Shown here one piece after another: positions 1-48,483 of a stretch of DNA of 48,483 nt. Source of the DNA: Methylophaga sp. GTDB lineage: Bacteria > Pseudomonadota > Gammaproteobacteria > Nitrosococcales > Methylophagaceae. The position numbers and the translations under genes are program-made. Below the pieces are notes generated by a model. That model had not been told where the DNA came from and did no database searches. It saw only the letters and a list, made by a program, of their open reading frames with translations. The DNA lies in NCBI GenBank assembly GCA_030148085.1, contig JASBUF010000088.1, positions 1-48,483 of the forward strand. Reading direction: 5' to 3'. How positions within the stretch are numbered: the stretch's first letter is position 1; every line of letters starts with the position of its first letter.

Positions 1-1137
1 CTGCTGTTTTTCGCCATTCTGCTGGCAGCGGTCACCAGTGTTGCGGGCAGGGTGTTTTGTGGTTACTTCTGCTTTCAGACTGTCTGGACCGACATCTACA
101 CCTTCATTGAAACCAAACTCGAAGGCGACACTCCGCAAAAAGCGCATAAGTTCAAACAAGCACCGTGGACTTTCGATAAAACCAGCCGCGTAGTGACCAA
201 ACACAGCCTATGGATAGCCATCGCCTTACTCACCGGCCTGTCCTTTGCCGCCTGGTTTACCGACGCCTATCAGCTCTGGGCTGATATCTTCAGTCTGCAG
301 GCCCCATTACCGGTATGGATATCCCTCGCCGTGTTCGGCACCTTCACCTACGGCTTTGCCGGCTTTATGCGTGAACAAGTCTGCTTCTGGCTCTGTCCCT
401 ACGCCCGCCTGCAAGGCGTGATGTATGACCAGGACACCGTATTACCGGCCTATGACGCCGAACGCGGTGAACCTCGAGGCAAACTCAAAAAAGGCCAGGT
501 GGATAGCAGCAAAGGTAGCTGTATTGACTGCAAAGTCTGCGTCGCTGTCTGTCCCACCGGTATTGATATCCGTAAAGGCCAGCAAGAAGGCTGTATCACC
601 TGCGGCCTCTGTATTGATGCCTGTGACAGCATCATGGACAAAACCGACCAGCCGCGAGGCCTGATTCGCTACGCCAGCTACAAGGAACTGCACCACGACA
701 AACACGTCTTACCGATGTACCAACGCCCACGAGTCATTATCTACAGCCTCATTTTGCTGATGTCTCTGTCAGGCATTGTCTATGGCTTTACCACCCTGTC
801 GCCGACCGAATTTAAAGTCATCCATGACCGTCAGCCCTTATTTGTACGTCTGAGTGACGGCTCGATACAGAACAAATACACCTTGAAGCTGCTCAACAAG
901 ACGCAGGCACCGATTACCGTCAACTACACCCTCAGCGGCTTAGACGGGGCCAGTCTGCATGGCATGGAAGAACAGGTCATTGTTGAGCCGGGCAGGGTGA
1001 TACCGATGACGGCGCTGGTACGGGTACCGGCGGCAGTGATTGAACAAGGGCTGGTACCGATTGCCTTTACGGCCAATGTCAAAGACCAGCCAAACTTAAC
1101 CACCACCTATGACAGTATCTTTATGGGACCGGAATAA
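1..1137 (+). CDS. ccoG: Cytochrome c oxidase accessory protein CcoG (FixG), 5' truncated
   Basis: Membrane iron-sulfur protein needed for maturation of cbb3-type oxidase, linked in the family to copper reduction and delivery. The frame is open from base 1, so the gene begins before the window; about 100 of the usual roughly 470 residues are missing. Visible parts are a membrane segment with a CGYFC motif, a second segment followed by CPYARLQ, then two ferredoxin-type clusters (CIDCKVCVAVCP and CITCGLCIDAC) that would hold two [4Fe-4S] centres. A further membrane helix follows, then a C-terminal Ig-like FixG domain of about 110 residues. A GTG at 52 lies inside the protein and is not the start. 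It is the first visible gene of ccoG-ccoH-ccoI-ccoS; the structural ccoNOP genes would be expected upstream, outside the window. Confidence 0.95.
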   Translation: MLFFAILLAAVTSVAGRVFCGYFCFQTVWTDIYTFIETKLEGDTPQKAHKFKQAPWTFDKTSRVVTKHSLWIAIALLTGLSFAAWFTDAYQLWADIFSLQAPLPVWISLAVFGTFTYGFAGFMREQVCFWLCPYARLQGVMYDQDTVLPAYDAERGEPRGKLKKGQVDSSKGSCIDCKVCVAVCPTGIDIRKGQQEGCITCGLCIDACDSIMDKTDQPRGLIRYASYKELHHDKHVLPMYQRPRVIIYSLILLMSLSGIVYGFTTLSPTEFKVIHDRQPLFVRLSDGSIQNKYTLKLLNKTQAPITVNYTLSGLDGASLHGMEEQVIVEPGRVIPMTALVRVPAAVIEQGLVPIAFTANVKDQPNLTTTYDSIFMGPE

Positions 1138-1149
1138 CGGAAAACCACT

Positions 1150-1653
1150 ATGAAAATTTCACAAGATAACCCACAGGCTTTGCGTAATCCCTGGGTATTG
1201 GGAATGCTGGTCTTTTTATTTGTCTTTTTAGCTGCTAACGCCGTCTTTATCTACCTTGCTTTTTCATCGCCACCGAGTTTGGTTGTGAAAGATTTCTACG
1301 AAAAAGGCGAAGCCTACGCTGAAACGCAGAAACGTATTGCTGAGCAGGAAGCACTGGGCTGGTCTGGCATGCTGATGGTACCGACCAACTCTCGGGTTAA
1401 TCAGACGCAAACCTACGAAGCAGTGATTACTGGAAAAAACTCAGCGGGCTTGCTGCTTGACTCAGTAACCTTGTTCGCATTTCGTCCGTCTGATGCTAAT
1501 GCAGACTTTTCAGTCGAGATGCAAAAGTCTGGTCATGGTAGTTATCTGGCCGATGTGAGTTTTTCTCTGCCGGGCACGTGGGACCTTATTGTTGAAGCCA
1601 AGCAGGGCGACACTGAGTTCGTCATAACCCGTCGTCTGCGTATTGAGCCTTAA
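1150..1653 (+). CDS. ccoH: FixH/CcoH family cbb3 oxidase assembly protein
   Basis: Small membrane protein that helps assemble cbb3 oxidase and interacts with it. The 167 residues show one N-terminal transmembrane helix (about 18-40) followed by a short SSPP turn and the typical FixH segment [10 protein letters not shown]. The rest is a beta-rich periplasmic domain of about 115 residues. It starts 12 bases after the ccoG stop and is followed 23 bases later by the copper ATPase, so it lies in the ccoGHIS operon. Length and topology fit the FixH family; sequence conservation in this family is low, so identification rests on topology, the N-terminal motif and position. Confidence 0.9.
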
Positions 1654-1676
1654 CAGCTGTAGCTGAATCCAACTTA

Positions 1677-4178
1677 ATGAGTCAGACATCGACGAAAACG
1701 CTAGCCTTGGAAAGTTGCTATCACTGCGGCCTGCCGGTTGAAGATAATGGTGACTTTACCTCAGTAGTCGCTGGCGAGCAGCGGGCGTTTTGCTGTCATG
1801 GCTGCCGGACTGTGTGTGAGACGATTTACGCATCGGGTTTGCAGGGCTTTTACAGTAAATCTACGCGCAGTGAAACTCTGGCTCCGCCGCCGGAAGTGGC
1901 TGCTGAATTGACCGCTTATGATCAGGATGATGTGCAGGCAGATTATGTTGATGCCTTAACGCCACAGCGAACGATTCATCTGTTAGTTGAAGGTATTCAC
2001 TGTGCAGCTTGTGTCTGGCTGATTGAAAATGCACTCAGACGCCAAGCTGGCGTATTGAATGCTGAGGTCAACCTGACCGCCAAGCGCCTCAAACTCCACT
2101 GGGATAATTCGCAGGTACCCTTATCTCAGCTACTTCAGGCGTTGGCGGATATTGGCTATGCAGCTGTGCCGTTTGATCCGGAAACCGCTGAAGGTGCCTT
2201 AGCTAAACGCCATCGTAGCTTGTTATACCGCATGGCATTTGCTGGCTTTGCGATGATGAATATCTTGTGGGTATCCATCGCATTGTATTCCGGTGCTGAT
2301 CAAGGCGAGTTTCGCCAGTGGTTTCACTGGATCGGTTTTGCGATCGCAACACCAACATTGCTGTATTCCGGTTATCCCTTTATCCGCAATGGTCTGATTG
2401 GTTTGCGCCGACGCTATCTGACGATGGATCTGCCGATAGCCATTGGCGCCTCAGCCACCTACCTCTATTCGTCCTATGTCACCTTTTATAACGTGACCAA
2501 TGGCCATGTTTATTTCGATACGGTAGTGAATTTTCTGTTTGTGGTCTTGGTCGGACGCTATCTGGAAGCCATTTCCAAGCGTCGTGCAATGTCGGCTACC
2601 CAGCGCTTGCTGGAGCTTCAACCCAAGCTGGCTAACCGCGTCGAGGGCGAGACAAGTCGTGTCGTACCAATACGCAGTATTGCCATCGGGGACCTGGTAT
2701 TAGTCAAACCTGGTGAGCGTGTACCCGTCGATGGCGTGATCATGTCAGGACAGAGCGCTGTTGATGAATCGATGCTGACAGGTGAATCATTGCCTGTGGC
2801 TAAACAGGAAGGCGATAAGGTTGTAGCGGGAAGTATCAACGGTGAAGGGGCTTTCAAAGTCAAAGTTGATGCGGTACTTCGCAATACTGCATTAGCCAAA
2901 ATCGTGACCTTGATGGATGAAGCACAAGCCTCGAAAGCACCGATTCAGACCATTGCTGATCGTATCGTGCCCTGGTTTGTTTTGGCGACGCTGACATTAT
3001 CGGCGCTGACCTTTATCTATTGGCAGTTTACTGATTTTGAATTGGCATTGCTGGCCGCAGCGTCTGTACTGGTGATTACCTGTCCATGCGCGTTTGGTAT
3101 GGCTACACCGATGTCTGTGGCTGTAGCCACTGGTGTCGGTGCTGAGCATGGCATTCTGATCAAACGAGGTGAGTCACTCGAAGAGCTGTCAAGAATCGAT
3201 CATATTGTTTTTGATAAAACAGGCACGTTGACAGAAGGCAAGCTGCAAGTGACGACCCTGAAAAGTTTTGCTGACTTGAGTGAGCAGCAGATTCTGCAAC
3301 TGGCAGCCTCTGTCGAGCAACACTCGGAACATGGTGTGGCAGCCGCTATTTGTAACAAGGCCATCTCGCAACATCTGAGTTTACTGGCCAACCACGACTT
3401 TAGTTCGACACCCGGCAGGGGGGTTCAGGCCGAGGTCGATGGTAAACGTATTCACCTAGGCACCGAGTCTTGGTTTAGGTCGTTGGACATCACACTAACA
3501 ACTGAGCAACAAGCATCGATGTCGGAACTCGAGCAGCAGGGTATTAGTTGCGTACTGTTGGCGGTTGATCGACAAGTTGTGGGTTTACTGGGGCTGGTCG
3601 ATGAATTACGCAGTGATGCGATAGAAACCGTACAGAGCCTTGTTGCAGCAGGAATCAAAGTGACCGTGTTGAGTGGTGATCGGCAGGCCGTCGTCAATGC
3701 TGTCACCGCGCCACTCGGAAACATCAGTCGGCAGGCAGAAGTGTTACCTAAAGATAAGTCAGATGTCGTGCGTGCTTTACAGGAGCAGGGCGATAACGTC
3801 GCTATGGTCGGTGATGGGATCAATGATTCACCAGCATTGATTCAGGCTAATGTTGGTATTGCACTGGCATCGGGTACGGATGTGTCGGTGGAGAGCGCTG
3901 ACGTAGTGTTGTCGCATCAAGCCTTGAAACATGTGGCTGATGCCAGACTGTTGGCGGGGCTGACTCTCAGAACAATTCGCCAGAATATTGTACTCTCGAT
4001 TACTTACAACGTTATCATGGTGCCATTAGCGATGATGGCGATGGTCAGTCCGCTAGTTGCAGCGATGACAATGCCAATCAGCTCGTTACTGGTGATTGGC
4101 AACGCTGCACGAATTGGCCGTGGTTTTAAAAAACAGGTCGAATATCGGTCAAAACTTCTTCCTGTTGAGAGGGTGTGA
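1677..4178 (+). CDS. ccoI: Copper-translocating P1B-type ATPase CcoI (FixI)
   Basis: Inner-membrane P1B ATPase of the FixI/CopA2 type, which exports Cu+ to the periplasm for metallation of cbb3 oxidase. Order of parts: a cysteine-rich N-terminal metal-binding region (CYHCG and FCCHGC, about residues 15-45), a heavy-metal-associated domain with GIHCAAC near 106-112, transmembrane helices, the TGES actuator motif at 368-371, the CPC ion-binding motif at 469-471, the phosphorylated aspartate of DKTGT at 513, and GDGINDSP from 712. All catalytic motifs are intact and the 833 residues match the FixI subgroup. The stop overlaps the ccoS start by one base. The CPC and HMA motifs together with the neighbours favour the oxidase-assembly role over general copper detoxification. 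Confidence 0.95.
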
Positions 4179-4381
4179 TGGAAGTCATATATGGTCTGCT
4201 GCCAGGCATGTTATTACTGGGCATTATCGGTGTTGCCGTGTTTTTCTGGGCGGTCCGAAATGGACAGTATGATGATATGGATGGTGCAGCAAATCGTGTA
4301 CTGTTAGATGACGAAGATGAGCCTTTGCAGAGCGGCGGTGCTGATACCGATACAAAGCAAGCCGCCGACTCAGAGAAATAG
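4178..4381 (+). CDS. ccoS: CcoS family cbb3 oxidase maturation protein
   Basis: Short membrane protein required for insertion of cofactors into cbb3 oxidase. The 67 residues hold one transmembrane helix near the N terminus (about residues 6-25), then the family motif FFWAVRNGQYDDMDGAANRVL, and an acidic soluble tail. I take the ATG at 4178, which overlaps the ccoI stop as TGATG and suggests translational coupling; a GTG one codon earlier (4175) is the alternative. It closes the ccoGHIS cluster. No clear rho-independent terminator is visible before the next gene at 4436. Confidence 0.92.
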   Translation: MEVIYGLLPGMLLLGIIGVAVFFWAVRNGQYDDMDGAANRVLLDDEDEPLQSGGADTDTKQAADSEK

Positions 4382-4435
4382 TCAGTACACTTTCATCACG
4401 GCACAGCATGACAGCAAATCAACACAGGGGATGGG

Positions 4436-7400
4436 ATGTTTAAAACGTGGAGTATTAAGCGATTGCTCCAGTTTTGTGCTGTTGTCACGGCTATAGTCGT
4501 TGTCTTTATGGCCTTGATGGCAAATTATGCCAACGGCCTGATTAATTCGACCCGCCAGATCATGGCTGAACAGGTGTTACCGCTGGAACAGAGCAGCCGA
4601 CGCCTCAGCACTGTGGCGACCGCTTTCAGCAGTCGCCAGAAGCAAATCCTAAATAGCCAATTACTGGCAGAACTGCAGCAACTGGAACCCCGTGGCATGC
4701 TTGAGCAGTCGTTTCTGCAGAACTGGCTACGACTGTCGCAGATATTTTCCTCACAGGATGACTCTAGCCGGTCTTTGGATGCCTTGTTCAATGATTATCA
4801 GGATTTCCTGCGTCTGGATGCGGAGTTGTTTCTGCTTAAACAGCAGAGTCTGCAGCTTGCTAAGCAGTTGCAACAGCATAGCGACGATGTTGATATACAG
4901 GCCGGGCAGTTATTGCAACAATTGGCCGCCCTCGAAGAACGCCTGCGAAGCGCGAGACAGGTTCGGCTACAAAATATACTGGAACCGATACAGATCGGTG
5001 TTTTTGAGCTGAGTATGCTGACGCATGATGTCTTGTTGACGAACAATGACAATGAATTGCAGATACTCAAAAAACAACATTTAGCACCATTGCAGCAGGC
5101 GCTAACAGAGCAACTGGCGAACTTGAAGCAAGCGATATTCACTCAACCTGAATATCGTCAGTTACAGGAAAAGCTCGACTATGACATCAAGGTATTACTC
5201 AACCTGATAACCCAGGATCAGGGATTGTTCAGCTTGCATGAAGCCCATTTGCTCAACCAGTCATTATTGCTACAAACCGAACAGTCGTCGCTGACACTGA
5301 TGAAACTGCTGATTGACAAGGTCAATTTGATTGCTCAAAACAGTTATCAGCGGAGCTATGACACGGTCAGTCACAATGTGGATCAAGCGGATCAGACCCG
5401 CTGGAAAATTATCAGTCTGAGTGCGTTGGTCACCTTGGGCATGATGATCTTTGTTTGGTTGGTTTTTCGGGCGATAAGTCATCCGCTGGGTATTATCCGG
5501 CGCTCAATAACAGCGCTGTCAGAAGGACACTTCGATACCCGGATTGCCCAGTCGGGGTCAAAAAATGAATTATCCCTGCTGGCAAAGGACTTTAACCAGT
5601 TTGCTGACAACACCGAGCAGATGATTGATGAACTCAGTGATGCCAGAACCACACTGCAGAACCGTGAGCAGCATATCCGCGCCGTACTGAATGGGTTACC
5701 AGAAGCGATCCTGACGCTGAGCGATAGCGGCACAATCATTGATACCAACCCGGCGGCTGAACTGGTGCTGGGTGGGAGCAGTGAGACCTTGCGCGGACAG
5801 ACCTTGTTTCAGTTCTTCAAGCCGGATTTGGGCATCGACAGTATCGAAGTCTTGCTGGGCTATTTGAAAGAAACCGGGGAGTTGGATGGACAGCGATTGG
5901 ATGACTCGTCCTTATCAATGTGGCTGTCGCTGAGTCAGATTGATAGTGTGGATAATCATACAGTCTGGGTTTGCGTCATTTCAGATGTAACGGCCTGGAA
6001 ACAAACGGATGAGCGTCTGCAGCAGCTCAGTTCTGAACAGGATGCCATTCTTGAGAACGCCATTATCGGCATAGCCTTTATCCGCGATCGTAAATTTGTC
6101 CGCGTTAATCAACGTTTTGAGCAATTGTTCGGCTTTGAGCGGGATCAGATCATCGGTCAGAGCACGATTACTATCTATCCGAATCAACAGGCCTACCAGC
6201 AATTTGGTGAGCAGGCTTATCCGATGCTGGCGCAGGGAGACAGTTTTGAAGCGCAACTCGAATTGAGCAAGCATAATGGTGAAAAGTTCTGGTGTGCCCT
6301 TTCCGGGAAATCCGTCGATGCCTCAGAACCACTGGCTGGCACGATCTGGTTGTTTGAGGATGTCACCAAGCAGCGCGAGAATGAAGAGTATCTGACCCAA
6401 CTGGCCAGTATTGACTCGCTGACTGGCCTACCCAACCGCAATGTATTCAATGACCGTGTTGCTCATGCGATACATAAGGCGCAGCGTGATGCTGGGCGTC
6501 TGGCCGTTTTCTTCCTCGACCTGGACCACTTCAAACACATCAATGATTCGATGGGGCACAAGGCTGGCGATATTCTGCTGAAAGAGGTCGCCAACAGAGT
6601 CAAATCCTGTCTGCGCGAAGGCGATACTGTCGCCAGACTGGGCGGTGATGAGTTCACTATGCTATTGGAAGATGTACGCTCGGCAGAGTATGTCGGTAAG
6701 GTCGCAGAAAAAGTGATTCAGGTGATGTCTCGCTCTTTCAGTATCGAATCGACCGAGGTCACGGTTAGCCCGAGCATTGGCATCAGCCTCTATCCGGCCG
6801 ATGGTCGCGATGTAGATATGCTGATCAGAAATGCAGATGCGGCGATGTATCATGCGAAAAAACTGGGCCGTAATAACTTCCAGTTCTACTCGTTAGAAAT
6901 GAATGCCGAAGCGGCAGAAAGACTGGCGATGGAAACAGCCTTGCGACGCGCTGTCGAGCAGCAGGAGTTCTATCTGCATTACCAGCCTCAGTTTGATCTG
7001 AAACAGGGAGGGCTGGCCGGAGCCGAAGTCTTGCTGCGCTGGTATAGTCAGGAGTGGGGAGAAGTTCCGCCAAGTCGCTTTGTGCCTATTCTGGAAGACT
7101 TGGGGCTGATCGGTAGCGTTGGTGAGTGGATATTGCGTCAGGCCTGTGACTGCTACCTGAACTTACGCGATGAGTTAAGTCCCGACTTTGTTATCGCCGT
7201 CAATTTGTCAGGACGACAGTTTAAGGGCGGTATGCTGGCAGGCAATCTGCGTCGTTTGTTGAAAGAAACCGGAATGCCAGCACAGAATCTGGAGCTGGAA
7301 ATCACCGAAACCATGTTGATGGAAGACACGGAGTTGGCCACTCTGACGCTGAATGAGCTGAGTCAGATGGGGATCAATCTGGCCATCGACGATTTTGGCA

Positions 7401-7693
7401 CCGGTTACTCGTCCTTGTCCTATCTGAAGCAGTTCCCATTGAACGTGCTAAAAATAGACAGCTCATTTATTCGTGATGTGACCCATGATGAGGAAGACGG
7501 TGCCATTGTCGATGCGATACTCGCTATGTCTGCCAGCCTGAAGCTGACCGTGGTGGCTGAGGGTGTCGAAACGGAAGCGCAAATGGCATATCTGCAGCAG
7601 CGCCACTGCCACCGGGCTCAGGGTTACTTCTTAGGCCGCCCAATGACTGAGGCGGCCTTCACCGAGCTGGCAAAGCAGCAGATCAGGGCTTAG
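4436..7693 (+). CDS. Membrane sensor with HAMP, two PAS, GGDEF and EAL domains
   Basis: Predicted cyclic-di-GMP signalling enzyme of 1085 residues. An N-terminal helix (about 11-33) and a second (about 323-345) bracket a glutamine-rich, mostly helical periplasmic sensor of nearly 290 residues. Then come HAMP (345-400), two PAS modules (about 410-520 and 535-650), GGDEF (from 656) and EAL (about 840-1080). The diguanylate cyclase signature is intact (GGDEF at 736-740) and the inhibitory I-site RxxD sits at 727-730 at the standard five-residue distance. The EAL signature reads EVL at 864-866, a tolerated variant, and later catalytic motifs (LEITET, the DD pair at 985-986, AEGVET) are present, so phosphodiesterase activity is plausible. 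Whether net output is synthesis or hydrolysis cannot be told. Its 3' end overlaps the convergent gene by 11 bases. Confidence 0.92.
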   Translation: MFKTWSIKRLLQFCAVVTAIVVVFMALMANYANGLINSTRQIMAEQVLPLEQSSRRLSTVATAFSSRQKQILNSQLLAELQQLEPRGMLEQSFLQNWLRLSQIFSSQDDSSRSLDALFNDYQDFLRLDAELFLLKQQSLQLAKQLQQHSDDVDIQAGQLLQQLAALEERLRSARQVRLQNILEPIQIGVFELSMLTHDVLLTNNDNELQILKKQHLAPLQQALTEQLANLKQAIFTQPEYRQLQEKLDYDIKVLLNLITQDQGLFSLHEAHLLNQSLLLQTEQSSLTLMKLLIDKVNLIAQNSYQRSYDTVSHNVDQADQTRWKIISLSALVTLGMMIFVWLVFRAISHPLGIIRRSITALSEGHFDTRIAQSGSKNELSLLAKDFNQFADNTEQMIDELSDARTTLQNREQHIRAVLNGLPEAILTLSDSGTIIDTNPAAELVLGGSSETLRGQTLFQFFKPDLGIDSIEVLLGYLKETGELDGQRLDDSSLSMWLSLSQIDSVDNHTVWVCVISDVTAWKQTDERLQQLSSEQDAILENAIIGIAFIRDRKFVRVNQRFEQLFGFERDQIIGQSTITIYPNQQAYQQFGEQAYPMLAQGDSFEAQLELSKHNGEKFWCALSGKSVDASEPLAGTIWLFEDVTKQRENEEYLTQLASIDSLTGLPNRNVFNDRVAHAIHKAQRDAGRLAVFFLDLDHFKHINDSMGHKAGDILLKEVANRVKSCLREGDTVARLGGDEFTMLLEDVRSAEYVGKVAEKVIQVMSRSFSIESTEVTVSPSIGISLYPADGRDVDMLIRNADAAMYHAKKLGRNNFQFYSLEMNAEAAERLAMETALRRAVEQQEFYLHYQPQFDLKQGGLAGAEVLLRWYSQEWGEVPPSRFVPILEDLGLIGSVGEWILRQACDCYLNLRDELSPDFVIAVNLSGRQFKGGMLAGNLRRLLKETGMPAQNLELEITETMLMEDTELATLTLNELSQMGINLAIDDFGTGYSSLSYLKQFPLNVLKIDSSFIRDVTHDEEDGAIVDAILAMSASLKLTVVAEGVETEAQMAYLQQRHCHRAQGYFLGRPMTEAAFTELAKQQIRA

Positions 7694-8315
7694 CTCGGTA
7701 GACCAGAATCGGCTTTTGTTCAGGCAAAAACACTACGCTTAGGCCGAGGTCGGGATAAAGCCATGTTTTGCTGGTCTGGCCATTCTCATCCGCTTCGGTC
7801 TCGACAATCCTTTCAGGCTCACCAAAACGGCTATGCAGCATTTCTGGCTTTAAGCGTACTGACGGAATATAGGTCAAACCAGCTACCGTTTTCGCTAACA
7901 ACGCTTCGCGATCTGTTTCTGCTAATTCATGCTGATGAGCGCCGCTGGGTTGTAACTCACCGGCCGAGGCTCGCGCTAACATGGCATCGAGCTCTGCTTC
8001 ACTCAATGACAGATTCAGTACCAGCTTGGCTGACAGGCCAGCCAGATTCACACTATCAAAATAGGCTTCGACACTACGGCTACCATCAGGATCGACAAAC
8101 AGGCCGGTCTTACCAAAGACGCCTAACAGTGTTTGCGCTGTTTTGTAGTCGGTTTCACCTAGGTGAATGCCTAGCACCTTAGTGTTTCCATCAGGCATGA
8201 CTGTGACTTCCCAGGGTTTGTCGGCAGGGGCCTGTGGCGAGGGAATGAGCATCAGCAGCATCACGCCGCCGATCAACAAAATAAGGCCAATAATCAGATT
8301 TTTTAGTATACGCAT
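7683..8315 (-). CDS. Unknown single-pass membrane protein
   Basis: I do not recognise this family. The 210 residues begin with one strongly hydrophobic helix (about 5-25) and a short proline-rich stretch. The soluble domain of about 180 residues has a repeated theme of predicted strands and helices and no cysteine or catalytic signature that I can name. It probably faces the periplasm. It is the last gene of a minus-strand set with pip and dtd, 18 bases after dtd, and its end overlaps the GGDEF/EAL gene. The ribosome binding site before the ATG at 8315 is weak. Coding status is supported by length, codon-level sense and close packing with dtd. Confidence 0.75.
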   Translation of the reverse strand: MRILKNLIIGLILLIGGVMLLMLIPSPQAPADKPWEVTVMPDGNTKVLGIHLGETDYKTAQTLLGVFGKTGLFVDPDGSRSVEAYFDSVNLAGLSAKLVLNLSLSEAELDAMLARASAGELQPSGAHQHELAETDREALLAKTVAGLTYIPSVRLKPEMLHSRFGEPERIVETEADENGQTSKTWLYPDLGLSVVFLPEQKPILVYRAKP

Positions 8316-8333
8316 TAAGGTAGAGTCGTTGTG

Positions 8334-8774
8334 TTAGTGGGTTTGCAGCCAGAAGGTTACTGGCCCATCGTTGGTCAGCCTGACCTGCATGTCGGCACCA
8401 AAATGACCGGCAGCAGTATTCGCATGTTGAATTCGGGCTTGTTTGACTAGGTATTCAAATAAAGACTGACCTTGCGCCGGAGGGGCAGCAGGGGTGAAAC
8501 TCGGACGCATGCCCTTGCGGGTATCTGCTGGCAGGGTGAATTGTGGCACCAGCAGTAGGCCGCCGTGAATATCTTTAAGTGACAAATTCATTTTGTCATT
8601 GTCATCGCTGAATACCCGGTAACCAAGTAGGCGTGATAACAGCTTGTCGGCATCGGCTTCGGTGTCTGCTTTTTCCACGCCAATCAACACCAGCAGTCCC
8701 TGTTGAATTTCAGCGACCTGCTTCGCACCGACATGGACATCGGCATGGGTGACGCGTTGCAGCAAGGCTATCAT
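8334..8774 (-). CDS. dtd: D-aminoacyl-tRNA deacylase
   Basis: Hydrolyses D-amino acids (and glycine mischarged on tRNA-Ala) from tRNA in the cytoplasm, a proofreading step that keeps translation homochiral. At 146 residues it has the usual DTD length. It starts [13 protein letters not shown] and carries the conserved active-site segments: LLLVPQFTL, where most members have SQFTL, and NDGPVTFWL near the C terminus, matching the Gly-cisPro motif region. The ATG at 8774 overlaps the stop of pip by four bases (ATGA), so the two are co-translated. Confidence 0.95.
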
Positions 8775-9748
8775 GCGAGTTCCTCAGCCAGTTCATCGGT
8801 CGCTTTGACCAGCGCATCGATCAGCCCGGGTTCGCCAGCAGCATGGCCGGCGAGGGGAACGATGCGCAGATCAATCTCAGGCCAGGCTTGTTTGAGCTCC
8901 CAGGATTGTTGCAGCGGGCACACCAGATCATAGCGGCCATGAATGACGATGGTGGGAATGGCGGCGAACAGCTCAATGCTGTCGAGCAGTGGCGCGGCAT
9001 CAATAAAACAATGATTCAGCGCATAATGCAGCTGTATGCGAGAGTGTGCCAGCGGGCCCGGCTGCTCCGTTAGGTCCGGTTCGTACTCATGATCACGCAT
9101 CATCACGATGGTGCCTTCCCAGGCATTGAGCGTTTGCGCCGCAGCCAGTTGCACAGCTTCATCTGATGAAGTCAGTCTATTGAAATAGCTTTGTAACGGT
9201 GCGCTGTGATCTGCTGCAGGGAGATCAGCCACCAGTCGCTGCCAGGCTTCCGGAAACAGGCGGGAAGCACCGCCCTCGGCATAGACCCAGTTTATATCCT
9301 GCGCGCGGCCGAGAAAGGTGCCGCGTAGGATCATCGACAGGATGTGTTGTGGGTATATCCGTGCGTAACATAATGCCAGTGTTGCACCCCAGGAGCCGCC
9401 GAACACAACCCAGCGTTCCACACCGAGTGTGCTGCGGATAAATTCCATATCTTCGACCAGGAAATCGGTGCTGTTATTTTCCAGTTCACCAGATGGTAAA
9501 GAACGACCACAACCGCGCTGATCAAACAGGATGATGCGGTATTTTTCCGGGTTGAAATAACAGCGGTGCTGTGGGCGGCAGCCCGAACCTGGGCCGCCGT
9601 GAAGAAAGATAAGCGGAATACCATTGGGGTTACCGCATTCTTCGACATAGAGCTGGTGACAATCACCGTTGGTGAGGCGTTCCCGCTCCAGCATGTGAGT
9701 CTGATAGGGTTCAATTTCAGGGTACAGCGTCAACATCGCAAAGCTCAT
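8771..9748 (-). CDS. pip: Proline iminopeptidase (alpha/beta hydrolase)
   Basis: Serine peptidase of family S33 that removes N-terminal proline from peptides. The 325 residues show the oxyanion-hole motif HGGPGSG, the DQRGCGRS turn, the nucleophile elbow GGSWGA, the acid in GRYDLVCP, and the catalytic histidine in AGHAAGEPG; the triad is therefore complete. Most characterised relatives are 310-325 residues long. It is the first gene of the pip-dtd-unknown operon on the minus strand and lies back to back with sucC across about 196 bases. Confidence 0.93.
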
Positions 9749-9895
9749 TGTGGGGTATCGGCAGCACTATAGCATGCCACTTTATCTGCACGAGGTGGCA
9801 GCAAGACAAAATCACTGTTTTGCTTATGGTAATTATTGGCTTAATGCGAGAAAATATGCGGTTTACATTCAGAATTCACGCGTAATTTGCGCACG

Positions 9896-9915
9896 GCTTG
9901 TCGACACCGACAAGC
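9896..9915 (+). promoter_or_regulatory. Perfect inverted repeat in the sucC leader
   Basis: GCTTGTCG, a four-base ACAC loop, then CGACAAGC: an eight base-pair perfect stem ending 29 bases before the sucC start. There is no T-run, so it is not an intrinsic terminator. It could be an operator or a stabilising hairpin in the messenger leader. I could not place a convincing -35/-10 pair in this 196-base divergent region. Confidence 0.5.
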
Positions 9916-9944
9916 GAGATGAACAGGGTACTGGAAATTTACAC

Positions 9945-11117
9945 ATGAACCTGCACGAGTTTCAGGCAAAACAACTTTTTAACCGCTATGGTATCCCGAC
10001 CCCGCAAGGTCAGGCTGTCAGTGATGCTGCACAAGCAAAACAGACGGCAGAATTATTGACCGGCGAGCGCTGGGTCGTCAAAGCGCAAGTCCATACCGGT
10101 GGCCGTGGTAAGGCCGGTGGCGTTAAGGTCGTCGATACTGTCGAGGCTGTTGAGAGAGCCGCTGCAGGTATGCTGGGTCAACGCATTGTAACGCACCAGA
10201 CAACGGCGGAAGGTTTACCGATTCATCAGGTTTTGATCGAAAAGCCAAGCGATATTGCCCGCGAAATTTATCTGGCAGTACTGGTGGACCGCAGCAGTCA
10301 ACGTGTTGTGTTTATGGTGTCTGCACAAGGCGGTATGGATATCGAAGCGGTAGCTGAAGAAGATCCTGATGCCATTTTGAACCTGTATGTTGATCCGGTG
10401 GTTGGCCTGCAGGGTTATCAATGCCGTCGTGCCGGTTTCTTCCTGAGCCTGACCGGTGCTGCATTTAAGCAACTACAGCAGATCATGCAGAGCTTATATA
10501 GCCTGTTCGTTGAAAACGATGCCAGTCTGGTTGAAATCAATCCGCTGGTGGTGACTGGCGAAGGTGATCTCCTAGCTGTGGATGCCAAAATCAATCTCGA
10601 TGACAACGGCCTGTTCCGTCATGCTGAACTGGCGGACATGTTTGATCCTAGCCAGGAAGATGAGGCGGAGGTTATCGCTCGTGAGTTTGGCCTGAACTAC
10701 ATCTCGTTGGACGGAAATGTGGCCTGTATGGTCAATGGCGCTGGTCTGGCGATGGCAACCATGGATTTGATTCAGAAAGAAGGTGGCGAACCGGCTAATT
10801 TCCTCGATGTCGGCGGTGGTACCACTGCCGACCGCGTGGCTGAAGCCTTCAAGTTGATTCTGTCGGACAATAAAGTGAAGTCCATTCTGGTCAATATTTT
10901 TGGCGGTATTGTTCGTTGTGACCTGATTGCCGAAGGCATCATTCAGGCAGCCAAAGAGGTCAAACTGACCCTGCCGGTCATTGTCCGACTGGAAGGTACC
11001 AATGCGGCGATTGGCCGTGAATTACTGGCTAACAGCCAGATGAGTATTTATGCAGCGCAGGATTTAACCGATGCTGCCAAAAAAGCAGTGGCGGCTGCCG
11101 GGGAGTCAAACGCATGA
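9945..11117 (+). CDS. sucC: Succinyl-CoA synthetase (ADP-forming) beta subunit
   Basis: Beta subunit of the TCA enzyme that interconverts succinyl-CoA and succinate with nucleotide phosphorylation; the family also contains the beta subunit of malate-CoA ligase. From the ATG at 9945 the protein is 390 residues and starts [12 protein letters not shown], closely matching E. coli SucC; the frame is open further upstream but that extension has no similarity. The ATP-grasp region has [13 protein letters not shown], and the C-terminal part carries [13 protein letters not shown] and [10 protein letters not shown]. It overlaps sucD by four bases (ATGA). The genes stand apart from sucAB, at least within this window. 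Confidence 0.95.
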
Positions 11118-11989
11118 GCATTCTTGTAAACCGTGAAACAAAAGTCATTTGCCAAGGTTTTACCGGCAAGCAGGGCACTTTTCACTCGGAGCAGGCGATT
11201 GCTTATGGCACCAACTTTGTCGGTGGTGTGACACCGGGTAAAGGCGGACAGATGCATCTGGACCGTCCGGTGTTTAACACGGTGCATGAAGCCGTTGTAG
11301 AAACCGGTGCTGATGCGACCATGATCTATGTGCCAGCTGCGTTTGCCGCTGATGCCATTCTGGAGGCTGCTGATGCCGGGATTAAGGTCATTGCCTGTAT
11401 CACCGAAGGCATTCCTGTTTTGGATATGCTGCGCGTCAAACATGCGCTCAAAGATAAAGATGTTCACCTGATTGGACCGAATTGTCCTGGTTTGATTACA
11501 CCGGGCGAATGCAAAATTGGCATTATGCCGGGCGTCATTCATCAGCCCGGTAAAATCGGTATTGTCTCGCGCTCGGGCACGCTGACCTACGAGGCTGTTC
11601 ATCAAACCACCCAAAACGGTCTCGGCCAAAGCACTTGCGTCGGTATCGGTGGTGACCCGATCCACGGTATGAACTTTATCGAAGTATTGCAGATGTTCCA
11701 GGACGATCCTCAGACCGAGGGTATTGTCATGGTCGGTGAAATCGGTGGTCATGCAGAAGAAGATGCCGCTGAATTTATCAAACAGCATGTGACCAAGCCG
11801 GTTGTGGCTTATATTGCTGGGCTTACTGCACCTCCGGGTAAACGTATGGGGCATGCCGGTGCCATCATCAGTGGCGGCGCCGGTACGGCAGAAGCTAAAC
11901 TGGCGGCATTGGAAGCGGCGGGTGCTCGTATTGCCCGCTCACCGGCTGAAATTGGTGCACGCATGCTGGAAGCGATGGAAGCCCGATAA
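11114..11989 (+). CDS. sucD: Succinyl-CoA synthetase alpha subunit
   Basis: CoA-binding, phosphohistidine-bearing subunit that pairs with SucC. The 291 residues contain the N-terminal Rossmann motif [12 protein letters not shown], the GGVTPGKGG loop, and the active-site histidine in [13 protein letters not shown]. Length and motifs match the alpha subunit exactly. The start overlaps sucC and the stop directly abuts the nadE ATG, so the three genes are almost certainly one transcript. Confidence 0.95.
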
Positions 11990-13630
11990 ATGCAGAAACT
12001 CACCCTGGTCATGGGCCAGATTAATCCTGTTGTCGGTGATGTGGCCGGAAATGTGATGAAAATCATCACCTCGGCTCATCAGGCACGGGATGAGTTCGGT
12101 GCGGATCTGGTGATCTTCCCCGAACTGACCCTGACCGGTTACCCGCCTGAGGATCTATTGCTGAGGCCAGGCTTGCTCAAGCGGGTGAAAAAAGCCCTCA
12201 GCACTTTGCAAAAACATATTAAGGACGTTGCCGTTATCATCGGTCACCCGGATGGTGAAGTCAGAAAAGAACTCTACAATGCCGCATCGCTGATTGATAA
12301 CGCTGTGATTAGCGGCAGTTACTTCAAGCACAAACTCCCCAATTACAGTGTCTTCGATGAAAAACGTTATTTCGTTGAAGGCAAAGAAGCCTGCGTGATT
12401 GATTTTCACGGTGTACAAATCGGCCTGACTATTTGTGAAGATATCTGGTTTACTGAACCCGCCTGTCAGGCAGCGGATGATGGCGCAGAACTCATCATTA
12501 ATTTAAATGCCTCGCCCTACCGGAAAGGTAAATGGCAGCTGCGTGAGGCTGAAGTCAGAAAGCGGGTTCTGGAAACCGGATTGCCGGTGATTTACGTGAA
12601 TCAGGTTGGCGGCCAGGATGAACTGGTGTTTGATGGCTGTTCGTTTGCACTGAATTACCGTGGTGATAAGGTAGCCAGAGCACCAGCCTTTGAGTCTGGC
12701 CTGTATCCGATTAAATTAGAGCGTAATGAGCATGGGCGGATAGAACTCAGCGGCGACATGGCACAAAAAGACGATGAAACTGCCATGATCTACAAAGCGC
12801 TGGTCTCAGGTTTGCGTGACTACATTGAGAAAAATCACTTCCCCGGTGTAGTGATTGGTCTGTCAGGTGGCATTGACTCTGCATTGACCCTGGCCTTGGC
12901 GGTGGATGCCATCGGTGCTGATAGAGTGCACACGGTGATGATGCCGTCGCGCTATACCTCACAAATCAGTCTGGATGATGCCAAAACAATGGCGGATGGG
13001 CTGGGCGTTAAATACAGCGTGATTTCTATCGAGCCGACCTTTAATGCCTTTCTTGATGGCCTGTCTGAGCAGTTTTCCGGGCTGCCCGTGGATGCGACTG
13101 AAGAAAATATTCAGGCCCGCTGTCGCGGTATTATTCTGATGGCGCTGTCTAATAAAACCGGTTCTATGGTGTTATCGACCGGCAACAAGAGTGAAATGGC
13201 TGTGGGCTATTCCACGCTATACGGTGATATGGCCGGCGGTTATGCGCCCCTGAAAGATGTGTACAAAACGGTAGTCTATGAACTCTGCCACTACCGCAAC
13301 CAACTCTCTGCTGTTATTCCAGAACGGATTATTACCCGTCCACCGTCTGCTGAACTTGCTGAGGGTCAGTTGGATCAGGATAGCTTGCCAGCGTATGAAC
13401 TGCTGGATAGGATTCTGGAGCGTTATATCGCCGATGACAGTTGCTTTGAGGACCTTGTTGAACAAGGCTTTGATGCTGAAGTAGTTGCAAGGGTCATTAA
13501 AATGGTAGATCGTAACGAGTACAAACGCCGTCAGGCACCACCAGGTATTCGTATCAGCTCGCGTGCTTTTGGTCGCGATCGCCGTTATCCAATTACCTCC
13601 GGTTACACGGTTACCTCAACAATAGAGTAA
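11990..13630 (+). CDS. nadE: Glutamine-dependent NAD+ synthetase
   Basis: Last step of NAD+ synthesis: amidates nicotinate adenine dinucleotide using ammonia released from glutamine. Two domains are visible in 546 residues. The N-terminal nitrilase-type glutaminase has the Glu-Lys-Cys triad at E45, K115 and C149 (in LTICEDIW). The C-terminal ATP pyrophosphatase-type synthetase has the P-loop SGGIDS at 292-297 and STGNKSE later. The complete glutaminase domain separates it from the shorter ammonia-only NadE. It starts immediately after the sucD stop and is followed nine bases later by glnB; nadB, the first step of the same pathway, is at 24119-25732. Confidence 0.96.
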   Translation: MQKLTLVMGQINPVVGDVAGNVMKIITSAHQARDEFGADLVIFPELTLTGYPPEDLLLRPGLLKRVKKALSTLQKHIKDVAVIIGHPDGEVRKELYNAASLIDNAVISGSYFKHKLPNYSVFDEKRYFVEGKEACVIDFHGVQIGLTICEDIWFTEPACQAADDGAELIINLNASPYRKGKWQLREAEVRKRVLETGLPVIYVNQVGGQDELVFDGCSFALNYRGDKVARAPAFESGLYPIKLERNEHGRIELSGDMAQKDDETAMIYKALVSGLRDYIEKNHFPGVVIGLSGGIDSALTLALAVDAIGADRVHTVMMPSRYTSQISLDDAKTMADGLGVKYSVISIEPTFNAFLDGLSEQFSGLPVDATEENIQARCRGIILMALSNKTGSMVLSTGNKSEMAVGYSTLYGDMAGGYAPLKDVYKTVVYELCHYRNQLSAVIPERIITRPPSAELAEGQLDQDSLPAYELLDRILERYIADDSCFEDLVEQGFDAEVVARVIKMVDRNEYKRRQAPPGIRISSRAFGRDRRYPITSGYTVTSTIE

Positions 13631-13978
<348 letters not shown>

Positions 13979-13989
13979 TTTCTCAAACT

Positions 13990-14011
13990 GCGCCCGACTT
14001 TCACCGGGCGC
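13990..14011. terminator. Hairpin between convergent glnB and bamD
   Basis: GCGCCCG at 13990-13996 pairs with CGGGCGC at 14005-14011 across an eight-base loop. It sits exactly between the two convergent stops and probably ends transcription in both directions, although the following T-tracts are short and interrupted. Confidence 0.6.
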
Positions 14012-14017
14012 CGTCAT

Positions 14018-14809
14018 TTAGTTTTCTTCAAGCTTCGTCTGATGAACGTCCGCTACCCCGGTGTGGCCTGGATAGTTCAGTTCCAATACGCGCAACGCAT
14101 CTGCAGACAGATCATCCATTCCCATCACTTTATAGGCCTTGGCCATGATCACCAGCGCGTCTGGCATCGCCGGAGTACGTGAGTAATTCTCAATCACGTA
14201 TTTGGCGCGGTTGGCAGCTGCAAGGTAAGCGCTGCGACGCATGTAGTAGTTAGCGACATTGACCTCATGTTGGGCCAGTCGGTTACGCAGGTAGACAACG
14301 CGCTGCGCGGCATCCTCAGCATAACGGCTTTTTGGGAAACGTTTGACCAGGGTATTGAAGTCTTGTAATGCCGCTTCAGCTGAGCCTGGGTCACGTTGAG
14401 ATTCGTCGCGTGGAATGTATTTTTCAAACAGCCCAATATCCCGGTGGAAGTTGACCAGTCCACGAAGATAAATCGCGTAGTCGATATTCGGATTAAGTGG
14501 ATAAACACGCATAAAGCGGTCAATAGTGGCAATCGCCGTTTCCGGATCATCGGATTTATAATGAGCGTAAGCTGATTCAAGCAAAGCTTGCTGGGCGTAT
14601 TCACCGAACGGGAAGCGGGCTTCGAGTTGTTCATAATAGGTGACTGCTTTGACATAGTCACCCAAATCGAGTGCCGCCTTGGCTTCGGCATAGATTCGTT
14701 CAACACTCCAGCTTTCGTCAGCTTTGATTTCTTCTTTCTCGAAGAATGAGCAACCGGTCAGTGTGGTGGCAGCAAGGCCAAGGAGCAGTGGCAGGTAATA
14801 TGTTTTCAT
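14018..14809 (-). CDS. bamD: Outer membrane protein assembly factor BamD
   Basis: Essential lipoprotein of the BAM complex that inserts beta-barrel proteins into the outer membrane. The 263 residues start with a lipoprotein signal peptide ending LTGC (lipidated C20). Tetratricopeptide-type repeats follow, with family hallmarks such as AKAALDLGDYVKAVTYYEQLEARFPFGEYAQQALL condensed across residues 44-78, the AIYLRGLVNF segment and the QRVVYLRNRLAQHE helix. Length is typical (about 245-270). It is transcribed alone from the 143-base region shared with the L,D-transpeptidase gene. Confidence 0.95.
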   Translation of the reverse strand: MKTYYLPLLLGLAATTLTGCSFFEKEEIKADESWSVERIYAEAKAALDLGDYVKAVTYYEQLEARFPFGEYAQQALLESAYAHYKSDDPETAIATIDRFMRVYPLNPNIDYAIYLRGLVNFHRDIGLFEKYIPRDESQRDPGSAEAALQDFNTLVKRFPKSRYAEDAAQRVVYLRNRLAQHEVNVANYYMRRSAYLAAANRAKYVIENYSRTPAMPDALVIMAKAYKVMGMDDLSADALRVLELNYPGHTGVADVHQTKLEEN

Positions 14810-14952
14810 CGGCTTAGAGTACGTTAGCTGGATGTTAAGGTAAAGTTCGATCTTAGCCGTTTTTGTGTGTCAAAGCACGTCTTTAGCGATTATCTATTTT
14901 ATAGAATCCAGTACAATATGCGTCTTTAACCCTTTCTATCAGGACTCTATTC

Positions 14953-16116
14953 ATGTTGCGTCGTTTGTTGTCTACTGCCATCGGCCTGACTTTATCAGCA
15001 TCAGTTCATGCTACTACCTATGATTTGGTCGACACAGAAACCAGTGTCGTTGGTCATAACATGGTGGTTTATAGCCGAGCAGAAGATACTCTGCTGGATA
15101 TCGCCAGACAGTTTGATCTTGGTTATCGAGATATTACCGATGCCAATCCTGAGGTTGATGCCTGGTTGCCGGGCGAAAATACACCGGTAGTGCTGCCGAC
15201 GCGTTTTATTCTGCCTGATGCAGCCAAACAAGGGATCGTGATCAACATTGCGGAAATGCGCCTGTATTACTATCCAAAAGTAGGTAACGGTGAAACGCAG
15301 CAGGTTATCACTCATCCGATTGGCATTGGTCGAGAAGGTTGGGCAACACCGTTGGGTAAAGCCCGCATCACGCAAAAGGTGAAAGATCCTTCCTGGACAC
15401 CGCCAGAGTCTATCCGCAAGGAACACGCTGAAAATGGTGACCCTTTACCGCGCGTTGTGCCTGCCGGACCGAATAATCCGCTTGGTGCGTATGCTATGCG
15501 CTTATCAATGCCAGGCTATTTGTTACACGGCACCAATAAACCTTACGGTGTGGGTCTACGTGTCAGCCATGGCTGTATTCGCCTGTTTCCGGAAGATATC
15601 GAAAATCTGTTCGGTATCACCCCGAGTAATACGCCGGTTGAAATTGTTTACCAGCCGCATAAGGCTGGGGTACGTAATGGTCAGTTATACCTGGAAGCGC
15701 ATCGTCAACAAAAAGACATCGATCAGCGTGAAGGTAATAATATGACGCCGATGGTAAAAGCGATTCTGAACGTACAGGATGGTCTGCCCTCGGATGAGCA
15801 CTGGCCGTATGCAGAAACTGTGGTACGTCAGCAGCAGGGCGTGGTGAAACCGGTAGGCCAGAACCAGCTGGATATCGTCGAGAACCTCTGGTTTGTTCAT
15901 GCCGGTATGAATAAGAAGGCGACAAATAAGGTGCGTCAGGCGATTACCCAACTGCAGTTGGGTGATATGTACTGGCCGGCGCGTTCCGGTGCTAGAGAGC
16001 AAACCCTGATCGGTCCATTTAACAGTCAGGAAGAGGCGCAACTGATCGCTAATGAGCTTAGTGCAACGGCAGGTGTGTCGGTATGGACAGCACAATTGAG
16101 CAGTGATGCCCTGTAA
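14953..16116 (+). CDS. L,D-transpeptidase with LysM-like and SPOR-like ends
   Basis: Periplasmic YkuD-family enzyme that forms 3-3 peptidoglycan crosslinks or attaches proteins to peptidoglycan. The 387 residues begin with a cleavable signal peptide (1-20, cut after SVHA). Next is a LysM-like segment (about 37-85, with DTLLDIARQF and a later LPTRFILP). The YkuD catalytic domain has the histidine in LLHGTNKPYG (H192) and the nucleophile in VSHGCIRL (C208). The order matches the ErfK/YbiS group. The last 35 residues (IGPFNSQEEAQLIANEL) look like half of a SPOR repeat, which is not standard in that group. A lipoprotein gene that could be its substrate lies just downstream on the opposite strand. 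Confidence 0.92.
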   Translation: MLRRLLSTAIGLTLSASVHATTYDLVDTETSVVGHNMVVYSRAEDTLLDIARQFDLGYRDITDANPEVDAWLPGENTPVVLPTRFILPDAAKQGIVINIAEMRLYYYPKVGNGETQQVITHPIGIGREGWATPLGKARITQKVKDPSWTPPESIRKEHAENGDPLPRVVPAGPNNPLGAYAMRLSMPGYLLHGTNKPYGVGLRVSHGCIRLFPEDIENLFGITPSNTPVEIVYQPHKAGVRNGQLYLEAHRQQKDIDQREGNNMTPMVKAILNVQDGLPSDEHWPYAETVVRQQQGVVKPVGQNQLDIVENLWFVHAGMNKKATNKVRQAITQLQLGDMYWPARSGAREQTLIGPFNSQEEAQLIANELSATAGVSVWTAQLSSDAL

Positions 16117-16140
16117 ACGCTAAGGTCAAATTGCAGACAA

Positions 16141-16170
16141 AAAAAAGCCGGGACAAGTCCCGGCTTTTTT
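16141..16170. terminator. Bidirectional rho-independent terminator
   Basis: GCCGGGAC (16147-16154) pairs with GTCCCGGC (16157-16164) with an AA turn, flanked by six A on the left and six T on the right. It serves the L,D-transpeptidase gene on plus and the lipoprotein gene on minus. Confidence 0.92.
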
Positions 16171-16189
16171 GCATGTAACAAGTGAAAAA

Positions 16190-16489
16190 TTACTTGCTCA
16201 TTGCTTTTTCGAACATACGGTCGATTTTTGCACAGCATTCTTCGACTCGTGACATCGCTTCATCAGCAGTTTTCTGGGCATTCATCGCAGCCAGTTCTGC
16301 GTCAGTAGCAGTGCGTTGTGCTGTATCAGCAGTGCTTTGAGCATTGCGTGCAGCTGACAGTGCTGAATCAGCAGAAGATTGTGCTGATTCTACAGAGGCT
16401 TTCAACGCTTCCATCTCAGCTGTGTTGGCACAAGCGGTCAACAGAGCTAAAGGCAGGATTACGGCACTCAGTTTTGCTAATGGTTTCAT
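16190..16489 (-). CDS. Lpp/OprI-like alanine-zipper lipoprotein
   Basis: Small outer-membrane lipoprotein of 99 residues. The signal peptide ends LTAC (lipidated C20). The mature part is a single long helix rich in alanine, serine and aspartate in heptad-like spacing (repeats of SAxxAQxxAD type), as in the Lpp/OprI family, followed by a short tail with two adjacent cysteines (ECCAKID) and ending KAMSK. In that family the C-terminal lysine can be linked to peptidoglycan by L,D-transpeptidases; here a lysine is the last residue and such an enzyme is encoded next door, so linkage is a reasonable inference. The strong ribosome binding site AAGGAG and a perfect -10 suggest high expression. Confidence 0.88.
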   Translation of the reverse strand: MKPLAKLSAVILPLALLTACANTAEMEALKASVESAQSSADSALSAARNAQSTADTAQRTATDAELAAMNAQKTADEAMSRVEECCAKIDRMFEKAMSK

Positions 16490-16533
16490 TTATATTCTCC
16501 TTGAAAGAAATTACCAGTTTTAATGGCAGGCAT

Positions 16534-16539
16534 ATTATA
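16534..16539 (-). promoter_or_regulatory. -10 element for the alanine-zipper lipoprotein
   Basis: A perfect TATAAT on the minus strand, 45 bases before the lipoprotein start. The -35 region at the right spacing is poor (TGTTTT), so the call rests mostly on the -10 and the position. Confidence 0.45.
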
Positions 16540-16652
16540 TTGCTTCTTCGCAACATAAAACATACGCTAACAAGAAATTTTTTTACTGTCTATCTAGGCT
16601 TAGGGAAAATGCGAACTCTATCGATAAAGCTCGCGATAGGGTGATAAATAGT

Positions 16653-16661
16653 TGTTATAAT
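16653..16661 (+). promoter_or_regulatory. Extended -10 promoter for suhB
   Basis: TGTTATAAT is a perfect extended -10 (TGnTATAAT). No good -35 is seen, which fits this promoter type. The start of transcription would be near 16668, giving a leader of about 67 bases before suhB. Confidence 0.55.
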
Positions 16662-16734
16662 GATGCGTTTTAGATGTGACTTGTTTTCATTCAGAAAAGC
16701 ACATCGTCTTAACCGCTCTGGAAAAATTTGTCTT

Positions 16735-17529
16735 ATGCACCCAATGCTGAATATTGCGATTCGGGCTGCCCGCAGTGCCGGCAGTTTGATCATGCGATCC
16801 CTGCAACATGTCGAACACCTGGAAGTAACCACGAAAGGCCGGAATGACTACGTTTCCGACGTTGATCACCTAGTGGAACAGGAAATCATCAAGACCATTA
16901 AAAAAGCGTATCCTGATCACGCAATCATGGCAGAAGAGTCTGGCAACGCTGGTGAAAGTGATACCGTCTGGATTATTGACCCGCTGGATGGCACGACAAA
17001 TTTCCTGCATGGCTTCCCGCACTTTTGCGTGTCAATCGCCGTTCAGGTGAAGGGCCGTGTTGAACATGCCGTCGTCTATGATCCACAACGTGACGAGTTG
17101 TTTACAGCAAGTCGCGGCGAAGGTGCAAAGCTTAATGACCGTCGTCTGCGCATTAATAAGCGCCGAGATCTGAACGATGCGCTACTCGCAACCGGCTTTC
17201 CATTCAAATATCCTCAACACCATGACAGCTACATGGCGAGCTTTAACGCCTTGTTCCCACAGGTAGCTGATATCCGTCGTGCAGGCTCCGCTGCACTGGA
17301 TCTGGCATATGTTGCCGCTGGTCGTCTGGATGGCTATTGGGAAATTGGTTTACAGAACTGGGATCTTGCCGCTGGTCTGTTGCTGGTGGAAGAAGCCGGT
17401 GGTCTGGTCACCGATTTTGCCGGCAGAGATGATCTATTTAATAAAGGTAACGTGGTCGCCGCAGGCTTTGGTGTGCACAAACTGATGCTGAAAGCGATTG
17501 AACCTCATCTGCCTGAACCATTGAAATAA
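16735..17529 (+). CDS. suhB: Inositol-1-monophosphatase family protein SuhB
   Basis: Mg2+-dependent phosphatase that hydrolyses inositol monophosphate; in enterobacteria SuhB also joins the rRNA antitermination complex. I use the ATG at 16735 because the protein then begins MHPMLNIAIRAAR like E. coli SuhB; the upstream in-frame extension looks non-coding and lies across the promoter. The 264 residues hold the metal-binding motifs AEESG, DPLDGTTNF (D82 and D85) and QNWDLAAG (D210). All metal ligands are present. It appears monocistronic, followed by a 70-base gap before typA. Confidence 0.95.
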   Translation: MHPMLNIAIRAARSAGSLIMRSLQHVEHLEVTTKGRNDYVSDVDHLVEQEIIKTIKKAYPDHAIMAEESGNAGESDTVWIIDPLDGTTNFLHGFPHFCVSIAVQVKGRVEHAVVYDPQRDELFTASRGEGAKLNDRRLRINKRRDLNDALLATGFPFKYPQHHDSYMASFNALFPQVADIRRAGSAALDLAYVAAGRLDGYWEIGLQNWDLAAGLLLVEEAGGLVTDFAGRDDLFNKGNVVAAGFGVHKLMLKAIEPHLPEPLK

Positions 17530-17535
17530 ATACGT

Positions 17536-17545
17536 CCCCCCCCCC
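17536..17545 (+). repeat. Run of ten cytosines between suhB and typA
   Basis: An uninterrupted C10 tract starting seven bases after the suhB stop and 54 bases before the typA start. It is the longest G/C homopolymer I noticed in the window. It lies outside any gene, so length change would alter spacing in the typA upstream region, not a reading frame. Confidence 0.9.
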
Positions 17546-17565
17546 AAAGGGCCTCTTTTCCTAAA

Positions 17566-17580
17566 GCATGTCTGACATGC
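17566..17580. promoter_or_regulatory. Inverted repeat upstream of typA
   Basis: GCATGTC, a single T, then GACATGC: a perfect seven-base dyad 20 bases before the typA ATG. The tight centre suggests a protein-binding site more than an RNA hairpin. No regulator can be assigned. Confidence 0.4.
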
Positions 17581-17599
17581 CTTAATAGACTATAAATTT

Positions 17600-19432
17600 A
17601 TGACTGATAACGTTAAAGACATTTCCAAGCTGCGTAATATCGCGATCATCGCGCACGTTGACCATGGTAAGACCACCCTGGTTGACCAGCTGTTGCGCCA
17701 ATCCGGTACCTTTGGTGAACATGAAGAACTGACAGAGCGCGTCATGGACTCCAATGATCTGGAACGTGAACGCGGTATTACCATTCTGTCTAAAAACACC
17801 GCTATTCGCTGGAATGATTACCACATCAATATCGTGGACACCCCGGGCCACGCCGACTTTGGTGGAGAAGTAGAGCGGGTACTATCGATGGTGGACTCAG
17901 TTTTGTTGCTGGTCGACTCTGCTGAAGGTCCGATGCCACAAACTCGTTTCGTAACACAGAAAGCGCTGGCACTCGGTCTCAAACCTATCGTTGTTATCAA
18001 TAAGATTGATAAACCGGCAGCCCGTCCTGCCTGGGTTCTGGATCAAACCTTTGATCTGTTCGTGAACCTTGATGCGACGGATGAGCAGCTGGATTTCGAC
18101 GTCATTTACGCTTCAGGCCTGAATGGTTTTGCCAACATGGATGAAACTGTGCATGAAGGCGATATGACCCCGCTGTTCGAACTGATTGTAGAAAAAGTCA
18201 GCCCACCGGATGTCGATGTCGATGGCCCGTTCCGTATGCAGGTTTCATCATTGGATTACAACAGCTACGTCGGGGTTATCGGTGTCGGTCGTGTCCAACG
18301 TGGCCGTGTTAAAACCAATACACCGGTTACTGTTGTCGATACAGATGGTAAAACGCGTAATGGTCGTGTGATGCAGGTGATGGGCTTCCTTGGCTTGAAG
18401 CGTGAAGAAGTGCCCGAAGCACAGGCTGGCGATATCATTGCCTTCACAGGTCTGGATCCGCTGAATATTTCAGACACGATTTGTGATCAGAATGCGGTTG
18501 AAGCTTTGCCTGCACTGTCAGTGGATGAGCCTACCGTAACCATGACATTCCAGGTCAATAACTCACCGTTTGCCGGTAAAGAAGGCAAATTCATCACCAC
18601 GCGCCAGATCAAAGAGCGTCTTGATCGTGAGTTGATTCATAACGTGGCTCTGCGTGTAGAGCAATCGCCAACCGACCCGGATAAATTCAAGGTCTCAGGT
18701 CGTGGTGAGTTGCACCTGTCCGTATTGATCGAAAATATGCGTCGTGAAGGCTTTGAGCTGGGTGTATCGCGTCCAGAAGTTATCATCCGTGAAATCGACG
18801 GCGAAAAACATGAGCCTTTCGAATCCGTCACGATTGATATCGAAGAAGAGCATCAGGGCACCATTATGGAAAAAATGGGTGAGCGTGGTGCTGAGATGAA
18901 AAACATGGTGCCGGATGGTAAGGGCCGTGTTCGTCTGGACTTTATGATTCCATCACGTGGTCTGATTGGCTTCCGCACCGAGTTCCTGACTGCAACGCAG
19001 GGTACAGGCCTGATCTACAGTGTGTTTGATCATTACGGCCCGATGAAGCCGGGCAGCTTCGGTAAACGTATCAATGGTGTATTGATTGCTAACGGTGTTG
19101 GTAAAGCGGTGGCCTTTGCTATCTTCAACCTGCAGGAACGTGGCCGTATGTTTATCGGTCATGGTGACGAAGTTTACGAAGGTATGATTATTGGTATTCA
19201 CACACGTGATAACGATCTGGTGGTTAACCCACTTAAGGGTAAACAGCTGACCAATATGCGTGCCTCAGGTTCAGATGAGGCGGTGACCTTGGTACCGCCA
19301 ATTCGCATGAGTCTGGAGCAGTCACTGGAATTTATTGGTGAAGATGAGTTGCTGGAAGTAACGCCTAAATCATTGCGTTTGCGTAAAAAACTGTTACTGG
19401 AACACGAGCGGAAACGCGCATCACGCGCGTGA
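17600..19432 (+). CDS. typA: Ribosome-associated GTPase TypA/BipA
   Basis: Translational GTPase that binds the 70S ribosome and supports ribosome assembly and stress or cold adaptation. The 610 residues carry G1 HVDHGKTT (19-26), switch [21 protein letters not shown] (G4), and the elongation-factor-like domains that follow, ending with the BipA-specific C-terminal domain ([19 protein letters not shown]). The start gives seven residues more than the E. coli protein, with no internal Met to choose instead. No Shine-Dalgarno sequence is visible: the upstream bases are A/T-rich (ACTATAAATTT), so initiation may rely on an unstructured leader. Confidence 0.95.
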
Positions 19433-19452
19433 TTCCGGTCCAAACCGGTGAC

Positions 19453-19489
19453 AAAAAAGGGTATTCTTTATGGGTACCCTTTTTTTTTT
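19453..19489 (+). terminator. Rho-independent terminator after typA
   Basis: AAAAAAGGGTA pairs with TACCCTTTTTT across an 11-base loop and runs into a T-tract of about ten. A smaller hairpin (CCGGT-CCAA-ACCGG, 19435-19448) lies just before it. Confidence 0.85.
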
Positions 19490-19499
19490 GAGGTGAATG

Positions 19500-19721
19500 A
19501 TGCGCATTCTGGTTTTACTGGCTATCGGGCTATTGCTCTATATCATTATCGGCAATCTGCTGCGGAAGAGCAGAAAGTACCCGTCTACAGGCACAAGCAG
19601 CGAGCGGATGGTCCGCTGTGAACATTGCGGGTTGCATATCGTTGAGAAGGAAGCTCTACAAGATAATCGTCAGTATTTCTGTTCTACGGATCATCTTGAG
19701 GCCCACCGCCAGTCCCGATGA
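19500..19721 (+). CDS. PP0621-family zinc-ribbon membrane protein
   Basis: Short protein of 73 residues with one N-terminal transmembrane helix (about 2-19), a basic stretch, then a small metal-site pattern CEHCG with a later FCSTDHLEAH, typical of the PP0621 family found upstream of pilS in many gammaproteobacteria. Function is unknown. I prefer the ATG at 19500 over the one at 19497 because it lies six bases after GAGG. The stop overlaps the pilS start (ATGA), so the protein is probably co-translated with the two-component pair. Confidence 0.85.
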   Translation: MRILVLLAIGLLLYIIIGNLLRKSRKYPSTGTSSERMVRCEHCGLHIVEKEALQDNRQYFCSTDHLEAHRQSR

Positions 19722-21322
19722 AACAAAGTGTCACTGACAGTCTGAGCTTGCATCAGGATCCGGCAAGTTGGCGGGCACTCACGGTGTTTGCCGGTTACCG
19801 TTTTTTCCTCGCCGGTGTTTTGTTCGTCGTTTTTTATTTAAAACTCCCTCCTGAGTTTCTGGGTTGGGTAGACCCACGTCTCTATTCCTCAATAAGTCAG
19901 CTCTATCTCGTTGCAGCATTAATACTGCTGATTTTTACTATAAAACGCTGGGGCTACCTCAACAACCAAATCAAGCTGCAACTTTTGATTGATATCATTG
20001 CACTGACGATGCTTATTCATGCCAGTGGAGGTTTGCCGACAGGGCTGGGATCGCTTTTGGTCGTTGTGGTAGTTGCAGGTGGTGCGTTGGCACCGGGTAA
20101 ATTGGCGGCGTTTATTGCTGCGATTGCTACCTTGGCTGTGCTACTTGAAGTCAGTTATTCGCAAATCGCCGGTGATGGAGCAACCAAATACACTCAGGCG
20201 GGCATGTTGGGCGCCACGTTTTTTGTGACTGCCTGGTTAGCACAGTGGTTGTCTCATAAAATGCAGTCGTCACAAGTGTTGGCTGACCAGCGGGCGAGGG
20301 ATGTGGCCAATCTGGCGGTACTTAATCAGCACATTATCAGTCGTCTGCAGATCGGGGTACTGGCATTGGATGCCTATGGTACGGTGACCCTCTTCAATGA
20401 GTCAGCGCGACAGTTATTGGGCATCGAACGTACTATTCCTGGCTTTAACCTGAAGCAGGTTCTGCCACAGCTGGCAGAACAAATATGGCTCTGGCAGCAC
20501 CATAATCCACAGCCATTTACGGCGTTTCAGGCACGTGCTGAATTACCGGAAGTGAGAGCCTCCGCAACCAAGCTGGATAGTGGCGAAACGCTTGTGTATA
20601 TAGAAAACACCTCGGCGATGGCGCAGCAGGCACAGCAACTCAAACTCGCATCACTCGGACGCCTGACGGCGAGTATTGCCCATGAAATCCGTAATCCGCT
20701 TGGCGCAATTAGCCATGCCGGCGAGCTATTGGCTGAGCAGCGTGCAGAAGAGCCTGCAGTGACCAAGCTGACCGATATCATTCAGCGCCACAGCATGCGA
20801 GTAAACAGCATTATTGAGACTATTTTGCAGATGAGTCGGAGAAAGACGGTAGAGCCTGCTGCTGTGGTGCTGGCAACATGGCTGGCTCGATTCTTAACGG
20901 AGTTTCGTGAACTTAAAGGTGCCGATGAAACGGCGATCGTTCTGGATATTGATGCACCTCTGGCGAAGGTTGCCATGGATCCGGAACAGTTGCATCAGGT
21001 GATGTGGAATCTACTCGAAAACGCTTGGCATTATTCGTTTGCAGAAAATAGTGCACCTCGAGTTCGTGTAGCCTTGTCCAAGTCAGAAAACGAAATTGTT
21101 GTCGATGTGATGGATAATGGAGCGGGAGTCGATGATGCGGTGCGCGAGCATTTGTTTGAGCCGTTTCACTCACAGAGACAGGGCGGTACCGGTCTTGGAT
21201 TGTATTTAGCGAGAGAGCTGTGTCAAGCCAATGGTGCTCGGTTGAGCTTTCTGCCGGATGAGTTGCAAAGCAGTCGTTTTCGTATAAGCTTCCCCGGAGA
21301 GTGGCAGGAATACCTAGCATAA
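19718..21322 (+). CDS. pilS: Sensor histidine kinase PilS
   Basis: Membrane sensor kinase of the PilS-PilR system, which controls type IV pilin transcription with sigma-54. The 534 residues show about six N-terminal transmembrane helices (roughly 25-180), a PAS-like segment (about 200-300), the H-box IAHEIRNPLG with the phosphorylated H322, the N-box NLLENAWHYS, and ATP-lid motifs DNGAGV and GGTGLGLYLA. Order and length are those of PilS. pilA is not in the window, so the target cannot be verified here. Its stop overlaps the pilR start by one base. Confidence 0.92.
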   Translation: MKQSVTDSLSLHQDPASWRALTVFAGYRFFLAGVLFVVFYLKLPPEFLGWVDPRLYSSISQLYLVAALILLIFTIKRWGYLNNQIKLQLLIDIIALTMLIHASGGLPTGLGSLLVVVVVAGGALAPGKLAAFIAAIATLAVLLEVSYSQIAGDGATKYTQAGMLGATFFVTAWLAQWLSHKMQSSQVLADQRARDVANLAVLNQHIISRLQIGVLALDAYGTVTLFNESARQLLGIERTIPGFNLKQVLPQLAEQIWLWQHHNPQPFTAFQARAELPEVRASATKLDSGETLVYIENTSAMAQQAQQLKLASLGRLTASIAHEIRNPLGAISHAGELLAEQRAEEPAVTKLTDIIQRHSMRVNSIIETILQMSRRKTVEPAAVVLATWLARFLTEFRELKGADETAIVLDIDAPLAKVAMDPEQLHQVMWNLLENAWHYSFAENSAPRVRVALSKSENEIVVDVMDNGAGVDDAVREHLFEPFHSQRQGGTGLGLYLARELCQANGARLSFLPDELQSSRFRISFPGEWQEYLA

Positions 21323-22689
21323 TGAATCGACAAGCCTTAGTCATAGACGATGAACCGGATATCCTCGAACTGTTGACGATGACTTTGTCAGGCATGTCGA
21401 TAGACTGTGTGACGGCCGAAAATCTGGCGCAAGCACATCAGGCGCTGAAACAGCAGAAGTTTGATCTGTGTTTCACCGATATGCGTTTGCCCGATGGGAA
21501 TGGCCTTGATTTTGTTAAGGCCATTCAAAAGCAGTGTCCGGAATTGCCTGTCGCAGTGATTACCGCCCACGGCAATGTCGATCATGCAGTAGAAGCCCTT
21601 AAGTCAGGTGCTTTTGATTTTGTGTCAAAACCACTCAAGCTAAGAATGTTGCGGGACTTAGTCGAAGCGGCACTCAAGTTGTCTCCAGAACGGCCTTATC
21701 ATCGTGAGCGCAGGTCACGTCATAAACTGCTTGGTGAGACTAAACCGATGCAGGCCTTGCGCGGCAAAATTACCAAACTGGCGCGAAGTCAGGCCCCGAT
21801 CTACATCAGTGGTGAATCCGGTACTGGTAAGGAATTGGTTGCCAGGCTGATCCATGAGCTGGGGGCGCGACAAGAGGGGCCTTTTGTGCCGATTAACTGC
21901 GGTGCGATTCCGGCGGAGCTGGTCGAAAGTGAGTTTTTTGGTCATAAGAAAGGTTCGTTCACCGGTGCGGTTTACGATAAACAGGGCTTATTTCAGGCGG
22001 CAGATGGCGGCACCTTATTCCTTGATGAAGTGGCTGATCTTCCCCTCATGATGCAGGTCAAACTGCTGCGTGCGATTCAAGAGAAAGCGGTTCGGCCTGT
22101 GGGCGGTCATGAAGAAGTGAATGTCGATGTGCGGATTCTTTCTGCCACCCATAAAAACCTTGCAGCCTGTGTGCGTGATGGCAGTTTCCGCGAAGATCTG
22201 TTTTATCGATTGAATGTGATTGAGCTGAATGTACCGCCATTGCGTGAACGGCAGGCGGATATTCCACAGTTGGCCGATCATATTCTGACCCAATTGGCGG
22301 CAGCTAATAAGATGGCAAAACCGGCGATTTCGGCAGCGGCGATGAAGCAGCTACAGACATATCATTTCCCCGGCAATGTTCGTGAGCTGGAAAATATTCT
22401 GGAACGAGCTCTGACCTGGGCCGAGGAGGGGGAAGAGATCGATATTGATGATCTGATGTTGCCCGACTATCAACCTGATATAAGCCCCCGTGAGCCGATG
22501 AAAACCGAAGAGGCTGAGCCAACTGGCACGGTCACATTGGATCTGGAATCCAAGCTTGAAGATCAGGAGCGGCAGCTAATCATGCAGGCGCTGGAGTCGA
22601 CCCGCTGGAACAAGACGGCTGCGGCTAAAAAGCTCGGTATTACCTTCCGTGCTTTACGTTACAAACTGAAAAAGCTCGATTTAGATTAA
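21322..22689 (+). CDS. pilR: Sigma-54-dependent response regulator PilR
   Basis: NtrC-type activator, partner of PilS. I take the ATG at 21322 (TAATG overlap with pilS) rather than the longer open frame, since the protein then starts MNRQALVIDDEPD. Its 455 residues include a receiver domain with phosphorylated D53, an AAA+ domain with Walker A GESGTGKE (164-171), the sigma-54 contact loop as GSFTGA (211-216; most relatives have GAFTGA) and Walker B GGTLFLDEV, then a Fis-type helix-turn-helix at the C terminus (NKTAAAKKLGITFRALRYKL). The serine in the GAFTGA loop also occurs in other PilR proteins and is not expected to abolish function. The stop overlaps that of ygfZ. Confidence 0.92.
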   Translation: MNRQALVIDDEPDILELLTMTLSGMSIDCVTAENLAQAHQALKQQKFDLCFTDMRLPDGNGLDFVKAIQKQCPELPVAVITAHGNVDHAVEALKSGAFDFVSKPLKLRMLRDLVEAALKLSPERPYHRERRSRHKLLGETKPMQALRGKITKLARSQAPIYISGESGTGKELVARLIHELGARQEGPFVPINCGAIPAELVESEFFGHKKGSFTGAVYDKQGLFQAADGGTLFLDEVADLPLMMQVKLLRAIQEKAVRPVGGHEEVNVDVRILSATHKNLAACVRDGSFREDLFYRLNVIELNVPPLRERQADIPQLADHILTQLAAANKMAKPAISAAAMKQLQTYHFPGNVRELENILERALTWAEEGEEIDIDDLMLPDYQPDISPREPMKTEEAEPTGTVTLDLESKLEDQERQLIMQALESTRWNKTAAAKKLGITFRALRYKLKKLDLD

Positions 22690-23642
22690 TCTGCGGCTTC
22701 TTCAGCTAACGCGGTGAGCGATTGGACTTCATTTCCGTTCTGCAATGCCGTGGTTTCCAGTCCGGCTAACTTCATACTCAGCTGACATAGCACTGTTCCT
22801 GTGGTCACAAACTGGGCCTGCACTACATGGCCTAATATGTCACCGTCCGCATCTGTGACTGGCGAGTTGACCGCCGGTAGTTGTGTGTCCTGTATCGTGC
22901 CCAGAAACATGCGGCGACTCGGTGAACCGAGGTAATGCAGACGTGCGACGACTTCCTGACCAGGGTAGCAGCCTTTTTTAAAGCTGACACCGCCGACCAG
23001 TTCAAGGTTAAGTTGCTGTGGGGTAAAGGCTTCTTTGCTCTCAGTGAACACCATCGGCAGGCCAGCTTCAATGTCGAGTAACTGCCAGTAGGCTTCTGCT
23101 GCCAGTTGCCAGCCACTGTTCAGGCGCTCAGCCAGATTCTGGCATTGTGCTGTGTCAGTAATCACTAAGTCGCGCACAGCATCTCCAGGCTGACGCAGCA
23201 TTAACCCTTCGGCTGTGTGCTGTCCTTGCCAGACCGGCTTAGAGTCAGTTTCTGTATCTGCGTAAACCAGACCTAAGGCGTGCAGATCATCGGCAACAGT
23301 GATATCTACCTTGCTGCGTAATTTAAACATGGTCAGCCGCTGTGCAATCGATTCAGCCAAATCGCTGGGTAACAACAGTAGGTAGTCTTTTTCACGACGA
23401 ATCAGTTGGAAAACTGTTAGCAAGCGGCCCTTGGGGTTACAAAAACCACTTAGCTGAGACTGACCAACCTGCAAGGCGTTGACATTATTGGTCAGCAGGT
23501 TTTGCAGAAAAGCGCCAGCATCATCACCCTGAACCCGGAGCAGGCTTCGCTGCGCAAGCGGAATCAGCAAAGGTGCTGCTGGTGCTGTAGTGTTAGGGTA
23601 GGTCAGTTGAGTTTGTTGTTCGGTTAGGTTTAGCCAGCTCAT
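22686..23642 (-). CDS. ygfZ: Folate-binding protein YgfZ
   Basis: Tetrahydrofolate-binding relative of the glycine cleavage T-protein, used for synthesis or repair of certain iron-sulfur enzymes. The 318 residues contain the signature KGCYPGQEVVARLHYLG with the conserved cysteine at C225, and the N-terminal segment (LLRVQGDDAGAFLQNLLTNNV) typical of the family. It converges on pilR with overlapping stop codons. On its other side is ygfX, a frequent neighbour in gammaproteobacteria. Confidence 0.93.
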   Translation of the reverse strand: MSWLNLTEQQTQLTYPNTTAPAAPLLIPLAQRSLLRVQGDDAGAFLQNLLTNNVNALQVGQSQLSGFCNPKGRLLTVFQLIRREKDYLLLLPSDLAESIAQRLTMFKLRSKVDITVADDLHALGLVYADTETDSKPVWQGQHTAEGLMLRQPGDAVRDLVITDTAQCQNLAERLNSGWQLAAEAYWQLLDIEAGLPMVFTESKEAFTPQQLNLELVGGVSFKKGCYPGQEVVARLHYLGSPSRRMFLGTIQDTQLPAVNSPVTDADGDILGHVVQAQFVTTGTVLCQLSMKLAGLETTALQNGNEVQSLTALAEEAAD

Positions 23643-23730
23643 AATGATTTGATCAGTAAGAAGTGGGCTATTATTCTAACGGTTAGCCGAGCAAGATTAC
23701 AGGGATGAAAATGGAAAGAGGCCGACAAGG

Positions 23731-24150
23731 ATGACGGTGAACCTGCAGCGCTCAGCTGGGCTTATACTTTACTTAGTTCTGATACATGCCCTCGCAATAC
23801 TTTTACTGTGCCTGCTTAAGCTTGATACCTTGTCGACTATGTTGCTTGGTTTGCTGTTGATGCTGAGCTTGCTTGTTAGTTGTAGACGCTATGGCTGGTT
23901 ACATCAGCAGGCGGATATCACGCATCTGCGGTGTGATGAGGATGGCCGCTGGTTTCTGGATGCAGAACAGACACAAACCAGGCCATGGCAGTTACAGCAA
24001 AGCGTTCAGCTTGGACCCTTGATGGTGTTGCGTTTCAGCTCAAGTGCTAAAAAGCGGGTACAGTCCGTTGTTGTGGCTCGAGATGCAGTTGATGCTGAGA
24101 CGTGGCGTCAGCTCTGTCTCAAGCTGCGTGATCCTGAAACCTGGGATTGA
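23731..24150 (+). CDS. ygfX: YgfX (CptA)-family membrane protein
   Basis: The 139-residue protein has two closely spaced transmembrane helices (about 9-27 and 33-50) followed by a soluble domain with RPWQLQQSVQLGPLMVLRF, the pattern of YgfX/CptA. In E. coli YgfX was described as a membrane toxin affecting FtsZ and MreB, with SdhE (CptB/YgfY) proposed as antitoxin; SdhE is better known for flavinylating succinate dehydrogenase. Here there is no sdhE: the 88 bases between ygfZ and ygfX cannot hold it. Its 3' end overlaps convergent nadB by 32 bases. Identification is from topology, motif and neighbours ygfZ and nadB. Confidence 0.78.
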   Translation: MTVNLQRSAGLILYLVLIHALAILLLCLLKLDTLSTMLLGLLLMLSLLVSCRRYGWLHQQADITHLRCDEDGRWFLDAEQTQTRPWQLQQSVQLGPLMVLRFSSSAKKRVQSVVVARDAVDAETWRQLCLKLRDPETWD

Positions 24151-25732
24151 TAATGGTTTCTATGGGAGCCTTTGAATCATCGGCGAGCGGGTAGTCCAGC
24201 GTGTAATGCAGGCCGCGACTTTCTTTGCGCATCAATGCCGAGTTGATAATCAGCTCGGCCACATCAGCCAGATTACGCAGTTCCAGCAGATCACTGCTGA
24301 TCAGATGCTGCGAATAAAATTCATCGATTTCCTGTTTTAACAATGCCAACCTCTGCTTGGCTTTATGTAAACGTTTGGTGGTTCTGACAATGCCAACGTA
24401 GTCCCACATAAAGCGGCGCAATTCATCCCAGTTATGGCTGATGGCAATGGCTTCCTTGGCCGGTTGTACTTGACTGGCATCCCAGGCTGGCACTACGTCA
24501 GTGATAGGTTGTAAGGCTTGAGCCTGAATATCTTTGGCCGCTGCTTGCGCAAACACCAGACATTCCAATAGCGAATTACTGGCCATACGGTTAGCACCAT
24601 GAAGACCAGTATGCGCGGTTTCGCCAATCGCATAAAGACCGGGAATATCAGTGCGGCCATTGAGCTCAGTCATGATGCCTCCACAGGTGTAATGGGCGGC
24701 GGGAACGACCGGGATCGGCTCTGCAGTCATATCAATGCCGAGCTGTAGGCAGCGTTTGTAGATAGTCGGGAAGTGACTCTTGATAAAGGTCGCAGGCTTA
24801 TGCGTAATATCCAGGTAAACGCAATCATGACCGAGTCGCTTCATCTCATGGTCAATGGCTCTGGCGACCACATCACGGGGGGCCAGTTCGGCATCCGGGT
24901 GGAAGCGTTCCATAAACCGTTCACCATTCGCCAATAACAGTTTGGCACCTTCGCCGCGCAAGGCTTCACTGATCAGGAATGATTTGGCCTTGGGGTGAAA
25001 TAAACAGGTGGGGTGGAACTGAATAAATTCCATATTGGCAATACGGCAGCCGGCGCGCCAGCCCATCGCAATACCATCACCGGTCGATACATCCGGGTTG
25101 CTGGTATAGAGGTAGACTTTGCCGGCACCGCCTGAGGCCAGTACCGTCATCGGGGCCAAAAAGGTTTTGGTCACATTGTTCTGTATATCCAGCACATAGC
25201 AGCCGAGAGCCCGGTTGTTAGTCTGTTTCAGCTGTTTGCCACTGGTAATCAGATCAATGCCGATATGGTAGGGGAATAGGCTGATATTCGGATGCGCTCT
25301 GGCTTTGGCTAACAGCGTGGTTTCTACTTCGCGACCGGTGGCATCGGCGGAGTGAATGATGCGGCGGTGACTGTGGCCTCCTTCACGGGTCAAGTGATAG
25401 GTTTCTGAGCTGATACCATCACGGGTGAAGGCAACGCCTTGCTCAATCAGCCACTCAATATTTTCTCGGGCATGTTCTACGGTATAACGCACAGCCTGCT
25501 CGTTACATAAACCAGCGCCAGCGCGCAAGGTATCGTCGATGTGCGACTGCAGTGAGTCGGTTTTATCCAGCACCACGGAGATGCCACCCTGAGCATATAG
25601 GGAGGAACCTTCTTCCAGTTGGCTTTTGGAGATCACCGCCACCTGATGGCTGTCTGCCAGGCGTAGAGCCAACGTTAAGCCGGCGGTGCCGCTGCCGATA
25701 ACCAAGATATCGAAATGCTGAGTAGTGGTCAT
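24119..25732 (-). CDS. nadB: L-aspartate oxidase
   Basis: FAD enzyme that oxidises aspartate to iminoaspartate, the first step of NAD+ synthesis. The 537 residues begin with the dinucleotide-binding motif ILVIGSGTAGL, then SSLYAQGGI, HSHRRIIH, the active-site stretch MEFIQFHPTCLF, GEGAKLLL, PAAHYTCGGI and the C-terminal FAD-contact GLHGANRMASNSLLE. These separate it from fumarate reductase and SdhA. It is divergent from rpoE, a common gammaproteobacterial arrangement. NadE, the last step, is also in this window. Confidence 0.95.
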   Translation of the reverse strand: MTTTQHFDILVIGSGTAGLTLALRLADSHQVAVISKSQLEEGSSLYAQGGISVVLDKTDSLQSHIDDTLRAGAGLCNEQAVRYTVEHARENIEWLIEQGVAFTRDGISSETYHLTREGGHSHRRIIHSADATGREVETTLLAKARAHPNISLFPYHIGIDLITSGKQLKQTNNRALGCYVLDIQNNVTKTFLAPMTVLASGGAGKVYLYTSNPDVSTGDGIAMGWRAGCRIANMEFIQFHPTCLFHPKAKSFLISEALRGEGAKLLLANGERFMERFHPDAELAPRDVVARAIDHEMKRLGHDCVYLDITHKPATFIKSHFPTIYKRCLQLGIDMTAEPIPVVPAAHYTCGGIMTELNGRTDIPGLYAIGETAHTGLHGANRMASNSLLECLVFAQAAAKDIQAQALQPITDVVPAWDASQVQPAKEAIAISHNWDELRRFMWDYVGIVRTTKRLHKAKQRLALLKQEIDEFYSQHLISSDLLELRNLADVAELIINSALMRKESRGLHYTLDYPLADDSKAPIETIINPRFQDHAA

Positions 25733-25780
25733 AAGGATTTATACAGGTACAATAGACTGGATTTATTTTGCACTGAATAT

Positions 25781-25808
25781 GGAACAAAGTTAAATCGACA
25801 TGGTCAAT
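25781..25808 (+). promoter_or_regulatory. Candidate sigma-E promoter of rpoE
   Basis: GGAACAA (25781-25787), a 16-base spacer and TCAAT (25804-25808) resemble the sigma-E/AlgU consensus GGAACTT-N16-TCnnA. Transcription would begin near 25815, leaving a 45-base leader before rpoE. This fits the known autoregulation of rpoE operons; the assignment is from pattern and position only. Confidence 0.5.
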
Positions 25809-25859
25809 TGAGCTGTAATTTAACCAGCGCTGACGTGTCGATGGAAGCCGGAAGATAGG

Positions 25860-26435
25860 ATGAATGCAGATCAAGAGCTAGTACGGCGCGTACAGGCGGG
25901 TGATAAAAAAGCGTTTGACTTGTTGATCATGAAGTATCAACAGCGAATTATCCATGTGATAACCGGGTTCGTACATGATCCGGTAGAGGCCATGGACGTT
26001 GCCCAGGAAGCGTTCATCAAGGCTTACCGCGCACTGCCGGGGTTTCGTGGTGACAGTGCGTTCTATACATGGCTGTATCGCATTGCCATCAATACCTCAA
26101 AAAATTACCTGACAGCTGCGTCCAGACGACCGCCGGTGACGGATGTCGACGCCATGGATGCGACGATTTATTACGACGCACCGGAATTGAAGGAATTTGA
26201 AACGCCAGAAAGCAGTCTTATGAGTGACGAGCTGCAACAGGCGATTCACGATGCGATTCAGGATCTGCCTGAAGACACGGCAACAGCCATCAAACTGCGG
26301 GAGTTTGAAGGCTTGAGTTACGAGGAAATTGCACAGGTTATGGATTGTCCAATTGGTACAGTGCGTTCCCGAATCTTTCGCGCCAGAGAGGCAATAGATA
26401 AACAGGTCAAAGCAGTGATGGGTGGAGAGGAATAA
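25860..26435 (+). CDS. rpoE: RNA polymerase sigma factor RpoE (AlgU)
   Basis: ECF sigma factor for the envelope stress response. The 191 residues show region 2 (FDLLIMKYQQRI ... DVAQEAFIKAYRALPGFRGDSAFYTWLYRIAINTSKNYL, spread over residues 20-82) and region 4 with DLPEDTATAIKLREFEGLSYEEIA and GTVRSRIFRARE. Sequence and length match E. coli RpoE and Pseudomonas AlgU. It heads rpoE-rseA-rseB-rseC-mucD, with only two bases between its stop and rseA. Confidence 0.97.
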   Translation: MNADQELVRRVQAGDKKAFDLLIMKYQQRIIHVITGFVHDPVEAMDVAQEAFIKAYRALPGFRGDSAFYTWLYRIAINTSKNYLTAASRRPPVTDVDAMDATIYYDAPELKEFETPESSLMSDELQQAIHDAIQDLPEDTATAIKLREFEGLSYEEIAQVMDCPIGTVRSRIFRAREAIDKQVKAVMGGEE

Positions 26436-26437
26436 CA

Positions 26438-26992
26438 ATGACAGCCAAGCGACAAGAACTTCTGTCAGCATTTGTCGATGGAGAGCTCAATGCACAGGAG
26501 CTAGACGAACTGTTGGCGCTAATGAATACGGATGACAATGCCAGAAATGATTACCTTCGGTATCAACATGCGAGTGATACCTTGCGGGGTTACAGTCGAC
26601 ATAACCAGCCGATAGATCTTACGGCAAGACTGAGTCAGGCATTGGCCAATGAGCCGACGCACCAGCAGAGCGGTGCATTAAAGAAAGCCCGCGTCTTTAG
26701 CGTGCCAGACTGGTTCTGGAAGCAAACAGCCGGCCTAGCCGCAGCAGCTTCAATCGGTGCATTGGCTGTGGTTGGTGTGATTAATCAGCCGCAGAGTTCG
26801 GCAACACCACCGCTGGCACAGCTTGAACAGCAGCCGACACAAACAGCCAGCGTGGCAGCCACTAACCGCTGGACCGTCGGTGAGCAGGAAGTGGAAGAGC
26901 GGCTTAACAATTACCTGGTGGATCATAACGAATATGCAGGCGCTTCTGGTCTATTCTCCTATGCCCGCGTAGTTTCTTACGGAGAGGAGTGA
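26438..26992 (+). CDS. rseA: Anti-sigma-E factor RseA (MucA)
   Basis: Inner-membrane protein whose cytoplasmic N terminus holds sigma-E inactive until it is cut by the DegS/RseP cascade. In the 184 residues the N-terminal domain (KRQELLSAFVDGELNAQELDELL, about 4-26) has the expected sigma-binding pattern, one transmembrane helix spans about 90-108 (GLAAAASIGALAVVGVI), and the periplasmic tail is glutamine- and serine-rich. Position between rpoE and rseB supports the call. Confidence 0.92.
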   Translation: MTAKRQELLSAFVDGELNAQELDELLALMNTDDNARNDYLRYQHASDTLRGYSRHNQPIDLTARLSQALANEPTHQQSGALKKARVFSVPDWFWKQTAGLAAAASIGALAVVGVINQPQSSATPPLAQLEQQPTQTASVAATNRWTVGEQEVEERLNNYLVDHNEYAGASGLFSYARVVSYGEE

Positions 26993-26998
26993 GGACTG

Positions 26999-27982
26999 AT
27001 GCGTTTAGTGCTTCCACTGCTTCTGGGATTGAGTCTGACTATATTATCTCCCGTCCATGCGACCGAAAACGATGAAGCAATAACGATGCTCGAACGCATG
27101 ACTGAAGCAGCAAAAGAACTGACCTACGAAGGCGTTTTTGCTTATCAGTCCGGTAAAAACCTGCAATCCATCCGTATTTATCATCGTGCCGATGCGCGTG
27201 GTGAGTTGGAACGACTTATCTCCCTGAATGGCGCTGCGCGGGAAGTGATCCGTAGCAACGATATGGTGACCTGCATCAATCCAGAAGGCAGACAGGTCAA
27301 TGTCAGCCGTCGGCCTCTGGGGAGAGGCTTCCCCAGTGACTTACCACGCCGTCTCAGCTCAGCGACACCATTCTACGATGTGGAACTGGGCGACATGGAT
27401 CGTATCGCCGGCCGCAAAGCGCAGGAGTTGGTGATTAAGCCGCTGGATCAATACCGCTATGGTTATCGCCTCTGGGTGGATGCAGATACACATTTGCTGC
27501 TCAAGTCGGAGTTGGTCGGTAATGATGGAGATGTGCTGGAGACCTTTGCTTTTTCATCATTGAATACGGATGTGCATATCCCTGAGCACAAATTCCAGCC
27601 GCAGATGTCCGGTGAAGAAATGACCTGGCATCGTAGTGAGCCGGAGAAACCGTTGAATACGGCAGTTCACAGTCAGCAGTCTCTCTGGCGTGCGCAATGG
27701 TTGCCCGAGGGCTTCGCCCAAGTTGCCTATCAGACCCGGCTGCGGGCCAGTAACGGTGCCGATGTGGAACAGCGTGTTTATAGTGATGGCCTGAGTTCTG
27801 TTTCTGTCTTTATCGAAAAGATCCGCGCCCGTCACAACCATCTTCAAGGTGGCTCTCATGTCGGTGCTATCAACGCCTTTGGCACGGTCATGAATGCCCA
27901 TTTTGTTACCGTTGTCGGTGAAGTACCGGCTCAGACAGTGGAAAAAGTTGGTCAGAATATTCAGTTTGTCGGTATTGAGTAA
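26999..27982 (+). CDS. rseB: Sigma-E regulatory protein RseB (MucB)
   Basis: Periplasmic protein that shields RseA from proteolysis and releases it on sensing lipopolysaccharide or lipoprotein-type signals. The 327 residues include a signal peptide (about 1-22, ending VHAT), a large LolA-like domain (MLERMTEAAKELTYEGVFAY near its start, typical MucB) and a smaller C-terminal domain. It overlaps rseC by one base (TAATG). Confidence 0.94.
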   Translation: MRLVLPLLLGLSLTILSPVHATENDEAITMLERMTEAAKELTYEGVFAYQSGKNLQSIRIYHRADARGELERLISLNGAAREVIRSNDMVTCINPEGRQVNVSRRPLGRGFPSDLPRRLSSATPFYDVELGDMDRIAGRKAQELVIKPLDQYRYGYRLWVDADTHLLLKSELVGNDGDVLETFAFSSLNTDVHIPEHKFQPQMSGEEMTWHRSEPEKPLNTAVHSQQSLWRAQWLPEGFAQVAYQTRLRASNGADVEQRVYSDGLSSVSVFIEKIRARHNHLQGGSHVGAINAFGTVMNAHFVTVVGEVPAQTVEKVGQNIQFVGIE

Positions 27983-28404
27983 TGATTGAACAAAAAGCGA
28001 CGGTGGTAAGCCGAGATGGCAATATCGTCTGGGTTGAAGCTGAACGGCAATCGACCTGCGGTCAATGTCAGGCTAGAAAAGGCTGTGGTACCGGCTTGTT
28101 GGCGAAACATGTTGGCCAGCGCTTTTCGCGTATTGCCGTTAAGACTGAGCAGGAGCTTCGGGTCGGTCAGGTGGTATTGGTTTCCATTCCGGAACAAGCC
28201 TTATTGTCTGGTGCGGTCATGATGTATCTGCTGCCGTTGGTGGCTTTATTCAGTTTTTCCGTGCTGACCAGAATGCTGGGTGGTGGGGAACTGCTGCAAA
28301 TTGTGTCCGGTCTGATAGGTTTGTGCGCCGGTTTCTTTTGGGTCAGACGCCGTGTCAGAGACAACAGTCCCGGCATTCAAGTGCAATCAACAGAGGATTA
28401 CTAA
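27982..28404 (+). CDS. rseC: SoxR-reducing system / sigma-E regulator RseC
   Basis: Membrane protein of the RseC/MucC family, encoded in sigma-E operons and also related to RsxC-associated SoxR reduction. The 140 residues have an N-terminal cysteine cluster (CGQCQARKGCG, about 27-37), two transmembrane helices (about 76-97 and 103-117) and a short basic tail. It is joined to rseB and mucD by one-base overlaps, so the operon is tightly coupled. Confidence 0.93.
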   Translation: MIEQKATVVSRDGNIVWVEAERQSTCGQCQARKGCGTGLLAKHVGQRFSRIAVKTEQELRVGQVVLVSIPEQALLSGAVMMYLLPLVALFSFSVLTRMLGGGELLQIVSGLIGLCAGFFWVRRRVRDNSPGIQVQSTEDY

Positions 28405-29822
28405 TGAGACTAAGCAAAACCTGGACAGCAGTCATGATGCTGATGGCTTGGATGATGCTGAGTGTGCCTGTACATGCTCGCGCCCTGCCAGAATTTACTG
28501 AATTGGTCGCTGAAAATGGCGATGCTGTTGTAAATATCAGTACCCGCAACAAGACAGAACAGTCTGCCAGTTCGATGCTACCTCCCGGAATTGAGTTGCC
28601 AGAAGGCTCGGGTATCGATGAGTTCTTCAAAAAGTTTTTTGATGGTCCACAGGGGGGCATGCCGATGCCCCGTGAGAGTGAGTCGTTGGGCTCGGGGTTT
28701 GTGTTGTCAGCCGATGGTTACATCCTTACTAATCACCATGTTATTAAAGATGCCGAAGAAATCATCGTGCGTTTCAGTGATCGTACTGAAATCGATGCAG
28801 AGTTGCTCGGTAGTGATGAGCGTAGCGATGTGGCTTTGCTCAAAGTCGACGCGACCGATCTTAAAGCCGTGAAGCTCGGTGATTCCAATGACCTGAAAGT
28901 CGGAGAGTGGGTGCTGGCAATTGGTTCGCCTTTTGGTTTTGATTATTCCGCTACAGCCGGTATTGTCAGCGCACTTGGACGCAGTTTGCCGAGTGACAGC
29001 TATGTGCCATTTATTCAGACTGATGTGGCTATCAACCCTGGTAACTCGGGTGGTCCACTGTTTAATCTGGATGGTGAAGTAGTCGGTATCAACTCACAGA
29101 TCTACAGCCGCACCGGTGGTTTTATGGGCGTCTCGTTTGCGATTCCCATTGATACCGTGATGAATGTGGTGGCGCAGATCAAATCACAAGGCTATGTCAG
29201 CCGTGGCTGGTTGGGTGTTGTCATTCAGGATGTGACCCGTGAACTGGCCGAATCCTTTGGTCTGGAAAAACCGAAAGGGGCGCTGGTGTCGCGTGTGGTG
29301 GCAGATAGCCCAGCTTCCAGAGCCGGTTTCAAGGCGGGTGATGTCATTCTGGAATTTGATGGTAGAGAGGTAGAAACCTCATCAGACTTGCCACCGATTG
29401 TCGGACGTACGCTGGTGGGTAAACAGGCAAATGTTATCGTTATGCGTGATAACAAGCGCAAGACCATCAAGGTCACTATCGAAGAACTGCCGGAAGATGA
29501 AGAACTGGCCGCTACCGGTACCAAGCCAGGACGTTTTGTGGCAGAAAATCTGTCGATGGAAGTTGCTGAGATTCGCCCTGAGCAACGCGACAAACTGGAA
29601 GTGAAAAAAGGTGGTGTGGCTGTGATGAAGGTCGAACAGGGGCCTGCCATGATGGCTGGAATTCGTCCAGGTGATGTGATTCTAAGCATTAACAATGTTG
29701 ACGTTAACGACGCGCATCATTTTGTTGAAATTACAAAGGACTTGCCGACTAATAAACCCGTACCGGTGTTGATTCAGCGTGCTGGCCAGTCACAATTCCT
29801 GGCATTAAAGCTGGGTAAATAA
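28404..29822 (+). CDS. mucD: Periplasmic serine protease MucD/DegP (HtrA family)
   Basis: Do-type protease-chaperone that degrades misfolded envelope proteins. The start at 28404 overlaps the rseC stop and gives a signal peptide (1-25, cut after VHA); longer in-frame starts fall inside rseC. In 472 residues the triad is H112 (TNHHV), D142 (SDVALLK) and S215 (GNSGGP), followed by two PDZ domains (about 260-350 and 370-470). Placement at the end of the rpoE-rseABC operon is the Pseudomonas mucD arrangement. A strong terminator follows. Confidence 0.95.
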   Translation: MRLSKTWTAVMMLMAWMMLSVPVHARALPEFTELVAENGDAVVNISTRNKTEQSASSMLPPGIELPEGSGIDEFFKKFFDGPQGGMPMPRESESLGSGFVLSADGYILTNHHVIKDAEEIIVRFSDRTEIDAELLGSDERSDVALLKVDATDLKAVKLGDSNDLKVGEWVLAIGSPFGFDYSATAGIVSALGRSLPSDSYVPFIQTDVAINPGNSGGPLFNLDGEVVGINSQIYSRTGGFMGVSFAIPIDTVMNVVAQIKSQGYVSRGWLGVVIQDVTRELAESFGLEKPKGALVSRVVADSPASRAGFKAGDVILEFDGREVETSSDLPPIVGRTLVGKQANVIVMRDNKRKTIKVTIEELPEDEELAATGTKPGRFVAENLSMEVAEIRPEQRDKLEVKKGGVAVMKVEQGPAMMAGIRPGDVILSINNVDVNDAHHFVEITKDLPTNKPVPVLIQRAGQSQFLALKLGK

Positions 29823-29841
29823 GCGTCACTACAATAACGCG

Positions 29842-29880
29842 AAAAAGCAGCTATCTGAATTTCAGATAGCTGCTTTTTTT
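29842..29880 (+). terminator. Rho-independent terminator after mucD
   Basis: An 18-base arm (29842-29859) is followed by its perfect complement (29861-29878), with GCAGCTATCTGA as core, then T residues. It ends the sigma-E operon; the left A-run means it can also act for the minus-strand MATE gene. Confidence 0.93.
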
Positions 29881-29910
29881 GTGCCCGGCAACACGAATAT
29901 TAATGATTTA

Positions 29911-30120
29911 TTTATTGGGTTAATTGTTTCTGCATAAATAGAAATCACTCGTAATGGTGTTGATGATTAGCTGCCCAAGCCCTTTAAGCTGACAGAACTA
30001 TAATTACGTATTGAGGCAAGATTACGTCGATCATTGTCACAGACTCGTCCTGATACAGTGATGAGCTGTGTAAGCCGTGCTGGCCTTGAAATTGATAAAG
30101 CCAAACGTAAGGTTGCCTTA
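29911..30120 (+). pseudogene. Decayed OmpR/PhoB-type response regulator fragment
   Basis: Read in one frame (29911, 29914 and so on), this stretch gives FIGLIVSA, a stop, IEITRNGVDD, a stop (TAG at 29968), LPKPFKLTEL, a stop (TAA at 30001), LRIEARLRRSLSQ, and later AGLEIDKAKRKVAL. These match in order the end of a receiver domain (strand 4 with its Ser-Ala, then the DDYLPKPF motif with the conserved lysine, the tyrosine codon now TAG), the linker helix ELxxRIxxxLRRS and the first strand of the winged-helix domain (GLxIDxxxRxV). The upstream two thirds and the DNA-binding helices are gone, and the 3' end runs into the MATE gene. No intact relative or partner kinase is nearby. This is recognition by eye, not a search. 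Confidence 0.7.
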
Positions 30121-31467
30121 ATTCACAGTTATCAGCTTTGTTGGCCGGTAACGCCAGCACAGGGCAGCGGCCAGGCTGAAAGTCAGCCACTCGGCTAGAG
30201 GCAGAGCAACAAGGAACAGTGGCGAACTGAGAATAAAGGTAAACAACAGCAGTAAACCGACGGGTAGGATCAGGCCACGTGATAGGGCAATCAGCATGGA
30301 GGGCTTTGGTTTCTGCATGGCGGTCAAGTAAATGGACAAGATCACATTGACGCCATTAATCAGAAACAATGGCCAGACCAGTTGAGCGAAATGCACTGAT
30401 AACTCGGCCGTGCCCTGTGCTGCCTCATTGAGGAACAACTGGGTTAAAGACTCTGGACACAGCAACAAAACCAGCGTCATGCCGAGACTGATCAGCAGTA
30501 CCATGGCGATCGCCGTGAATAGGAACTGGGTAATGCGTTGTGGCTTGCCGGCACCGTGGTTGTGTGACACCAGCAGATGCAGAGCGTCGGCAATGCCGTA
30601 GTAGAGCATCAGGCTGACGAAGATCATGTAGTTGATAACGGCAAAGGCGGCAATACCATCCACATCAAGTTGTGTGATCAGCAACCAATTCAACACGAGG
30701 ATAACAAGGCCACCGGAGATTTCATTAATACACTCGGACAAACCATTAAAACTGATGTGTTTGAGCTCGGCCCAGTCCCCCGGCCATGACCAGTAAAGCA
30801 GACGCTGCTGGCGCAGGAAATAGCTGATCAGTATCACTAGTTGAACCGTCTGCGCGATGGCCGTGGCCCAGGCCGCACCAACCAGACCCATATTGAAATA
30901 GCCGATAAACAGCGCATCCAGAACAATATTCATCAAAGCACCAGTGACCAATGCCGTGGTGCCGAGCTTCTGGCCGTTATCCTGACGGACAAAGTAGTAC
31001 AGCACCATAGTGAAGATCTGTATCACCAGTACGGCAGCAATCACATGGAAGTAGGGCAGGATCAGTGGCAGCAGGCTGTTCGGTGTGCCCAGCAGCCGCA
31101 AAATGGTCTGATCCTGCCACCATGACAACAACATAAAACTGATGCCGACCATGAGTACAGCGGCCAGACATTTACTCAGCACGGAGGACGCTTGTTCGGC
31201 CATTGCCTGACCGAGATAGTGACCACAGCGCACTGCTCCACCAATTGCGATCATTAGGGCAAAACCGAACACGATGGTCAGATAGGGGATCAGCAGGTTG
31301 ATCGCGGCGAGGCCGTCACTGTTGACGAAGTGGCCGACAAATATGCCATCGACAATGCTGGCGGTGGTGATGGCCAGCAGGCCGAGTATGGAGGGCAGGG
31401 CAAAGCGGGAAAAGGTAGAAAGAATCGGTCCAGACTGGATAAGACCGTTTTCAGTTGTGTCAGACAT
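30118..31467 (-). CDS. MATE family efflux transporter
   Basis: Multidrug and toxic compound extrusion protein, inner membrane, using a proton or sodium gradient. The 449 residues form about 12 hydrophobic segments in two similar halves. The N-terminal half has the family pattern SILGLLAITTASIVDGIFVGHF and GLAAINLLIPY, closest in feel to MepA-type members. Substrate cannot be told. It is divergent from lepA and its end meets a decayed regulator gene that might once have been associated with it. Confidence 0.88.
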   Translation of the reverse strand: MSDTTENGLIQSGPILSTFSRFALPSILGLLAITTASIVDGIFVGHFVNSDGLAAINLLIPYLTIVFGFALMIAIGGAVRCGHYLGQAMAEQASSVLSKCLAAVLMVGISFMLLSWWQDQTILRLLGTPNSLLPLILPYFHVIAAVLVIQIFTMVLYYFVRQDNGQKLGTTALVTGALMNIVLDALFIGYFNMGLVGAAWATAIAQTVQLVILISYFLRQQRLLYWSWPGDWAELKHISFNGLSECINEISGGLVILVLNWLLITQLDVDGIAAFAVINYMIFVSLMLYYGIADALHLLVSHNHGAGKPQRITQFLFTAIAMVLLISLGMTLVLLLCPESLTQLFLNEAAQGTAELSVHFAQLVWPLFLINGVNVILSIYLTAMQKPKPSMLIALSRGLILPVGLLLLFTFILSSPLFLVALPLAEWLTFSLAAALCWRYRPTKLITVN

Positions 31468-31562
31468 TCACGTTCCGATTCTTGAGGAGTAAAAGACGAT
31501 AATGCTAGTCATTCTTAATTTATAGCGGCAAGGATTATTACATTTGACCCACTGCAGAGGGC

Positions 31563-31574
31563 ATGATTAATCAT
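31563..31574. promoter_or_regulatory. 12-base perfect palindrome in the MATE/lepA divergent region
   Basis: ATGATTAATCAT is self-complementary over 12 bases and ends 22 bases before the -10-like TATAAT at 31597, overlapping where a -35 would sit. It may be an operator for either divergent gene; nothing in the window names the regulator. Confidence 0.35.
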
Positions 31575-31596
31575 CGTGTTAAATGCGCTAAGTGCG

Positions 31597-31602
31597 TATA
31601 AT
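31597..31602 (+). promoter_or_regulatory. -10 element upstream of lepA
   Basis: Perfect TATAAT with a GTGCG just before it. No good -35 at 16-18 bases. Transcription from here would leave a leader of about 120 bases before the lepA ATG. Confidence 0.4.
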
Positions 31603-31730
31603 ATCCGGTCATTTGCTGAACCCGTGACCTGTTTTAGCTATTGCTGCCAAATTAGTGCAGACAAGCGAACAGGAATGCCGCACCATAAGCAATCATGCAG
31701 GCAAGGCGTCACCCATAAAACTGTAACTGA

Positions 31731-33527
31731 ATGAACAATATACGTAACTTCTCTATCATCGCGCATATCGACCACGGTAAATCCACCATTGCCGACCGCT
31801 TTATCCAAATCTGTGGTGGTCTGAGTGACCGGGAAATGCAGCAGCAGGTGCTGGATTCGATGGACATTGAGCGCGAGCGTGGTATTACCATCAAGGCACA
31901 AAGCGTGTCTTTGGAATACAAAGCGCGTGATGGCGAGACGTATCAGCTGAACTTTATCGATACCCCCGGCCACGTGGACTTTTCCTATGAAGTGTCACGT
32001 TCTCTGGCGGCCTGTGAAGGCGCCTTGCTGGTGGTCGATGCGGCGCAGGGTGTAGAAGCGCAGAGTGTGGCTAACTGTTACACCGCGATTGATCTGGGAC
32101 TGGAAGTGCTGCCGGTATTGAACAAGATTGATCTGCCTTCCGCTGAGCCGGATCGGGTCGCGCAGGAAATTGAAGATATTATCGGCGTCGATGCGATGTC
32201 AGCGGTGCGCTGCAGCGCTAAGACCGGTATCGGTATTGAAGATGTGCTGGAAGATCTGATTGCGAGAGTGCCACCGCCGGCTGGGAACCCGGATGGCCCG
32301 CTGAAGGCACTGATCATCGACTCCTGGTTTGACAGCTACGTCGGTGTTATCTCGTTGGTTCGTATCGTTGATGGCAGCCTGAAAACCAAAGACAAAATCA
32401 AGGTGATGTCGACCGGACATGAGTATCAGGTGGATCAGGTCGGTACCTTCACACCGAAGCGCACACCCTGTACTACCTTGGATTGCGGTGATGTCGGCTA
32501 TGTGATTTCTGGCGTTAAAGACATCGACGGTGCACCGGTGGGGGATACGCTGACGTTGGCACATCATGGCGCCGATAAGATGCTACCCGGCTTTAAAGAA
32601 ATCACACCGCAGGTTTATGCGGGCATTTTCCCAGTCAGTACCGATGATTATGAAAACTTCCGTGAAGCTCTGGCTAAATTGCGTCTGAATGATGCGTCGC
32701 TGTTCTTCGAGCCAGAAACGTCTCAGGCTTTGGGTTTTGGTTTCCGCTGCGGCTTTTTGGGGCTGCTGCATATGGAAATCATCCAGGAGCGGCTTGAGCG
32801 TGAATACGATCTGGATCTCATCACCACGGCACCAACGGTCGTATTTGAAGTGCTGAAAAAGAACGGTGAATTGATCAAGGTAGAAAATCCGGCTTCGTTG
32901 CCTGATGTCGGTACGATTGATGAAATTCGTGAGCCGATTGTGGTCGCGGATATTCTGGTACCGCAGGATCACCTGGGTGCGGTGATTACCCTCTGCGTTG
33001 AAAAGCGCGGTGTGCAGAAGTCAATGCAGTATATGGGTAAGCAGGTGGCGCTGAGTTATGAACTACCAATGAATGAAGTGGTCATTGATTTCTTCGACCG
33101 TATTAAGTCGGTCAGCCGTGGTTATGCGTCATTGGATTACCATTTTGTACGCTTTCAGACAGCGGATTTGGTTAAGCTTGATATCCTCATCAACGGTGAG
33201 CGTGTTGATGCCTTGTCGTTAATCGTGCATAAAGAAACTAGCGTCAGCCGTGGCCGACAACTGGTGGAAAAAATGCAGGAATTGATTCCACGGCAGATGT
33301 TTGATGTGGCGATTCAGGCCGCTATCGGTGGGCATATCATCGCTCGCTCGACGGTCAAAGCGATGCGCAAGAACGTTCTGGCCAAGTGTTATGGTGGTGA
33401 CGTTTCGCGTAAACGCAAGCTGCTGGAAAAACAAAAAGCAGGTAAGAAACGGATGAAATCTGTCGGTAAAGTGGATGTGCCGCAGGAGGCATTTTTGGCA
33501 GTACTGCAACTGTCCAAGAATTCATAA
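31731..33527 (+). CDS. lepA: Elongation factor 4 (LepA)
   Basis: Translational GTPase that acts on ribosomes in translation and initiation or assembly. The 598 residues start [19 protein letters not shown] (G1 at 12-19), with [26 protein letters not shown], the elongation-factor domains and the LepA-specific C-terminal domain ending [13 protein letters not shown]. All GTPase motifs are intact and length is standard. Followed after 14 bases by lepB, the classical lepA-lepB order. Confidence 0.97.
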
Positions 33528-33541
33528 AGGAGAAAAAGTCA

Positions 33542-34312
33542 GTGAGTTTTCCAGCAATAATGGTGTTACTGGTGGCTGTGACCGGCCTGATTTGGTTGTT
33601 AGACAGGCTGCTGTGGGCACCAAAAAGAGAGAAAGACATTGATGAACCCGTCGTTGTCGAATATGCGCGCTCTTTCTTTCCAATTATTCTGTTGGTGCTG
33701 GTGATTCGTTCCTTTATTGCCGAGCCTTTCCGTATTCCTTCTTCCTCGATGGTGCCGACCTTACATATCGGTGACTTTATTCTGGTTAATAAATTTGCCT
33801 ACGGTATCCGTCTGCCGGTATTGCATAGCAAAATCGTTGATACCGGAGAGCCGGAGCGTGGAGATGTGATTGTTTTCCGCTACCCCAAAAAGCCTAAGGA
33901 CCAAGACAAGCCGGATGTGGATTACATCAAGCGTGTTGTTGGCTTGCCGGGCGATCGTGTTGGTTATTTTGGCAAGACGATTTACTTGAATGGTGAGCCG
34001 GTGGGGCAGGAAGTCCTGGCGGTTGATGAGCAGGCGTTACCTGGCTATTTTGAAACACGCTTTGAACACCTGGGTGATGATGGCCACTATATTGTCGTAG
34101 ATAGCGACAAACGTCCGCTTGAGGGTGAAATGGTCGTACCTGAAGGTCATTATTTCGTTATGGGTGATAATCGTGATAATAGTAATGACAGCCGTTACTG
34201 GGGAACCGTACCGGAAGAAAATCTGGTTGGTAAAGCATTTCTGATATGGATGAGTTGGGATTGGAATGCCGGTGGTATTGTTTGGAATCGCATCGGACAG
34301 TCAATTGATTAA
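33542..34312 (+). CDS. lepB: Signal peptidase I
   Basis: Inner-membrane serine protease that removes signal peptides from secreted proteins. Two N-terminal transmembrane helices (about 3-22 and 43-60) lead to the periplasmic catalytic domain with the Ser/Lys dyad S69 (PSSSMVPTL) and K130 (DYIKRVVGLPGD), and box E GDNRDNSNDSRYWG. It starts with GTG, supported by the strong AAAGGAG nine bases upstream. The 256 residues are shorter than E. coli LepB but normal for many gammaproteobacteria. Confidence 0.95.
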   Translation: MSFPAIMVLLVAVTGLIWLLDRLLWAPKREKDIDEPVVVEYARSFFPIILLVLVIRSFIAEPFRIPSSSMVPTLHIGDFILVNKFAYGIRLPVLHSKIVDTGEPERGDVIVFRYPKKPKDQDKPDVDYIKRVVGLPGDRVGYFGKTIYLNGEPVGQEVLAVDEQALPGYFETRFEHLGDDGHYIVVDSDKRPLEGEMVVPEGHYFVMGDNRDNSNDSRYWGTVPEENLVGKAFLIWMSWDWNAGGIVWNRIGQSID

Positions 34313-34322
34313 GGGGAATACA

Positions 34323-34700
34323 ATGAAAAATCAACGCGGGATGACGTTAATCGGCTGGGTAATCGTGCTTGCCTTGATTGCTTTTTTTGCCACATTGGTA
34401 ATGCGTCTGTTGCCGATGTATCAAGAGTATTACGGTGTACTCCAAGTGATGAGTTCAATGGAGGAAGAGCTTAAAAATAATAATTTGTCTAAGAATCAAG
34501 TTGAGCTTTTGCTGTATAAAAAATTTGATACTGGTTATATCAAGAGTGTGAAAAGAGACAATATCGAAATCCTCCGAGGTAAAAACTCAGCTTACATTAC
34601 AAAAATCGTGATTGATTACGAGGTCAGAAAACCCTTTATCGCCCATATCGATTTAATCGGGCATTTTAAGAAAGAAATTGATGTAGAGCCCGCCCGATAA
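34323..34700 (+). CDS. DUF4845 membrane protein with pilin-like N terminus
   Basis: Uncharacterised protein of 125 residues found between lepB and rnc in many gammaproteobacteria. I use the ATG at 34323, ten bases after the lepB stop, because the longer open frame lies inside lepB. The N terminus (NQRGMTLIGWVIVLALIAFF) resembles a type IV prepilin leader plus hydrophobic stalk, but lacks the glutamate normally at position +5 of mature pilins. The remainder is a small lysine-rich domain ending VEPAR. The stop overlaps the rnc start (TAATG). Confidence 0.85.
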   Translation: MKNQRGMTLIGWVIVLALIAFFATLVMRLLPMYQEYYGVLQVMSSMEEELKNNNLSKNQVELLLYKKFDTGYIKSVKRDNIEILRGKNSAYITKIVIDYEVRKPFIAHIDLIGHFKKEIDVEPAR

Positions 34701-35383
34701 TGATCACCCAGCGGCAGAAAGCTCTGTGCAAGCAGTTAAAGATTGAATTCAGCGATACCGCCTTATTACTACAGGCACTGACACACCGTAGTGCTGATCC
34801 GAAAAATAATGAACGCCTGGAATATCTGGGTGATGCCATTCTCAGCTTTGTGATTGCAGAAGAGTTGTTTAACCGTTTTCCACAGGTGAAGGAAGGCAAG
34901 TTGAGCCGTTTACGGGCATCACTGGTGAAAGGCGAAACGCTGGCGGAAATCGCCCGTGAACTGAAAATCGGTGAAGTATTGATTCTAGGTCCAGGTGAAT
35001 TGAAAAGCGGCGGGTTCCGCCGTGAGTCGATTTTGGCGGATGCGGTTGAAGCTATTCTGGGCAGCCTTTACCTGGACCAGGGACTGGACAGCGTCAAATC
35101 CTTGATCTTACGACTGTATCAGGAGCGTCTGGACAGTATTGATGTGACCGAAACGGTCAAAGATCCCAAGACCCGCCTACAGGAACTGCTGCAGAGTCGT
35201 AAACAGCCGTTACCGATTTACAGCGTGCGTGAAGTCAAAACGGACAAAAAACAGCCGGTTTTTGAGGCGTCCTGTCAGGTCACTTTGTTAAAGAAAGTCG
35301 TATTGGCACAGGGCAGCAGTCACCGTAAAGCAGAAAAGAAAGCGGCTGAGCGTGCGCTGAGCCTGATAGAAGAAAACTTATGA
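34700..35383 (+). CDS. rnc: Ribonuclease III
   Basis: Double-strand-specific endoribonuclease for rRNA and mRNA processing. The 227 residues have the catalytic signature NERLEYLGDAIL, the second acidic motif ADAVEAILGSLYLD, and a C-terminal double-stranded RNA-binding domain (DPKTRLQELLQ to RKAEKKAAERAL). It overlaps DUF4845 by one base and era by four, as in the common rnc-era operon. Confidence 0.97.
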   Translation: MITQRQKALCKQLKIEFSDTALLLQALTHRSADPKNNERLEYLGDAILSFVIAEELFNRFPQVKEGKLSRLRASLVKGETLAEIARELKIGEVLILGPGELKSGGFRRESILADAVEAILGSLYLDQGLDSVKSLILRLYQERLDSIDVTETVKDPKTRLQELLQSRKQPLPIYSVREVKTDKKQPVFEASCQVTLLKKVVLAQGSSHRKAEKKAAERALSLIEENL

Positions 35384-36285
35384 CAGACACTCATTTTCGC
35401 TCCGGTTATGTGGCTATTATCGGCCGCCCCAACGTCGGTAAATCAACACTGATTAATCGTGTGTTGGGGCAAAAATTATGTATCACCTCACGCCGGCCGC
35501 AGACGACTCGCCACCGTATTCTCGGTATTAAAACCACCGAGCAAGGGCAATTCATCTACGTCGATACGCCCGGCCTGCATAGCGATAATAAAAAAGCGAT
35601 GAACCGCTATATGAACCGTGCTGCGGCTTCATCAATTGAAGATGTGGATGTGGTGCTGTTCGTTGTTGAAGGGCTGAAGTGGACGGATGAAGACAAGAAA
35701 GTCCTCAAACGTCTGCAACAAGATGCCAAAGCACCAGTGATACTAGTTCTGAATAAAGCGGACAAACTTTCGGATAAAGCCGCCTTACTGCCACAAATTG
35801 AAACCTTGTCACAGCAATTTAATTTTGCCGCTGTAGTACCGATTTCTGCCCGTAAAGGCATGAATACTGATCTGCTGGAGCAGGAAATCACTAAGCTGAT
35901 GCCGGAAGGGGAACTGATCTATGACGCAGATCAGCTGACTGATCGTAGCTCGCGTTTTCTTGCGGCTGAGATTGTGCGTGAAAAACTGTTCCGCTTTTTG
36001 GGGCAGGAACTGCCTTACTCCTTGACTGTTGAAGTCGAGCTGTTTGAAGAAGATGAGGGTATGTATCGTATCGGCGCGGTGGTTTACGTCGAACGCAGTG
36101 GTCAGAAGTCGATTGTGATCGGTAAAAAAGGTGAGCAACTCAAACTGATCGGCAAAGAAGCTCGTCTGGAAATGGAACAATTGTTCGGCTGTAAGGTCTT
36201 TTTGCAAATCTGGGTTAAGGTGCGTGAAGGCTGGTCTGATAATGAACGTATGCTTAAAAACCTCGGCTACCAGGATGATATCTAA
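35380..36285 (+). CDS. era: GTPase Era
   Basis: Essential GTPase that binds the 3' end of 16S rRNA during 30S maturation. The 301 residues contain G1 GRPNVGKST, DTPGLH, NKADK (G4) and a C-terminal KH domain with IVIGKKGEQLKLIGKEAR. Overlaps rnc (ATGA) and is followed nine bases later by recO. Confidence 0.97.
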   Translation: MTDTHFRSGYVAIIGRPNVGKSTLINRVLGQKLCITSRRPQTTRHRILGIKTTEQGQFIYVDTPGLHSDNKKAMNRYMNRAAASSIEDVDVVLFVVEGLKWTDEDKKVLKRLQQDAKAPVILVLNKADKLSDKAALLPQIETLSQQFNFAAVVPISARKGMNTDLLEQEITKLMPEGELIYDADQLTDRSSRFLAAEIVREKLFRFLGQELPYSLTVEVELFEEDEGMYRIGAVVYVERSGQKSIVIGKKGEQLKLIGKEARLEMEQLFGCKVFLQIWVKVREGWSDNERMLKNLGYQDDI

Positions 36286-36294
36286 AGGCTGACA

Positions 36295-37005
36295 GTGGAG
36301 CTAAGCGCTGCATATGTCTTGCATCACCGGCCTTACCGTGAAAGTAGTCTGTTGGTGGAAGTCTTCAGTCGTGATGCTGGCCGGGTTAGTCTGGTGGCAC
36401 GGGGACAGCGACAGCAAAGCAGTAAAAAACGCAGCGTCATGCAATTATTTCAACCTTTGTGGTTGAGCTGGTTTGGTCATGGCGAACTGGTGACCTTGAA
36501 ACAGGTTGAGGCCGATAAGCCTGCTTATCATCTGATGGGTAATGCCAGCCTGTGTGGTTTGTACCTGAACGAATTACTGGTGCGACTACTACCTGTGCAT
36601 GAAGCCGAACCGGAACTGTTTGATGCCTACCAAAAGGCATTGGCTGCGCTTAGTCAGAATGAGAACCCGCAGATTGTTCTGCGATTGTTCGAAAAACAGT
36701 TATTGGCACAGTTGGGTTATGGTCTGCAACTGATGTGGGATGTCGATACTCAGCAACCGCTGGATGACGATACTGACTACGTCTACCAGATAGAAAGTGG
36801 CCCGCATCGCAGTCAAAATGCATCCGTAAATGTGATTTCGGGGCGTAGCTTGCGGCACTTGCATGAAGAGCAGGGTTTTGACGAGCACAGTCTGAGACAG
36901 ATCAAAGGTCTCATGCGAAGCGTTATCAATTATTATTTAGGGGGCATGCCGTTACACAGCCGTCAGCTGTTTGCCGGTTTGAACCAGTTTAAACATAAAG
37001 CATAG
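36295..37005 (+). CDS. recO: DNA repair protein RecO
   Basis: Recombination mediator that works with RecF and RecR to load RecA on gapped DNA. The start is GTG at 36295 (protein begins [16 protein letters not shown] with strands of the N-terminal OB fold: [20 protein letters not shown]). A helical C-terminal domain follows to residue 236. It lacks the zinc-binding cysteine set of some Gram-positive RecO proteins, as is usual for gammaproteobacteria. Sits in the rnc-era-recO-pdxJ-acpS operon. Confidence 0.94.
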
Positions 37006-37015
37006 CGGGAGTCTC

Positions 37016-37747
37016 ATGCCTATTTACCTTGGTGTCAATATTGACCATATCGCCACATTACGTCAGGCACGCGGAACACGCTACCCGGATCCGATTCAGG
37101 CAGCCATTGAAGCTGAACAGGCCGGTGCAGACAGTATCACCTTGCATTTGCGTGAAGATCGCCGCCATATCCAGGAACGTGATGTTGCGATGCTGGCTGA
37201 TATTCTGCAGACCAAGATGAATCTGGAAATGGCGGTCACCGACGAAATGCTGGCCATTGCCGAAAAATACCGCCCGGCAGACTGCTGCCTAGTGCCCGAA
37301 AAGCGTGAAGAGCTGACTACCGAGGGCGGGCTGGATATCGTTGGTCAGTTTGACCGTATCAAACAGGCTTGTGATCGACTGGCTGCGGCTGGTATTCGCG
37401 TATCACTGTTTATCGACCCAGAGCTGAATCAGATAGAGGCTGCATTAGCCTGTGGTGCACCCGTGGTTGAACTGCATACTGGACGCTATGCCGAGGCTGA
37501 AACAGACGAAGAGCGTGCACGGGAGCTGGCGATTATTACTGAGGCAGCCGAACAGGCGAATGCCCGCGGTCTGCAGGTGAATGCCGGTCACGGTCTGCAT
37601 TACCACAACACCCAGGCGATTGCGGCGATTTCACAACTGGTTGAGCTGAATATCGGTCATGCGATTGTGGCACGCTCCGTCTTCACCGGCTTTCAGGGTG
37701 CGGTTCGTGAAATGAAACAACTGATGCAGGAAGCGCGTCGAGGATGA
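37016..37747 (+). CDS. pdxJ: Pyridoxine 5'-phosphate synthase
   Basis: Condenses 1-deoxyxylulose 5-phosphate with amino-acetone 3-phosphate in vitamin B6 synthesis. The 243 residues form a TIM barrel with the family motifs [50 protein letters not shown] and [11 protein letters not shown]. Overlaps acpS by four bases. Its product chain ends in PLP, the cofactor of CysM two genes on. Confidence 0.97.
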
Positions 37748-38130
37748 TCGTAGGTATCGGCACCGATCTGGTTCATATTCCTCGGATGCAGAGTCTGCTG
37801 GAAAAGCATGGCGATAAAATTGCGGCGCGGATTTTAAGTAATCGTGAGTTTGCCGAATTTAAGTTACAGCTGAAACCCGCAGCCTATCTCGCTAAGCGTT
37901 TCGCCGCTAAAGAAGCCGTCGCCAAAGCATTAGGCATCGGTTTTCGTGATGGCCTTAGCCTGCGTCATATTGAAGTCCGTAATGATGCGCTGGGTAAACC
38001 GGAATTAAGCTTTATCGAGGTCGGTCTCACTCTTATAAAGGAACGTCGAATAGGGCGCAGTCTACTTAGCTTAAGTGATGATCACGAGTATGCCAGCGCC
38101 TATGTGATTTTAATGGAAGCCACTTCATGA
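37744..38130 (+). CDS. acpS: Holo-[acyl-carrier-protein] synthase
   Basis: Transfers 4'-phosphopantetheine from CoA to acyl carrier protein. The 128 residues carry the Mg2+-binding motif [12 protein letters not shown] at the N terminus and the second motif [14 protein letters not shown], standard for AcpS. ATGA overlaps on both sides (pdxJ and cysM) imply translational coupling. Confidence 0.96.
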
Positions 38131-39011
38131 CTCGCTTTCCCACCATAGAATCGTTTATCGGCAATACGCCGTTAGTCCGCTTACAACGTCTGCCGGGCGA
38201 AACCAGCAACACTGTGCTGGTTAAGCTGGAAGGCAATAATCCAGCAGGCTCAGTTAAAGACCGGCCAGTGGTAAGCATGATTCAGCAGGCACAGCTACGC
38301 GGCGATATTATGCCCGGTGATACGCTGATTGAAGCGACCAGTGGCAATACAGGTATTGCGCTGGCGATGGTGGCGGCGATTCTGGGTTACCGCATGATTC
38401 TGATCATGCCAGAAAACAGCAGCGCCGAGCGACGAGCAACAATGCGTGCCTACGGCGCAGAATTGATTCTGACAGATGGTATGGAATCAGCCAGGGATTT
38501 AGCACTGGAAATGCAAGAGCACGGTGAAGGCAAAGTCTTAAATCAGTTTGCCAATTTTGATAATCCACTGGCGCATTACGAGGGCACCGGGCCGGAGATC
38601 TGGCGAGATACAGAAGGTAAAGTCACCCACTTTGTCAGTTCAATGGGCACAACCGGCACTATTATGGGTGTGTCGCGGTACCTAAAGGAACAGAACCCAG
38701 CAGTTCAAGTCATTGGTGTGCAACCGTCTGAAGGCGCCAGTATTCCCGGTATCCGTCGTTGGCCGGAAGCCTATTTACCCTCTATCTTTGAATCTGAGCG
38801 AGTGGATCAGACCTTGGACGTCACACAGGAAGAGGCTGAAGAAACCATGCGTCAACTGGCACGTCAGGAAGGCATCTTCGCTGGTGTGTCATCCGGCGGC
38901 GCATTAGCCGTTGCACTTCGCTTGTCCAAGCAATTGGAAAATGCGGTGATAGTCAGCATCGTCTGTGATCGCGGTGATCGCTACCTGTCGACTGGGGTAT
39001 TTCCGGAGTAA
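38127..39011 (+). CDS. cysM: Cysteine synthase B
   Basis: PLP-dependent O-acetylserine sulfhydrylase; the B isozyme also accepts thiosulfate. The 294 residues show the PLP lysine K44 in NPAGSVKDRP, the TSGNTGIALAM loop, and SSMGTTGTIMG. The short length, the RRWPEAYLPSIFE segment and the position after acpS favour CysM over CysK. Together with pdxJ it is the end of the rnc-to-cysM run. Confidence 0.93.
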   Translation: MTRFPTIESFIGNTPLVRLQRLPGETSNTVLVKLEGNNPAGSVKDRPVVSMIQQAQLRGDIMPGDTLIEATSGNTGIALAMVAAILGYRMILIMPENSSAERRATMRAYGAELILTDGMESARDLALEMQEHGEGKVLNQFANFDNPLAHYEGTGPEIWRDTEGKVTHFVSSMGTTGTIMGVSRYLKEQNPAVQVIGVQPSEGASIPGIRRWPEAYLPSIFESERVDQTLDVTQEEAEETMRQLARQEGIFAGVSSGGALAVALRLSKQLENAVIVSIVCDRGDRYLSTGVFPE

Positions 39012-39013
39012 AC

Positions 39014-41080
39014 ATGCGCAGCTTAATGGCACGGACAGCCTTGTTATGCTGCCTGCTGCTATGGATGGCGCCGCTACAGGCCATTGACAGCATAGAGCTT
39101 CGCCTCGGGCAATGGACCTGGACTGACTATCAAGGCCGTGAGCTGGCACTGCAATTAACCTTGGGTGAGACTGGTATAGAGCTAAACGCTCAGGCTGAAC
39201 ACATTACCTTTCCTACACCCATCGGTGAAACCCACGATATTTATCTGCATTGTACGGATCTCCGTTTCACTGAAGGAAGCTGGGTTTGTCCATCCGGCAC
39301 TGTGCGTTTTACTCATGCCGATCTGGGCAGGCAGCAGCTGCAGTTTTCGTTTAAAGCCAATACTGAGAAGCAGCACTATGAGATACAGCTGGGTGGAGTG
39401 AAACTGGCTGAAGGTAAACTGAATGTTGATCTGAGTTATCAAACCTCAGCATGGGAGCTGGCCCTAGATGCCGACGACTTGAGCTTGCAGGGACTGACAC
39501 CGTGGCTGCCCCGCTTTCTGTCTAGCGAACAGCAAGAAGCTTTAGCTCTCTGGAGTTATGACGGCAGACTCAGTGGGTCTGGACAACTTACTGGTAAGGC
39601 TGAGTCACTAAAGAAACTGACACTAAACTGGCAATTAAATCAGCTGAACTTCAGTAATGACAGTGGTACACAGGTCGCTGAACAACTTGCACTGGGTGGA
39701 AAACTCGATGGGCAACAGCAGCAATCAGCTTGGCTCTGGCAGACAACACTGCATGGTGAACAGGGCCAAGCCTATTTCGAACCTGTATTCCTCGATATGT
39801 CAGCATTTCCGCTGGCGCTGGATGCACGTGGCACGGCGCGTGACAACTTTGCCGAGATTGAGATTACAAAGCTAAAAGTAGAGCAGCAGTCGGTGATTTC
39901 AATGGAAGGCTCCTTGACGCTGAAAGATGCAAAACCAGTGAGCATGCAACTGAGCAGTCAGCCAGCCGCCATGGCTATGCTCTATGAGCATTGGCTGCAG
40001 CCTTTCACATTGGGCACTGCGGTGGCAAAGCTGGACGCTCAGGGGCAAGTTGCCGCCAGTTTGGATTGGAAACCCTCAGGCTATCAACTGGCGTTGGACT
40101 TTGCTGGGTTGGGTGTGAAAGACGAAGCTGAGCGGTATGAGTTACAAGGTTTGACGGGTAAACTCGGTTGGTCGACGACCGAAGTACCGATGGCGACCGA
40201 TTTGGCTTGGGAGAAGGCGCAACTTTATGCGATCAGTTTGGGCGAAGCCAGCGTCAAGGCAAGAAGCCAGTCCAGCCAATTGTTATTGGAGCAAACCGTC
40301 GATTTGCCAGTGTTGGATGGTCGGCTTCAGCTCAGCGCTTTTGAATTGCAGCAGCAAAAAAGCGGGGTGAACTGGAGTTTTGAAGGCCTGCTCACGCCGA
40401 TATCCATGGAAAGTCTGAGTGAGGCTTTAGGTTGGCCTATTCTGCATGGCAAGCTGTCCGGTGTTATCCCCAAAGTCAGTTATGCTGAACAGCAGTTGAA
40501 TATTGCTGGTGCGCTGCAGATGAAAGTGTTTGACGGCACCACGGTCATCCGTAACCTGCGCATGACGTCGCCTTTCGGGAGTCTGCCGCAACTCTATGCC
40601 AATATTGATATAAACGATCTGGATTTAGCCTCATTGACGCAGGCCTTTGACTTTGGCCGCATCAGTGGCCGGCTGGAAGGCTACGTGCGTGATCTTCGTT
40701 TATCTAACTGGAAACCGGTGCAGTTTGATGCCTCACTGGCAACCCCGAAGACCAATCCGGGAAAACGCCGGATAAGCCAAAGGGCGGTGGACAACTTGAC
40801 GCAGATTGGTGGTGGCCCTTCTGGGATGTTGCAACGTGGTTTTCTACAGTTTTTTGAAGACTTCTCTTATCAGAAGCTAGGATTGTCCTGTCGACTTCAA
40901 AATGAAGTCTGTGAGATGAATGGTATCGAGGACGCTGAACAAGGCTATTATATTGTCAAAGGCGGGGGCGGCCTGCCGCCATGGATTAACGTGGTGGGAT
41001 ATACCCGTCGCGTCGACTGGTCTGATTTGATAGCGAGGCTCATTGCCGTGCGAGACAGTTCCGGTCCGGTGATTGAGTAA
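39014..41080 (+). CDS. ydbH: YdbH-like AsmA-family protein
   Basis: Large envelope protein of 688 residues with an N-terminal signal or anchor (about 1-23) and a long beta-rich body of repeated amphipathic strands. The C-terminal third (INDLDLASLTQAFDFGRISGRLEGYV, and then RISQRAVDNLTQIGG) resembles the conserved end of YdbH. In E. coli YdbH, TamB and YhdP are AsmA-like proteins that act in phospholipid transport from inner to outer membrane. It is shorter than E. coli YdbH (about 880). The YdbL-like gene 29 bases downstream strongly supports the call; the usual YnbE gene is absent. Function here is inferred from the family. Confidence 0.78.
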   Translation: MRSLMARTALLCCLLLWMAPLQAIDSIELRLGQWTWTDYQGRELALQLTLGETGIELNAQAEHITFPTPIGETHDIYLHCTDLRFTEGSWVCPSGTVRFTHADLGRQQLQFSFKANTEKQHYEIQLGGVKLAEGKLNVDLSYQTSAWELALDADDLSLQGLTPWLPRFLSSEQQEALALWSYDGRLSGSGQLTGKAESLKKLTLNWQLNQLNFSNDSGTQVAEQLALGGKLDGQQQQSAWLWQTTLHGEQGQAYFEPVFLDMSAFPLALDARGTARDNFAEIEITKLKVEQQSVISMEGSLTLKDAKPVSMQLSSQPAAMAMLYEHWLQPFTLGTAVAKLDAQGQVAASLDWKPSGYQLALDFAGLGVKDEAERYELQGLTGKLGWSTTEVPMATDLAWEKAQLYAISLGEASVKARSQSSQLLLEQTVDLPVLDGRLQLSAFELQQQKSGVNWSFEGLLTPISMESLSEALGWPILHGKLSGVIPKVSYAEQQLNIAGALQMKVFDGTTVIRNLRMTSPFGSLPQLYANIDINDLDLASLTQAFDFGRISGRLEGYVRDLRLSNWKPVQFDASLATPKTNPGKRRISQRAVDNLTQIGGGPSGMLQRGFLQFFEDFSYQKLGLSCRLQNEVCEMNGIEDAEQGYYIVKGGGGLPPWINVVGYTRRVDWSDLIARLIAVRDSSGPVIE

Positions 41081-41109
41081 GTTGCAATAACTTAGAAAAG
41101 GGGAGTTCT

Positions 41110-41715
41110 ATGAGTGTGTTTAAATGGCTGACAGGTACGGTGTCAGGGTTGATGCTGGTGTCCTGCGTGACGATTAATATCTATTTCCCAGCGGCAGCGG
41201 CAGAAAAAGCGGCAGATCGGATTATTGAGGATGTTTGGGGGCCTGAAACTCAGCCTCAACCAAATGCCGAACCAGAACAACAGAACTCCTCATCGTTGAC
41301 TACACCGCAGCACGGATTTGCGTTGAGCGTACTGAACTGGCTGGTGCCGGAAGTGCAAGCAGCGGAAGCAAACATCAATATTGATTCGCCAGCGATCAAT
41401 GCACTGAAAGCACAGATGAAATCACGCCATGATCAGCTGGAAGCTTTTTATAACAGCGGCGCGGTGGGCCTGACCGATGATGGCTTGGTTACAGTGCGCG
41501 ACACTAAAGCCGTGGCATTAAAAGATCGGAATAATCTCAATGGCCTGGTCGCCGATGAGAACAAGGATCGTAAAGCGCTCTATGCCGAAATCGCCCGCGC
41601 CAATGGGCATCCGGAATGGCAAGATGATATTCAGAACACCTTTGCCAAGCGCTGGATCAGCAATGCAGCAAAAGGCTGGTGGTATCAGCAGGGCGGTAGC
41701 TGGAAACAAAAATAA
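41110..41715 (+). CDS. ydbL: YdbL (DUF1318)-like protein with a lipoprotein head
   Basis: Lipoprotein of 201 residues: signal peptide ending LVSC (lipidated cysteine near residue 19), then VTINIYFPAAAAEKAADRI, a spacer of about 50 residues rich in Pro, Glu and Gln, and a C-terminal DUF1318 domain (LVADENKDRKALYAEIARANG and a final KGWWYQQGGSWKQK), which lines up with E. coli YdbL. E. coli YdbL itself has a plain signal peptide, while the lipoprotein of that operon is the separate small YnbE. The lipid anchor and the VTIN strand here could do YnbE's job. Translated from GGGGAG-ATG and ended by a strong terminator. Confidence 0.82.
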   Translation: MSVFKWLTGTVSGLMLVSCVTINIYFPAAAAEKAADRIIEDVWGPETQPQPNAEPEQQNSSSLTTPQHGFALSVLNWLVPEVQAAEANINIDSPAINALKAQMKSRHDQLEAFYNSGAVGLTDDGLVTVRDTKAVALKDRNNLNGLVADENKDRKALYAEIARANGHPEWQDDIQNTFAKRWISNAAKGWWYQQGGSWKQK

Positions 41716-41741
41716 ACCGCTGTTTCCTTTATACTATCCGG

Positions 41742-41775
41742 GTCCAGTGATGTGTTCAGCATCACTGGACTTTTT
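41742..41775 (+). terminator. Rho-independent terminator after ydbL
   Basis: GTCCAGTGATG (41742-41752) pairs over 11 bases with CATCACTGGAC (41760-41770), loop TGTTCAG, followed by five T. It separates the ydbHL pair from rlmD. Confidence 0.92.
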
Positions 41776-41799
41776 CGTTTCAGAATCTAAGAGAACATA

Positions 41800-43134
41800 A
41801 TGGCAAAGCGCAGGCGCAGACAGAAATTGCCCACTGAGGCAGTCACGGCAACGATTGAATCCTTATCCCATGATGGGCGGGGTATCGCCCGCATAGATGG
41901 TAAAACGGTGTTTGTGGATGGGGCGCTGGCCGGGGAAACCGTCAGTTTTCAGTACACACGTCTGCATAAAAGCTATGACGAAGCAAAGGCGATAGACGTC
42001 TCTAACCCAAGTTCCGACCGGGTTGAGCCTGCCTGTAATCACTTCGGTGTGTGTGGCGGCTGTAGTCTGATGCATATGTCACCAGAGGCCCAGCTCAGGC
42101 TCAAACAAGCCACATTGGCTGAGCACTTTGCCCACTTCGGTAATTTATCACCTGAAACCTGGCTTGAGCCGTTAACTGGTCCGTTGTTTGGCTACCGCCG
42201 CAAGGCACGTCTCGGCGTGAAATACGTGACCAAGAAAGAACAGGTACTGGTTGGGTTTCGCGAAAAAGGTTCCCCCTATCTTGCTCAGCTTGAGCAATGT
42301 GAAGTTCTGGACCCTCGCGTTGGCAAGCGCCTCAGTGAACTCGGTCAGATGATTGCCGAACTCGCTGCCTATAACCGTATCGCCCAGGTTGAAGTGGCGA
42401 TGGACGATGAGCACGTGGCACTGGTGTTCCGTAATCTGGATCCGCTGTCTGAAAGCGACAAACAAGCGATTATTGCCTACGGGCAGCAGCATGATATCTG
42501 GGTTTATCAGCAGCCGGGCGGCCCTGATACGGTGGAACCGTTATGGCCAGAAAAACCACAGCTGTCCTATGCGCCGGAAGCTGGTCTGACACTCAACTTT
42601 GATCCGAGTGACTTTACTCAGGTCAATGCGGGCATCAATGAAAAAATGATTCAACGGGCATTGGAACTGCTCGATATTCAGCCGGAGGATCGCATTCTGG
42701 ATTTGTTCTGCGGTCTGGGTAATTTCACCTTGCCGCTGGCACGCCGTGTAAGCGAAGTGGTCGGTGTGGAAGGTGATCAGGCGCTGGTCAACCATGCCCA
42801 TAACAATGCGGCACTGAATGGTTTGGCCAATGCGGATTTTGAGCAGGCCGATCTGACCCAGACTGAGTTGAAAGACTACCCGTGGGCACAAAAGGGCTTT
42901 AATAAAATTCTGCTCGATCCACCACGCAGCGGTGCCTTTGAAGTCCTGCACCAACTGGCTGACTTAGGCGCAGAACGTCTCGTTTATGTGTCTTGTAACC
43001 CCGCGACCCTCGCCCGTGATGCGGGTGAACTGGTCAACAAGCACGGTTATAAAATGGAAGCCGCCGGTATTATGGATATGTTCCCGCATACGACGCATGT
43101 CGAGTCTATCGCGGTATTCAGTAAACAGGCTTAA
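41800..43134 (+). CDS. rlmD: 23S rRNA (uracil-1939-C5)-methyltransferase RlmD
   Basis: SAM-dependent methyltransferase that makes m5U1939 in 23S rRNA. In 444 residues: an N-terminal basic stretch and TRAM domain (about 14-70), an iron-sulfur cluster site with C79, C85, C88 and C167, the SAM-binding motif ILDLFCGLGNFTLPLA, then DPPRSGA and the nucleophile in VSCNPAT (C399). All four cluster cysteines and the catalytic cysteine are present. The stop overlaps the next start by one base (TAATG). Confidence 0.95.
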   Translation: MAKRRRRQKLPTEAVTATIESLSHDGRGIARIDGKTVFVDGALAGETVSFQYTRLHKSYDEAKAIDVSNPSSDRVEPACNHFGVCGGCSLMHMSPEAQLRLKQATLAEHFAHFGNLSPETWLEPLTGPLFGYRRKARLGVKYVTKKEQVLVGFREKGSPYLAQLEQCEVLDPRVGKRLSELGQMIAELAAYNRIAQVEVAMDDEHVALVFRNLDPLSESDKQAIIAYGQQHDIWVYQQPGGPDTVEPLWPEKPQLSYAPEAGLTLNFDPSDFTQVNAGINEKMIQRALELLDIQPEDRILDLFCGLGNFTLPLARRVSEVVGVEGDQALVNHAHNNAALNGLANADFEQADLTQTELKDYPWAQKGFNKILLDPPRSGAFEVLHQLADLGAERLVYVSCNPATLARDAGELVNKHGYKMEAAGIMDMFPHTTHVESIAVFSKQA

Positions 43135-44243
43135 TGGCGGACGCGCAGCAGTTAAAAGATCACCTTGGGCCAGCAGCCATAAAGCAGCTGGCCGAGATTC
43201 TTTTTTCCGTCTATCCAGCGTTTAATCAACAGGGTTTTGAAACACAGGCCCAGCAGCAACTTCACCGTCTTGAACTCAAGGATCGAGTGCAACATATCAT
43301 TTCGGTGCTGGCTCAATATTTACCGCACGATTTTGCCGAAACAGCTCCACTACTGAAGTCTGCGTCCGAAAACTGGCCTCAGGCTACAGAGGGGAACTGG
43401 AGCCACTTTGTCGCCTGGCCCCTCATCGATTATGTCGGCGTCCATGGTTTGGAAAAGCCTGAACTGGGGCTATCGGTTTTAGAAAAGCTGACACCACTAT
43501 TTACAGCCGAGTTTGCGATTCGTCCTTTTCTTGAACAGCATTTTGAATTAACCCGGCAGCAGTTATTACGTTGGACGCAGCATGAGAATGAACATGTCAG
43601 GCGACTGGCATCAGAAGGCATCCGGCCGCGTTTACCGTGGGCAAGCCAACTGTCAGTGTTGCGAGATGATCCTTCCCCTATCTGGCCGATTGTGGAGCGT
43701 TTAAAAAACGATCCCAGCCTCTACGTGCGACGCTCGGTGGCGAATAATCTGAATGACATCAGTAAAGACCATCCCGAACGGCTTATGGAAGTCTGTCAGC
43801 AGTGGTTAAGTGGTGGTGATGAGAAAGTAGCCTGGGTGGTTAAGCATGGCTTAAGAAGCTTGGTCAAACAAGGGAGAGAAGAGGTCTACCCGTTACTGGG
43901 GTTCAGTCCGGAAGCTAAATTGAAGCTGGCGACGCTGAGTTTATCCGCAAAACAGATTCAACCGGGCGACAGGCTTGGTTTTACCCTGACACTGGTCACA
44001 ACGGAAGCACAGAAGCTGGTTCTGGATTATCGGGTAGGTTTTGTCGGTAAAGATAGCCGTCGTCGCTGGAAAGTCTTCAAATGGAAGACAATTGAGACAC
44101 AAAAAAACACATCGCTAACTTTTCAGAAAAGCCAGCTATTTCAGCCGTTATCCACACGGCAACTGTATCCGGGCTTACACCTGATCGAGTGTTTGCTTAA
44201 TGGTCAGGTGGTTGCCCGGGGCGAGTTTCAACTGTCTCTGTAG
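43134..44243 (+). CDS. alkC: AlkC-type DNA glycosylase (HEAT-like repeats plus Ig-like domain)
   Basis: DNA alkylation repair protein of 369 residues. The N-terminal two thirds are helical repeats with family-typical stretches (HFVAWPLIDYVGVHG, HVRRLASEGIRPRLPWA, YVRRSVANNLNDISKDHP), as in AlkC and AlkD glycosylases that remove 3-methyladenine or 3-methylcytosine without base flipping. The last 110 residues are beta-rich (LSAKQIQPGDRLGFTLTL to the end), matching the C-terminal Ig-like domain of the AlkC alpha subgroup. The gene symbol is based on that layout. It is coupled to rlmD by a one-base overlap and its stop abuts the convergent micro-gene at 44244. Confidence 0.78.
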   Translation: MADAQQLKDHLGPAAIKQLAEILFSVYPAFNQQGFETQAQQQLHRLELKDRVQHIISVLAQYLPHDFAETAPLLKSASENWPQATEGNWSHFVAWPLIDYVGVHGLEKPELGLSVLEKLTPLFTAEFAIRPFLEQHFELTRQQLLRWTQHENEHVRRLASEGIRPRLPWASQLSVLRDDPSPIWPIVERLKNDPSLYVRRSVANNLNDISKDHPERLMEVCQQWLSGGDEKVAWVVKHGLRSLVKQGREEVYPLLGFSPEAKLKLATLSLSAKQIQPGDRLGFTLTLVTTEAQKLVLDYRVGFVGKDSRRRWKVFKWKTIETQKNTSLTFQKSQLFQPLSTRQLYPGLHLIECLLNGQVVARGEFQLSL

Positions 44244-44351
44244 CTACGACATAACCAGGCCATAACCGACCAGCACGATAAAAGCCAGAGAAAGAACACA
44301 GATAAACTCGGCGAAATGTTCACTGAAGAACTCTTCTAGTTTGTCCATCAT
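44244..44351 (-). CDS. 35-residue single-pass membrane protein, copy 1
   Basis: Short open frame reading MMDKLEEFFSEHFAEFIC at its N terminus followed by a hydrophobic helix (about 16-33) ending GLVMS, then TAG. An excellent ribosome binding site GGAGGTG lies six bases before the ATG at 44351. It has the same length as the micro-gene at 44527-44634 and aligns without gaps: nine identical positions (1, 4, 11, 13, 17, 27, 28, 31, 32) and many conservative ones, so the two are likely paralogues. The layout, a charged amphipathic head then one helix, resembles small accessory subunits of membrane enzymes or transporters. A class II FNR-like promoter sits upstream. I know no family for it. Confidence 0.75.
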   Translation of the reverse strand: MMDKLEEFFSEHFAEFICVLSLAFIVLVGYGLVMS

Positions 44352-44401
44352 GATGCACCTCCATTTTCAGTAATTGGCGATAAACAACAAACTTGGGTTG
44401 A

Positions 44402-44443
44402 TTATCGACCCTGTCTTTGTGGTGAGCATTGACTTGGATCAAA
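44402..44443 (-). promoter_or_regulatory. Class II FNR/ANR-type promoter for the 35-residue protein, copy 1
   Basis: On the minus strand TTGATCCAAGTCAA (44443 to 44430) differs at one base from the FNR consensus TTGAT-N4-ATCAA. A -10-like GATAAT follows at 44407-44402. If transcription starts at 44395, the site is centred at -41.5 and the -10 covers -12 to -7, exactly the class II activator geometry; the leader would be about 44 bases. No FNR gene is in the window. Confidence 0.6.
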
Positions 44444-44480
44444 AACTTTATTCTTGCAGTTACGAAACTACGCCCATAAA

Positions 44481-44506
44481 AAAAGCCAGTCAAGAGACTG
44501 GCTTTT
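44481..44506. terminator. Rho-independent terminator between the two micro-genes
   Basis: AAAAGCCAGTC (44481-44491) and GACTGGCTTTT (44496-44506) form an 11-pair stem with an AAGA loop. On the minus strand seven T follow the stem, so it ends transcripts of the copy 2 gene before the copy 1 promoter. Confidence 0.92.
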
Positions 44507-44526
44507 CGATGTAGAGTGCTGGTGGA

Positions 44527-44634
44527 TTAGGCGTTGTACAGGCCGAAAGCGACCAGTGTCAGCCAAAAGGCCACAAAACTCATGATAATGTGGGGAAATT
44601 TTTCCACCAACAGGGCATCAACTTTTTTCAACAT
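44527..44634 (-). CDS. 35-residue single-pass membrane protein, copy 2
   Basis: Short open frame beginning MLKKVDALLVEKFPHII, then a hydrophobic helix with FWLTLVAFGLYNA at the end, TAA stop. It aligns gap-free over all 35 residues with the micro-gene at 44244-44351, including K4, E11, F13, I17, L27-V28 and G31-L32. It lies 78 bases downstream of sulP on the same strand and is followed directly by its own strong terminator, which supports it as a real transcribed gene. Its ribosome binding site is weaker (only GAG) than that of copy 1. Function unknown; a small partner of the SulP transporter is one possibility. Confidence 0.72.
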   Translation of the reverse strand: MLKKVDALLVEKFPHIIMSFVAFWLTLVAFGLYNA

Positions 44635-44670
44635 GTTTTTATCTCGTAGTGTCAGAGGGTTAAACAATTA

Positions 44671-44686
44671 TTCATATTATTATGAA
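44671..44686. promoter_or_regulatory. AT-rich inverted repeat between sulP and the copy 2 micro-gene
   Basis: TTCATA-TTAT-TATGAA, a perfect six-base dyad in the 78-base gap. As RNA it would be a weak hairpin; as DNA it could be an operator. It may divide sulP expression from that of the micro-gene. Confidence 0.35.
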
Positions 44687-44712
44687 GGCGAAAGATAGCA
44701 GTTATTTTCCAT

Positions 44713-46245
44713 TTATGCCAGCTTATCGTCAGCCACATGATAGCGTGGATCTTCCATCACGTTGACTTCAATCAGGTCAGCCGCGTTACTCAGCAGCTGT
44801 TTGCATTCTTCGCTCAAATGTCTCAAATGCAGGGTTTTTCCTGCTTTGATGTAACGCTCTGCCAAAGTATCGATAGCTTCAATCGCCGAGTGATCATAAA
44901 CCCGAGAGTTTTTGAAATCGAGAATGATGTCATCGGCATCATCACTTTTCGGCTCGAACATTTCGCTGAAATTCCGAACGGAGCTGAAAAATAACGGACC
45001 GTTCAGTTCGTGGACGATAGAACCTTGTTCATTACGGTAGCTGTTGATGTAAATATGTTTGGCATGCTGCCAGGCAAACACCAGTGCTGACATGACGATA
45101 CCCACCATGACCGCGATAGCGAGATCGGTAAACACGGTGATCACGGCAACAGAAATACCGATAATTGCATCCGGCAGAGGAATACGGCCAAGCAGACGGA
45201 AGCTGGCCCATTCAAAGGTGCCGAGTACCACCATAAACATCACGCCGGTTAGAGCCGCAATAGGAATTATTTCAATCAGCGGTGAGGCAAACAGGATAAA
45301 GCAGAGCAGGAACAAGGCGGCGGATATACCTGATAAGCGACCACGACCGCCTGAGTTCACGTTGATCATGCTTTGGCCGATCATCGCGCAACCACCCATA
45401 CCACCGAAAAAGCCGGTGACAGTATTGGCCACACCCTGACCGATACATTCCTTATTAGGACGGCCAGTGGTTTCGGTGATTTCATCGATCAGCGTCAAGG
45501 TCAGCAAAGACTCAATCAAACCAATAAATGCCAGAATAAAGGCATAGGGTGCAATGATGGTCAGGGTTTCCCAATTCAGTGGCACCATGGGGATACTGAA
45601 CTCAGGGAAGCCGCCGGCAATCGAAGCGACATCACCAACGGTGCGGCTATCCAGACCCAGTCCGATAACCAGCAGGGTCACCACAATGATGGCGGCCAGG
45701 GAAGAGGGCACGGCCTTAGTTAATTTAGGCAGGAAATGACTGATAAACATGGTCAGTGCGACCAGACCCAGCATCCACCACAAAGCATCGCCGCTCATCC
45801 ATTGCTGCTCACCATTCTCGCCAGTGACTTTAAATGCATTCAATTGGGCAAGGAAAATCACCATGGCAAGGCCGTTCACAAAACCAAGCATGACCGGCAA
45901 AGGCACCATGCGGATAAATTTACCCAGATGAAATGCCCCGGCCAGAATCTGCAAAATCCCCATCAGTACGACCGTCGCAAACAGATATTCAACACCATGT
46001 TGAGCAACCAGCGCGACCATTACCACAGCCAGAGCACCGGTAGCACCGGAAATCATGCCTGGACGACCGCCGATAGCGGCAGTGATCAGACCAACCAGAA
46101 ACGCAGCATAGAGGCCGACCAGTGGTTCTACGCCTGCCACAAAGGCAAAGGCGACGGCTTCCGGTACTAATGCCAAAGCGACAGTGAGGCCTGACAAGAC
46201 GTCGTTTTTAATATTTTGGGGACGTTTCAATAACAGGTTAAACAT
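44713..46245 (-). CDS. SulP family inorganic anion transporter
   Basis: Inner-membrane anion transporter (sulfate, bicarbonate or similar) of the SLC26/SulP family. The 510 residues have a transmembrane core of about 12-14 helices, with the early motif [21 protein letters not shown] and later [26 protein letters not shown]. The C-terminal cytoplasmic STAS domain spans about 395-500 ([21 protein letters not shown]). Substrate cannot be read from the sequence; no sulfate-assimilation or carbonic anhydrase gene adjoins. A ribosome binding site AAAAGG precedes the ATG. Two micro-genes follow downstream. Confidence 0.92.
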
Positions 46246-46363
46246 GAAATACCTTTTTTCACGGAGACGGTAGCCGACATTGATAGCGGCAGAACTGATG
46301 ATTTTTTTATTTGCCCGATGTTCCGAAGTCGCTCGGTATAGGCTTGAAAAAGCAGAGATTATC

Positions 46364-46382
46364 CTTGAATTGGTGATTCAAG
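46364..46382. promoter_or_regulatory. Inverted repeat between sulP and lexA
   Basis: CTTGAAT-TGGTG-ATTCAAG, a perfect seven-base dyad with a five-base centre, about 120 bases upstream of sulP. Its 17-19-base span is typical of dimeric regulator sites. It does not fit FNR spacing. In the 285-base region 46246-46530 I otherwise see only the dyad at 46431 and the lexA promoter. Confidence 0.45.
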
Positions 46383-46430
46383 TCCAGAAAGCGTGGGGAA
46401 TACTCATGCAATAACAATGACTTAAATTTA

Positions 46431-46446
46431 TTTCAACATGTTGGAA
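46431..46446. promoter_or_regulatory. Palindromic candidate operator upstream of lexA
   Basis: TTTCAACATGTTGGAA: the inner ten bases CAACATGTTG are perfectly palindromic and two outer pairs also match. It is centred about 62 bases upstream of the predicted lexA transcription start. No E. coli-type SOS box (CTGT-N8-ACAG) is seen here, so this is a candidate site for the divergent LexA, without proof. Confidence 0.35.
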
Positions 46447-46465
46447 CGATGATTGAAAAATTTAC

Positions 46466-46494
46466 TTGTCGAATCGCAAAAAGTTCTCTATATT
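46466..46494 (+). promoter_or_regulatory. Promoter of the lexA-polymerase operon
   Basis: TTGTCG (46466-46471), a 17-base spacer and TATATT (46489-46494). Transcription would begin near 46501, 30 bases before the lexA ATG. Confidence 0.55.
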
Positions 46495-46530
46495 TTCTCT
46501 TCTCACTATTTTCTCAAAGAGGATGAGATG

Positions 46531-47139
46531 ATGTTGACTGAACGTGAACAAGATACGCTGGAATTTATTCGTGCTTATGTTGCTGAACATGGACGTTCAC
46601 CTTTGGTCTCGGAAATCGCCAATGGGCTTGGATTACGCTCGCAGGGGACGACCCACCGTTATATTCAGGCGTTGGTGGATGCGGGTTTATTGGAGCGTCA
46701 TGTCGGTCGTACGCGTGGGCTGCGTCTGACAGAGCAAGCAGAACCGGAAGCTATGGGTCCTTTGACCCTACCGGTCATGGGGAAAATTGCTGCCGGACGT
46801 CTGATTGAAGCTGTGGCGGATGAGTCGGAAATTGATCTGGGCGATATGTTCACCGGCAAAGGCCGCTTTGTGCTCAAGGTGAATGGTGACTCAATGATTG
46901 ATAAAGCCATCATGTCCGGCGATTACGTCGTCGTCCAGTCGCAGTCGACTGCCCGTCATGGCGACATTGTGGTGGCACTGGTCGATGGGTTTGATGCCAC
47001 ACTAAAAACATTGCTATTAAACAATGATGGTACCGTCACCCTGATGCCTGCCAATGTGAATTACGAGCCGGTTACCTTACCGGCAGCACGTGTCCGCATT
47101 CAGGGGGTGGTTGTAGGGCAACTGCGAACTTATCCATAA
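46531..47139 (+). CDS. lexA: LexA-family SOS repressor
   Basis: Self-cleaving repressor of 202 residues, the same length as E. coli LexA. An N-terminal winged helix-turn-helix (about 1-68) is followed by the S24 peptidase domain with the cleavage bond A88-G89 (KIAAGRL), catalytic S121 (NGDSMID) and K159 (ATLKTLL), all at the expected spacing. The recognition helix (RSQGTTHRYIQAL) differs clearly from the E. coli one (RSPNAAEEHLKAL), so the operator may differ too. I prefer the ATG at 46531 because it lies seven bases after AGAGGA; the ATG at 46528 is the alternative. Two bases separate it from the polymerase gene, suggesting an SOS-type two-gene operon. Confidence 0.88.
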   Translation: MLTEREQDTLEFIRAYVAEHGRSPLVSEIANGLGLRSQGTTHRYIQALVDAGLLERHVGRTRGLRLTEQAEPEAMGPLTLPVMGKIAAGRLIEAVADESEIDLGDMFTGKGRFVLKVNGDSMIDKAIMSGDYVVVQSQSTARHGDIVVALVDGFDATLKTLLLNNDGTVTLMPANVNYEPVTLPAARVRIQGVVVGQLRTYP

Positions 47140-47141
47140 AC

Positions 47142-48365
47142 GTGGCTGAACTGCACTGGCCAAGAATGATCGCGCTGATCGACATGGATTGTTTTTTTGC
47201 CCAGATTGAGCAACACGACAATCCTGATTGGCGAGAGACTCCAGTGGCTGTGACCAATGGAGAGCTGGGTTCGACGATTATCACCTCATCCTATGAAGCA
47301 CGTGCATTCGGCATACATACAGGGATGCGGTTAAAACAAGCGCGTCAGTTATGTCCGGCACTGATTCAGGCACCATCGAGGCCTTACCGTTATGCAGCGG
47401 TATCGAGCCGGATTATGGAAGCCTTGGTCGACATCACGCCAGATGTGGAAGTATTCAGTGTTGATGAAGCCTTTCTGGATTTGAGTCGCTGTCAGCAACT
47501 ATATCAAGGTGCATGGGATATTGGAGAGCAGATTAAGCGTAAAGTGTTCAGTGTTTCCGGCTTGAAGTGTAGCGTTGGTATTAGCGGTGATAAAACCACC
47601 GCCAAGTTTGCAGCCAAAAAGGGTAAGCCGGATGGACTCAAGATAATTCACCCTGAACAGGCGGAACAGGTTTTGGCGCCCGAGCTGGTGACCGAATTAA
47701 GCGGCATTAATAAAGGTATCGGCAGCTTTCTAGCACGTTACGGCATCATCTGTTGTGGTGATATGAAACGGGTACCGATGAGTTTGCTGGCAAAACGGTT
47801 TGGTAATCTGGGCAGGCGGATTTGGTTGATGGCACAGGGACAGGATCCTGAACCGCTGCAGTTTAACGTTAAAGCTCCGAAAACTATTGGCCATGGCAAA
47901 GTCATGCCGCCACAGACCCGTGATAAAACAGTTATCTTGACGTATTTCCAGCATATGTCAGAAAAGGTTGCGGCGCGAATGCGTTGTTTTCATTACCAGG
48001 CAGATGCATTTTTCATCGGATTAAAAACGCAACAGGGGTGGCTGAAAACCAAGGCGAGTCCCGGCTTTTATACTGATGACGGCAAAGTGATATATCAGTT
48101 GTGTGTTCGTTTTTTCGATTATTACTGGCAAGGTCAGGGCGTATGGCAAGTACAGGTGACCGCATTGTCGCCCCGACAGGGGAAGCAACTGGATTTTTTC
48201 AGTGAAGAAAATCCTCAGCGAGAGCACATCAACCTTGCTATGGATAAGGTCAATCAACGTTATGGTGAATTTACCTTGGCACCAGCACGTTTATTAGACA
48301 AATCTAAAATGCCGAATGTGATTGCGCCTGCCTGGAAGCCAACAGGGCATAGGAAAACAATCTGA
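47142..48365 (+). CDS. Y-family translesion DNA polymerase (DinB-like)
   Basis: Error-prone polymerase of 407 residues. The palm motifs are intact: ALIDMDCFFA (D14, D16) and FSVDEAFLDL (D108, E109). A helix-hairpin-helix region (KKGKPDGLKII to LSGINKGIGSFLARYG) and little-finger domain follow. QLDFF at 349-353 fits the beta-clamp binding motif QLxLF. It resembles DinB more than UmuC but is divergent from E. coli Pol IV, so I give no symbol. The GTG at 47142 is chosen because it directly follows the lexA stop; the ATG at 47166 (MIALIDMD) is equally possible, and neither has a good ribosome binding site. Co-transcription with lexA implies DNA-damage control. Confidence 0.85.
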   Translation: MAELHWPRMIALIDMDCFFAQIEQHDNPDWRETPVAVTNGELGSTIITSSYEARAFGIHTGMRLKQARQLCPALIQAPSRPYRYAAVSSRIMEALVDITPDVEVFSVDEAFLDLSRCQQLYQGAWDIGEQIKRKVFSVSGLKCSVGISGDKTTAKFAAKKGKPDGLKIIHPEQAEQVLAPELVTELSGINKGIGSFLARYGIICCGDMKRVPMSLLAKRFGNLGRRIWLMAQGQDPEPLQFNVKAPKTIGHGKVMPPQTRDKTVILTYFQHMSEKVAARMRCFHYQADAFFIGLKTQQGWLKTKASPGFYTDDGKVIYQLCVRFFDYYWQGQGVWQVQVTALSPRQGKQLDFFSEENPQREHINLAMDKVNQRYGEFTLAPARLLDKSKMPNVIAPAWKPTGHRKTI

Positions 48366-48395
48366 CAGGTTGAGGGGATATTTAGCTAGAAAATA

Positions 48396-48429
48396 AAAAA
48401 GGCTTGGTGGAAAACCACCAAGCCTTTTT
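48396..48429. terminator. Bidirectional rho-independent terminator
   Basis: GGCTTGGTGG (48401-48410) pairs with CCACCAAGCC (48415-48424), loop AAAA, with A and T tracts on the two sides. It ends the polymerase operon on plus and the tRNA-Thr transcript on minus. Confidence 0.94.
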
Positions 48430-48437
48430 CGTATTCA

Positions 48438-48483
48438 TGGAGCCGGAGATAGGACTTGAACCTACGACCCGCTGATTACAAAT
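48438..48483 (-). tRNA. tRNA-Thr (UGU), 3' part only
   Basis: Read on the minus strand: last base of the 5' anticodon stem, loop TTTGTAA with anticodon TGT at 34-36, stem TCAGC, variable loop, T arm GTAGG-TTCAAGT-CCTAT, acceptor strand CTCCGGC, discriminator T and an encoded CCA. The gene continues beyond the window end. Anticodon UGU reads threonine codons. Confidence 0.9.

Follow-up and report, generated by a model that had tools for sequence, protein, structure and literature searches.

In the window, by which we mean the whole stretch of DNA analysed (48,483 nucleotides of a Methylophaga genome), two short genes on the minus strand encode predicted single-helix membrane microproteins which we propose, with a probability of about 0.5, to be the constitutive and the low-oxygen isoform of a one-helix accessory subunit of the cbb3 oxidase. 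The sequences reveal two ancient paralogue types driven by two kinds of promoter-like element, which co-occur with the oxidase gene ccoN and have apparently been lost together with it.

Layout of the locus

The features of the window that bear on this proposal are the following:

44527-44634, minus strand: copy 2 (SulP-side) microprotein gene, 35 aa (from the reading frame, its conservation in the genus and pN/pS)
44244-44348, minus strand: copy 1 (distal) microprotein gene, 34 aa from the second ATG (from the reading frame; 35 aa if the start is at 44351)
44357-44362, minus strand: copy 1 ribosome binding site, GGAGGT (from the sequence)
44692-44700, minus strand: copy 2 putative extended -10 element, TGCTATCTT (pattern conserved in tandem loci)
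44478-44502, minus strand: copy 2 putative intrinsic terminator, stem GCCAGTC/GACTGGC and T run (from the sequence; conserved in tandem loci)
44429-44442, minus strand: copy 1 putative FNR box, TTGATCCAAGTCAA, one mismatch to TTGATnnnnATCAA (from the sequence; box in 28 of 28 tandem loci)
44401-44406, minus strand: copy 1 putative -10 hexamer, GATAAT, 22 bases after the FNR box (same spacing in 31 aligned promoters)
44713-46245, minus strand: SulP-family transporter, a neighbour judged to be outside the system (Pfam PF00916; orthologue missing in 32 of 44 carriers)
43134-44243, plus strand: convergent gene for a 369-aa HEAT/DNA-alkylation-repair-like protein (Pfam PF08713, PF02985)
1-4178, plus strand: ccoG, a 167-aa frame and a copper P-type ATPase, cbb3 assembly genes (TIGR02745 and TIGR01511 above cut-off)

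Both microprotein genes are intergenic, lying on the minus strand between the SulP gene and the convergent HEAT-repeat gene, whose stop codon abuts that of copy 1. The two short minus-strand frames described in a first-pass annotation of this DNA are indeed present (44527-44634 and 44244-44351, each of 35 aa), and the nine identities it listed are correct when the two 35-aa versions are placed side by side. The near-perfect ribosome binding site that it saw before copy 1 is the GGAGGT motif, and the separate terminator that it credited to copy 2 is a stem-loop (44485-44502) followed by a T run on the minus strand. Its remark that the two peptides are identical in length is true in the window if copy 1 is read from its first ATG, but does not describe a conserved trait: several close relatives carry ATT in place of this ATG, so that copy 1 probably starts at the second ATG and is then 34 aa long. 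Each peptide has a charged head and one hydrophobic stretch of 19 residues (positions 15-33), and single-sequence structure models predict helices at residues 2-12 and 14-34 of copy 2 and at residues 3-33 of copy 1.

Elsewhere the HEAT/DNA-alkylation-like gene adjoins the microproteins in many loci, and a protein search for it in 13 genomes lacking microproteins came up empty in 9. In draft assemblies, contig ends frequently fall at the microprotein locus or close to it (G003:C103, G021:C7, G397:C40, G415:C45, G020:C65 and G404:C220/C227, given as genome and contig), and in G403 (C77/C79) and G425 (C9/C283) a contig break falls between the two copies; strain variation, repeats or an insertion hot spot may be the cause. 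In one locus (L122 of genome G424) the microprotein genes are separated by a 222-aa frame (5125-5793) that has no Pfam match.

Conservation and selection

The genus was represented by 23 genomes, that of the window among them; copy 2 was found in 18 of these (E 5.2e-19 to 3.5e-7), and copy 1 in the same 18, weakly so in G008 and G009. Among named records, a copy-2 profile matches 14, all of them Methylophaga, with M. thiooxydans, M. sulfidovorans, M. aminisulfidivorans and M. lonarensis among the carriers. A search with a 67-member profile extended the microproteins to 44 of 57 genomes of the taxonomic family (which we take to be Methylophagaceae), all with intact frames and 38 of the 44 with both copies; a weak match in G415 (E 0.0225, inside a 95-aa frame) was scored as absent, giving 44 carriers rather than 45. 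The same profile found no microprotein in the six genomes of the order's other family, and two class-wide profile searches (369 genomes each) yielded nothing convincing outside the family. In one of these class-wide searches, 8 of the 12 genomes with E <= 0.02 fall outside the family: the matches in G344, G055 and G113 were inspected and judged to be chance, and the five others (E 0.0057 to 0.017), which are partial and in some cases contain stops or lie inside long frames, were judged from the score table to be chance as well.

Conservation of the frames and selection on each of them, the two sequence checks put forward in the first-pass annotation, both come out in favour of genes. The frames are intact in the 44 carriers; third codon positions hold most of the differences in both copies, and pN/pS ratios summed over the genus come to 0.24 (copy 2) and 0.41 (copy 1) (equal-length pairs only, with the copy-2 comparisons of the window versus L096, L116 and L117 left out). 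That both copies are under purifying selection and represent real, overlooked genes is well supported by these comparisons. Protein family and PDB searches returned no convincing known family or solved structure for either peptide, which agrees with their earlier description as paralogous one-helix membrane microproteins without a known family, and on these searches the pair is a new microprotein family confined, as far as found, to the taxonomic family of Methylophaga.

Two ancient paralogues

In a profile-profile comparison copy 1 and copy 2 match with a probability of 97.7% (E 1.4e-12), and the two types are distinct, as upstream or downstream membership of a tandem could be called correctly from sequence in 56 of 56 cases when each locus was left out in turn. 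The upstream type has F in alignment column 20 (28/28) and F-W in columns 23-24 (27/28 and 28/28), the downstream type S or A in column 23 (23/28) and M in column 34 (23/28); one locus, L125, was kept out of alignment A3 because a contig end cuts it. By these signatures the copies are ancient paralogues, and since the type is separable by sequence across the family, the duplication probably predates most of the family. Three single copies, in G391, G410 and G412, are ambiguous in profile type (differences of -4.1, +4.6 and -2.8); we classed the first two as copy 2 on the evidence of their promoters, and that of G412 has only a looser form of the copy-2 promoter pattern.

Small hydrophobic tandem paralogues could also be type I toxin genes, and 4 of the 67 members weakly resemble PepG1, the best with an E-value of 0.13. 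Such values are at chance level, however, the region has no Rfam match up to E 0.1, and both types have been kept over the family in a position-specific form, each with a distinct promoter, all of which makes toxins a very improbable explanation.

Promoters of the two copies

Flanking DNA was read for 37 of the 44 carriers, which comprise 28 tandem loci, three genomes with separate loci and six with one copy; the tandem loci are related to each other (L103 and L119 are nearly the same), so the counts out of 28 are not independent trials. An extended -10 element, TGNTATNNT, precedes 26 of the 28 upstream copies (1.8 expected) and none of the 28 downstream copies, and an intrinsic terminator follows 24 of the 28 upstream copies (0.1 expected) and 3 of the 28 downstream ones. 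In the window, the extended -10 sits between the SulP stop codon and the start of copy 2. A generic promoter and terminator scan picked up neither copy's promoter nor the copy-2 terminator, and fewer sigma-70-like sites than expected, which counts against the proposal; the scan requires other patterns. With an extended -10 promoter and a terminator of its own, copy 2 is probably expressed constitutively.

Copy 1 is preceded by DNA of another kind. The sequence TTGATnnnnATCAA, given as the FNR consensus in an extract of PMC3688515, occurs with at most one mismatch within 150 bases of all 28 tandem downstream copies (17 times perfectly) and at only 2 of the 28 upstream copies, the Markov expectation being 1.6 to 1.9% per region, and the three copy-1 genes outside tandems have boxes with 0, 1 and 2 mismatches. 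When 31 promoters were aligned on the box, a second conserved block emerged 22 bases downstream, with the consensus GATAAT and with positions 2, 5 and 6 conserved in 30, 27 and 29 of the 31, respectively. With the -10 element at this fixed distance of 22 bases, the box is centred near -41.5, a common position at FNR-activated promoters according to the same extract (PMC3688515), and the prediction that the copy 1 promoter has class II FNR-activated geometry is well supported by this alignment. The FNR box and this geometry are new beyond the first-pass annotation. The predicted box also stays with copy 1 when the pair is split: in G009, where about 958 kb separate the two copies, copy 1 retains a perfect box and copy 2 has none. 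A gene for the regulator is at hand, as the window's genome has an fnr match above the NF008365 cut-off, and 42 of the 44 carriers have a match at E <= 1e-20. The one-mismatch box near the single copy of G427 is, in our reading, part of the coding end of SulP.

A short intergenic unit activated by FNR might instead yield mainly a regulatory RNA, the frame being secondary or the transcript dual in function, and the small RNA FnrS does figure in the FNR target table of PMC3688515, as far as the excerpt goes. We hold this to be very unlikely for copy 1, as the codon-position pattern and the pN/pS values show selection on the protein, the DNA between the FNR box and the -10 is little conserved, and downstream copies seldom have a terminator.

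In three loci (L099, L104 and L128) an FNR box with 0, 0 and 1 mismatch, respectively, is found directly after the -10 of copy 2. E. coli FNR is described as repressing from sites that overlap the transcription start (PMC3688515, in part), and these boxes are the only hint that the two copies might be switched reciprocally. Two perfect FNR boxes, 40 bases apart, occur before copy 1 in L130 of G397 (at 829 and 869). Separately, in L142-L144 the DNA between fnr and an adjacent frame, which resembles OmpW in our reading, holds a box with one mismatch (TTGACCTGGATCAA), suggesting that this frame is another FNR target.

The SulP neighbour

The first-pass annotation had offered two candidate partners, the adjacent SulP protein and a respiratory enzyme such as the cbb3 oxidase; the first did not hold up, and the second is the one to which co-occurrence with ccoN and apparent joint losses point. 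An orthologue of the window's SulP (E <= 1e-150) is present in 12 of 63 genomes of the order and adjoins the microproteins in 12 of 12, as would be expected if the peptides were small subunits of the transporter. Yet at the same threshold 32 of the 44 carriers have no such SulP, and copy 2 has a promoter-like element of its own, observations that led us to rule out a SulP operon and to regard a SulP subunit as barely credible. In other genomes the gene upstream of copy 2 encodes LexA, a class III aminotransferase, TyrRS, an MscS or a GGDEF protein, and PEP synthase is often found downstream of the microprotein locus. The adjacency to SulP is probably the ancestral arrangement, with SulP having been lost repeatedly.

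Co-occurrence with the cbb3 oxidase

Partner co-occurrence was compared for ccoN, fnr, CydA and this SulP. We scored ccoN as present in 53 of the 57 family genomes, 50 with matches above the TIGR00780 cut-off and three with partial matches (315 to 444 bits) in fragments or where a contig ends. Microproteins occur in 44 of these 53 genomes, none of the 44 carriers is without ccoN, and none of the four genomes that lack ccoN (G413, G421, G422 and G423) has a microprotein, an association with a Fisher p of 0.0018, or of 0.015 for genomes at least 90% complete (kinship ignored). The six outgroup genomes have no microproteins either. Among the nine ccoN-bearing genomes in which no microprotein was found, contigs that end at the expected position or before it explain four (G020, G415, G001 and G406), the others being G004, G010, G018, G419 and G420.

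In a LepA tree of 60 genomes (G010 yielded no LepA; G025 and G028 were excluded), all four genomes without ccoN group in a single clade of eight, the other four members of which have ccoN and one microprotein gene each. Within this clade G410, with both ccoN and a microprotein, is the sister of G422, with neither (99/94), and G421 and G423 form another pair (100/99), so that at least two joint losses of ccoN and microproteins are the simplest reading of the tree. What weighs against the argument from joint loss is that the four genomes without ccoN share one clade, that two of them are incomplete (G413 81%, G423 84%) and that reduced genomes lose many genes together; G412 is incomplete as well (67%).

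CydA and the microproteins are uncorrelated (p 0.75), with CydA not found in 23 of the 44 carriers, the window's genome included, and the bd oxidase was rejected as a partner because the distribution of CydA does not follow the microproteins. The gene fnr tracks the microproteins almost as well as ccoN does (Fisher p 0.0049): the carriers without an fnr match are G398 and the incomplete G412, and G413 has fnr and neither ccoN nor a microprotein. This correlation leaves room for the same oxygen-switched pair of isoforms serving another complex, such as bc1, NADH dehydrogenase, ATP synthase or a cytochrome c donor, as an FNR promoter and a constitutive twin do not name a partner and losses in reduced genomes are broad. 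We think another complex possible but doubtful, given that every one of the 44 carriers has ccoN, that the bd oxidase is uncorrelated, and that G398, a genome of only 1.1 Mb (100% complete) with no fnr at E <= 1e-20, retains ccoN and one microprotein gene. Among the partners compared, we infer the cbb3 oxidase to be the best-fitting one, because no carrier lacks ccoN and the genomes lacking ccoN lack the microproteins too.

The microproteins and ccoN do not form one operon: on shared contigs 47 to 266 kb separate them, in most cases 47 to 66 kb, and this lack of linkage counts against the proposal. The window's left end carries assembly genes of the kind found after a cbb3 operon, about 40 kb from the microproteins; ccoG is cut by the contig start, a copper P-type ATPase stands in place of ccoI, and a 167-aa frame, for which no family match was found, in place of ccoH.

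A perfect FNR box was seen upstream of ccoN in four of four loci, and in a sample of 20 of the 53 genomes, with one ccoN each, a box with at most one mismatch was present at the usual place in 14. The six without a box there are G006 (which has one about 400 bases further upstream, left uncounted), G400, G398, G038, G391 and G410. Three of these, G038, G391 and G410, have a single microprotein gene with a copy-2 type promoter and no FNR-type copy; where ccoN seems to be out of FNR control, the FNR-driven copy thus seems mostly to be gone too. The coincidence is limited by the fact that these three genomes belong to one clade, and it has counter-cases: G400 and G006 have an FNR-type copy 1 (with a perfect box in G006) and no ccoN box at the usual place, and G427 has a ccoN box yet only a single copy, with a copy-2 type promoter.

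Proposed mechanism and comparison with known small membrane proteins

According to our proposal, the two genes would encode isoforms of one single-helix microprotein of the inner membrane. Copy 2, with its own extended -10 promoter and terminator, would supply the standing form. When oxygen is low, active FNR would bind the box about 41.5 bases upstream of the start and recruit RNA polymerase, so that copy 1 is made as well. The peptides would most likely be docked on the cbb3 oxidase through their helix as a small accessory subunit, with the helix in the membrane and the charged head at its surface; as oxygen falls, the copy-1 form would join or replace the copy-2 form. The expression response, the insertion into the membrane, the binding to cbb3 and the exchange of isoforms are what we infer from the genes and their promoters. 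More tentatively, the full scheme would have an FNR-induced 34-residue isoform joining or replacing its 35-residue twin on cbb3, with FNR in one lineage also shutting off the twin; taken as a whole, this we offer as possible but less likely than not. Eukaryotic cytochrome oxidase is known for a hypoxic exchange of subunits, of which the proposed isoform swap would be a miniature.

The closest functional model that we can propose is CcoM, which has a single helix and is encoded away from the cco operon. It is described, in the section of PMC10433244 available, as a 36-aa cbb3 subunit of Pseudomonas stutzeri that is important under oxygen limitation. The Methylophaga peptides resemble it in size (34/35 versus about 36 aa) and in having one predicted transmembrane helix, but they differ in being two isoforms with different promoters, and their binding to cbb3 is predicted from gene distribution. 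PDB sequences gave no match up to E 10 with either profile or single sequence, in searches that have low power at 34-35 aa and with the presence of the CcoM chain among the entries unconfirmed; with no homology detected, the pair is not filed as CcoM. A second precedent, the orphan CcoN proteins of Pseudomonas aeruginosa, which extracts of PMC5697931 and PMC10790758 present as cbb3 subunit isoforms encoded apart from the full operons, likewise involves alternative isoforms encoded away from the cco operon, although CcoN is the large catalytic subunit and we are dealing with peptides of some 35 residues for which association with cbb3 is predicted.

CydX of E. coli, a small component required by cytochrome bd oxidase (PMC6005532, in excerpt), shares the single hydrophobic helix, but the distribution of the Methylophaga pair does not follow CydA and, as we read the loci, the pair does not lie beside cyd genes. 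E. coli also has small stress membrane proteins, YohP among them, with fewer than 50 aa and one transmembrane segment (PMC12719787, in excerpt), which the Methylophaga pair resembles in size and in its single segment. The same excerpt states that YohP lowers the proton motive force (PMC12719787), and the pair might by analogy be free-standing stress peptides of the membrane, acting to adjust respiration or the proton motive force. We consider this improbable, in that a conserved standing copy with a constitutive-type promoter and the co-loss with ccoN suggest a fixed partner; unlike YohP, moreover, the microproteins form a paralogue pair with constitutive-type and FNR-type promoters. In the open-licence literature, supplementary files aside, we found no description of the pair or of the proposed mechanism.

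Methylophaga transcriptomes from oxic and anoxic culture exist, as an extract of PMC11526790 indicates, and the predicted switch could therefore be checked from existing data. If true, our proposal would provide a short and testable bacterial case of oxygen-dependent subunit exchange, carried by a new family of unannotated proteins retained by 44 of the 53 genomes examined that bear cbb3. The case also illustrates how, for a protein too short for ordinary annotation, a partner can be suggested by the architecture of its promoters together with joint gene loss.
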